Of a stretch of 31,412 nucleotides of DNA, positions 1-31,412 are shown piece by piece; positions within the stretch are counted from its first letter, which is position 1; each line of letters begins with the position of its first letter. Both the position numbers and the translations under genes were made by a program. This DNA comes from a virus. The stretch lies in the IMG/VR virus record IMGVR_UViG_3300019124_000100, positions 1-31,412 of that record; one strand, given 5' to 3'. Under the pieces are notes generated by a model that was given only the letters and a program-made list of their open reading frames with translations, made no database searches and was not told the origin of the DNA.

Positions 1-951
1 AAGCCTTGGGTACCGGCGTCGGAGATCATCGATTGGTCGATTGAATGTCCGAGTATTTTCGAGAGGAGACGGCCGCTGGCGGAGAATACGAAGCGACGTA
101 TTGCCCGGGGCATTATGAAATTCGTCGTCAACAACCCTAGGCCGTTCATTGCACGGATCGGGCAGACCGGGTTCGGGGGAGATCGACTGCAGTACCCGAT
201 TGACCACCCGCTGACGACGATCACGACGAAGGCTGAGCACCTGCTGGTTACGCCGCACATCACGAAATTCAGAGGCGGAGCCACGGGTCACCCGATCGAG
301 GAACCGCTCCACACGATTACATCGGGGGCAGGGAGTGCGCGGCCGGCGGGCGCCGCACATGCTATGGGAGTTGTCGCCGCTTTCCTCGCACAGTATCACA
401 GCGAGACTGCAGGGCACGACGCGCGCGGACAGACGCTCGACAGACCGATCTTGACGCTCGACACTTCGAACCGATACGGACTCGTCACGAGCCACCTCGT
501 CAAGATGAAAGGCACGAACATCGGACAGTCAGTCGCGGATCCATTGCAGACCATCACGGCAGGCGGCCAGCACTTCGGCGAGGTAAGGGCGTTCCTGATG
601 AAATATTACGGTACCGGCGAGGGGCAGCAACTTACGGAGCCGCTGCACACGATCCCGACGAAGGATCGTTTCGGACTTGTCACAGTGCACGGCCAAGATT
701 ACGCGATCGTCGATATCGGTATGCGGATGCTTGAACCGCACGAGCTCTTTGCGGCACAGGGCTTTCCGAAAGAGTACATCATCGATCGGGACGCGGACGG
801 AAAGCATTACCCCAAGTCGGCGCAGGTCGCGCGCTGCGGGAACTCGGTCCCACCACCGTTTGCTGAGCACTTGGTCCGTGCGAACCTGCCGGAGCTGTGC
901 AAAAACGTCCCATATGGCGGGCAACATCAGCTGGAACTGCAGTTGGTGTAA
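1..951 (+). CDS. DNA (cytosine-5-)methyltransferase, C-terminal part (5' end outside window)
   Basis: The frame is open from base 1, so the gene begins upstream and the ATG at 115 is internal. The C-terminus carries the conserved end of C5 methyltransferases: a motif IX-like RMLEPHELFAAQGFP followed by motif X GNSVPPPFAEHLVRANLP, which completes the S-adenosylmethionine pocket. The catalytic Pro-Cys motif must lie left of the window. The stretch between is the variable target-recognition region and contains five diverged copies of a PLxTIT-like motif spaced about 35 to 45 residues apart (near bases 208, 304, 448, 541, 640). This layout is typical of large phage-encoded Dcm-like enzymes, which modify cytosines in phage DNA, probably to evade host restriction. 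It could equally protect the lysogen. Family call is firm; target sequence unknown. Confidence 0.9.
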   Translation, partial: KPWVPASEIIDWSIECPSIFERRRPLAENTKRRIARGIMKFVVNNPRPFIARIGQTGFGGDRLQYPIDHPLTTITTKAEHLLVTPHITKFRGGATGHPIEEPLHTITSGAGSARPAGAAHAMGVVAAFLAQYHSETAGHDARGQTLDRPILTLDTSNRYGLVTSHLVKMKGTNIGQSVADPLQTITAGGQHFGEVRAFLMKYYGTGEGQQLTEPLHTIPTKDRFGLVTVHGQDYAIVDIGMRMLEPHELFAAQGFPKEYIIDRDADGKHYPKSAQVARCGNSVPPPFAEHLVRANLPELCKNVPYGGQHQLELQLV

Positions 952-956
952 CAAAA

Positions 957-971
957 TGAATACAGAAATAC
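957..971 (+). repeat. 15-bp direct repeat, copy 1
   Basis: TGAATACAGAAATAC occurs here and again, identically, at 1273-1287. A third copy with two mismatches is at 1990-2004 (TGAATACGGGAATAC). Copies 1 and 2 bracket the small cysteine-rich gene at 988-1275. Copy 1 is just upstream of that gene's ribosome site (GGGAGG). Confidence 0.7.
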
Positions 972-987
972 ATGGGAGGAACCAACG

Positions 988-1275
988 ATGATTAGGAGAA
1001 TTGCTGGGCGCGATGATTGCGGGAATTGTTATAGACCATTCAAGCCGTTCGAAGTCGTTCATTATCTAGGAATCGACAATAATAGCTTCTGTGCTGAATG
1101 CCGGGAGAAGATCGCTCCCGGCGAAGAAGACGATGTAAACGACACATGGGGCGGATGGGTCCCATCGCTTTACGTCGGAACCTGCGACGATGGAAGAGAG
1201 AACCTGCGCCAACTGCTGAATCTTTGGAACGAAAAATACGAGCATTACCGCATAGAAGCAAGGAACGTTGAGTGA
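988..1275 (+). CDS. Small cysteine-rich phage protein of unknown function (95 aa)
   Basis: The ATG follows a good ribosome site (GGGAGGA, 8 nt upstream), so the start is clear. The product has two CxxC pairs in its first third (CGNC near residue 11 and CAEC near residue 36), the arrangement of a small zinc ribbon; a further Cys is at about residue 68. The C-terminal part is acidic and helical. I do not recognise the family. It lies 36 bp downstream of the methyltransferase in the same direction, so it is probably co-transcribed with it. It sits between two identical 15-bp repeats, which suggests that it is a replaceable cassette. A metal-binding or nucleic-acid-binding role is only inferred from the cysteines. 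Confidence 0.75.
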   Translation: MIRRIAGRDDCGNCYRPFKPFEVVHYLGIDNNSFCAECREKIAPGEEDDVNDTWGGWVPSLYVGTCDDGRENLRQLLNLWNEKYEHYRIEARNVE

Positions 1276-1287
1276 ATACAGAAATAC
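1273..1287 (+). repeat. 15-bp direct repeat, copy 2
   Basis: Second identical copy of TGAATACAGAAATAC. It overlaps the stop codon of the small cysteine-rich gene and ends 7 bp before the convergent minus-strand membrane-protein gene. Confidence 0.7.
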
Positions 1288-1294
1288 TTAAAGC

Positions 1295-1840
1295 TCATGC
1301 GAGCTTACGAAACGAATCCCTTCTTGTTAGAAAATGAGCTCCTAGATAAATCAGAAAGTAGATAGGGACCGAAAATGTTAAACGCCAATTTACGGGATCA
1401 TAAATCGATAAAAAGGTAAAAATCGGCTCGCCTACGTACGATGTAAGCAATGCAAATAATATTGCTTTCAGGTACGGGTTAGCTTGTGGTTTGACCTGAA
1501 GTAACAAAAGGATAGCGAGTGGGACTAATGTTAAATCCCAAGGCAGATATGTCGGGAGGAAAGGAACTACATTGTAACGGTAGTTCCATAACCCTAATTG
1601 GTCCCCTGTTACATCAAATACAAGCGAAACTGTCATAACAAACAATCCAGCATATAGGAGACGGTCAGTACTTTGTTTGTTTCGGAAAAGAAACCATAGG
1701 AACCAAGGGACAACAGATAATATGACCCCCAGCCACCATAAGGGAGAGAAGAGTACGAAATCAAACCATTGTTCGATTTTTACCTGCATCATTTGTTCGA
1801 TTTGACGTTCAGTCATATCTATTGCTTCGTGATTCTCCAA
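1295..1840 (-). CDS. CBO0543-like multi-spanning membrane protein
   Basis: The 181-residue product is very hydrophobic with about five to six membrane segments: around FSPLWWLGVILSVVPWFLWF, LLYAGLFVMTVSLVFDV, the YLPWDLTLVPLAILLLLQV stretch, the ILFALLTSYVGEPIFTF stretch and SVPIYFLIYLGAHFL. The WNYRY...PFLPTYLPWDLTLVP signature resembles the CBO0543 family of Bacillota membrane proteins, whose role is not established. The start used is TTG 1840, preceded by GGTGG at 9 nt; an ATG at 1816 (MTERQIEQ) is the main alternative. It is on the opposite strand to the phage genes and more AT-rich than they are. This fits an accessory (moron) or captured host gene expressed from its own promoter. Function unknown. 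Confidence 0.75.
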   Translation of the reverse strand: MENHEAIDMTERQIEQMMQVKIEQWFDFVLFSPLWWLGVILSVVPWFLWFLFRNKQSTDRLLYAGLFVMTVSLVFDVTGDQLGLWNYRYNVVPFLPTYLPWDLTLVPLAILLLLQVKPQANPYLKAILFALLTSYVGEPIFTFLSIYDPVNWRLTFSVPIYFLIYLGAHFLTRRDSFRKLA

Positions 1841-2075
1841 TTTGACAGACCACCAATCTCAGAAGGTGGGATTATTTTCCCGCGTGCTTAAATAATTTAT
1901 ACGTTGTCGTGAGCACCAACGGGGGTTAAGTGTGACGCCAAGTGGTGGAATCCAGAATTCGGTTTTACGACTATTAAGTTCGAGCAGGCTGAATACGGGA
2001 ATACATCCTGAAAACAGGACAAGAAAATAAATCCCTCGCCACTAAAGTGGCGAGGGGACGTTTTAGACCAAAAAC
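1841..2075. other. Intergenic region without a confident gene
   Basis: I see no convincing start and ribosome site here. A short open stretch around 1930-2010 (reading DAKWWNPEFGFTTIKFEQAEYG-like residues) has coding-like composition but no start codon and a stop just upstream. It could be the decayed tail of a lost gene. The third, imperfect copy of the 15-bp repeat is at 1990-2004. A perfect hairpin follows at 2033-2056. Confidence 0.5.
2033..2056. terminator. Perfect 10-bp hairpin, probable terminator
   Basis: CCCTCGCCAC pairs perfectly with GTGGCGAGGG around a TAAA loop. On the plus strand it is followed after a few bases by TTTT; on the minus strand by the T-rich ATTTATTTTC. It could end plus-strand transcription from the left and minus-strand transcription from the 2331-2552 gene. 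Confidence 0.6.
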
Positions 2076-2240
2076 GTGAAGAATCCAGATAATAAAAAAC
2101 TTAAAAGGCACAAGGATACGATTACGATCTTAGGCCTAGAGGAACTTGTATCGATCCGCATGAAATCACCATCAATAGGGTCGATTTACTTTTATACATT
2201 TTATGGGCTTAAATCCACTTTGGTGATAAGAGGTGGGTGA
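2076..2240 (+). CDS. Possible small gene, 54 aa, unknown
   Basis: A frame from GTG 2076 to TGA 2238-2240 encodes a basic N-terminus (KNPDNKKLKRHKDT) and then a mixed hydrophobic stretch (IGSIYFYTFYGLKSTLVI). The amino-acid composition looks protein-like. Its stop overlaps a GTG start of the next small frame in a GTGA arrangement, typical of coupled phage genes. Against it: there is no clear ribosome site at the expected distance. No family recognised. Confidence 0.35.
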   Translation: MKNPDNKKLKRHKDTITILGLEELVSIRMKSPSIGSIYFYTFYGLKSTLVIRGG

Positions 2241-2383
2241 AATCATTGAAATTAATCGAGGAAGTTCTCCCAGATGCAAGCGAGGAAGGTTATCAATTAG
2301 CATGGAATTCCGGCGAGGAAGCATCGGCTACTAAAGCCGCCGAGCTTTCGGAACCAATCGCACCTCAATGTTCTCACGAATGA
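2237..2383 (+). CDS. Possible small gene, 48 aa, unknown
   Basis: Starts at GTG 2237 (overlapping the previous stop) or, better spaced from the AGGTGG at 2231-2236, at TTG 2246. The product is acidic and helical (LKLIEEVLPDASEEGYQLAW). Its last 53 bases overlap the tail of the minus-strand gene at 2331-2552, so at least part of one of the two may be chance. It may be a truncated remnant of a longer gene. No family recognised. Confidence 0.3.
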   Translation: MKSLKLIEEVLPDASEEGYQLAWNSGEEASATKAAELSEPIAPQCSHE

Positions 2384-2552
2384 AGTTGAAGACGCCGCAA
2401 ACTTCATCAAGGATCGAAATCGTGCCTTTATCGAAACTGATGATGATGCCACGCGCTTCGAGGACCAGTCCACCGTCATCGATGGAATAAACGGAGACTC
2501 GCCGGCTGTGGCGCATTGCTTCAGCAAACTGTTGGTCGGTTGTAAGGATCAT
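2331..2552 (-). CDS. Small phage protein of unknown function (73 aa)
   Basis: The start is ATG 2552, chosen because AAGGAG sits 9 nt upstream on the minus strand; an in-frame GTG further out lacks such a site. The product reads like a compact beta-rich domain (VSVYSIDDGGLVLEARG, ISFDKGTISILDEV, ENIEVRLVP). It resembles short hypothetical proteins common in Paenibacillus phages, but I cannot assign a function. It is transcribed against the late operon and is preceded by a GC-rich hairpin in its leader. Confidence 0.55.
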   Translation of the reverse strand: MILTTDQQFAEAMRHSRRVSVYSIDDGGLVLEARGIIISFDKGTISILDEVCGVFNFIRENIEVRLVPKARRL

Positions 2553-2577
2553 CAGCTGCAACTCCTTGAAAAGAAAC

Positions 2578-2609
2578 ACCCCGCTCGACTCCTGGCAGAG
2601 GCGCGGGGT
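2578..2609 (-). terminator. GC-rich hairpin upstream of the minus-strand gene
   Basis: ACCCCGC (2578-2584) pairs with GCGGGGT (2603-2609), with a possible inner CTC/GAG pairing. On the minus strand the hairpin is followed by TGTTTCTTTT. This looks like an intrinsic terminator or attenuator just ahead of the AAGGAG of the 73-aa gene. Confidence 0.45.
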
Positions 2610-2665
2610 ATGTAGAACAGACGTTCCATCCCCATAATTTTACCACAGGGGAGGTAAAAAGGGGA

Positions 2666-3052
2666 ATGGGGAACTCGGAACTACTAAGTTTCTTTCCAGT
2701 GGCTTCGGACGAGCAGATCGAGAAGACGAAAAGGTACATGGAAAGCTACCGGAAGGCGAAGAAGGTCATCGAAACCTTCCCGCATGCGGCCTCAGAGAAA
2801 CAAAAGGCGATTATCCGGGATGCTGAGCGCGCGGTGGGCATTATCCTCGATGAGGAAGTCCGCCGAGTGATCGAATTTCGATACATCCAAGGGAACAGCC
2901 ATAAGACAACAATCCAGTACTTTACATCGAGGGGAATGAGTGAGAGTACGGTGGGCCGAAGAATAACAGAAGGACTCGCATCGATTGCAAATACGCTTGT
3001 TTTTTGCGGAGTGTTCGAAGTAGAAGATGACAGTAAACGGAAAGCAGAATGA
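2666..3052 (+). CDS. ArpU-like phage late transcriptional regulator
   Basis: The 128-aa product has a helical N-terminal half and a C-terminal helix-turn-helix (residues about 72 to 110): VIEFRYIQGNSHKTTIQYFT followed by the recognition-helix region RGMSESTVGRRITEGLASI. This is the pattern of the ArpU/RinA-like sigma-region-4-type regulators. They sit between the early genes and the terminase in Bacillota phages and control late (packaging and lysis) transcription. GGGGAGG lies 11 nt before the ATG. The position, a little upstream of the packaging genes, fits the role. The target promoter cannot be identified here. Family assignment is from pattern recognition only. Confidence 0.75.
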   Translation: MGNSELLSFFPVASDEQIEKTKRYMESYRKAKKVIETFPHAASEKQKAIIRDAERAVGIILDEEVRRVIEFRYIQGNSHKTTIQYFTSRGMSESTVGRRITEGLASIANTLVFCGVFEVEDDSKRKAE

Positions 3053-3224
3053 CGGCAAAGAGGAAGCCGGATGACAGCGAAACAGGGGTACAGTGGACGC
3101 ATAGAGCATATCACCGCTCTAGGGTAATGTCTACTGCCCCTTATCGCTGTAGGCACTCGGCCGTGCTGTGGGTTTTTGAACCTTAGACGCTTGTCGTCAA
3201 GGGTGCGGTGTGAGGAGGGGTTAG
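3053..3224 (+). other. Spacer downstream of the late regulator, no confident gene
   Basis: A 45-codon frame starts at ATG 3049 overlapping the regulator stop (ATGA) and ends at 3186. It has no ribosome site of its own and an unremarkable, Arg/His-rich product, so I do not call it. This stretch would suit a late-promoter or regulatory region but no clear -10/-35 pair is visible. Confidence 0.35.
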
Positions 3225-3389
3225 ATGCCCCAAATTTATTCTCGATATCCACCGGAAAGTGTCCATCAAGCTGTTGGTGAACAGTTTCCGCTGCTTATCG
3301 CAGTGGCCGGCGGGAGGTCCATTACTATGTATTGTGTCCAAGCATACGTAGGGAAGGGGGGCGAGCTGCCGGAAGTGCCTGCGCAATGA
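3225..3389 (+). CDS. Small phage protein of unknown function (54 aa)
   Basis: ATG 3225 is preceded by a strong GAGGAGGGG ribosome site at proper spacing, which makes translation likely although the frame is short. The product begins MPQIYSRYPPESVHQAVGEQ and includes a hydrophobic middle (FPLLIAVAGG) and one Cys. No family recognised. It belongs to the run of tiny genes between the regulator and the terminase. Confidence 0.55.
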   Translation: MPQIYSRYPPESVHQAVGEQFPLLIAVAGGRSITMYCVQAYVGKGGELPEVPAQ

Positions 3390-3464
3390 GTGCGCCGGCG
3401 TAGAAGTTTGGGGTCAGCGTTTCCGCGCTGGCCTCTTTTCATTTTGGGGATCGGATGTGATCTC

Positions 3465-3623
3465 ATGAAGCTCGGAATATTGAAGATGGTTGAAAAGCCG
3501 GTTCCGAAGCAGCCGATTCATTGCACCGGCTGCATATGGGGGACATGGACCGGGACGAAACAATACTGCCCGTTTCAACGGTGTGCAAAATACCGCGGAC
3601 TATCCATGGAAACGTCCTCTTAG
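3465..3623 (+). CDS. Small four-cysteine protein, redox- or zinc-type (52 aa)
   Basis: From ATG 3465 the product carries four cysteines in a CxxC...CxxxxxC pattern within HCTGCIWGTWTGTKQYCPF and the following RCAKYRG. This is reminiscent of tiny phage proteins annotated as redox or zinc-binding (CxxCxWGxW...K.FCxFxRC). The same frame is open upstream to GTG 3390, and ATG 3486 is another possible start. The ribosome site is weak (GGGGATCGG about 15 nt upstream), so the exact start is uncertain. Function unknown; the cysteine spacing is the only real clue. Confidence 0.55.
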   Translation: MKLGILKMVEKPVPKQPIHCTGCIWGTWTGTKQYCPFQRCAKYRGLSMETSS

Positions 3624-3798
3624 GGGAGCGTCCCATTTATTCGATATGCTCCACCTGAAGAAAAGGCGCCGTTTCCCGTGCAGAAGCGGCGCGCCTCCTT
3701 ATTGGCCGCTGATCCCAGGCGGTATAAGGTGTGGGCTCGGGACGGCATGCCGGCGGCCGCAGTAACTGCCGGCAACATCTAACGAAAGGAAGATGAAC
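3624..3798 (+). other. Spacer with open frame but no start
   Basis: After the TAG at 3621-3623 the same frame stays open for about 52 codons, to the TAA at 3780, with protein-like composition (PPEEKAPFPVQKRRASLLAA). It has no ATG/GTG with a ribosome site near its beginning. It could be a read-through extension, a remnant, or chance in GC-rich DNA. I call no gene here. Confidence 0.35.
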
Positions 3799-3921
3799 AT
3801 GGGGAAGGTGTTAAGGTGGCTTGTTAACGTTACAAAAGGGCGCTGCACTGACCCGTTTCATCAGGAACCTTTTGCTGGAGAACCGAGAAATCGAAAAGAG
3901 CGTCGTGGAAAAACGGGGTGA
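3799..3921 (+). CDS. Small basic protein of unknown function (40 aa)
   Basis: ATG 3799 follows AAAGGA at 8 nt (an ATG two codons earlier is in the same frame). The product starts with a short hydrophobic segment (VLRWLVNVTKG) and ends strongly basic (RNRKERRGKTG). It stops 6 bp before the recombinase gene, so the two are likely co-translated. No family recognised; real but very small. Confidence 0.45.
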   Translation: MGKVLRWLVNVTKGRCTDPFHQEPFAGEPRNRKERRGKTG

Positions 3922-3927
3922 ACCGCT

Positions 3928-4488
3928 GTGAATTTCGTTCAACCGATTCGAGATCCACGAACGATTGAAGACATCAAGAGCTACTTGAAGTCAACGAATG
4001 AGCGCGACTTCATTTTGTTCACCGTTGGCATCAATGTCGGCTTACGAATTTCAGATATTCTCCCACTTAGGGTAGCCGATGTTCGGGGAACCCACTTGGA
4101 CATCATTGAGAAAAAGACAGGTAAGCGTAAGCGGATCAAAATCAACAAAACGCTTCGATCTGAACTGGACGAGTACATCGCAGGGAAGCGGAGCTACGAA
4201 TACTTATTCAAGAGCCGCAATAAGAAACACCATACCGGGAAAAAGGACGAGCCGATCACCAGCAGCCAGGCATACAAAATACTTAGTCGAGTTGGTCAAC
4301 GGTTCGGAATACCGGATATCGGAACGCATTCATTAAGGAAGACGTTCGGGTACCATTTTTACCTGAAAACAAAGGATATAGCGTTACTAATGGAACTGTT
4401 CAACCACACCGAGCAGAAGGTGACTTTACGCTACATTGGCATCATTCAAGATACGCTGGACGATGCCTTAGACGACTTTTCACTGTAG
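3928..4488 (+). CDS. Tyrosine recombinase, catalytic domain only (186 aa)
   Basis: All catalytic residues of the tyrosine recombinase/XerC family are present: Arg40 in GLRISD, a lysine in the beta-hairpin EKKTGKRKR (62-69), His134 and Arg137 in THSLRKT, His160 in FNHTEQ and the nucleophile Tyr169 in LRYIG. The protein starts with GTG and is about half the length of a normal phage integrase. It lacks the N-terminal SAM-like DNA-binding domain and any arm-binding domain. Single-domain enzymes of this kind are found ahead of the terminase in some Bacillus/Paenibacillus phages. It is not adjacent to the att site at 30070, so it is unlikely to be the main integrase. It could resolve multimers or act on a site near cos. 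Confidence 0.85.
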   Translation: MNFVQPIRDPRTIEDIKSYLKSTNERDFILFTVGINVGLRISDILPLRVADVRGTHLDIIEKKTGKRKRIKINKTLRSELDEYIAGKRSYEYLFKSRNKKHHTGKKDEPITSSQAYKILSRVGQRFGIPDIGTHSLRKTFGYHFYLKTKDIALLMELFNHTEQKVTLRYIGIIQDTLDDALDDFSL

Positions 4489-4544
4489 CAATTCCCTTAA
4501 ATGGGGAACAGGGGAATTCGATTTTGAGGTGGAGCCGAGAGGCC

Positions 4545-4691
4545 ATGAGGAATCAACAAAACCATCCGAATGACGAATTACCTAGAATATATGTTATGCG
4601 GAATTTAAAGGGCGTTTTTAGGGGGAATCGGGATGAAAATGAAATCGACTTGAAGGATCGGCAGCACCCGGAAATTCCTTTTATGCATTAA
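4545..4691 (+). CDS. Small phage protein of unknown function (48 aa)
   Basis: ATG 4545 follows GAGGTGGAG at a slightly long spacing. The product is hydrophilic with a central IYVMRNLKGVFRGNRDENE segment and ends PEIPFMH. No family recognised. It sits between the recombinase and the first terminase gene in the same direction. Confidence 0.45.
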   Translation: MRNQQNHPNDELPRIYVMRNLKGVFRGNRDENEIDLKDRQHPEIPFMH

Positions 4692-4709
4692 CGCTTTAGC
4701 GAAAAGCGT
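4691..4709 (+). repeat. 7-bp perfect hairpin upstream of the terminase gene
   Basis: ACGCTTT (4691-4697) pairs with AAAGCGT (4703-4709) around AGCGA. It overlaps the stop codon of the 48-aa gene and lies about 20 bp before the GGAGGTGG ribosome site. There is no T-run, so it is not a clear terminator. It may stabilise mRNA or be a protein-binding site. Confidence 0.35.
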
Positions 4710-4739
4710 GAAAACCAACTCAATTAGGCCGGAGGTGGG

Positions 4740-5471
4740 GTGTTTGCCTTGTCTCGAGAGAGTAGTCCGGAAAGATTTCGGGCTTTAAAAATATGGTTGA
4801 AAAGCGGGCGAAAGAAGAAGCTGAAGGACATTGCTGAGGACATTGGCGTCAGCGCTTCATTGGTTCGTAAGTGGAAATGTATCGATCGATGGGACGACAT
4901 TCCAGAACGGAAAGGACCGGGAGCGCCGCACCGCAACAAAAATGCGGTCGGCAATAAAGGAGGTCCAGGCGGACCATCGGGAAACTCCAAGGCCGTGAAA
5001 CATGGGCTGTTTCGCAAGTTTTTACCGGATGATGAAGAAACGAGGGAAATTTACGATGCGACGGCGGAAATGAGCAGGCTGGACATTCTGTACGAGGAGA
5101 TCCGGATCGCATTCACCAATATCGTCCGAGCTCAGAAGATCATGTTCGTAAGGGATGAGAACGACGATACCCGTATTTTAAAGAAAACAAAGCGCCAAAT
5201 GGACACGGTAAAGGTTGGAAAAGGTGAAGATCAGCGGATTGAGACGTATGAAGCCTACGTCGAAGAAGAATACGACATCCATACGGCTGCCGACAAGCAA
5301 GCTAAGGCATTAACGTCGCAAGCCGCTGCCATGCGGTCATTGGCTTACAAGATCAAGCAATATGAGGATATGCTTCGTACGCTTCCGCCGGATGAAGTTC
5401 GGGAAGAGCAACGGGTTCGGATTGAGCAACTGAAGGTCGTCCTTCAACAAGCCAAGGAGAAAGGGTGGTAA
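4740..5471 (+). CDS. Phage terminase small subunit, PBSX XtmA-like
   Basis: The 243-aa product has an N-terminal helix-turn-helix (residues about 20 to 45: KLKDIAEDIGVSASLVRKWK) and then a Gly/Asn-rich linker (PGAPHRNKNAVGNKGGPGGP...GNSKAVKHGLF). That linker is characteristic of PBSX-type small terminases. The rest is a long helical oligomerisation region ending in EQLKVVLQQAKEKG. Small terminases bind the packaging site on phage DNA and load the large subunit. GTG 4740 is only 4 nt after GGAGG; TTG 4749 is an alternative start (MSRESSPERF). A second small-terminase candidate lies directly before the large subunit at 6607, so this protein's role in packaging is not certain. Confidence 0.75.
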   Translation: MFALSRESSPERFRALKIWLKSGRKKKLKDIAEDIGVSASLVRKWKCIDRWDDIPERKGPGAPHRNKNAVGNKGGPGGPSGNSKAVKHGLFRKFLPDDEETREIYDATAEMSRLDILYEEIRIAFTNIVRAQKIMFVRDENDDTRILKKTKRQMDTVKVGKGEDQRIETYEAYVEEEYDIHTAADKQAKALTSQAAAMRSLAYKIKQYEDMLRTLPPDEVREEQRVRIEQLKVVLQQAKEKGW

Positions 5472-5472
5472 A

Positions 5473-6156
5473 GTGGCAAGGGTTAGCGTTCTTCAGACCT
5501 TCTATGCATCAAAAGAGTGGCGGGCATTTCGCCTTGCTTTAATCGCCGAACGTGGCCCGCGGTGCCAAACGTGTGGGGAAATGGTTGCCCACGCTCGGGA
5601 ATTGATCGGACATCATGAGGCTGAGCTGACGCCCGAAAATGTGCATGATCATGCCATTTCACTAAACCCTAAGTTGGTCAAAATTGTGTGCCATCGTTGC
5701 CATAATACCATCCACAACCGGTTCGGCGCTAAACGCGGTCGTGTCGTTTATTTGGTTTACGGTCCTCCGTTGGCCGGAAAGCAGGAATATGTAAGGGAAC
5801 AAATGGTGCGGGGTGATCTCGTAGTCGACATGGATCGGTTGTTTGAAGCCGTATCGATGCAACCCTCATACGATAAGCCCGACAATCTATTTAGCAACGT
5901 AATCGGGATCCACAACCTGTTACTTGACAATATCAAGACGCGTAGAGGGAAATGGGGTAATGCTTGGATAATTGGCGGGTATGCGGATCGGTTCAAGCGT
6001 GAGCGTGTAGCAAGTGAACTAGGAGCCGAGTTGGTTTACTGCCGGGCAAGTAAGGAGGAATGCCTTCAACGATTGGAAGCAGACGGGGTACGTCGGTATC
6101 GGAAAGATGAGTGGCGGGAATATATTGACAGATGGTTCGAACAATACGGGGAGTAA
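5473..6156 (+). CDS. HNH endonuclease fused to a P-loop (kinase/ATPase-like) domain
   Basis: Residues about 10 to 85 form an HNH nuclease: CxxC at 31-34, HH at 47-48, Asn65, CxxC at 73-76 with HN at 77-78 and His81. Residues about 90 to 227 form a second domain beginning with hydrophobic strand VVYLVYGPPLAGKQEYV, a P-loop (97-104). This is followed by an Asp in VVDMD and an Arg-rich lid-like region, like small AAA/polynucleotide-kinase-type P-loop proteins. The Walker A lysine (103) is present but the usual Ser/Thr after it is Gln104. HNH proteins next to terminase genes assist cos cleavage and packaging in HK97-type phages. The GTG start is two bases after the previous stop. Exact role of the second domain is unknown. 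Confidence 0.75.
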   Translation: MARVSVLQTFYASKEWRAFRLALIAERGPRCQTCGEMVAHARELIGHHEAELTPENVHDHAISLNPKLVKIVCHRCHNTIHNRFGAKRGRVVYLVYGPPLAGKQEYVREQMVRGDLVVDMDRLFEAVSMQPSYDKPDNLFSNVIGIHNLLLDNIKTRRGKWGNAWIIGGYADRFKRERVASELGAELVYCRASKEECLQRLEADGVRRYRKDEWREYIDRWFEQYGE

Positions 6157-6210
6157 GGCAGGAAATATTAACCTTCCGTCGAAATATAAGTGATAGGGAG
6201 GGGACCTATT

Positions 6211-6459
6211 ATGTCTTGGTACAAGGAAGATTTAAGTCAATACAACTCTGCAGAATCTCCATGGTATGTGATCTCGCCTAATGGAAAAGTGGATATCGGG
6301 TTGGAAATAAATCCGGCTACTAAGTTGGGATTAACAAACAACGGGATGTTGAAGCTTGTAAAAGATTGGTTAAGGCAAGGTAATGGATTAACTGCAAGTG
6401 AAAAGGCAGAGCTAATCGAGTTGTTGCAAGGCAAGTATACAGGATTCCGCCTTCCATAA
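6211..6459 (+). CDS. Conserved-looking small protein of unknown function (82 aa)
   Basis: ATG 6211 follows GGGAGGGG at about 8 nt, which is better than the in-frame GTG at 6190. The product reads WYVISPNGKVDIGLEINPAT followed by a helical NNGMLKLVKDWLRQGNGLTASEKAELIELLQG. No family recognised. It is the last gene before an intrinsic terminator, so it ends this transcript. It is more AT-rich than the terminase genes beside it. Confidence 0.65.
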   Translation: MSWYKEDLSQYNSAESPWYVISPNGKVDIGLEINPATKLGLTNNGMLKLVKDWLRQGNGLTASEKAELIELLQGKYTGFRLP

Positions 6460-6471
6460 AAGCACGTTGTG

Positions 6472-6501
6472 AAAAGGTCGCCCCAAAAGGCGACTTTTTT
6501 T
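6472..6501 (+). terminator. Intrinsic terminator
   Basis: GTCGCC (6477-6482), loop CCAAAA, GGCGAC (6489-6494), then seven T; the AAAA before the stem also pairs with the T-run. It separates the 82-aa gene from the P27-like terminase gene. Confidence 0.85.
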
Positions 6502-6606
6502 ATTGAGCCCCCCCAGATCATAACCAATTCATCGGCAGGGGTAACCGCAGAGGGGACCCTTTTTTTGCACGGACCGAAAAAATTGAAATCCGGGGAGGTG
6601 GTAAAA

Positions 6607-6960
6607 ATTCCGGACAAAAATCAGGTTTTTGACAAAGAACTGGCGAGGCTCCGGGAGATCTTTCAAAAAGTGGACCGGGAGAAGGCGGACATGGTCGACG
6701 GACTCCTCCAGGACGCGGCCTTTCTGAAAGCCGAAAATTACGAATTGCGTACCCGCCTTTCGAAAACAGGGATGGTGGAATTCCATCCTGAGAATCCGCG
6801 ACTTCAACGGACGACAGAGGCGGCGAAGCAATACCTGAAAAACGTCAATTCCTACGCGGTCGTCGTTAAAACGCTGAACGGCGTGCTGATGAAGAACGCG
6901 CTTGAGGATGATGATGAGTTTGATAAATTCCTACGCGAACGTACTGGTCAAACCGAATAA
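6607..6960 (+). CDS. P27-like phage terminase small subunit candidate
   Basis: The frame is open from 6469, but that start lies inside a terminator hairpin. The coding-like part begins at PDKNQVFDKELARLREIF. GGGGAGG at 6592-6598 is 8 nt from ATT 6607, making ATT a possible rare start; GTG 6598 and TTG 6583 are alternatives with poorer ribosome sites. The product is helical with FHPENPRLQRTTEAAKQYLK and NSYAVVVKTLNGVL. This resembles the C-terminal part of P27-family small terminases that directly precede Terminase_1-type large subunits, as here. It overlaps the large-subunit start by 47 bp. Family call is moderate; it could be another helical packaging-associated protein. Confidence 0.6.
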   Translation: MPDKNQVFDKELARLREIFQKVDREKADMVDGLLQDAAFLKAENYELRTRLSKTGMVEFHPENPRLQRTTEAAKQYLKNVNSYAVVVKTLNGVLMKNALEDDDEFDKFLRERTGQTE

Positions 6961-8641
6961 CTATCTGCTGCAGTATAAACAGGCCATTGATCGAGGCGAG
7001 ATTGTGGTCGGCCGGGAGCTATACCAGCTGCTAGAGAACCTAATCGCCGATCTGGAAAACCCTGCTTATGTGTACGATACACGAGACGCTGAATTCCGAA
7101 TTGAGTTCATTGAGAACTTCTGCCGGCATACGAAAAGCCCCTTCTATGGTCGGCCATTCGTGCTCGAGCTTTGGGAGAAAGCTTTCATCGAGGTCTTCTA
7201 TTCGTTCAAGTGGTCCGATGAAGGCTACCGGAACTATTACGGTGAGGACCCGCCGAAGAAACAGCTTCGGCGTTTTAAGAAGGCCATTCTCCTGATCGCG
7301 CGGAAGAACGGCAAGTCGACACTCTGCGCTGGGCTCTGCTTAACGGAGCTCATGGTGGGGAAGGGTGGCAACGATATTGTCTGTTCGTCGAACGATGACC
7401 AACAGGCCGAGATCATCTTCAGCGAAATCAACAACATGCGCGAGCAATTCGACCCGAAAGGGAAACGAACTCATAAGAACCTGCGCGGGATTTTCAATCT
7501 AAAGAACAAGAGCAGGATCTTTAAAATATCGGACAAAACTCGTAATAAGGAAGGGCGCAATATCGACGGCGCCATTCTCGACGAGTCGCACGAGATGAAG
7601 GACAACGTCATCGCGAAGTCGATCGACCAGTCCCAATCCACGAAAGACGAGCCGTGGTTCATTAATATTACAACCGAGGGGTTCATCAACGATGGCTACC
7701 TCGATCAAGAACTTCGATACGCTCGCGCGGTGCTGGCGAAAGAGGAAGAGGACGACACGCTGCTGCCATGGCTTTACACGCAGGACAGCGAGCAGGAGGT
7801 CTGGCAGGACGAGCGCAGTTGGCAAAAGTCAAACCCGAGCCTCGGAACAATCAAAAAAGTGAAATATCTAAAAGACCAAATCCGCAAGGCCCAGCGAGAC
7901 AAGGCCGAGCGGGTTTTTATGTTGGCGAAAGATTTCAACATTAAGCAAAACAATGCAGCAGCTTGGTTGCTCGCCGAGGAGATCACCAACAGCGAGACGT
8001 TCGATTTGGAAGACTTCCGAGGGCGGTTCGCAATCGGCGGTGTGGACTTATCCAAGTCGGGGGACCTTGCGTGTGTACGTCTGCTGTTCCTGCGCAACGG
8101 AAAGAAGTACACGCATTCGCATTACTTCATACCGGAAGCGAAACTATCGCAACTCCCTCGAGATGATCTCCCTCGATTCCAGGAGTGGATCCGGCAAGGT
8201 CGGATCACCGTCAGCGAAGGAAACGAAAACGACTTCCGGCTTGTCACCGCCTGGTTCGTCCGAATGGTCAAGGACCACGGGATCAAGGTGTACAAGGTCG
8301 GGTACGACAAATGGTCTGCGGTGTATTGGGTCAAGGAGATGGAGGATACCGGCTTTGATATGGTCCAGGTCAAGCAGGATTGGGCACCAATGAGCGAGCC
8401 GATGAAGCTCGTCGAGGCGGATCTCCGAAGCAAGCTGCTCGTCTACAACAACGATTCCTTGGATCGCTGGTGCCTGGAGAATACATCGATCGCGGTCAAC
8501 AACAAGCTCGAGCAGATGCCGGTAAAAATCCAAGGCAAGGAAGATAAGAAGATCGACGGCGCGGTGACAATGATCTTTTGCTACCGGGTGTACATGGATA
8601 ACCGAAGCGAATTTATCGAGCTGTCAAAGAGAGGAGCGTGA
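6914..8641 (+). CDS. terL: Phage terminase large subunit (HK97/Terminase_1 type)
   Basis: The ATPase half has Walker A ARKNGKST (residues about 129 to 136) and Walker B AILDE with catalytic Glu (about 220 to 224). The C-terminal nuclease half shows the RNase H-like acidic residues in FAIGGVDLSKSGDLA, VGYDKWSA and KIDGAVTMIF. The protein is about 575 residues, normal for the family. It uses ATP to translocate DNA into the prohead and cuts concatemers. I prefer ATG 6914 because TTGAGG lies 6 nt before it; two more ATGs and a TTG are in frame immediately upstream. It overlaps the preceding gene and is followed directly by the portal gene. Confidence 0.95.
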   Translation: MSLINSYANVLVKPNNYLLQYKQAIDRGEIVVGRELYQLLENLIADLENPAYVYDTRDAEFRIEFIENFCRHTKSPFYGRPFVLELWEKAFIEVFYSFKWSDEGYRNYYGEDPPKKQLRRFKKAILLIARKNGKSTLCAGLCLTELMVGKGGNDIVCSSNDDQQAEIIFSEINNMREQFDPKGKRTHKNLRGIFNLKNKSRIFKISDKTRNKEGRNIDGAILDESHEMKDNVIAKSIDQSQSTKDEPWFINITTEGFINDGYLDQELRYARAVLAKEEEDDTLLPWLYTQDSEQEVWQDERSWQKSNPSLGTIKKVKYLKDQIRKAQRDKAERVFMLAKDFNIKQNNAAAWLLAEEITNSETFDLEDFRGRFAIGGVDLSKSGDLACVRLLFLRNGKKYTHSHYFIPEAKLSQLPRDDLPRFQEWIRQGRITVSEGNENDFRLVTAWFVRMVKDHGIKVYKVGYDKWSAVYWVKEMEDTGFDMVQVKQDWAPMSEPMKLVEADLRSKLLVYNNDSLDRWCLENTSIAVNNKLEQMPVKIQGKEDKKIDGAVTMIFCYRVYMDNRSEFIELSKRGA

Positions 8642-8643
8642 CC

Positions 8644-9891
8644 ATGGCCTTACTGGATCTCTTCCGCCGGCTGGCGGCCGGAAGGCGCGAGGCAAAGTAC
8701 ATCCGAATGATGAACGGCGCGCTGCCGATTTTCAGCCAGTTCGGCCAGAACATCTACGCGTCGGACATCGTGCAGGAGTGCATAGACGTCATCGCAACGG
8801 AGATGAGCAAGCTGCTGCCTCGGCATATTCGGACGACACCATCGGGGCTGCAGGAACAGCCGCGAGGGAACATCAATCGTCTGTTTCGGTTTGCCCCGAA
8901 TCCGCTGATGAGCGTCAGCGAATTTTTGGAGAAAACGACCTGGCTGCTTATGATGAATTATAACGCATTCGTGATTCCGATCTTCGATGTCGACGCCTCT
9001 TCCGGCGTCGAACGTCGAACGTATCGCGCGTTTTATCCAATTAACCCAAGCCGGGTTGAGTTTCTTCAGGATCCGAACGGGCTGCTCCTCATTCGCTTCC
9101 ATTTCGGGTCGGGGGAAAGCTTTACGTTCCCTTACGCTGACGTCGTTCATCTTCGAAAGAAGTACTCGATCAACGAGCTGATGGGCGGCGGCGCCGACGG
9201 ACAGCCTGATAATTCGGCGCTGCTGAAATCGCTACAGATTAACCACTCGATCATGCAGGGGCTGGATCGGGCCGTCAAAATCAACGCGTCCATCCAAGCG
9301 GTCTTGAAGCTGAACACCTTAACGGACGATGCCAGCCAGCGTGCGGAGCGGGAGCGGTTCGAGAAGCTGGTCGCCTCCGGTGAGAGCGGCATCCTTCCCG
9401 TAGACCTTAAAGGCGAGTACGTCCCGATCGACAAGAGTGCTGTGAAATTCATCGACAAGGATACGCTCGCGTTCTTGCAAGGGACCATCCTGCACTGGTT
9501 TGGCGTGCCGCTGCCGATCTTGACGGGCGAATTCAACGACGACCAGTACCAAGCGTTCTACGAAAAGACGTTAGAGCCGCTTGTCATCCGCTTCGGGCAG
9601 GCGTTCTCAAAGACGCTGTTTACGGAGCGGGAGCTGGATGTTGGGAATGAGATTGTTTTCTACCAGCGCGACATGAACTACATGAGCACGAACGCAAAGC
9701 TGAATCTGCTGAAGACGGCCGGAGAGCAAGGGTTGCTTTCGGACAACCAAAAACTTGCCTTGCTCGGATATCCGCCTGTGGAAGGCGGCGATCGGCGGAC
9801 GCAGTCGCTGAACTACATCGACGTGAAGCTGGTCAATCAGTACCAACTACAGACAAAATCAACAAAGGCGGTGAAGGAAGATGAAAAATAA
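8644..9891 (+). CDS. Phage portal protein (HK97 type)
   Basis: The 415-residue product has the usual features of HK97-like portals: an N-terminal region with SDIVQECIDVIATEMSKL, the IPIFD and YRAFYPINPSRVEF strands, and a C-terminal part with LPILTGEFNDDQYQAFYEKTLEPLV and FYQRDMNYMSTNAKL. Portals form the dodecameric ring at one capsid vertex through which the terminase pumps DNA. ATG 8644 is well spaced from AGGAG; a GTG at 8638 is in frame but too close. It lies next to the large terminase stop and overlaps the protease gene by 11 bp. Confidence 0.93.
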   Translation: MALLDLFRRLAAGRREAKYIRMMNGALPIFSQFGQNIYASDIVQECIDVIATEMSKLLPRHIRTTPSGLQEQPRGNINRLFRFAPNPLMSVSEFLEKTTWLLMMNYNAFVIPIFDVDASSGVERRTYRAFYPINPSRVEFLQDPNGLLLIRFHFGSGESFTFPYADVVHLRKKYSINELMGGGADGQPDNSALLKSLQINHSIMQGLDRAVKINASIQAVLKLNTLTDDASQRAERERFEKLVASGESGILPVDLKGEYVPIDKSAVKFIDKDTLAFLQGTILHWFGVPLPILTGEFNDDQYQAFYEKTLEPLVIRFGQAFSKTLFTERELDVGNEIVFYQRDMNYMSTNAKLNLLKTAGEQGLLSDNQKLALLGYPPVEGGDRRTQSLNYIDVKLVNQYQLQTKSTKAVKEDEK

Positions 9892-10525
9892 TATCCCGAA
9901 TCTAATGTCCCGGGAAAAACGGTCGTTCGCCTTTCCCGATCTTCGTGCTGAGAGTGAAGGCGGTGTGATCCAAGGACACGCGGCCGTGTTTGATCAAAAA
10001 ACGAACATCGGCGGGTGGTTTGAAGAAGTCATCGAGCGGTCCGCGTTTGCGAACACCGATTTTCGCGACGTTGTGCTCACGGTCAATCACAACCTGAAAA
10101 ATATTCCGCTGGCACGAAGCCGAAACAATAACGCCAACTCCACACTGCAACTCTCCGTAGATGAGAAAGGGTTATTTGTGAAAGGGCTGCTTGATATTGA
10201 AAACAATAGCGAGGCTCGGGCGCTTCATTCGTCCGTCGCTCGTCAGGACATCAATGGGATGTCCTTTATTTTTATCATCCGGGATGCAAAGTGGGAGAAT
10301 CTGGACAGCGACTTGCCCCTTCGACGGATCACGGACATTGCAAGGGTCATTGAAGTTTCTGCGGTATCCTTCCCGGCCTACACCGGGACTGATATAAACG
10401 CTCGTGACGAGCAGGCGCTGGAAAGTGCCCGCATCGCACTGGAGAGTGCGCGGTCCGAACTGGGGAGTTCGAAAAACGAGCTTGAAATCCTGCGCTTGCG
10501 CAGTCAAATCTTAGCGAAAGGCTGA
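9881..10525 (+). CDS. Prohead protease (HK97 family, S78-like)
   Basis: The herpesvirus-protease-like fold is recognised from GHAAVFDQ...GWFEEVIERSAF, catalytic His70 in TVNHNLKN and catalytic Ser128 in INGMSFIF, with the VIEVSAVSFPAY strand near residue 155. It processes the capsid delta domain during head maturation. The last 40 residues are a helical ESARIALESARSELGSS tail that may act in assembly. It overlaps the portal gene and is followed by the major capsid gene 6 bp downstream. Confidence 0.93.
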   Translation: MKNNIPNLMSREKRSFAFPDLRAESEGGVIQGHAAVFDQKTNIGGWFEEVIERSAFANTDFRDVVLTVNHNLKNIPLARSRNNNANSTLQLSVDEKGLFVKGLLDIENNSEARALHSSVARQDINGMSFIFIIRDAKWENLDSDLPLRRITDIARVIEVSAVSFPAYTGTDINARDEQALESARIALESARSELGSSKNELEILRLRSQILAKG

Positions 10526-10531
10526 TGATCC

Positions 10532-11833
10532 ATGAAAGAATTCCTGAAAAAGCTCCTTGCAAAGAAAGAAGAGCGAAAGAGAGAACTGGTCGGAAGGGCT
10601 AACTCGGCAACGACGGTCGAAGAACTGCGCAGCATCAACGGCGAATTGGATGCATTGAATGCTGAAATCGTGGAGCTCCGCTCTGAAATCGAGAAGCTTC
10701 CGGACGATGTACCTGCAGGTGGGGCTACACCGCCGGCCGAAGGGCGCGGTCAGCAGCCGGTTCCCGGTGCGCATGGATTGCCGCCGGTAGCGTCTGCATC
10801 TTTCGGTCTCGGCGGGCAACCTCATCAGCGCCAGGCGGAGCCGGAAGACAAATTCGCATCGCTCGAGTACCGTTCCGCGTTCATGCATTTTGCAAAGACC
10901 GGCGAAATGAAGCCGGAGCTGCGGAGCGCGATGGCTGAATTCCGCGCGAACGCGATGACGCAGGTCTCGGACGTCACGGCGGTCGTTCCGACGACGATTC
11001 TGAATGAAGTGATCAAGAAGCTCACCGTATACGGTCAGGTATTCAGCCGTGTTCGTAAGCTGAACGTCCGCGGCGGCGTTGACATTCCGATCTTGTCGTT
11101 GAAGCCAGTTGCAACATGGATCGGCGAAACAACGCCGTCCGACAAACAGAAAATTCAGGCAAATACGAAAGTTTCCTTCAGTTACTATGGGCTCGAATGC
11201 AAAGTGTCGATCTCGCTGCTCGCGGATACGGTCACACTCGAGGGGTTCGAGACGACCATCACGGATCTCATTGTCGAGGCAATGGTCCGTGCGATCGACT
11301 TGGCCGTGGTCAAAGGCGATGGCACCGGCAAACCGCTTGGCATCACGGTCGACCCGCGCGTTCCGGCCGCCCAGGTTGTCACGATGACGCCCACGGAGTT
11401 CGCAGATTGGGAGCAATGGGCGAAAAAAGTGCTCGCTAAGATGCCGCTTGCGTACAAAGCCGGCGCGACGTTCCTCATGGCCTCCGGCACGTTCGAAGGT
11501 TACATCAATGGCATGGTCGATGCGAACGGTCAGCCAATCGGTCGGGTCAACTACGGTATCACGGATGGACCGCAGGAGCGCTTCGCCGGAAAAACGGTCA
11601 TTCAAGTCGAGGATGACGTACTTCCGCCGTTCGCCGACGCCGCCACTGGCGACGTGGTCGCAGTCTATTGCAACTTGAGCAACTATGGGTTCAATTCGAA
11701 CATGCAGATGACCATGTTCCGTTACTTCGACCACGACACGAACGAGTGGGTCGACAAGGCGATCCTGATTGCAGACGGAAAGCTGATCGACCCGAACGGT
11801 GTCGTCATTATCAAGAAAGGCGCTGCCGTGTAA
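10532..11833 (+). CDS. Major capsid protein (HK97 fold)
   Basis: The 433-aa product has an N-terminal coiled-coil delta (scaffold-like) domain (about residues 1 to 55, Lys/Glu-rich), then a Pro/Gly linker. The HK97-type capsid domain follows with TQVSDVTAVVPTTILNEVIK, the GGVDIPILSLKPVATWIGET region, SISLLADTVTLEGFE and KGDGTGKPLGITVD. The preceding protease presumably removes the delta domain, with the cut somewhere in residues 85 to 115. The long frame on the opposite strand (10511-11734) is a shadow of this gene. Confidence 0.95.
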   Translation: MKEFLKKLLAKKEERKRELVGRANSATTVEELRSINGELDALNAEIVELRSEIEKLPDDVPAGGATPPAEGRGQQPVPGAHGLPPVASASFGLGGQPHQRQAEPEDKFASLEYRSAFMHFAKTGEMKPELRSAMAEFRANAMTQVSDVTAVVPTTILNEVIKKLTVYGQVFSRVRKLNVRGGVDIPILSLKPVATWIGETTPSDKQKIQANTKVSFSYYGLECKVSISLLADTVTLEGFETTITDLIVEAMVRAIDLAVVKGDGTGKPLGITVDPRVPAAQVVTMTPTEFADWEQWAKKVLAKMPLAYKAGATFLMASGTFEGYINGMVDANGQPIGRVNYGITDGPQERFAGKTVIQVEDDVLPPFADAATGDVVAVYCNLSNYGFNSNMQMTMFRYFDHDTNEWVDKAILIADGKLIDPNGVVIIKKGAAV

Positions 11834-11863
11834 TACACGCAGTAGCTGAGAAGAGGTGCGGGA

Positions 11864-12199
11864 ATGAATCGCAGAGCAAAACAGCTGGAGGACGTGTCAC
11901 TCCAAAACAAGCAGGGTGAACAGGTCCTCGTTTGGAAAGCGAAGATTCCGCTTTCGGAGGAAGAGCACCGAATGCTCTCCGAGCGACTCCGCTATGAGCA
12001 AGAAAAAAGTGGAGTGAGAATCGTCCTGGTCCCTTATTTGGTTGACCCGGAAGTGACAACTGCGGAGCAGGAATCCCCGGAAGGCAGCCAGCCTAAGGGT
12101 ACCGGTGAGAATTCGGACTTCAGCCCTCCGACGGACGCAGAAGCAAAAGTCAAAGCGGATGATCCTCCGCCTGCGGATCTCCCGGGTGCCGACAAATGA
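11864..12199 (+). CDS. Small phage protein between capsid and connector, unknown (111 aa)
   Basis: ATG 11864 has GAGGTG about 6 nt upstream. The first 65 residues look structured (VLVWKAKIPLSEEEHRMLSERLRYEQEKSGVRIVLVPY). The rest is a low-complexity Pro/Glu/Asp-rich tail (SPEGSQPKGTGENSDFSPP...). It ends overlapping the connector gene by 4 bp. Its place suggests a head-associated or assembly protein, but I cannot assign it to a known family. Confidence 0.75.
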   Translation: MNRRAKQLEDVSLQNKQGEQVLVWKAKIPLSEEEHRMLSERLRYEQEKSGVRIVLVPYLVDPEVTTAEQESPEGSQPKGTGENSDFSPPTDAEAKVKADDPPPADLPGADK

Positions 12200-12489
12200 A
12201 CGACGATGCACTGCTGAACGCATGTAAAGCGGGATTAAATATTCCGCTTGCAAGCACGGTGTTCGATGCCACGATCACCCAAAAGTTGCAGACGGTCAAA
12301 TCCTTTATCAAAGGTGCGGGCGTGTCGGATGAGATGCTGAATGACCCAGCTGCAGTTGGGGCGATCGTGGTCGGAGTGACGGATATTTGGAGTCTGACGG
12401 GCGGAAGTATCGAATTCTCACGAGTGTTTTACACGCTGGTCACCCAGCTCGCTTGCCGCAGCTTACCGAAACCGGGGGATGAGGGCTAA
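12196..12489 (+). CDS. Head-tail connector protein (HK97 gp6-like)
   Basis: A 97-aa all-helical protein starting MNDDALLNACKAGLNIP, with FDATITQKLQTVKSFIKGAGVSDEML and VVGVTDIW. This is the pattern of gp6-like connector/DNA packaging proteins that dock under the portal. Its length and its position directly after the capsid block and before head closure fit. It overlaps the previous gene by 4 bp (ATGA) and the next by 1 bp. Confidence 0.8.
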   Translation: MNDDALLNACKAGLNIPLASTVFDATITQKLQTVKSFIKGAGVSDEMLNDPAAVGAIVVGVTDIWSLTGGSIEFSRVFYTLVTQLACRSLPKPGDEG

Positions 12490-12836
12490 TGTGGCGGCCT
12501 TCAGCACAGCAATTCTCCACGCCGATTCGCGTGCAGCGGCGAGTGCAAACATTGGTTAACGGAGCGCCGGTCGTATCGTATGTGGATGCGGAACCGGCGC
12601 TCGATTTTTGCAACTGGAAGAGCCGAGGAGGCACAGAAAGTACCTCCTCCGGCACGCTCGTTGTGGAGGACACGACTGAAGTTACGATGTGGTACCGTCC
12701 GGACTTGGGGCAGCAAGACCGCTTGCTGCTGAACGAAGATCCAAACCTCGCTTACGACGTCATCGGACCACCAGAGAATGTGGAAATGCGAAATATGTGG
12801 CTGATCGTCAAGGTCAAGCGGGCGGTGAACACCTAA
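12489..12836 (+). CDS. Phage head closure protein (head-tail adaptor)
   Basis: A 115-aa beta-rich protein beginning MWRPSAQQFSTPIRVQRRVQ, with VEDTTEVTMWYRPDLGQQDRL and YDVIGPPENVEMRNMWLIVKVKR. This matches the head-tail joining family (SPP1 gp16/HK97 gp7-like), which seals the connector after packaging. The VIGPPENV.M...W motif is typical. It abuts the next gene without a gap. Confidence 0.85.
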   Translation: MWRPSAQQFSTPIRVQRRVQTLVNGAPVVSYVDAEPALDFCNWKSRGGTESTSSGTLVVEDTTEVTMWYRPDLGQQDRLLLNEDPNLAYDVIGPPENVEMRNMWLIVKVKRAVNT

Positions 12837-13265
12837 ATGGGGAAAGGCAAGTCGTACACGAGCAGGCGCACGGTCCGGCTTGAGGTGGCCGGCCTTGAAG
12901 AGGCTTTGGCCAGGATCGCGGCCGCCGGACGGAACGTGGATGAGGCGGTAAAGACGGCCATCCATGAGAGTGCACAGCCCATTTACGACGACATTGCTGC
13001 TTGGGCGGAGAAACATCGGCGAACCGGTGTCATGCTGGCCGGTGCGGACTTGACGGAGCCGCAGCAAAGCGGAAATGAAATCAGCGTCACCGTTGGAATC
13101 AACGACGAAAAGTCTCCCGGGGCTTGGCATGCGGTGTTCGTGGAGTACGGCACGCCGACGCAGCCCGCCGACCCAGGGATTCGCAACGCCTTCGACAACA
13201 ATAAATCGAAGGTAAAACGGATCCAGCGTGAAGTGCTGAAGCGGGAGGGAATGCCGATTGATTAG
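12837..13265 (+). CDS. HK97 gp10-like tail completion protein
   Basis: The 142-aa product contains LEVAGLEEALARIAAAGRNVDEAVKTAIHESAQPI followed by HRRTGVMLAGADL and a FVEYGTPTQPADPGIRNAF stretch. The last is the family hallmark (a YGT motif followed by hydrophobic helix). These proteins take part in joining heads and tails. The gene lies between head closure and the tail terminator as expected. Confidence 0.85.
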   Translation: MGKGKSYTSRRTVRLEVAGLEEALARIAAAGRNVDEAVKTAIHESAQPIYDDIAAWAEKHRRTGVMLAGADLTEPQQSGNEISVTVGINDEKSPGAWHAVFVEYGTPTQPADPGIRNAFDNNKSKVKRIQREVLKREGMPID

Positions 13266-13611
13266 CATATATGAGACGGTGTATTCGACCCTATTGCAAC
13301 TCGGGCACCCGGTCCGCGAGCATGGTACCTTCGCACCGAACGACCGTCTGCCGGACACGTTCCTCACCTACCAGATTATCGATAGTCCAAACGGAAGTTT
13401 TGCGGATAACCTTCCGACGAGCCAGACCACGCGCGTTCAAGTGAATGTGTACAGCAAAGATCCGGCCGTAAAGCAAGGGGCAGATACCATGCTGAAATCC
13501 TCCTTGCTTGCGGCTGGCTTTCTGCGTGTTGGCGGCCGGGACCTGCCTTTTGATGCGAAGACCGGCCATTACGGTTACACATGCGACTATCGTTATTATT
13601 ACACCGATTAA
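13258..13611 (+). CDS. Tail terminator-like protein (DUF3168-like)
   Basis: A 117-aa protein beginning ISIYETVYSTLLQLGHPVREH, with a beta-strand series QTTRVQVNVYSKD and HYGYTCDYRYYY. It has the fold pattern and gene position of tail terminators that cap the tube before head joining. The start is TTG 13258, overlapping the previous stop; no ATG lies near. Family name is inferred from position and strand pattern. Confidence 0.7.
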   Translation: MISIYETVYSTLLQLGHPVREHGTFAPNDRLPDTFLTYQIIDSPNGSFADNLPTSQTTRVQVNVYSKDPAVKQGADTMLKSSLLAAGFLRVGGRDLPFDAKTGHYGYTCDYRYYYTD

Positions 13612-13647
13612 CGATGCCGAAGACGGCAGAAATGAGGGGATTTCACG

Positions 13648-14556
13648 ATGGATAAGAAGTACGGTGAATTCGTTGGCGTAGACAGCCTGCATTACGCGCT
13701 GGTCTCCAAGGACGATGAAACGGGATATGTTGCCGGGACACCAGAGTATTTGGCGCCCTCCGCCGAAATCTCGGGCGAGCCGGAAACGAACACCAACACG
13801 ACATACTACGACAACCAGCCGGGCAACAACTACGTGACTGAAGGCATTACCACGCTGAACATTACGGTATCCAACGTACCGGCGGCGCTCGCTGCGAAAC
13901 TGCTCGGGAAGGCGTACGACGAAGCGACAGGGCGGGTGTACGATAGCGGCCTCCCGAACCCGCCGGATGTGGCCATTGGGTTCCGGTTCAACATGGGCAG
14001 AAACGATTACCGGTATTACTGGTACTTGAAAGGCACGTTTAGCGCTGGTGCGGAGGAAGCCGCTTCGAAATCGAGCGACGTGGATGTCCGCACGTACCAG
14101 TTGACCTTCACAGCGATTGCGACAGCCTATCAGTGGAATATCGGCGGGGAGATGAAGCCGCTGAAGCGTGTCTTTGCCGATACAGCCGATCCGGCATTCG
14201 ATTCGGCAGGGTGGTTCGCTCAAGTTCAAACGCCTGATGTGGCCGCGGCGCCGGCGGCGCTCACCCTCTCGAGCATTTCGCCGGCAGACGGTTCGACAAC
14301 GGCGGCACGAAACACACCGATCGTACTCACGTTCAACAATAAAATTGCCAAGGAAGCGATCACGCTCATCAACGGTACCACCGGCGATGTAGTGGCCGTT
14401 TCCCGGTCGTGGGACGCTGCGGGGAAGGTGCTTACGCTCACCCCGTCGGGCCAGCTGGCGGCTACCACGAAGTACATTGTATCGGTTGCAGGGGTCGTCG
14501 ATGTGTATGGCCAGGCTTTGGAAGCAACCGGCAAAGACTTCACAACGGTCGCGTAA
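13648..14556 (+). CDS. Major tail (tube) protein with C-terminal Ig-like domain
   Basis: The first 200 residues have the phage tail-tube pattern: YGEFVGVDSLHYALVSKDDE, a GEPETNTNTTYYDN loop, FRFNMGRNDYRYYWYLKGTF and YQLTFTAIATAY. From about residue 206 a bacterial Ig-like (Big_5-type) domain follows: LSSISPADGSTTAARNTPIV, then strands ending in TKYIVSVAGVVDVYGQAL. Such domains decorate the outside of the tail and are thought to help weak adhesion to cell surfaces. The gene has GAGGGG about 10 nt upstream and ends in a strong terminator, consistent with the need for many copies of this subunit. Confidence 0.88.
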   Translation: MDKKYGEFVGVDSLHYALVSKDDETGYVAGTPEYLAPSAEISGEPETNTNTTYYDNQPGNNYVTEGITTLNITVSNVPAALAAKLLGKAYDEATGRVYDSGLPNPPDVAIGFRFNMGRNDYRYYWYLKGTFSAGAEEAASKSSDVDVRTYQLTFTAIATAYQWNIGGEMKPLKRVFADTADPAFDSAGWFAQVQTPDVAAAPAALTLSSISPADGSTTAARNTPIVLTFNNKIAKEAITLINGTTGDVVAVSRSWDAAGKVLTLTPSGQLAATTKYIVSVAGVVDVYGQALEATGKDFTTVA

Positions 14557-14560
14557 CAAA

Positions 14561-14582
14561 GGCGGGGGAACCCGCCTTTTTT
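14561..14582 (+). terminator. Intrinsic terminator after the tail tube gene
   Basis: GGCGGG, loop GGAA, CCCGCC (14571-14576) and six T. It probably lowers expression of the tail assembly and tape measure genes relative to the tube protein. Confidence 0.85.
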
Positions 14583-14611
14583 CTATATCATAAACCGAGG
14601 AGCGTGCCAGC

Positions 14612-14923
14612 ATGAAGCCGGTATTTATCAGGTTTACAGACGAAAAAGGGGAAACCACGAAGACGTTTTCGACGGTCTCGCTGAAAACCGGATTGATGGA
14701 CAATATTTTCGATATCGCGGAGCGGGCGGAGGCACTGCAGAAAAACCAGTTGCAGATGTCGGAAGTACGCTCTTTTTTTAAGGAACTGAAGGCCGTCATT
14801 GTCGCGGCGTTTGGCGGTCAATTCACGTATGACGAGCTGAACGCGAATGTCGAACAGCAGGAACTGATGCTGGTGTTTCAACAACTCTGCGCAAATATCA
14901 CCGGCCAAATGCAAAAAAACTGA
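14612..14923 (+). CDS. Tail assembly chaperone, short (gpG-like) form
   Basis: A 103-aa helical protein (MKPVFIRFTDEKGETTKTF..., then NIFDIAERAEALQKNQLQMS) placed between tail tube and tape measure, as for lambda G. GAGGAG lies 11 nt before the ATG. Its last codons are CAA AAA AAC TGA, containing a classic -1 slippery heptamer right before the stop, so a fraction of ribosomes should extend into the next frame. The short form would bind the tape measure during tail assembly and leave before completion. Confidence 0.85.
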   Translation: MKPVFIRFTDEKGETTKTFSTVSLKTGLMDNIFDIAERAEALQKNQLQMSEVRSFFKELKAVIVAAFGGQFTYDELNANVEQQELMLVFQQLCANITGQMQKN

Positions 14924-15153
14924 GCGAGGGGGACCTTCCAGAGGATGGCTCCCCCGGCGGTTACCGAAACACCGTGGTCAGTCTCAAACGAACGATTTGC
15001 AAGTCTTTCGGGTGGTCTCTTCACGATGTAGATGAGACCGATTTTTGCAATTTGCTGGCCTTTATTCGGTTCAAGCCGTCGGATGACCCCAACGTGCGGG
15101 TGATCAACGGCAAGACGTATGTGCGGGCTAGCAAACCACCATCTTGGCTGTAG
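14612..15153 (+). CDS. Tail assembly chaperone, -1 frameshift product (gpGT-like, 180 aa)
   Basis: A -1 shift at A_AAA_AAC (14914-14920) continues in the frame starting CTG 14920. It adds 77 residues (LSEGDLPEDGSPGGYRNTVV..., containing CKSFGWSLHDVDETDF and LLAFIRFKPS) up to TAG 15151. This second frame has no start or ribosome site of its own and fills the gap up to the tape measure gene exactly, as expected for a gpT-like domain. The pattern FGWSLHDVDETDF is typical of this position in Bacillota phages. The fusion would bridge the tape measure and the tube protein. Frameshifting is inferred from the sequence signal, not shown. Confidence 0.8.
14914..14955 (+). promoter_or_regulatory. Programmed -1 ribosomal frameshift site with hairpin
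   Basis: The slippery heptamer AAAAAAC spans 14914-14920 in the correct phase (A AAA AAC), one codon before the stop. Seven nucleotides downstream, GGGGGA (14928-14933) pairs with TCCCCC (14950-14955), a plausible stimulatory stem. Confidence 0.8.
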
Positions 15154-15167
15154 GCGGTGATTGAACC

Positions 15168-18100
15168 ATGGCTAATGAAAACGATATTGGCGGCCGGGTA
15201 GGCCTAGACATCACGGATTTTAAGGCGAATATCGCGGAACTGAACCGCCAGATCAAAGTCATCGAATCCGGGTTCAAGGCCGCGGCAGCCGGCATGGATG
15301 ATTGGAGCAAGTCCGAAGAGGGTTTGCAACAGCGGATCGAGTCTTTGAATCAAATTACCGATTTGCAACGCCAGAAAGTTGCCAATTTAAAATCGCAATA
15401 CGAAAAAATTGTTGCTGAAAAAGGCGCAAACAGCAAAGCGGCGCAAGATTTGCTTATCCGAATTAACAAAGAGACCGAGGCACTGAATCGAAATCTTGCA
15501 GAGCTGCAGCGCTCGTCGAAAGCGTTAGAGGATTTCCAGAAAGAGACGGACCAGACGGCGGAGAAAGTCGATGAATTGGAGTCATCTCTGGAGGAAGCGA
15601 ACGCAGGGATGCGGGAACTCGCTTCCGGCGCCGCCAGCGCTGCTGCCGCAGGAATCGCCGCCATTGGAACCGCTGCAGCCTCCGCAATTGGCGGGCTCCT
15701 TTCGTTCAGTGGAGATGCCTCCAAAGCATTGAATAAGTTTCAGGCGCAGACCGGTGCCAGCGCCGAAGAGATGGAAGAATTCCGCGAGATCGCCACGGAC
15801 CTTTACAATAGCAACCTTGGAGAGAGCATCGAAGACGTCGCGGCGAGTATGGCAACGGTGCGTCAGGTGACGAAGCAGACCGGCGAAGAACTTAGGAATA
15901 CGACGAAAAACGCAATTTTACTCCGTGATACGTTCGGGTATGAAGTCAACGAAACGATCAACGCAGCAAACTCCCTGATGAAGCAGTTTGGAATCACAGC
16001 GGATGAAGCTTATACGCTCATCGCTCAAGCCGCACAAAACGGCGCAGACAAAAATGGAGATTTGCTGGATACGCTGAACGAATATGCTCCACAGTTTAAA
16101 GCACTCGGATTTTCCGCCAACGAATTTACGAACATCCTGATCGACGGGGCGGAAAACGGGGCTTTTTCGATCGACAAGGTCGGCGATGCCGTCAAAGAAT
16201 TTAATATCCGCTCCAAAGACCTGTCCCAAACGTCCCTTGATGCATATAAAGCTTTGGGGCTAAACGGAAAACAAATGTCCGCACAGTTTGCCGCCGGCGG
16301 CGATGCGGCTCAGAAGGCGTTTGCGACCGTGCTGCAAAAAATGAACGAGATCGAGGACCCGCTAAAGCGGAACACGATCGGGGTGGGGCTCTTTGGAACT
16401 CAATTTGAGGACCTAGAGGTTGAAGCCATCCTTGCGCTGCGGCAGATCGGTACGGCGGCGGACATGAGTGCGGACACGCTGCAGCAGATCAATAACGTGC
16501 AGTACAGCGATTTACATTCTGCATTTGAGAGCATCCGGAGAGGCATCGTCACCCAACTCGTGGAGCCGATTGAACAGAACCTTCTTCCCACCGTCAATGC
16601 ATTCGCGAATGAGCTGAAGGACGTCGATGTGACTCCGATTGTTACCGGGCTGGGATGGATCCTCGACAATGCCGGGAATCTCGCCGCCGGTGCCGCGGCT
16701 GTCGGGGCGGGTATGCTGACCTGGAACGTGGCAAATACGGTCCTTGGCGCTGTCCAGGCGATTAAAAACTGGAGAGTTGCGACGCAAGGGATGACCGTTG
16801 CGCAAGCGGCGCTAAATCTTGTCATGTCCGCCAATCCGATTGGTCTTGTGATCACTGCGGTAGCGGCACTGGCCGCGGGAATCGCTGTTCTTTGGCACAC
16901 AAACGAAGATTTTCGGAACGCAATGATCCGCGTTTGGAAGGACGTTCAAAGCGCCATCGGTGACGTGTACAACTGGGTGAAACACAATTGGGACACGCTC
17001 TTACTGATGCTGGTAAACCCGTTTGCGGGCGCGCTAAAGCTGCTGTATGATACCAATCCTCGTTTTCGGGAATGGGCTGATAATCTTGGCAAGACAGTCA
17101 AAGCTGAGCTGGAGCGCCTGCCGGGGGACATGAAAACCATAGGTACGGCCATCGTTAAGGGCCTTTGGAATGGAATTAGCGGAATGGGGAAATGGGTAAA
17201 AAACAAGGTCGCCGATTTTGCCGGCAGTATTGTATCCGGAACGAAGGATGCCCTCGGGATCCGCTCACCGTCCAAAGTGATGGCGGATGAAGTCGGCCGA
17301 TGGATTCCGGAAGGGATCGCCAAAGGCATTGCTGGCAACGCCAAATCGGTCGACAAGGCCATGAAATCCCTGTTCGAGAATTCCAAGCGGTTTATCGAGG
17401 ATCGGAAGTTCTTCAACGAAATGTCACTCGCCGAGGAATTGGCCGCCTGGGAGCGGGTCCAATCGCGGTACAAGAAAGGAACCGACGAACGCAGGGAAGC
17501 GGACCGAGAGGTATATCGGATCAGGCAGGAGCTTTTCCGGGAAGGGTTTGAGTCCTCGAAGGAATGGATCGATCGGGAAAAGACGTACCGCGGGATGTCG
17601 TTGGCCGAGGAGCTTGCGGCCTGGGAGCGGGTGCAAACCCGTTACGCCGTGGGAACAGCGGAGCGGGCTGAGGCGGAGCAAAATCTCCTTCGGATACGCA
17701 AACAAATCTATACGGAGCTTAAGGCGGCGAGCGACGATTATTTCGCGAAGGTGAAAGAGGTCAATGAAAAGCTGGCTGAAGAAGAGAGCCGGCTTACGGA
17801 GGAATACAATCGTGCGGTACAAGATCGTGCGAGGGCGATCGCAGCGTCGTTCGGGTTGTTCGATGCTGTAGAACAAAAGGATGCCGCGAATGGGGACGAG
17901 CTGCTCAAAAATCTTCGGAATCAAGTCTCGTATCTGGAGAATTGGTCTGCCGATCTTCGGAAGCTTTCGAGCAGGGGAATTGATCGAGGACTCCTTGCGG
18001 AACTCGAACAAATGGGACCCAATGCGGCTGGCGAAATCGCAGCCCTCGTTCGTATGTCGGAAGCGGAGCTGTCCGAATACGAGAAGCTTTGGAGAGAGAA

Positions 18101-18737
18101 AAACTCTATTGCACGCAGCCAGGCGCTTGTCGAGCTCCAAGGCTTGCGTAATGAAACCCAGCGTGAGATTGCACAGCTCCGTTCGGAAGCCGCAAGTCAA
18201 TTGGAGATGTATGCCTCAGAATTTACTGAAAAAGTGAAAGGGATCCGTACAGGGACCAAGAGTGAATTCGACGCGTTGAATGAGGAAATGCCGCAAATGG
18301 GGGCTGACCTCATTACCGGATTGATGTCCGGTCTGGACCGGATGTCCGGGGCACTCACGGAAAAGGCGAGGAAACTGGCCCAGAGCGTTGCGGACACCAT
18401 GAAAAGTGTACTGGATATTCACTCCCCATCACGCGTCATGCGCGATGAGGTGGGAAAGATGATCGGCGCCGGGCTCGCCGAGGGCATTGTCGACAGTACC
18501 AGGCGGGTTCAGACGGCACTGCGGCTGTCAGCCCAGCAAATGCATGCCGGTGCGGCTGGCGTAGCGGGGAGCACCAGCGGGGGAACGTACACTACGAATC
18601 AAACGACGGTAAGCTTTGCAGATATGTTCCGCGGGGCACAATTTTCAGTGCGAAACGACGAGGATCTTCGCCGGCTTGAGCGCGGCATCGGCCAACAAAT
18701 CACGATTTCCTTACGAGGGGCAGGGTTGGTGCCATGA
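15168..18737 (+). CDS. Tail tape measure protein
   Basis: At 1189 residues this is the longest protein in the window, right after the tail chaperones. N-terminal DITDFKANIAELNRQIKVIE and a coiled-coil region precede the TP901-type core (FQAQTGASAEEMEEFREIA...). Hydrophobic segments lie near residues 150-185 and 500-570 (e.g. ANPIGLVITAVAALAAGIAV). Two copies of the IRSPSKVM.DEVG-type motif occur (near 17260 and 18415). A 58-residue tandem duplication lies at 17421-17768. It sets tail length and is ejected with DNA; by the usual ratio of about 0.15 nm per residue the tail would be near 180 nm. It overlaps Dit by 4 bp. Confidence 0.93.
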   Translation: MANENDIGGRVGLDITDFKANIAELNRQIKVIESGFKAAAAGMDDWSKSEEGLQQRIESLNQITDLQRQKVANLKSQYEKIVAEKGANSKAAQDLLIRINKETEALNRNLAELQRSSKALEDFQKETDQTAEKVDELESSLEEANAGMRELASGAASAAAAGIAAIGTAAASAIGGLLSFSGDASKALNKFQAQTGASAEEMEEFREIATDLYNSNLGESIEDVAASMATVRQVTKQTGEELRNTTKNAILLRDTFGYEVNETINAANSLMKQFGITADEAYTLIAQAAQNGADKNGDLLDTLNEYAPQFKALGFSANEFTNILIDGAENGAFSIDKVGDAVKEFNIRSKDLSQTSLDAYKALGLNGKQMSAQFAAGGDAAQKAFATVLQKMNEIEDPLKRNTIGVGLFGTQFEDLEVEAILALRQIGTAADMSADTLQQINNVQYSDLHSAFESIRRGIVTQLVEPIEQNLLPTVNAFANELKDVDVTPIVTGLGWILDNAGNLAAGAAAVGAGMLTWNVANTVLGAVQAIKNWRVATQGMTVAQAALNLVMSANPIGLVITAVAALAAGIAVLWHTNEDFRNAMIRVWKDVQSAIGDVYNWVKHNWDTLLLMLVNPFAGALKLLYDTNPRFREWADNLGKTVKAELERLPGDMKTIGTAIVKGLWNGISGMGKWVKNKVADFAGSIVSGTKDALGIRSPSKVMADEVGRWIPEGIAKGIAGNAKSVDKAMKSLFENSKRFIEDRKFFNEMSLAEELAAWERVQSRYKKGTDERREADREVYRIRQELFREGFESSKEWIDREKTYRGMSLAEELAAWERVQTRYAVGTAERAEAEQNLLRIRKQIYTELKAASDDYFAKVKEVNEKLAEEESRLTEEYNRAVQDRARAIAASFGLFDAVEQKDAANGDELLKNLRNQVSYLENWSADLRKLSSRGIDRGLLAELEQMGPNAAGEIAALVRMSEAELSEYEKLWREKNSIARSQALVELQGLRNETQREIAQLRSEAASQLEMYASEFTEKVKGIRTGTKSEFDALNEEMPQMGADLITGLMSGLDRMSGALTEKARKLAQSVADTMKSVLDIHSPSRVMRDEVGKMIGAGLAEGIVDSTRRVQTALRLSAQQMHAGAAGVAGSTSGGTYTTNQTTVSFADMFRGAQFSVRNDEDLRRLERGIGQQITISLRGAGLVP
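17421..17768 (+). repeat. 58-codon tandem duplication inside the tape measure gene
   Basis: Two adjacent units, 17421-17594 and 17595-17768, both begin with MSLAEELAAWERVQ and a RY..GT.ER.EA pattern, then diverge toward their ends. The DNA has diverged mostly at silent positions, so this is an old duplication. Confidence 0.8.
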
Positions 18738-19537
18738 ATGTTGTAGCTTGGCTGGGTGGTAAACGGCCGCAAGATCTGGGTCTCCAAGTGCTTCGGGAAT
18801 CGCAGCGGCCGATCCTCCCCGGGACGGTGGATCGTACGATGGCGGTTCCAGGCCGCCCCGGCGAGTATGACTTCGGGGCGGACTCCGGTCCGCGGGCCTT
18901 TGAACTGGAATGCGCCTTTATGGAGCGGAATGCGGTCAAGCTGCAGGAGCGAATCGAGCACTTGGCGCAGCTCCTTATGGACGAATATGGCCGGCCAAAA
19001 CCGATCCAAATCATCTTCAGCACCCGTCCAGACCGGTATTATACCGTCCGGTATGCCGGCGCGCTTCCGATCGAACGAATCGCCGGTTACGGCCGTTTTC
19101 GCCTGCCTCTCGTGGCGTATTATCCGTTTGCGAGGCTTATCGAGGATGCATCCGACATTGATGTGGACAGCAACATTGGCGTTGATAACAGTCTGCTGGT
19201 CGACTCCGTCTATTCGTTCTCCGTAACCAGTCCGAGTAGTGTCGAGGTCGATAACTTCGGTTCGTTAAACGTTGGACCTACGGTCGTGATCACGGGCAGC
19301 TTCACTTCGTTTTCACTTGCGATCGGCGGTAAAGTCTTTTCCTACAATGCGCCTCTTACGAGTGGAACGCTGACTGTTGATATGAAACGAATGACGGCAC
19401 GGATTGGAACAACGAACGTGCTTGGAAATACTTCCGGCGACTTTCCTGTCTTGGCTCCTGGACGAAACACCGTTTCGATCGGCGGTTCAGGACTACAATG
19501 CACAATCAATTTTGTATTTAATCCTGAATTTATTTGA
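18734..19537 (+). CDS. Distal tail protein (Dit)
   Basis: A 267-aa protein starting at the ATGA overlap with the tape measure stop. The N-terminal part (PGRPGEYDFGADSGPRAFELECAFMERNAVKLQERIEHLAQLL...) is the Siphovirus Dit/tail-family belt domain. The C-terminal part (VEVDNFGSLNVGPTVVITGSF, PGRNTVSIGGSG) is a galectin-like beta domain. Dit forms the hexameric hub that joins the tube end to the baseplate and receptor-binding proteins. Length and position are normal. Confidence 0.87.
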   Translation: MNVVAWLGGKRPQDLGLQVLRESQRPILPGTVDRTMAVPGRPGEYDFGADSGPRAFELECAFMERNAVKLQERIEHLAQLLMDEYGRPKPIQIIFSTRPDRYYTVRYAGALPIERIAGYGRFRLPLVAYYPFARLIEDASDIDVDSNIGVDNSLLVDSVYSFSVTSPSSVEVDNFGSLNVGPTVVITGSFTSFSLAIGGKVFSYNAPLTSGTLTVDMKRMTARIGTTNVLGNTSGDFPVLAPGRNTVSIGGSGLQCTINFVFNPEFI

Positions 19538-19556
19538 AGGTAGGAGGGGTGGAGGG

Positions 19557-22178
19557 ATGGCATTTGAATATGAGCAAATAAACGGCGCGGACAACGGTTC
19601 TCCTCCGGATCAACTCCGGCAAGCATATCCGAAGATCAACCGGAACATGCAGCGGGTTAAGGAAACCTTTGAACAACAGGAGGCAATGGTTCAGGAGCGT
19701 TTCAACGAACAAGAGGCGAGAATCGACAACATTGTTGCCCAGGCCGGTAACGACAACACCGAAATAGTCGATGCCCGGTACAACCCGGACACCAAAGAGA
19801 CATTCACCAACATTGGGTTACGTATTTTGGGGGGCGAGCGGCGGGCGTTGGAGGCTGTAAGCGAGGCTAGGACGGAGGCGATACAGCCTGAGAGAATACC
19901 AAGCGGTAGCTTGCCAGCGAGTAAATTAAAGAATGATACGGATGCCGATAAGATTCAACCGGATGATTTGTCGGCGGCCGTCATCGCCATGATGAACGGG
20001 CAAAGCCCAACGGGCACAACGCCGACGCCTGGAAGCGTGGTAAATGAAAGCATTGCTGAAAAGGCGATTACCGAGAATAAATTTGCCGATTCAGTTGTGG
20101 AAGTTCTTTCTAAGAAAACAACGTTAGAAGAGGACGAAATTTTTGTTTACGCGATTGTGGATGCCGAAAACAAAGTTGCGCTTGGGATCGATAAAGAGGG
20201 AAAGGTTATTGGGAAGTTCTCCGTTGATAGTTTGCCCGATGGTGCCGTTACATTGGACAAGTTATCGGCCGCCGTTTCGGATACGATCCCGAGGGAAGTT
20301 TCTAACGAAAGTGGTTACGTTTATTGTATCGTTGACGCCGAGGATAAAATTGCTTTTGGTGTTAAGGCTGATGGCAAAGTGTATTTTACGCTTGATCCAA
20401 ACATTTTGCCCAACGAGTCCGTAACGGAATCTAAATTGTCCAAGGACGTTACTTCGCAGTTATTGGACATTAACAATGGAAACGACGTCGCCCCGGTTGA
20501 GCCGGATGAATGGCGTTTCAAATACGGAGAGATCGCCGTAACGACGGAATCGAGCGGGTATGGATGGGCGAAGTTTCCGCGTTTGCTGACTCCGGTAATC
20601 AAAGGGTTCAACAAGGCGGGGACGTCTATCGAAGCAAGGAGACGGTGCGGGCTTGTCCTCCGGGGTCGTCATTATCGAGGGAAGTATAATCCGATCGACG
20701 GTAATCCTGGAAGCATCAACCGTCGCGGGGATATTGGTGAAACGACGTCATTCCCGCCGTCGTCCGGCAGTTTCGCGGTTGGTGATTATTATCGGATGAC
20801 GTGGTATTTGCCACGAACGTTCGAAGTTGACGGGCAGCAGTACACGTTGAACGCGGGGGATAACTTCGTCTGGAACGGCTCGAATTGGGTTGTGCAACGC
20901 CGCCCAGATATTAATGTTCCGGGGGATTGGTTCATCGTTACTCATCAGGGGTATTACGGCGGGACGGAATACAAGGTGAACGACAAGATGATGTACCTTG
21001 CTAGACAGACGAATGGCGGTCCGGTTTATCATCATTATCATGTCATGGACGCGACGAAAGGTGAAAACTCGCTACGCGGAGAGTGGAATCCAGCTGACGG
21101 TCTCCCGAGCGAACCATTTGAAGGTGACGTGTGGATCGCAAGCGCTGCGGGAACGGCTGGCGGGATCACGTTCGCGAAAGACGACATGCTGGTTTACGAG
21201 TCGGCGGCGTGGGGGAAAATCCCGACCGAACCGATCAAAACATTCGCGAATAACGAGTACATGTTCCTTCCGTGCATCCGTAATGCAGACGAATGGGAAG
21301 TGCGTCGGGCTGACAAGTTGGCGACGAGGGTGACGCTGAAACTTCGGGCGTACAGCCAGCGCGGCCGCCCGCGTTCTAGCCGAAATAAAGCCATGTGGGG
21401 CGATTCGATGACAGCTGGTATCGCAAGTCACGTCATCTCCCAATTCCCCGGTCAGACGGTACAGGTCAACGGTTACGGTGGCGCGACTTCTTCGAACATT
21501 CTCTCGATGATGCACCGAGAAATCCTCAAAGGCGGGGATCGTTACAGAGGATGGACGCATATCCTTTGGTTCGGTCAAAACAACGGAAACGATGAAACGA
21601 TGTATTGCGTTCCGAAGGCGTTGGAAATCATCGGTTCCTTGAACGCAGAGCGAGTCGTTCTTATGTCGGTTTTGGGGCAACGTGTATGTACGTGGGATGG
21701 CTCTCGGATCAAGGTTCCGCAGCATGAAGATCAGTTGAACAAAGTCGCTGGATCGCGTTACGACTTGGTATCCTTCTACCAGAACACGTATCCCGAAAGC
21801 CTATTTTACACTCGGGAGTACGCGTGCGCGGGCGCGAGCGACGACATTCCTGCGCTCGACTTTCCAGGCATGACGGAAAAACAAGTCGCCGACACCTACG
21901 GGATCGTGCCACTGTCCTTCTTCCTCACCATGACGAATAAGCCGTGGCAACCGCAGGACTTGAATTTCGTCGGATACCGCAGCACTTCCGGTCTGCCGAC
22001 AGGCGGCAATCCTAACGATTACTATGTCCGCAATGGCGGCGGAACGATTGGTGCAATCATCGTCAATGTCGAAGGCACTTGGACGGAATACACTTACGAC
22101 CAAACGCACATTAACGATTCGGGCGAGGCCGTACTTGCCGAGGCATTGAAAAATTTCATTGATGCGAAAGGGTGGTAA
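19557..22178 (+). CDS. Tail fibre/baseplate protein with SGNH hydrolase domain
   Basis: ATG 19557 follows GGAGGGG and GGAGGG; the frame is open upstream but inside Dit. The 873-aa product starts with a phage fibre-type N-terminus (RQAYPKINRNMQRVKETF, EIVDARYNPDTKETF). It continues with repeats of the kind xLPxxxVTxxKLSxxV and two YxIVDAExKxAxG units (near 20150 and 20320). Residues about 350 to 600 are beta-rich modules. Residues about 612 to 873 form an SGNH/GDSL hydrolase: block I GDSMTAG with Ser617, a Gly block in NGYGGATSS, Asn675 in WFGQNN and DQTHIN with Asp848 and His851. It probably removes acyl groups from host wall or capsule sugars during adsorption. The substrate is unknown. Confidence 0.85.
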   Translation: MAFEYEQINGADNGSPPDQLRQAYPKINRNMQRVKETFEQQEAMVQERFNEQEARIDNIVAQAGNDNTEIVDARYNPDTKETFTNIGLRILGGERRALEAVSEARTEAIQPERIPSGSLPASKLKNDTDADKIQPDDLSAAVIAMMNGQSPTGTTPTPGSVVNESIAEKAITENKFADSVVEVLSKKTTLEEDEIFVYAIVDAENKVALGIDKEGKVIGKFSVDSLPDGAVTLDKLSAAVSDTIPREVSNESGYVYCIVDAEDKIAFGVKADGKVYFTLDPNILPNESVTESKLSKDVTSQLLDINNGNDVAPVEPDEWRFKYGEIAVTTESSGYGWAKFPRLLTPVIKGFNKAGTSIEARRRCGLVLRGRHYRGKYNPIDGNPGSINRRGDIGETTSFPPSSGSFAVGDYYRMTWYLPRTFEVDGQQYTLNAGDNFVWNGSNWVVQRRPDINVPGDWFIVTHQGYYGGTEYKVNDKMMYLARQTNGGPVYHHYHVMDATKGENSLRGEWNPADGLPSEPFEGDVWIASAAGTAGGITFAKDDMLVYESAAWGKIPTEPIKTFANNEYMFLPCIRNADEWEVRRADKLATRVTLKLRAYSQRGRPRSSRNKAMWGDSMTAGIASHVISQFPGQTVQVNGYGGATSSNILSMMHREILKGGDRYRGWTHILWFGQNNGNDETMYCVPKALEIIGSLNAERVVLMSVLGQRVCTWDGSRIKVPQHEDQLNKVAGSRYDLVSFYQNTYPESLFYTREYACAGASDDIPALDFPGMTEKQVADTYGIVPLSFFLTMTNKPWQPQDLNFVGYRSTSGLPTGGNPNDYYVRNGGGTIGAIIVNVEGTWTEYTYDQTHINDSGEAVLAEALKNFIDAKGW

Positions 22179-22180
22179 AG

Positions 22181-23101
22181 GTGGGTTTGAAACTGGTATT
22201 GCCGGGCGTAGTGTTTACCGATCCGAATTTACCTAAGTTGTATCCCGATCCGATTATGTCCAAGGGTTCGCTGGTTCTTCTTGATTTCGCGCATAGCGCG
22301 GGTTGGGATGGGGATTACGCAACGCCGCCTGCGAGTGACCAACGCGCCCCAAACATAGCTTGGGAGCAAGCGGCGGCTATTCTTGGGGGCGGCAGTTCTT
22401 ACGATTTGGCGGCAATTTATAGACAAGCTATATTGTCCGGATCGCAGTCTTCCAAGCATAAGGTTGAATTTTCGGGTAAAAAAGGAGTTCATTGCATCGT
22501 TAGCCAAAACCCAGGCTTGGCCAGTGGCGAAAATCTTCGGTTTAGCTTGCCGTCGCTTGTAAAAGACTACATCAAAAACCATTTGCCGGACACGACTCCG
22601 GCGGGCGAAGTGCAACATGATTTTTACTTCTCGATGTGGTATAAATTAACGCGCCCGTTCGGTAGCGGTACAGCTGCCCAAATGATTTTAGGTGCAAATT
22701 CCGGTAACTATGCCGTCAATGCCGTTTCGACGGATATTTTCGGAAGATACAACGGGGCGGGAACTACTAGCGGCGTTACGAAACGCAATTCGTACACCAA
22801 CGGGAATAACGGGTTGGGTTCCAACATCATCAAGAATACCGTATTCAATAGCTTCGCAGGAGAAAAGGCGTCGGGCGACCTTTTCGATATTTGGTGGGGC
22901 CGCGCCGGTGCATGGAACGGTTTTATGGCTACAAATTCCGCGTCCTACATCCTTTATCGTGTATACGTCGAGGATTTAACCGTAAGCGGTAGGACATACG
23001 CCGAGCTTGATGCATTGGATTACGCTATGTGGCAAGCCGCATTCGCTGAAGGTGGACGGTTCTACAACGACACTTACACCGATCCAGCGACGTTGCCGTA
23101 A
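22181..23101 (+). CDS. Phage tail-associated protein of unknown function (about 306 aa)
   Basis: The start is probably GTG 22181, 6 nt after AAAGGGTGG; GTG 22172 overlaps the fibre gene stop and is the alternative. The product is beta-rich with many aromatic residues (VQHDFYFSMWYKLTRPFGSG, FDIWWGRAGAWNGF, YILYRVYVEDL), like a jelly-roll or lectin-type domain. It ends with a helical TYAELDALDYAMWQAAFAEGG. It lies between the SGNH fibre and the Tal-like protein, so a baseplate or receptor-binding role is likely but not shown. No family recognised. Confidence 0.7.
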   Translation: MGLKLVLPGVVFTDPNLPKLYPDPIMSKGSLVLLDFAHSAGWDGDYATPPASDQRAPNIAWEQAAAILGGGSSYDLAAIYRQAILSGSQSSKHKVEFSGKKGVHCIVSQNPGLASGENLRFSLPSLVKDYIKNHLPDTTPAGEVQHDFYFSMWYKLTRPFGSGTAAQMILGANSGNYAVNAVSTDIFGRYNGAGTTSGVTKRNSYTNGNNGLGSNIIKNTVFNSFAGEKASGDLFDIWWGRAGAWNGFMATNSASYILYRVYVEDLTVSGRTYAELDALDYAMWQAAFAEGGRFYNDTYTDPATLP

Positions 23102-23104
23102 CCA

Positions 23105-24592
23105 ATGATGTTTATGCATATTGAAATCCTAAACCCCAGTGGTAAACGTTTGGCTATTATCGATAATTATTTCTCTCCAAAGATCCGGGAACGCATTAAT
23201 GGTGAATATACTTTTAGGTTTACCGCAATACTTGACGGAGACAAAAGCGAATATATCACATTTGGCAACCTGATCCTAATCGGCAACCAGCTTTTTAATA
23301 TCGTTCATCATGCCCGGACCCGAGGGTCCGACGGATCGTTGACGGTATTGGTTGATTGCGAGCAGGTAGCTTATGACTTGCTTGAAGCAAAATGGGATGA
23401 TGGTTTTGTTCATGCCGGGACACCGGCGGACCTGCTCAGTTTGGTATTGAGCGGTACCGAATTTACCGTGGGCACGGTAGAGCCGACCGACGCCATTTCC
23501 GTCGATATTGCCGAGGCAACGAACGGCCGTGCACTCCTGTTGGAGATTGCAAGATTAGCGGGCGGTGAACTGAGGTTTGATAAATACGAAGTATCCCTTC
23601 TTCGGCGCCGCGGCCAGATGCGAGGAGTTCAGTTCAGAGTTGGAAAAAACCTGAAGGGAATCACGAAAGACGTTGATCGGCGATCCGGATCCGTGCAAAC
23701 CGCTTATGACATCGATGTTTTAGAGCTCGACCAACTCCCGGAGTTTGAAGGTCTAGAATATTTTGAACTAGGGGACACGGTCCGTATTGTCGATCCAGAA
23801 CTCGGGGTGGACGAAGAGCAGCGGATCGTCGAATACGAATATGACCCGAAGCAGCGACTCAACAGCAGAGTGACGATCGCCAACTTTATTGAGTCGCTCC
23901 CCGATATGTTTACGTCGATCCGAAAGACGACGGTTGTGAAGGACCAGTTCTACAATGGAACTCGGATCGGTCCGGAAATCGGTTTTGAAGCGATCCGAAG
24001 CGATAAAAAGGTGCGCTCAATTTTGAACGCAACCGAAGGGATTCGGATCCAACGCGGCAACGGCAGCGGCGGTGCTTGGAGTGATTTGCTTTACGCCGAC
24101 ACCCAAGGGAATTTATTCCTTGATGGATACATCCATGCCCGTGGAGGCTCAATTGGTGGATGGACTATTGAAAGTGATCGTTTGTCCGGCAGTGGAATCA
24201 TCGAAGGCGGTACGATTACGGGCTCATATTTCAACGGCGGAATCATCCATGTGGAAACGGATGTTATTGTTGGAAACAAAATTGAGCTCACTGGTGCTGG
24301 CGGGATTAGCAGGGGGATATACTTTGCCAACGTCGGTGCTATTACGTACGACATGACGACGGATACGATTGAATTGTCTTCCCCGAATGGAGTGAGTATT
24401 TCTTCGTCTGTACTAATTGTCGGTACAAAAGATATTTTGTCGGAGATAAATAGTAAAGCTAGCGCGGGGGCTTATACGGGTGTAGCTGGTCCGTATAACG
24501 GTGGGATTCCATTAGGAACAGAGTTAATGACAGCTGATGGCGGTACCGTTACCTGGGTCGGGATTCCTGCACACCAACACGAACAAAAATAA
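23105..24592 (+). CDS. Tal-like tail protein (prophage tail endopeptidase family)
   Basis: The first 270 residues match the pattern of tail-associated Tal/minor structural proteins: MHIEILNPSGKRLAIIDNYF, a YTFRFTAILDGDKSEYITFG strand pair, LVDCEQVAYDLLEA, GKNLKGITKDVDRR and YFELGDTVRIVDPELG. After residue 300 there are strand repeats (GGSIGGWTIESDRLSGSGII, then GTITGSYFNGGIIH) like a beta-helix or fibre shaft. No peptidoglycan hydrolase domain is visible. Starts at ATG 23105, 23108 or 23114, none with a clear ribosome site, so translation may be coupled to the gene before. It usually follows Dit directly; here two genes intervene. Confidence 0.8.
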   Translation: MMFMHIEILNPSGKRLAIIDNYFSPKIRERINGEYTFRFTAILDGDKSEYITFGNLILIGNQLFNIVHHARTRGSDGSLTVLVDCEQVAYDLLEAKWDDGFVHAGTPADLLSLVLSGTEFTVGTVEPTDAISVDIAEATNGRALLLEIARLAGGELRFDKYEVSLLRRRGQMRGVQFRVGKNLKGITKDVDRRSGSVQTAYDIDVLELDQLPEFEGLEYFELGDTVRIVDPELGVDEEQRIVEYEYDPKQRLNSRVTIANFIESLPDMFTSIRKTTVVKDQFYNGTRIGPEIGFEAIRSDKKVRSILNATEGIRIQRGNGSGGAWSDLLYADTQGNLFLDGYIHARGGSIGGWTIESDRLSGSGIIEGGTITGSYFNGGIIHVETDVIVGNKIELTGAGGISRGIYFANVGAITYDMTTDTIELSSPNGVSISSSVLIVGTKDILSEINSKASAGAYTGVAGPYNGGIPLGTELMTADGGTVTWVGIPAHQHEQK

Positions 24593-24613
24593 TTACCCCT
24601 CCTTGTAGTGGTG

Positions 24614-24619
24614 TATAAT
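24614..24619 (+). promoter_or_regulatory. Putative promoter -10 (TATAAT)
   Basis: A perfect TATAAT lies about 32 bp before the ATG of the secreted accessory protein, right after the Tal-like gene. No good -35 hexamer is seen at 17 bp, so strength is uncertain. It would let the next gene be expressed apart from the late operon. Confidence 0.45.
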
Positions 24620-24651
24620 TGGTATTATCCCAATTTATGGAGTGGTTATTT

Positions 24652-25296
24652 ATGAAAAAATTTGTGTTCGGAATGTTTATTGGACTTTTACTTGCAATCC
24701 CTCTTTCTGTTGCAAGCGCAGAAGTAATATCCCTAATTGGTAAAAGAGTCCAAGGAAGTTATCCGGTCTTATTAAACAATCAAAGGGTAGAGAAGGATGC
24801 AATCGTGGTTGACGGAACCAGTTTCCTCCCGGTAAGGACAATTTCTGAATTGTTTAATGCTGATGTTGCGTTTGTTAATGGCGAGATTGTCATCACTCCG
24901 AAAGGCGGAATATATTTGACGGACGCGGAGAAGAAGGCTAAGGCGGAGGAATTAGCAAAAAAGGCCGCAGAGGAGCAAGCGAAATTTGATGAACTAACTC
25001 GTTTAAAAAACGAAAGGGATAATATCGTTTTAGAAACTGATAAGCTGCTTAAACAACTTCGACAAGATGAATACGAACTTGCGCATTTTAACGAAACCCT
25101 TGAGAACTTGAAGCCATCTCCGAATTTAAGTGAAGAAAGGGCGAGAAGTGAATACGAGCATGGTAAAGTAGCTTTGGAGAAAAAAATAGCCCTGTTGAAG
25201 GACAGTATTGCTGAAATAAGGCAAAAAATTAATGAGCTTGAAAAGCAAGCTGCGGGGCTTGATGAGCAAATAAAGCAAATGGAAAGCACTCCTTAA
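24652..25296 (+). CDS. Secreted protein: stalk-type (copper amine oxidase N-like) domain plus coiled coil
   Basis: ATG 24652 follows GGAGTGG. Residues 1 to about 24 are a signal peptide (KKFVFGMFIGLLLAIPLSVASA). Next comes a short beta domain: YPVLLNNQRVEKDAIVVDG, TSFLPVRTISELFNADV, GEIVITPKG. This is the copper-amine-oxidase N-terminal-like stalk domain so common in Paenibacillus secreted proteins. The rest (about 90 to 210) is a Lys/Glu-rich coiled coil. It is AT-rich, has its own -10 and its own terminator, and does not belong to the structural genes. It is therefore probably a lysogenic-conversion (moron) gene acting at the cell surface. Function unknown. Confidence 0.75.
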   Translation: MKKFVFGMFIGLLLAIPLSVASAEVISLIGKRVQGSYPVLLNNQRVEKDAIVVDGTSFLPVRTISELFNADVAFVNGEIVITPKGGIYLTDAEKKAKAEELAKKAAEEQAKFDELTRLKNERDNIVLETDKLLKQLRQDEYELAHFNETLENLKPSPNLSEERARSEYEHGKVALEKKIALLKDSIAEIRQKINELEKQAAGLDEQIKQMESTP

Positions 25297-25317
25297 CTGG
25301 GGTGCTTTTAATTATTT
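25285..25317 (+). terminator. Intrinsic terminator overlapping the stop codon
   Basis: AGCACTCC (25285-25292) pairs with GGGGTGCT (25299-25306, one G-U), followed by TTTTAATTATTTT. It covers the stop codon of the secreted protein gene. Confidence 0.8.
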
Positions 25318-25332
25318 TGGGGAAGGTGTCCC

Positions 25333-25515
25333 ATGGCACAAATACAACCACTCTTACGGATTGAACTCAATCTAAAGCAACCAGTTGTTGAAATTTGTAA
25401 TGTCATCAGCGCAGTTACTGCTTACCACCCCGAACAACAAGAGGAGGTGATCCTGCGCGGCATTCAAAAGGCGATTGACAAACGACTTTCTGAATTAAAG
25501 GAACTAGAACAGTAA
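25333..25515 (+). CDS. Small helical phage protein of unknown function (60 aa)
   Basis: ATG 25333 follows GGGGAAGGTG. The product is mostly helical (VVEICNVISAVTAYHPEQQE, GIQKAIDKRLSELKELEQ). Small proteins of this size often precede the holin in Bacillota phages. I do not recognise a family. It is framed by two terminators, so it may be a separate short transcript or be read through from upstream. Confidence 0.65.
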   Translation: MAQIQPLLRIELNLKQPVVEICNVISAVTAYHPEQQEEVILRGIQKAIDKRLSELKELEQ

Positions 25516-25522
25516 GAGTGTT

Positions 25523-25548
25523 ACCCCAAAATGAAGGGGTTATTTTTT
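25523..25548 (+). terminator. Intrinsic terminator
   Basis: ACCCC (25523-25527) pairs with GGGGT (25536-25540) and is followed by TATTTTTTAT. Short stem, so possibly partial read-through into the lysis genes. Confidence 0.55.
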
Positions 25549-25565
25549 ATTGGAGGGGAATCCAA

Positions 25566-26033
25566 ATGGTCAAGGAATTTGTAATGCACGTGTTTACTGC
25601 CGCCACGGCCAACAACGGTAAAGAGGTAGGCGTCGGCACACTCGCAGCACTGGTCGGACTTATCGCAACGGAGTACCTCGGGGGATGGGATAAGGGATTA
25701 CAGGTGCTTTTGCTCTTGATGGTTGCCGATTACGCGACAGGTGTGCTCGGGGCGATCAAGACGCGAACGGTAAACAGCGACGTAATGTTCTGGGGCGGGA
25801 TTCGCAAAATCGTCGTGCTCTTCGTGATTGGCCTCGCGGTTCAATTAGACCTGTGGGTTGGTAATAGCGCCCCGGTGTTTCGTACTGCGGCAATATACTT
25901 CTACGGCGGCCGCGAGGGTTTAAGCGTAGTCGAGAACCTCGGGACACTTGGCGTTCAACTGCCGGAAGGGATAAAGAAATTTCTTCAGCAGCTAAATCAG
26001 AAGGGTGAAGGGAATGAGGTGTCAAAGCGATGA
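25566..26033 (+). CDS. Phage holin (phi29/toxin-secretion holin type)
   Basis: ATG 25566 has GGAGGGG 8 nt upstream. The 155-aa product has membrane segments near VGTLAALVGLIATEYLGG, LQVLLLLMVADYATGVLGAI and KIVVLFVIGLAVQLDLWVG. The MVADYATGVLGAI...G..K motif is typical of the Phage_holin_4/TcdE group. It forms membrane lesions that release the amidase at the end of infection. It overlaps the amidase gene by 4 bp (ATGA). Confidence 0.88.
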   Translation: MVKEFVMHVFTAATANNGKEVGVGTLAALVGLIATEYLGGWDKGLQVLLLLMVADYATGVLGAIKTRTVNSDVMFWGGIRKIVVLFVIGLAVQLDLWVGNSAPVFRTAAIYFYGGREGLSVVENLGTLGVQLPEGIKKFLQQLNQKGEGNEVSKR

Positions 26034-26788
26034 AGCCAATTCTGATCATTGACCCCGGTCACGGCGGTACCGACTCGGGTGGCGGCTCGAACCAATACTT
26101 CAAGGAGAAGGATCTCGTTCTCGAAATTAGCCGGTATCAGGCGGAGCGATTCAAGCAGCTCGGCGTCGCGGTACAGATGACAAGGATGACCGATGAATAT
26201 CTGTCCGCCACTGAGCGCACCTTGCGCGTCCAGGACAGCGGGGCGAAGTTCTGCATCTCGAACCACATCAACAGTGCGGGAAATCCCTCAGCACGCGGCG
26301 TTGAGACAATACATTCGATTCACAACGATGGGAAGCTGGCCAAAGCGATTTTCGATTCGATCGTTAGCGCCGGCATGCACGGCCGCCGTGTGTTCATGAG
26401 GGCGTTGGAGAGTAACAAAGCCAAGGACTATTACTTCATGCACCGGGAGACCGGCAACGTAACGACGATTATTGTAGAATATGGGTTCGCATCGAACGAC
26501 GAGGACGCGCAGATGATGGTGAAATATTGGCGGGATTACGCGGAAGCCGTCGTAAGGGCATTTTGCCGATTCATCGACCATCCGTACACGCCGCCAACTC
26601 CCATCCCAGGATCCGAGGATACACCGGCGATTCAGCGCTCCGTTGCCGTCCTCCTGGACGGGAAACGGGCAGACGGAGGATACCTTATTAACGGGAAAGC
26701 GTATCTGCCTGCCAGGTTCTTCGCCGAAGTGTTTGGCGCGACTGTCGGCTGGTCGGGGGAGTACGTTGTGGTGGAGAGGAATAAATAG
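26030..26788 (+). CDS. N-acetylmuramoyl-L-alanine amidase endolysin with C-terminal stalk-type domain
   Basis: Residues 1 to about 185 are an Amidase_3 domain. Zinc ligands are His11 (DPGHGG), Glu26 and His79 (SNHIN); the catalytic Glu150 is in IIVEYGF. It cleaves the bond between MurNAc and L-Ala in peptidoglycan. After a Pro-rich linker (PYTPPTPIPGSEDTP), residues about 205 to 252 form a small domain (VAVLLDGKRADGGYLINGKA, YLPARFFAEVFGATVGW) of the copper-amine-oxidase N-like stalk type. This domain resembles that of the secreted protein at 24652 and probably binds the wall. No signal peptide, so release depends on the holin. Confidence 0.92.
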   Translation: MKPILIIDPGHGGTDSGGGSNQYFKEKDLVLEISRYQAERFKQLGVAVQMTRMTDEYLSATERTLRVQDSGAKFCISNHINSAGNPSARGVETIHSIHNDGKLAKAIFDSIVSAGMHGRRVFMRALESNKAKDYYFMHRETGNVTTIIVEYGFASNDEDAQMMVKYWRDYAEAVVRAFCRFIDHPYTPPTPIPGSEDTPAIQRSVAVLLDGKRADGGYLINGKAYLPARFFAEVFGATVGWSGEYVVVERNK

Positions 26789-26830
26789 ACTTTCTGGAGA
26801 CATCCTAAACGAATCCCCTTAGAGTCGAAT

Positions 26831-26871
26831 CCCCCGCTGGCCGCCGTGTTGGCTGGCGGGGGGTTTTTTTT
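26831..26871 (+). terminator. Strong intrinsic terminator at the end of the lysis genes
   Basis: CCCCCGCTGGCC (26831-26842) pairs with GGCTGGCGGGGG (26851-26862), followed by eight T. It ends the late transcript. Confidence 0.9.
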
Positions 26872-27109
26872 ATTTCGGAATTATATTATAGAAATCACGA
26901 AGCATCTCGAGGGCTTCCGCCTTTGATATAATTTCAGTTTCGACCAATCCTCCATGGTTGGATTCTTTGTACCAAATCTGAATATTTTTCAAACGGGGTA
27001 ATTCGGAATACCATATGGCCGCTTGCTCAGGGTTGGTTGTTACAAGATCCACCTTGGAATATCCCTCAACGGTTAGAATACATACAAAAATTAATTGTTG
27101 CTCCCCCAT
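26870..27109 (-). CDS. Small protein of unknown function (79 aa)
   Basis: ATG 27109 is chosen because AGGGAGG lies about 12 nt upstream on the minus strand and the -10 box at 27151-27156 would leave an earlier TTG (27142) almost without a leader. The product is a compact alpha/beta sequence: LIFVCILTVEGYSKVDLVTT, NPEQAAIWYSEL, a beta stretch IQIWYKE, and SKAEALEMLRDFYNI. No family recognised. AT-rich, convergent with the amidase gene, with its own extended -10 promoter, so it is probably expressed in the lysogen. Confidence 0.65.
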   Translation of the reverse strand: MGEQQLIFVCILTVEGYSKVDLVTTNPEQAAIWYSELPRLKNIQIWYKESNHGGLVETEIISKAEALEMLRDFYNIIPK

Positions 27110-27150
27110 TATTAAATACGGCCTCCCTTTATTGATATACAATAAATGGA

Positions 27151-27159
27151 ATTATAACA
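27151..27159 (-). promoter_or_regulatory. Extended -10 promoter for the 79-aa minus-strand gene
   Basis: On the minus strand the sequence reads TGTTATAAT, a perfect extended -10 (TGnTATAAT), about 42 bp before ATG 27109. The -35 region is weak, which is common with an extended -10. Confidence 0.65.
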
Positions 27160-27176
27160 TAATGGGGGCGTTTCAT

Positions 27177-27398
27177 TCACCAAAAATCAGCGGAACTTAC
27201 GTCAGGATCAATCTCCCGAAGTGCACGAATTACTTTGGACCTTGTGGTTGTTCGCGGAATATATCCCTTGTCGTTACAAAGGTCAGAAACGGTATTCGGG
27301 CTTAACCCGGTGTGAGCCTCCAGCCATTTTTGAGACACCCCGTTATCATCCATCCATTTACCCAAACGGGTCCTCGGTTTCATCCAAGATAAGAACAC
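27177..27398 (-). CDS. Small helix-turn-helix (XRE/Cro-type) regulator, 73 aa
   Basis: The product RTRLGKWMDDNGVSQKWLEA followed by HTGLSPNTVSDLCND is a Cro/CI-type helix-turn-helix with little else. GTG 27398 follows AGAGGTG on the minus strand; ATG at residue 6 is an alternative. It lies upstream of, and in line with, the 79-aa gene and divergent from the FtsK module. It may control that module or bind the nearby repeat array. Its distance from the usual lysogeny region (left, outside the window) makes it unlikely to be the main phage repressor. Confidence 0.75.
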   Translation of the reverse strand: MFLSWMKPRTRLGKWMDDNGVSQKWLEAHTGLSPNTVSDLCNDKGYIPRTTTRSKVIRALREIDPDVSSADFW

Positions 27399-27510
27399 GT
27401 TATCACCTCTACATAATCAGAATGGACAATCTATTAGAATTCCATACCCTCAAATGTGTCGGAAACTAAGAATAATGGACAACCAGACTGACGTACGCTT
27501 TATCATCAAG

Positions 27511-27611
27511 CGGAATATTCCGGACATCATTCCAACCCCACTTCCGATCTATTGTTCCGAGCCTACCTTCCGGCAATCCTTCCGCGGCGGCATTCGCCAC
27601 GGAATATTCCG
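27511..27611 (+). repeat. Iteron-like array of TTCC(G) motifs every 12-13 bp
   Basis: TTCC or TTCCG starts at 27518, 27530, 27542, 27555, 27568, 27580 and 27607, with a degenerate TTCG at 27593: spacing 12, 12, 13, 13, 12, 13, 14. The array is bounded by two identical 12-bp palindromes, CGGAATATTCCG, at 27511-27522 and 27600-27611. The spacing is not a multiple of three, so it is not a protein repeat. It lies about 100 bp before the FtsK-type gene. It is a candidate replication origin, transfer origin or operator. Confidence 0.7.
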
Positions 27612-27705
27612 AACCGCGTAGGATCGCGCCTTCAGCCTTGTACAAAGTCATTCCGAGCCGGAGGAACTATCCTATCGGATACCAAGGGAAAAGGGGTGGT
27701 ACGCG

Positions 27706-29022
27706 TTGTTTCTTGAAGTCCTCGGCTGCGTGGCCGCCGGCGGACTGCTCGCGTATACGGCAATCGAGAAGAGCGGCACGGCGACAGACGCGGCAAAAAT
27801 CCAGCGCGTGGCAAAGAACTGCGGCCTGTACATCAACGAAGCCGGCAAGCAACGGACGATCCAGCCGCTTCGGCGGACGCATTACCCGTGGGGCGTCGAA
27901 TACGTCTTCCGGATACCGCTCGGCTTATCGTTCGACGACTTCGTCCGGAAGAAGCAACACCTCGAGGACGGCCTGAACCACAAACGCGGCTGGCTCGACT
28001 TGACGATCGACGACCTCCGCACGCTGCGTCTTGGCCCTGACATCTTGCAGCAGCTCCGGGACCTCATGACCGTAGCGAAGCACCGAAAGGAGATCCTGAT
28101 GGATTACGACGGTACGCTGCGGATCCGGATCTACCGGGAACCATTGTCTACGCTCGTGCTGTTTGACGACGCAACTCTGGCTAGCTGCAGCGGGTGGAAG
28201 GTGCTAATCGGGGATAGCCGGGAGGGGAGGATATACCATGATTTTGACCAGATCCCGCATATCGTTGTCGCCGGCACAACGCGATACGGCAAATCGGTGT
28301 TTTTGAAAGGCGTCGTGACGACGCTCACCGCGCGCCAGCCGGCCGCGGCGCAGTTCACACTCCTGGACTTGAAAGGCGGGCTCGCGTTCAATCGATTCCG
28401 TGATCTGAGGCAGGTGGTCACGGTCGCATCGAACGTCTCGGAGAGCGTCACCGCGCTCCAGCGGATCGAGCTCGAGATGAAGGAGCGGCAGGCGCAACTT
28501 CTCGCCAAAGGTTTCGAGGACATTACGGAAGCGGGGATAACGGAGCGGCATTTCGTCGTCATCGACGAGGGCGCGGAGCTGGCAAGTGCCGGCGAGACGG
28601 ACCCGCAGCTGAAGAAGCTGAAAATCGATTGTGAGCGGATCGTCGCGGAGATCGCGCGGATCGGCGGCGGTCTCGGGTACCGACTCATCTTCGCAACACA
28701 GTATCCGACTGGCGACACGCTCCCGCGGCAGGTGAAGCAGAATTGTGACGCCCGCCTCTGCTTCCGTCTCCCAACGGAGACGGCGAGCCGCGTCGTCCTG
28801 GACGAAGCGGGCGCAGAGCAGCTGCCGCTCATCAAGGGGCGGGGTATTTACCGGACGGACCGGAAGCAGATTGTTCAGACGCCATATATCGAGAATGGTT
28901 TCATCGACAAAACGATTCGGCCGCATGTCGCGATCCGGCCGAGGAAGGAGGCACCGCATGCTCCTGCAGCAGAAGAAGCTCCAGCGGGAAGAAGCTATAC
29001 TCTCGTCATTGAAGAAGCTTGA
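27706..29022 (+). CDS. FtsK/SpoIIIE (TraC/Tra coupling-type) DNA translocase ATPase
   Basis: The start is TTG 27706, 6 nt after AAGGGGTGG. The 438-aa product begins with one membrane segment (FLEVLGCVAAGGLLAYTAI). It has an N-terminal alpha/beta domain and then the FtsK motor: Walker A GTTRYGKS (residues 190-197), the LLDLKGGLAFNRF motif, Walker B FVVIDEGAEL (287-288 DE) and RLIFATQYPTGDTLPRQVKQN. It ends in a linker and IEEA tail. It lacks the FtsK gamma domain. Such proteins pump double-stranded DNA or couple it to a transfer apparatus in integrative and plasmid elements. Its stop lies 65 bp inside the next gene. The role in a phage is unclear. Confidence 0.85.
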   Translation: MFLEVLGCVAAGGLLAYTAIEKSGTATDAAKIQRVAKNCGLYINEAGKQRTIQPLRRTHYPWGVEYVFRIPLGLSFDDFVRKKQHLEDGLNHKRGWLDLTIDDLRTLRLGPDILQQLRDLMTVAKHRKEILMDYDGTLRIRIYREPLSTLVLFDDATLASCSGWKVLIGDSREGRIYHDFDQIPHIVVAGTTRYGKSVFLKGVVTTLTARQPAAAQFTLLDLKGGLAFNRFRDLRQVVTVASNVSESVTALQRIELEMKERQAQLLAKGFEDITEAGITERHFVVIDEGAELASAGETDPQLKKLKIDCERIVAEIARIGGGLGYRLIFATQYPTGDTLPRQVKQNCDARLCFRLPTETASRVVLDEAGAEQLPLIKGRGIYRTDRKQIVQTPYIENGFIDKTIRPHVAIRPRKEAPHAPAAEEAPAGRSYTLVIEEA

Positions 29023-29569
29023 TTATATGAGCCGTAGCCAAATCCAGCGGCTGCATGGGCTGGCCGGCGATCGTAATGCACGTCGAGTACTCGCCAACAT
29101 GCGGCATCTGCTGGGCTCGTTCCGCGGCGAGACAGGGGAGACGATCTTTTACCTCAACAAGCTCGGCCGCGAGCGCTCAGGCGCCGAGAAGGTGCGCCAG
29201 CGGATCGCCCAGGTCGGCCATTACCTGATGCGGAATGATGCATATATCCATTACGGCGCGCCGGAGGCGTGGAAGAACGAGATGCGGTTTCGAGTCGAGG
29301 GGGCTTCGCTGACGATCGTCGCCGACGCGTACTTCCAGTATGGTGGCCGGCGGTATTTTCTCGAGGTCGACCATCTGCAGCACATGGCGAAGAACCAGGA
29401 GAAAATCGCGAAATACAAACAGCTTCGCGACATCGGCGTGCTACAGGAGCGGCTCAAATACTTCCCGCGGCTCGTTTGGGTGACACTCACGGAGGCGCGC
29501 CGGCGGCAGCTGGCCGAATGGAGCGAAGGTCTGGACGTAACGATCAATCTCTGGAACGAAATCAAATAA
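28958..29569 (+). CDS. Replication-relaxation family protein
   Basis: ATG 28958 follows AAGGAGG at 6 nt and overlaps the end of the translocase gene. The first 60 residues are a winged-helix domain (REEAILSSLKKLDYMSRSQI, QRLHGLAGDRNARRVLANMR). The C-terminal part is a nuclease-like alpha/beta region (YFLEVDHLQHMAKNQEKIAKY, RLVWVTLTEARR) seen in the replication-relaxation (plasmid and ICE) family. These proteins are linked to plasmid or element replication initiation. The pairing with an FtsK-type motor is also found on plasmids and in some Bacillus/Paenibacillus prophages. Activity unproven. Confidence 0.8.
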   Translation: MLLQQKKLQREEAILSSLKKLDYMSRSQIQRLHGLAGDRNARRVLANMRHLLGSFRGETGETIFYLNKLGRERSGAEKVRQRIAQVGHYLMRNDAYIHYGAPEAWKNEMRFRVEGASLTIVADAYFQYGGRRYFLEVDHLQHMAKNQEKIAKYKQLRDIGVLQERLKYFPRLVWVTLTEARRRQLAEWSEGLDVTINLWNEIK

Positions 29570-29581
29570 GGAGGGATTCAC

Positions 29582-30049
29582 ATGCAGGTGACGATTGGAG
29601 TGAAGGGTGGGGAGAGGAAGGTGCTGTTCGAACCAGCGGCCGTGGCCGACGCCGCGACGCCGCTGATCGACAGCAGGCGAATCGATTCGAAGGTGCGCGC
29701 ATATCTCGGCCACGCTGTGCCGCTTCTGGCGGTCGCGGGGGTGGCACTTCAGGCATCGAGGGCGTCGGCGCACGAGGCGATCATGGCGATCGCTCCGGAG
29801 GCTGTGCCGGCGGTGGGCGGCGCACTGAAAGGTAAGATCATGCACGCATTCGATCCGCTGATCGACTTAATCGTGACGCTGTCGTATCCAGTGGCCGGGG
29901 TCATGATTGCCGGCGGTTGCCTATTTATCATGGTCGGAAGTCGTGATCGCGGGATGCAGCTCCTCCAGAATGCGGCGATTGGGTACATTTTGATGCAGCT
30001 GTCGCCATTGATGCTGGATTTATTAGTTGGAGTCGGAGAAGGCATTTAG
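29582..30049 (+). CDS. VirB2/TrbC-like small membrane protein (155 aa)
   Basis: ATG 29582 follows AAGGAGGG. After a hydrophilic N-terminus there is a hydrophobic segment (AVPLLAVAGVALQASRASAH), then two long membrane helices (LIVTLSYPVAGVMIAGGCLF and AAIGYILMQLSPLMLDLLVG). Between the two helices is a short polar loop GSRDRGMQ. This resembles small TrbC/VirB2-like pilin or channel proteins that accompany transfer ATPases. It is the last gene of the module and ends 9 bp before the TAA of the truncated spoVR frame. Assignment is tentative. Confidence 0.6.
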   Translation: MQVTIGVKGGERKVLFEPAAVADAATPLIDSRRIDSKVRAYLGHAVPLLAVAGVALQASRASAHEAIMAIAPEAVPAVGGALKGKIMHAFDPLIDLIVTLSYPVAGVMIAGGCLFIMVGSRDRGMQLLQNAAIGYILMQLSPLMLDLLVGVGEGI

Positions 30050-30057
30050 TCTTCATA

Positions 30058-30249
30058 TTACCGATGGTTTCTTTTGCCGAAGCTCCAGTGGCTGAACCGG
30101 GTCGGCATGCCGTACGCCCCGAACGTGTAAATGATGTCCGCGGGGCAAATTTCGTAGCGCATCGGGTAGAAATCAAGCCCGAAATTCCGCGCGATGTCCG
30201 TAATTTCTTCGATCGCCGCTTCCAGCTGCTTTTGTTCCTCTGCGAGCAT
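30058..30249 (-). pseudogene. spoVR: spoVR, 5' fragment interrupted by the prophage
   Basis: The 63-codon frame encodes the conserved beginning of SpoVR (about 465 residues when complete): [20 protein letters not shown] followed by [17 protein letters not shown]. This near-invariant stretch is easily recognised. After residue 59 the match ends and the frame closes with RNHR and TAA, which lie in prophage sequence. SpoVR acts in spore cortex formation in Bacillus subtilis; its enterobacterial relative is YcgB. The gene follows yhbH by 8 bp, as in the known prkA-yhbH-spoVR arrangement. The rest of spoVR should lie at the left end of the prophage. As it stands, no complete protein can be made. 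Confidence 0.9.
30060..30090. other. Right prophage/chromosome junction (attR region)
   Basis: Reading from the right on the minus strand, spoVR codons agree with the family through SFGK (AAA at 30073-30075) and then give RNHR and a stop. The crossover is therefore within or just right of about 30070-30090. The core sequence cannot be set without the left junction. Confidence 0.7.
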
Positions 30250-30257
30250 CGATTGGC

Positions 30258-31412
30258 TTACCCCCCCGCGGTCTCCTTTTTGCCGAAAAACGCCCGCAGC
30301 GCCTTCAGCACTTCGCCCTTCTCCTTAATGATGCTGTACATGAAGCCGGGCTCGCCGATGTTGCGGTACGCGGACATGAGCGTGCTGCTTCGGTTGTACT
30401 GGTTCACTTCGCCGTAGCCGAACAAATTGCACCGCTTCAGCAGCTCCTTGATGAGCTTCACGCAGCGCTCGTTGTCGCTCGTCAAATTGTCGCCGTCGGA
30501 GAAGTGGAACGGGTAAATGTTGTACTGCGACGGCGGATATTTCGTGTCGATTAGCTCGAGCGCCTTCTGGTACGCCGACGAGCAGATCGTGCCGCCGCTT
30601 TCGCCTTTCGTGAAAAACTCCTCTTCGGTGACGACCTTCGCTTCGGTGTGGTGGGCGATGAACACGATTTCGACGTGCTCGTATTTACGGCGCAGGAAGC
30701 GGGTCATCCAGAAGAAGAAGCTGCGCGCGCAGTACTTTTCGAAGGAGCCCATCGAGCCGCTCGTATCCATCATCGCGATGATGAGGGCGCTGGACTCCGG
30801 CTTTTGGATCGTCTCCCACGTCTTGAACCGCAGGTCGTCCGGCGTGATGCCGCCGAAGCCGCGCACGCCCTGCGTCGCGTTGCGCTTCAAGTTCTCGAGC
30901 AGCGTGCGCTTGCGGTCGATGTTGCTCATCATGCCCTTCTTGCGCACGTCGGTGAAGCGGATATGCTCCGTTTGGACGATCTGCTTCTCTTTCCGCTTCA
31001 GGTCCGGCAGCTCCCAATCCTCGAACAGGACGTTCTCGAGCTCCTCCATGTCGACTTCGGCCTCGTACACGTCGTCGCCGGGCTTGTCGCCGGCGCCGCC
31101 CTCGCCGCTGCCCTGCTGCGCCGGCTGCGGGTCGCGCCCGAGCACGTCGCCGACCTTGCTGTCTCCGTCGCCTTGGCCGACGTGCTTGCTCTTGGTGTAG
31201 TTGAAGCGGAAGCGGAATTCGTCGAGGCTCTTGATCGGAACCCGCACTTGCTTCCGGCCGTCCGACAGGATAATGCTTTCGTCGGACACGATGTCGGACA
31301 GGTTTCGTTTTAACGCGTCTTTCACGCGCTGCTGATGCCGGGATTGGTCTTCGTACCCTTTGCGGTGGAGCGACCAATCCTCCCGGGAAACGATAAATAA
31401 CGGCTCCGTCAT
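30258..31412 (-). CDS. yhbH: Sporulation protein YhbH (DUF444 family)
   Basis: The 384-aa frame starts with the typical [20 protein letters not shown] at the very edge of the window and is complete. It has a basic N-terminal region, a Gly/Asp-rich low-complexity linker ([20 protein letters not shown]) and a C-terminal von Willebrand A-like domain. That domain carries a MIDAS motif MMDTSGSMG and the following Thr/Asp residues (GGTICSS, HFSDGDN). YhbH is made in sporulation and starvation and is genetically linked to the PrkA kinase (compare enterobacterial YeaG/YeaH). GC content is high and matches a host chromosome. Confidence 0.95.

Follow-up and report, generated by a model that had tools for sequence, protein, structure and literature searches.

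The described systems closest to the locus analyzed here are the transfer origins (oriT) of the pheromone plasmids pAM373 and pAD1, where the relaxase is TraX, of the MOBC type (Francia and Clewell 2002 and Francia et al. 2013, via PMC12857230 and PMC5714925). With the phage locus they have in common 5- to 6-bp direct repeats at an 11- to 13-bp pitch, a CAAC and hairpin downstream, a relaxase composed of a winged helix-turn-helix (wHTH) and a PD-(D/E)XK nuclease, and an adjoining coupling-protein gene. According to a review, TraX carries its wHTH at the N terminus and binds 5 direct repeats located 70 to 120 bp from nic (PMC12857230). In the Clostridium perfringens plasmid pCW3, the coupling protein TcpA is FtsK related, as in the phage, and a wHTH protein (TcpK) binds oriT DNA; however, the relaxase TcpM is of the tyrosine-recombinase type, and TcpK is a separate wHTH protein with no nuclease (PMC6137059). 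Streptococcal TcpA-carrying integrative mobilizable elements likewise have an FtsK-like coupling gene just upstream of the relaxase gene and no complete type IV secretion system (T4SS), but they are not phages, the partners of TcpA are rolling-circle-type relaxases, and those elements with PF13814/MobC carry VirD4 instead of TcpA (PMC5357655). Among phages, a relaxase, a translocase, and membrane proteins are encoded together by Bacillus thuringiensis phage 0305phi8-36, a jumbo phage that differs in having the relaxase gene first and, in the part of the published account considered here, no described cis-acting array; deletion of this operon caused no growth defect (PMC4113786). The same gene set as that analyzed here was read in two Bacillus pumilus phages as remnants of plasmid replication and segregation (PMC9658697). 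No description of this cis-acting array in phages was found in the literature searched.

The window, by which we mean the whole 31,412-nucleotide stretch of IMG/VR record IMGVR_UViG_3300019124_000100, reads as a Paenibacillus-type prophage, with integrase, terminase, portal, capsid, tail, holin, and amidase genes followed by the module detailed in Table 1. We interpret the repeat array at the head of this module as the binding site of the Replic_Relax protein within a MOBC-type oriT-like site of a prophage, a reading to which we assign a probability of roughly 0.7. A DUF444 gene on the opposite strand (30058-31412) starts just after the module and is probably host DNA, so that the module here marks the right prophage end. 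In Geobacillus phage PK5.2 the module lies mid-genome, before a recombinase gene, and it is also found in Andromeda- and PM1-type siphoviruses, some of them probably lytic.

Table 1. Features of the module and its upstream region (window coordinates)
Feature	Position	Strand	Remarks
Cro/C1-type HTH protein, 73 aa	27177..27398	-	Pfam HTH_26 1.7e-5; divergent from operon
Conserved element AATAATGGACAA-N11-TACGCTTTATCA	27471..27508	+	Recurs in relatives as TAATGGACAA-N9-CATAnCnTTTAnCA
TTCC(G) half-site array	27511..27611	+	12-13 bp pitch; candidate relaxase binding site
Palindrome CGGAATATTCCG, left array end	27511..27522	.	Two back-to-back half-sites
Palindrome CGGAATATTCCG, right array end	27600..27611	.	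Second copy
Isolated TTCCG half-site	27651..27655	+	About a dozen bp 5' of hairpin; conserved
GGAAC + hairpin TATCC-TATC-GGATA	27663..27681	+	Covarying stem-loop; proposed part of nic region
GGGTGGTA, window form of conserved GTGG(C/T)G box	27694..27701	+	May double as ribosome-binding site here
FtsK/TcpA-like DNA translocase, 438 aa	27706..29022	+	Pfam FtsK_SpoIIIE 1.3e-17; proposed coupling ATPase
Replic_Relax protein, 203 aa	28958..29569	+	PF13814 3.9e-13; wHTH 1-75, PD-(D/E)XK 86-198
Membrane protein, 155 aa, VirB2/T4SS-pilin-like	29582..30049	+	Family profile matches

The first-pass annotation had described eight motifs spaced by 12, 12, 13, 13, 12, 13, and 14 bp between two identical palindromes, and direct reading of the window agrees exactly: TTCCG starts at 27518, TTCCA at 27530, TTCCG at 27542, 27555, 27568, and 27580, a degenerate TTCGC at 27593, and TTCCG at 27607, while both palindromes are CGGAATATTCCG, a sequence that occurs nowhere else in the window. 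It had also proposed a shuffling test of the spacing, and none of our 200 dinucleotide shuffles matched the array: when the best-scoring 6-mer chain was sought at 12- or 13-bp steps, with the motif left free, the array scored 16 versus 6.5 +/- 1.0 for shuffled sequence (maximum, 11), and with steps of 11 to 14 bp it scored 19 versus 11.1 +/- 1.6 (again 0/200). The array may be a protein-loading site, as the annotation had suggested. A mechanically called open reading frame across it (27466-27651, minus strand) was rejected as coding sequence, as it is unsupported and relatives align with gaps of 1 and 2 bases.

To place the array among relatives, 84 upstream regions were gathered from genome contigs, IMG/VR, and phage records via the downstream FtsK-like protein (individual loci are numbered with the prefix L), and exact 5-mer matches were pooled by lag over 71 nonredundant loci. 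Matches at lag 12 numbered 167 against 34.8 expected (z = 18) and those at lag 13 numbered 86 (z = 7), with harmonics at lags 24 and 37 to 38; random segments of the same loci gave 63 +/- 13 at lag 12 (maximum, 101), and the lag-12 matches upstream of the FtsK-like gene were concentrated 105 to 200 bp before its start. The array is conserved in relatives at the position where the annotation had suggested looking for it, before the FtsK-like gene, and the site is shared by numerous phages of Bacillus and Paenibacillus relatives. The case for conservation is built on the pooled test together with the close relatives, since many single distant loci failed to beat their own shuffles in per-locus chain scores; a clear array was not seen in several of the distant loci (L026, L040, L063, and L066). 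Relatives whose relaxase-like proteins are 63 to 79% identical have the same spacing, and both palindromes, at the corresponding position. Close relatives L003, L004, L006, and L021 retain the whole order of TAATGGACAA, CGGAAnnTTCCG, TTCC array, second inverted pair, TTCCG, AAC hairpin, and GGGTGG, and the left-end palindrome is kept in L003 and takes the form CGGAATGTTCCG in L006.

The letters of the half-site vary by lineage (TTCCG, TTCG, GTCG, or ATACC/ATGCC) at a constant pitch of 12 to 13 bp, as would be expected if the site were recognized by a protein that sits in rows and co-evolves with it. GTCG/TTCG was found in Geobacillus phage PK5.2, TTCG in L042 to L058, and ATACC/ATGCC in L076, L080 to L083, L090, and L093. 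In all 31 strong-array loci, the motif class fits residue 42 of the recognition helix, NNCC occurring with R or N and NNCG with Q or S. On the tree, this link comes down to no more than 3 changes, with 1 on well-supported branches, and it is not significant once relatedness is considered; it supports putative binding of the array by the relaxase-like protein but, with so few changes required, does not count as an independent test.

The first-pass annotation had correctly placed the array ahead of FtsK-type and replication-relaxation genes and near an HTH gene. In a profile search, the closest solved chains to the FtsK-like protein were those of a "DNA translocase coupling protein" (6o1z/6o1x; E 4.5e-35), making TcpA, the coupling ATPase of plasmid pCW3, its nearest solved relative, nearer than chromosomal FtsK (6.1e-25). 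The Replic_Relax match scored 50.3 bits against a curated cut-off of 25.3, and the AlphaFold2 model (pLDDT 96.7) shows a winged helix and, C-terminal to it, a PD-(D/E)XK nuclease; residues 1 to 76 of this predicted model match MarR-type wHTH proteins (Z up to 11.4), and Foldseek returned PD-(D/E)XK nucleases and nickases with weak E values. D123, E136, D138, and K149 were invariant in 63 Replic_Relax proteins. An hhalign comparison with the pAM373 MOBC relaxase gave an E value of 1.6e-6 over both wHTH and nuclease, aligning D...ExD with D...ExE, and on the strength of its modeled fold we consider the protein a candidate MOBC-type relaxase. In view of the nuclease domain with its invariant active site, the wHTH protein as an FtsK gamma-domain acting in trans (KOPS-like loading) was dropped as the main reading, and recruitment of the motor by the relaxase-like protein is possible. 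The relaxase gene begins, in a different frame, within the last 65 bp of the FtsK gene; relatives show similar overlaps, which suggest coupled translation. The third gene of the operon, present in 76/83 loci, belongs to a VirB2/T4SS-pilin-like family: of 27 members, 25 have a match to PF18895 T4SS_pilin (best 2e-5) and 12 to TrbC/VirB2 (best 1e-7), with the window's own protein falling below the cut-off (E 0.052).

Two parts downstream of the array, the isolated TTCCG and the conserved hairpin (stem-loop at 27668-27681), had been overlooked by the earlier annotation. The hairpin completes the element, beginning about 56 bp past the end of the array and 150 bp past its start. The isolated half-site repeats the array's own motif in 12/13 TTCC-type loci and 12/15 TTCG-type loci and usually differs from it in ATACC/ATGCC-type loci. 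Across loci, AAC is conserved before the stem and the loop is mostly TATC or TAC, while the stem letters are free to vary, with 35 different perfect stems in 63 loci. A stem of 5 bp or longer immediately preceded the GTGG[CT]-type box in 59 of the 66 loci that have this box, versus 9.8 expected from shuffles; for stems of 7 bp or longer, the corresponding figures were 21 and 0.8. An Rfam search of positions 27000 to 28000 gave no match, leaving the hairpin unexplained by any known RNA family. Some 20 relatives have a distinct AAGGAG-type ribosome-binding site for FtsK further downstream of the GTGG(C/T)G box; the box is therefore more than a ribosome-binding site, and its reading as that alone was dropped. 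In the window the two may coincide.

As a plasmid reference for the flanks of the hairpin, we used pAM373, in which 12-bp repeats (TATGCCTAATAG/TATGCCTAAAGG/TATGCTTAAAAG/TATACCTAAAGG) lie between the coupling-protein and relaxase genes; their TATGCC/TATACC motifs are of the same type as those of L076 and L082. A 14-column profile built from the phage hairpin flanks only (consensus, GTTTTTAGCGCAAC) was scanned on both plasmid strands, and its top site among 73,322 positions was CATTTTAGCGCAAC at 14469(-), in the same orientation as the array, at the center of the inverted repeat, and followed by the hairpin GGGGT-GAAT-ACCCC. Judging by its position, this stretch of pAM373 is probably the oriT reportedly mapped by Francia and Clewell 2002. 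The window itself has GGAAC before its hairpin, versus the CAAC-hairpin of the plasmid's inverted-repeat center. Three further enterococcal plasmids with such relaxases have 11-bp arrays upstream, and two of the three have CTCAAC followed by a hairpin or near-hairpin. The plasmid and phage sites also differ: in pAM373/pAD1 the hairpin sits inside an inverted repeat of about 140 bp, T4SS genes are present, and the coupling protein is TraG/VirD4-like, whereas the phage protein is FtsK/TcpA-like, and the outer palindromes and GTGG(C/T)G box are features of the phage. Since no inverted repeat of about 140 bp is present in window positions 27000 to 28200, we call the site oriT-like of MOBC type and leave it outside the pAM373/pAD1 oriT group.

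Some relatives of the module are on plasmids or phage-plasmids. L105 (pBEH6), L107 (a Paenibacillus sp. JNUCC32 plasmid), L108, and L109 are plasmids with Replic_Relax relaxase-like genes, and the last three have an 11- to 12-bp array. MOB-suite types all four as "non-mobilizable"; MOBC-type relaxases seem to be missed by this typing. As plasmids with the same gene pair are so classed by current tools, mobility surveys may undercount them.

From the computed features (array, conservation, hairpin covariation, protein folds, and the MOBC plasmid oriT match) we infer binding, nicking, and DNA export, which might proceed as follows. The winged helix of Replic_Relax would read the TTCCG half-sites, and many half-sites at a 12- to 13-bp pitch, closed by two inverted pairs, would gather the protein beside the hairpin. 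One strand would next be nicked by the PD-(D/E)XK domain close to the AAC-hairpin/GTGG(C/T)G segment. Uptake of the nicked DNA would fall to the FtsK/TcpA-like ATPase, and a role at the membrane to the pilin-like protein. Binding of the array by the relaxase-like protein appears very likely, and nicking near the hairpin is probable. No other secretion genes besides the pilin-like gene were found in the phage, so that cell-to-cell transfer would need a helper conjugative element, and such helped transfer is a tentative proposal, with less than even odds. Somewhat more doubtful still is the broader notion that many temperate and lytic Bacillota phages carry a working mobilization module (MOBC oriT, TcpA-like motor, relaxase, and pilin) by which genomes leave the cell capsid-free via the secretion system of a resident integrative and conjugative element or plasmid. 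For lytic phages with the module, conjugation would be an odd life style, which counts against our preferred reading, as does the normal growth of 0305phi8-36 after deletion of its similar operon (PMC4113786). Phages and conjugative elements are usually seen as separate routes of gene transfer, and an oriT-like site together with a nuclease, a motor, and a pilin-like gene in phages of many Bacillota would offer one element two exits from the cell. The site has sharp, testable parts (half-site, pitch, hairpin, and active-site residues), and its natural arrays with differing half-sites are a ready set for MOBC relaxase origin recognition.

The first-pass annotation had left three options, namely, an element origin, a transfer origin, or an operator. 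Of these, the transfer origin is best supported, by the MOBC relaxase fold, the lineage-specific motif at fixed pitch, and the match to the pAM373 oriT. An intracellular role in phage DNA replication or recombination, in which the relaxase-like nuclease would nick the circular genome at the hairpin (as a rolling-circle start or for concatemer resolution) and the FtsK-like motor would move phage DNA at the membrane with no conjugation, is kept in play by the siphovirus occurrences and by the presence of the module in phages that show no type IV secretion genes nearby, probably lytic ones included. The PHROGs label of the Replic_Relax family ("replication initiation") and the reported multifunctionality of some MOBC enzymes (review, PMC5714925) point the same way, but the pilin-like third gene and the TcpA-like motor fit DNA export better, and in 0305phi8-36 growth does not depend on such an operon (PMC4113786); we regard this role as unlikely.

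That the array and palindromes serve solely as an operator, on which the divergent Cro-like HTH protein (or the wHTH protein) represses the FtsK-Replic_Relax operon, is improbable. The site does form a leader flanked by divergent genes, 68/84 loci conserve the HTH gene, and the end units of the array are perfect palindromes; yet arrays or paired motifs persist at loci without this HTH gene (e.g., L080, L081, and L022 to L025), the motif is not fixed but changes along with the relaxase helix, and the covarying hairpin and plasmid oriT match are left unexplained. Because the site also lies in the operon leader, an operator role is retained as a possibility, and the site might combine a role as oriT with autoregulation by the relaxase. 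Centromeres with 12-bp iterons bound by wHTH proteins are known (TubR), and a partition site at which array, DNA-binding protein, and motor segregate an extrachromosomal prophage would accord with these, with the occurrence of plasmids and phage-plasmids among the relatives, and with the replication and segregation reading of the B. pumilus gene set (PMC9658697). The plasmid relatives, however, have separate ParM or ParA genes, and partition needs neither a conserved nuclease active site nor a nic-like hairpin, which makes this the case for which we see very little chance.

Regarding the binder, the earlier annotation had named both the replication-relaxation protein and the 73-aa HTH protein; the former is the likely binder, and the latter is a conserved neighbor that is missing in 16/84 loci (67 of its 68 homologues are on the opposite strand) and that may act as a regulator or as a relaxosome helper. 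By eye, the gene upstream of FtsK resembles a ribbon-helix-helix protein, the fold usual for such helpers, in L005, L022 to L025, L063, L066, L071, L073, L079, and L088, several of which are without a Cro-like HTH gene or clear array. Between the HTH gene and the array, TAATGGACAA-N9-CATAnCnTTTAnCA was found in many relatives, including L018, L019, L027, L061, L076, and L094; this element, the window form of which is given in Table 1, fits standard promoters poorly and may act as a promoter or as an operator bound by the HTH protein. The same interval of the window holds two direct copies of TGGACAA, 53 bp apart (27423-27429 and 27476-27482), which are possibly HTH operator sites.

Follow-up and report, generated by a model that had tools for sequence, protein, structure and literature searches.

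Relaxases of the MOBC class combine a winged helix with a PD-(D/E)XK nuclease (PMC12857230), and in the CloDF13-type MobB-MobC system the gene for the coupling protein directly precedes that for the relaxase. In the CONJscan assignment, Replic_Relax corresponds to the MobC class of relaxases, and in streptococcal integrative mobilisable elements (IMEs) a relaxase is often paired with a coupling protein of the TcpA type (PMC5357655). TcpA, representatives of which occur in ICEs and IMEs of Firmicutes and on pCW3, is reported to be closer to FtsK than to VirD4-type proteins (PMC12857230). On the phage side, the streptococcal prophage Phi1207.3 has been reported to move by conjugation (PMC4260502), and in Geobacillus the element vrin, of the vrin/skin type, interrupts spoVR (PMC4191935).

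The same genes as those analysed here, in the same order (FtsK, Replic_Relax, TrbC), are present in Bacillus and Geobacillus phages (the Andromeda group, PK5.2 and Pony), and the Novomoskovsk paper calls them plasmid replication and segregation genes (PMC9658697). In dozens of Bacillus phages they are annotated piecemeal as a translocase, a replication protein and a hypothetical protein. The gene trio as such (from phage annotations), its interpretation as a plasmid remnant (PMC9658697) and the idea of a conjugative prophage (PMC4260502) are already known. Those parts of the literature on the Andromeda group, PK5.2 and Pony that were accessible yielded neither a cis-site nor a relaxase reading, and no title or abstract opening was found in which the three genes form a relaxase-coupling-protein unit or the hairpin described below is mentioned. 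The upstream iterons and the covarying hairpin are the new elements here.

The window, by which we mean the entire 31,412-bp IMG/VR record under analysis, is the right-hand portion of a siphovirus prophage that continues into host DNA, with genes for terminase, portal, protease, capsid, tail, holin and amidase. At its right end, holin and amidase are followed by a terminator-like sequence, an unplaced 90-aa ORF (- strand), an XRE regulator (- strand), an intergenic control region, the trio itself (the pump gene, the Replic_Relax gene and that of a small membrane protein), the part of spoVR encoding its first 60 positions, and yhbH. The ORF at 30058-30249 (- strand) corresponds to the 60 N-terminal positions of SpoVR (E 4e-20; PF04293 positions 3-60 of 407), beyond which the sequence is that of the prophage, and the ORF at 30258-31412 (- strand) is the host gene DUF444/YhbH. 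We place the presumed attR, the junction between prophage and host spoVR, at about 30055-30075 because the host SpoVR N-terminus ends there. The record begins inside phage genes, so that attL and the integrase to be expected at its side are absent from the window, and no 14-bp word is common to the first 5 kb and positions 29000-31412. The likeness to vrin is in the interruption of spoVR; the att-side integrase lies outside the window. The initial annotation had described a tightly packed operon of a DNA pump, a replication-type protein and a pilin-like protein between the lysis genes and attR; its coordinates (27706-30049) hold to the base, none of the three frames is interrupted, and its placement is borne out by holin and amidase upstream and by host spoVR just downstream, given the presumed attR.

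The first gene of the trio (27706..29022, + strand) encodes a 438-aa TcpA-like DNA pump of the FtsK/SpoIIIE kind, resembling coupling proteins, in an intact frame with a TTG start. It matches Pfam FtsK_SpoIIIE above the cut-off (E 1.3e-17), and a profile built from 31 relatives of the pump gave 6o1z as the best match among solved structures (3.8e-44), ahead of FtsK (2ius, 5e-32). The structure 6o1z is of a DNA translocase coupling protein that we take to be TcpA of pCW3, and by this profile search the FtsK/SpoIIIE ATPase domain of the pump is closest to TcpA among solved structures. The protein has a single hydrophobic stretch, as judged by eye, and may have an N-terminal membrane anchor. In contrast to the CloDF13-type system, the coupling protein is TcpA/FtsK-like and not of the TraM-recognition type; unlike the TcpA systems of ICEs, IMEs and pCW3, it is found in a window without a known conjugation operon or helper.

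The second gene (28958..29569, + strand, ATG start), whose first 65 bp lie within the pump gene, encodes the Replic_Relax protein of 203 aa, which matches PF13814 along the whole family model (positions 1-191/191, E 3.9e-13, above the cut-off). MobC of a MOBC-typed plasmid matches PF13814 over the same positions (1-191/191, E 1.2e-21), and its gene lies directly 3' of the coupling-protein gene; this other plasmid serves as the MOBC yardstick, the mob region being broken in the CloDF13 record and in the first substitute. The AlphaFold model of the Replic_Relax protein (60 rows, pLDDT 97.1) starts with a winged helix and continues as an alpha-beta core in which D123, E136 and D138 occupy neighbouring strands. 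In Foldseek, three matches to this model had E < 0.001, namely Cdn1 (twice) and VC1899; Can2, Bax1 and endonucleases of the restriction or nicking type came next. These are nucleases of the PD-(D/E)XK kind. The VIA-align list, filled with MarR-type winged helices, bears on that half of the protein, and neither the relaxase profile nor the pilin profile found a credible match in sequence searches of the PDB. On the basis of the model, we predict that the protein is a winged helix joined to a PD-(D/E)XK nuclease.

The motifs of MOBC relaxases comprise a catalytic Asp, an ExE/D pair and a following Lys. Across 60 rows H88, R92, E108, D123, E136, D138, M143, N146, K149 and Y153 are invariant; D123 and E136-x-D138 are retained without exception (79/79) and align with the PD and ExE of MobC in a direct hhalign comparison of the Replic_Relax profile with MobC, itself a weak match (E 0.14). 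The lysine that follows ExE in MobC, in a further difference from the CloDF13-type system, is not conserved in the cassette, where the invariant K149 sits further on. By analogy with this class, the Replic_Relax protein may nick DNA.

The third gene (29582..30049, + strand) encodes a small membrane protein of 155 aa, apparently with a long leader and two hydrophobic helices, the signal cleavage site having been judged by eye only. It matches PHROG 5422 (9.7e-30), and for the trio as a whole PHROG and Pfam assignments are in accord. Its match to Pfam T4SS_pilin is below the cut-off (E 0.052, 14.1 against 26.6 bits), and those of its relatives are closer and still below it (TrbC/VIRB2 5.8e-5, T4SS_pilin 1.2e-4; 23.7 against 27.9 bits for the best relative). 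In a model of middling quality (pLDDT 72), helices span residues 36-67, 79-117 and 121-154. The predicted size and helix pattern are VirB2-like, and this additional pilin-like gene, together with the phage-borne location, also distinguishes the cassette from CloDF13-type MobB-MobC.

Since a relaxase family, a coupling-type pump, a pilin-like protein and an oriT-like site co-occur, the best-fitting reading of 27177-30049 is a mobilisation-type cassette, accessory in nature and made up of the oriT-like site, a MOBC-like relaxase, a TcpA-like motor, a VirB2-like protein and the XRE regulator. We favour this reading tentatively, giving it somewhat less than an even chance. Its starting points are computed features: which genes are present, the conservation of their order and overlap, the families to which relaxase and pump belong, a nuclease fold in the structure prediction and the conserved, covarying cis-site. 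In the mechanism we envisage, the oriT-like site, consisting of iterons and a short hairpin, would be bound and probably nicked by the Replic_Relax protein; the membrane-anchored motor would couple to the relaxase and pump the DNA; the VirB2-like protein would form the exit or dock to it; and the divergent XRE protein would hold the cassette off. The substrate would be the excised or plasmid-form element, and its destination most likely another cell, reached through this minimal device or through the pore of a helper, as for IMEs. An IME has its own relaxase or coupling protein and no mating pore; relaxase-like and coupling-like genes are present in the window, and no mating-pore gene (VirB4 or other) was found among the scanned genes of this partial prophage record. 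The virus may in this way have a second means of moving its DNA; the likeness to Phi1207.3 lies in the conjugative movement reported for that prophage. Counting against the reading are the pore gene that was not found, the unconserved MobC lysine and weak MobC comparison, the pilin match below the Pfam cut-off and, among the features described below, the small number of loci with four or more iterons and the higher stem correlation of the pilin-like protein.

The control region lies between the gene of the divergent XRE/Cro-C1 regulator (27177..27398, - strand; 73 aa, HTH_26 1.7e-5) and that of the pump. It has two direct repeats containing TGGACAA (27414-27429 and 27467-27482, + strand), probably sites of the regulator; GGACAA was observed 23 times in 51 regions against 2.6 expected. 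The repeat array noted in the initial annotation proved to be six TTCC iterons at 27518..27584 (+ strand), starting at 27518, 27530, 27542, 27555, 27568 and 27580, with spacings of 12, 12, 13, 13 and 12 bp. More than four copies were seen in 0/2000 shuffles, and no other 4-mer forms a chain of at least five copies anywhere in the window. Two identical 12-bp palindromes, CGGAATATTCCG, flank the iterons (27511-27522 and 27600-27611). Locus L008 has the same palindrome pair and likewise six iteron copies, and it is only there and in the window that the iterons are strong; among 95 loci, at least four copies occur in 5 (0.7 expected) and at least three in 36 (about 12 expected). In the MOBC oriT of pAD1, five direct repeats lie 70-120 bp from the nick (PMC12857230). 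The layout in the window is similar, with iterons 82-148 bp 5' of the hairpin, the distance being measured here to a candidate nick site.

This covarying hairpin or dyad, ACTATCC-TATC-GGATA (27666..27681, + strand), is a candidate nick or recognition site. Of 128 distinct upstream regions, 73 have it; 20 shuffles gave 0.45 on average and never more than 2. When contexts were anchored on ACTAT without pairing being required, 72/90 were paired, compared with 13.8 (maximum 24) after 3' arms were swapped among loci, and when other stems were allowed, an AC-led stem of at least 6 bp was present in 57/125 against 2.25. L004, a repeat of the window, was dropped before the 73/128 and 72/90 counts and before those of GGACAA and the iterons; L070 is a repeat of L005. 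Stem variants include TATCC, TATTCT, TATTAC, TATCTA, TGTTTT and TCTTTAC, the two arms changing together. A single mismatch was permitted, whatever its type; the 48 distinct stems contain no G-T pair and five mismatches of other types, so the hairpin appears to act as DNA and an RNA structure is unlikely.

The hairpin could nevertheless be a mere operator or 5' leader of the operon, in a cassette without an oriT, a possibility that we regard as rather unlikely. Its position near the ribosome-binding site (40 nt 5' of the pump start codon in the window and 24-57 nt in most loci) suits such a role, and a MarR-like winged helix could bind the dyad as a dimer. Against this, the hairpin is also present in loci with no nearby XRE gene (L071-L073, L098) and in two phages (L002, L152), and the absence of G-T pairs argues against a leader; the RNA leader hairpin was set aside as the main reading for that reason. 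In 41 non-redundant loci, stem class correlates with the relaxase (Mantel r 0.263, 0/500) and with its winged helix (r 0.295), whereas the correlation with XRE is r 0.131, falling to 0.032 as a partial correlation given the relaxase. The highest value, 0.329, is that for the pilin-like protein, which leaves the relaxase a candidate partner for specificity. An XRE operator as the sole role of the hairpin is weakened by this low correlation and by the XRE-less loci. A regulatory role for the dyad is thus conceivable, and if the relaxase itself were what binds it, the operator and the oriT readings would both be satisfied. No hairpin was found in three phage stretches that have the pilin-like gene without the relaxase (TP-84, D6E and BpsM-61). 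In these three, the pilin-like gene is paired with another large protein, PHROG 5156.

By tblastn the Replic_Relax protein was found in 57 of 50,697 phage records and 11 of 72,556 plasmid records; in phage records, the pump was found in 62 (E 1e-20) and the small protein in 50 (E 1). A further 62 Replic_Relax loci came from genome contigs, and the best 80 of 178 from viral contigs. The collection holds 150 records, including the window and some duplicates, and 149 of them have the Replic_Relax gene. Beside it, the pump is present in 147 loci, the pilin-like gene in 134 and all three genes in 133; a divergent XRE gene accompanies 115 of the 149, and all four genes 105, several of the missing neighbours being due to loci cut by contig ends. 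The loci were recruited by the Replic_Relax gene, so these counts are uninformative on pumps or pilins that occur without it. The comparison of same-trio loci proposed in the initial annotation thus finds the trio kept together, and homologues among plasmid and transfer genes exist: the Pfam family of MOBC relaxases, a pCW3-like pump, plasmid copies, and a parM-like gene with a ribbon-helix-helix gene 5' of the module in six loci (L071-L073, L091, L098, L099).

The cassette is also absent from most related phage records, a comparison that the initial annotation had proposed: of 20 virus records sharing the portal or terminase gene of the window (picked from 86 loci, 6 + 80, some possibly fragments), a single one carries it, the same one that has the pilin-like gene. 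The closest portal (91%) belongs to a record, itself possibly a fragment, in whose last 7.3 kb tblastn did not find the cassette proteins. Phages 268TH002 and 268TH007 are 96% identical, the main difference being a 2,525-bp block in the latter that holds exactly these four kinds of gene, the fourth labelled hypothetical (PMC9476937). These data bear on a maintenance or replication-initiation module, in which the Replic_Relax protein would nick the hairpin for rolling-circle or concatemer replication while the pump and the membrane protein serve to organise the replicon or to segregate it. The PHROG label of the Replic_Relax protein, replication initiation protein, is in keeping with it, as are plasmid copies of pump and relaxase near partition genes and the published view of the phage genes as remnants of plasmid replication and segregation (PMC9658697). 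However, the block is missing from 19 of the 20 related records, some of which may be fragments, and from 268TH002 (PMC9476937), and is therefore not needed for phage replication; moreover, among solved structures it is a coupling protein that the pump matches best. We consider this explanation unlikely. A plain plasmid replicon was rejected, as the genes scanned in this partial prophage record yielded neither a replication initiator nor a partition gene.

In Geobacillus phage PK5.2 the block lies between endolysin and integrase, as in the window, whereas in Leo2 it is located elsewhere, outside this slot, and the module also occurs in isolated phages for which no nearby integrase is listed. 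The slot between lysis genes and att is a place where moron genes collect. With its own regulator, accessory status and position beside that slot, and with a pump that PHROGs put in the moron class, the cassette might act as a moron that excludes superinfecting phages or helps to take over the host, its membrane pump and nuclease destroying or blocking incoming DNA. We think this very improbable: PADLOC gave only generic matches for the pump (SspH, mad8 and weaker ones) and none for the other two proteins, on which ground a known defence system was rejected; a cis-site whose covarying stem follows the nuclease would be unexpected; and five Priestia filamentosa plasmids of one accession series (CP015323, CP015325-CP015328) each carry a copy, which is odd for a trans-acting defence.

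A Priestia plasmid carrying the pump and relaxase also has a separate MobP2, a VirD4-type coupling protein and VirB4, and the pair there adjoins partition genes outside the tra operon, with no pilin-like gene found after it. This plasmid, and the phages without a nearby integrase, speak against simple conjugation and make an intracellular destination possible. The nick-and-pump device might accordingly work within one cell, driving the genome of a plasmid or phage through the septum of the sporulating cell in the manner of SpoIIIE, so that the element enters the spore and does not perish with the mother cell. All 38 carrier genomes from two samples, with one genome common to both, have the spore-coat gene spoIVA (25/25 carriers against 196/261 genomes in the family sample, Fisher 0.0005; 14/14 against 267/398 in the class sample, Fisher 0.003; kinship ignored in both), and among spore-formers the module is found on plasmids as well as in phages, temperate ones and others, adjoined by parM in six loci. 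This host range may, however, be mere phylogeny, with non-sporulating genomes clustering in a few lineages; Staphylococcus aureus is named as host in two phage records with the module; and pumping of the SpoIIIE type requires neither nuclease nor pilin. Transfer into the spore is in our view decidedly unlikely. The broader proposal of the initial annotation, a plasmid or transfer lifestyle or a mobile element, stands in part: the cassette is accessory, with homologues on plasmids and in transfer systems, whereas no pore, initiator or partition gene was found among the scanned genes, isolated phages carry the module outside the lysis-integrase slot, and one plasmid has its own MobP2, coupling protein and VirB4.

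Returning to the mobilisation-type cassette, treating the genes as one unit with a defined cis-site provides a testable account, and the covarying hairpin defines specificity classes open to direct testing. On this account phages may use a second, particle-free route; that would blur the lines between phages, plasmids and integrative elements and might be the reason for the presence of the cassette in both phages and plasmids of spore-formers. The most general form of the reading is rather unlikely: in it, a large set of phages and plasmids of Bacillales share a self-contained oriT-relaxase-pump-pilin device, with covarying recognition hairpins, that moves DNA through membranes without particles, from cell to cell or into the forespore. 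The nicking and pumping of DNA by such a device are suggested by analogy with the known systems. In one locus, L126, pump and relaxase are fused in a single frame of 613 aa.

The sporulation locus yhbH-spoVR is a repeated target of prophages carrying the cassette of pump, relaxase and pilin-like genes. The prophage in the window breaks the host spoVR gene after about 60 codons, leaving an N-terminal fragment at 30058-30249 on the minus strand that matches PF04293 (4e-20); the known vrin element likewise interrupts this gene. Further prophages with the cassette have their end within yhbH, some 44-50 codons short of the 3' end of that gene, as is seen in the records L013 (11209-11361), L014 (11575-11727), L026 (11153-11308) and L081 (1733-1894). 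The window prophage is a candidate for developmentally timed excision.

In L081, the 3' end of yhbH adjoins a serine recombinase gene, and serine recombinases are found at the attachment side in some relatives of the cassette. The window itself encodes a tyrosine recombinase of 186 aa (3928-4488, plus strand; PF00589, 4e-20), the gene for which precedes that of the terminase and lies away from the right end.

The relaxase gene is also present in the phage records OR670591 and OR670592, both labelled with Staphylococcus aureus as host; going by these listed labels, they are an exception to the spore-forming hosts of this gene.

The pilin-like gene also has another partner. In D6E (L150, 3297-7441), BpsM-61 (L151, 1761-4352) and TP-84 (L003, 5857-8396), a PHROG 5156 protein of 718-754 aa accompanies it in place of the pump and relaxase; in D6E, the pair lies between the endolysin and integrase genes, adjoining an actin-like partition gene.

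Family searches gave no credible match for the 90-aa ORF between the lysis genes and the divergent XRE regulator gene (26870-27142, minus strand). Among the neighbouring genes, the amidase (26030-26788) ends in a Cu_amine_oxidN1 domain, which is also weakly matched by the protein encoded just upstream of it (24619-25296).
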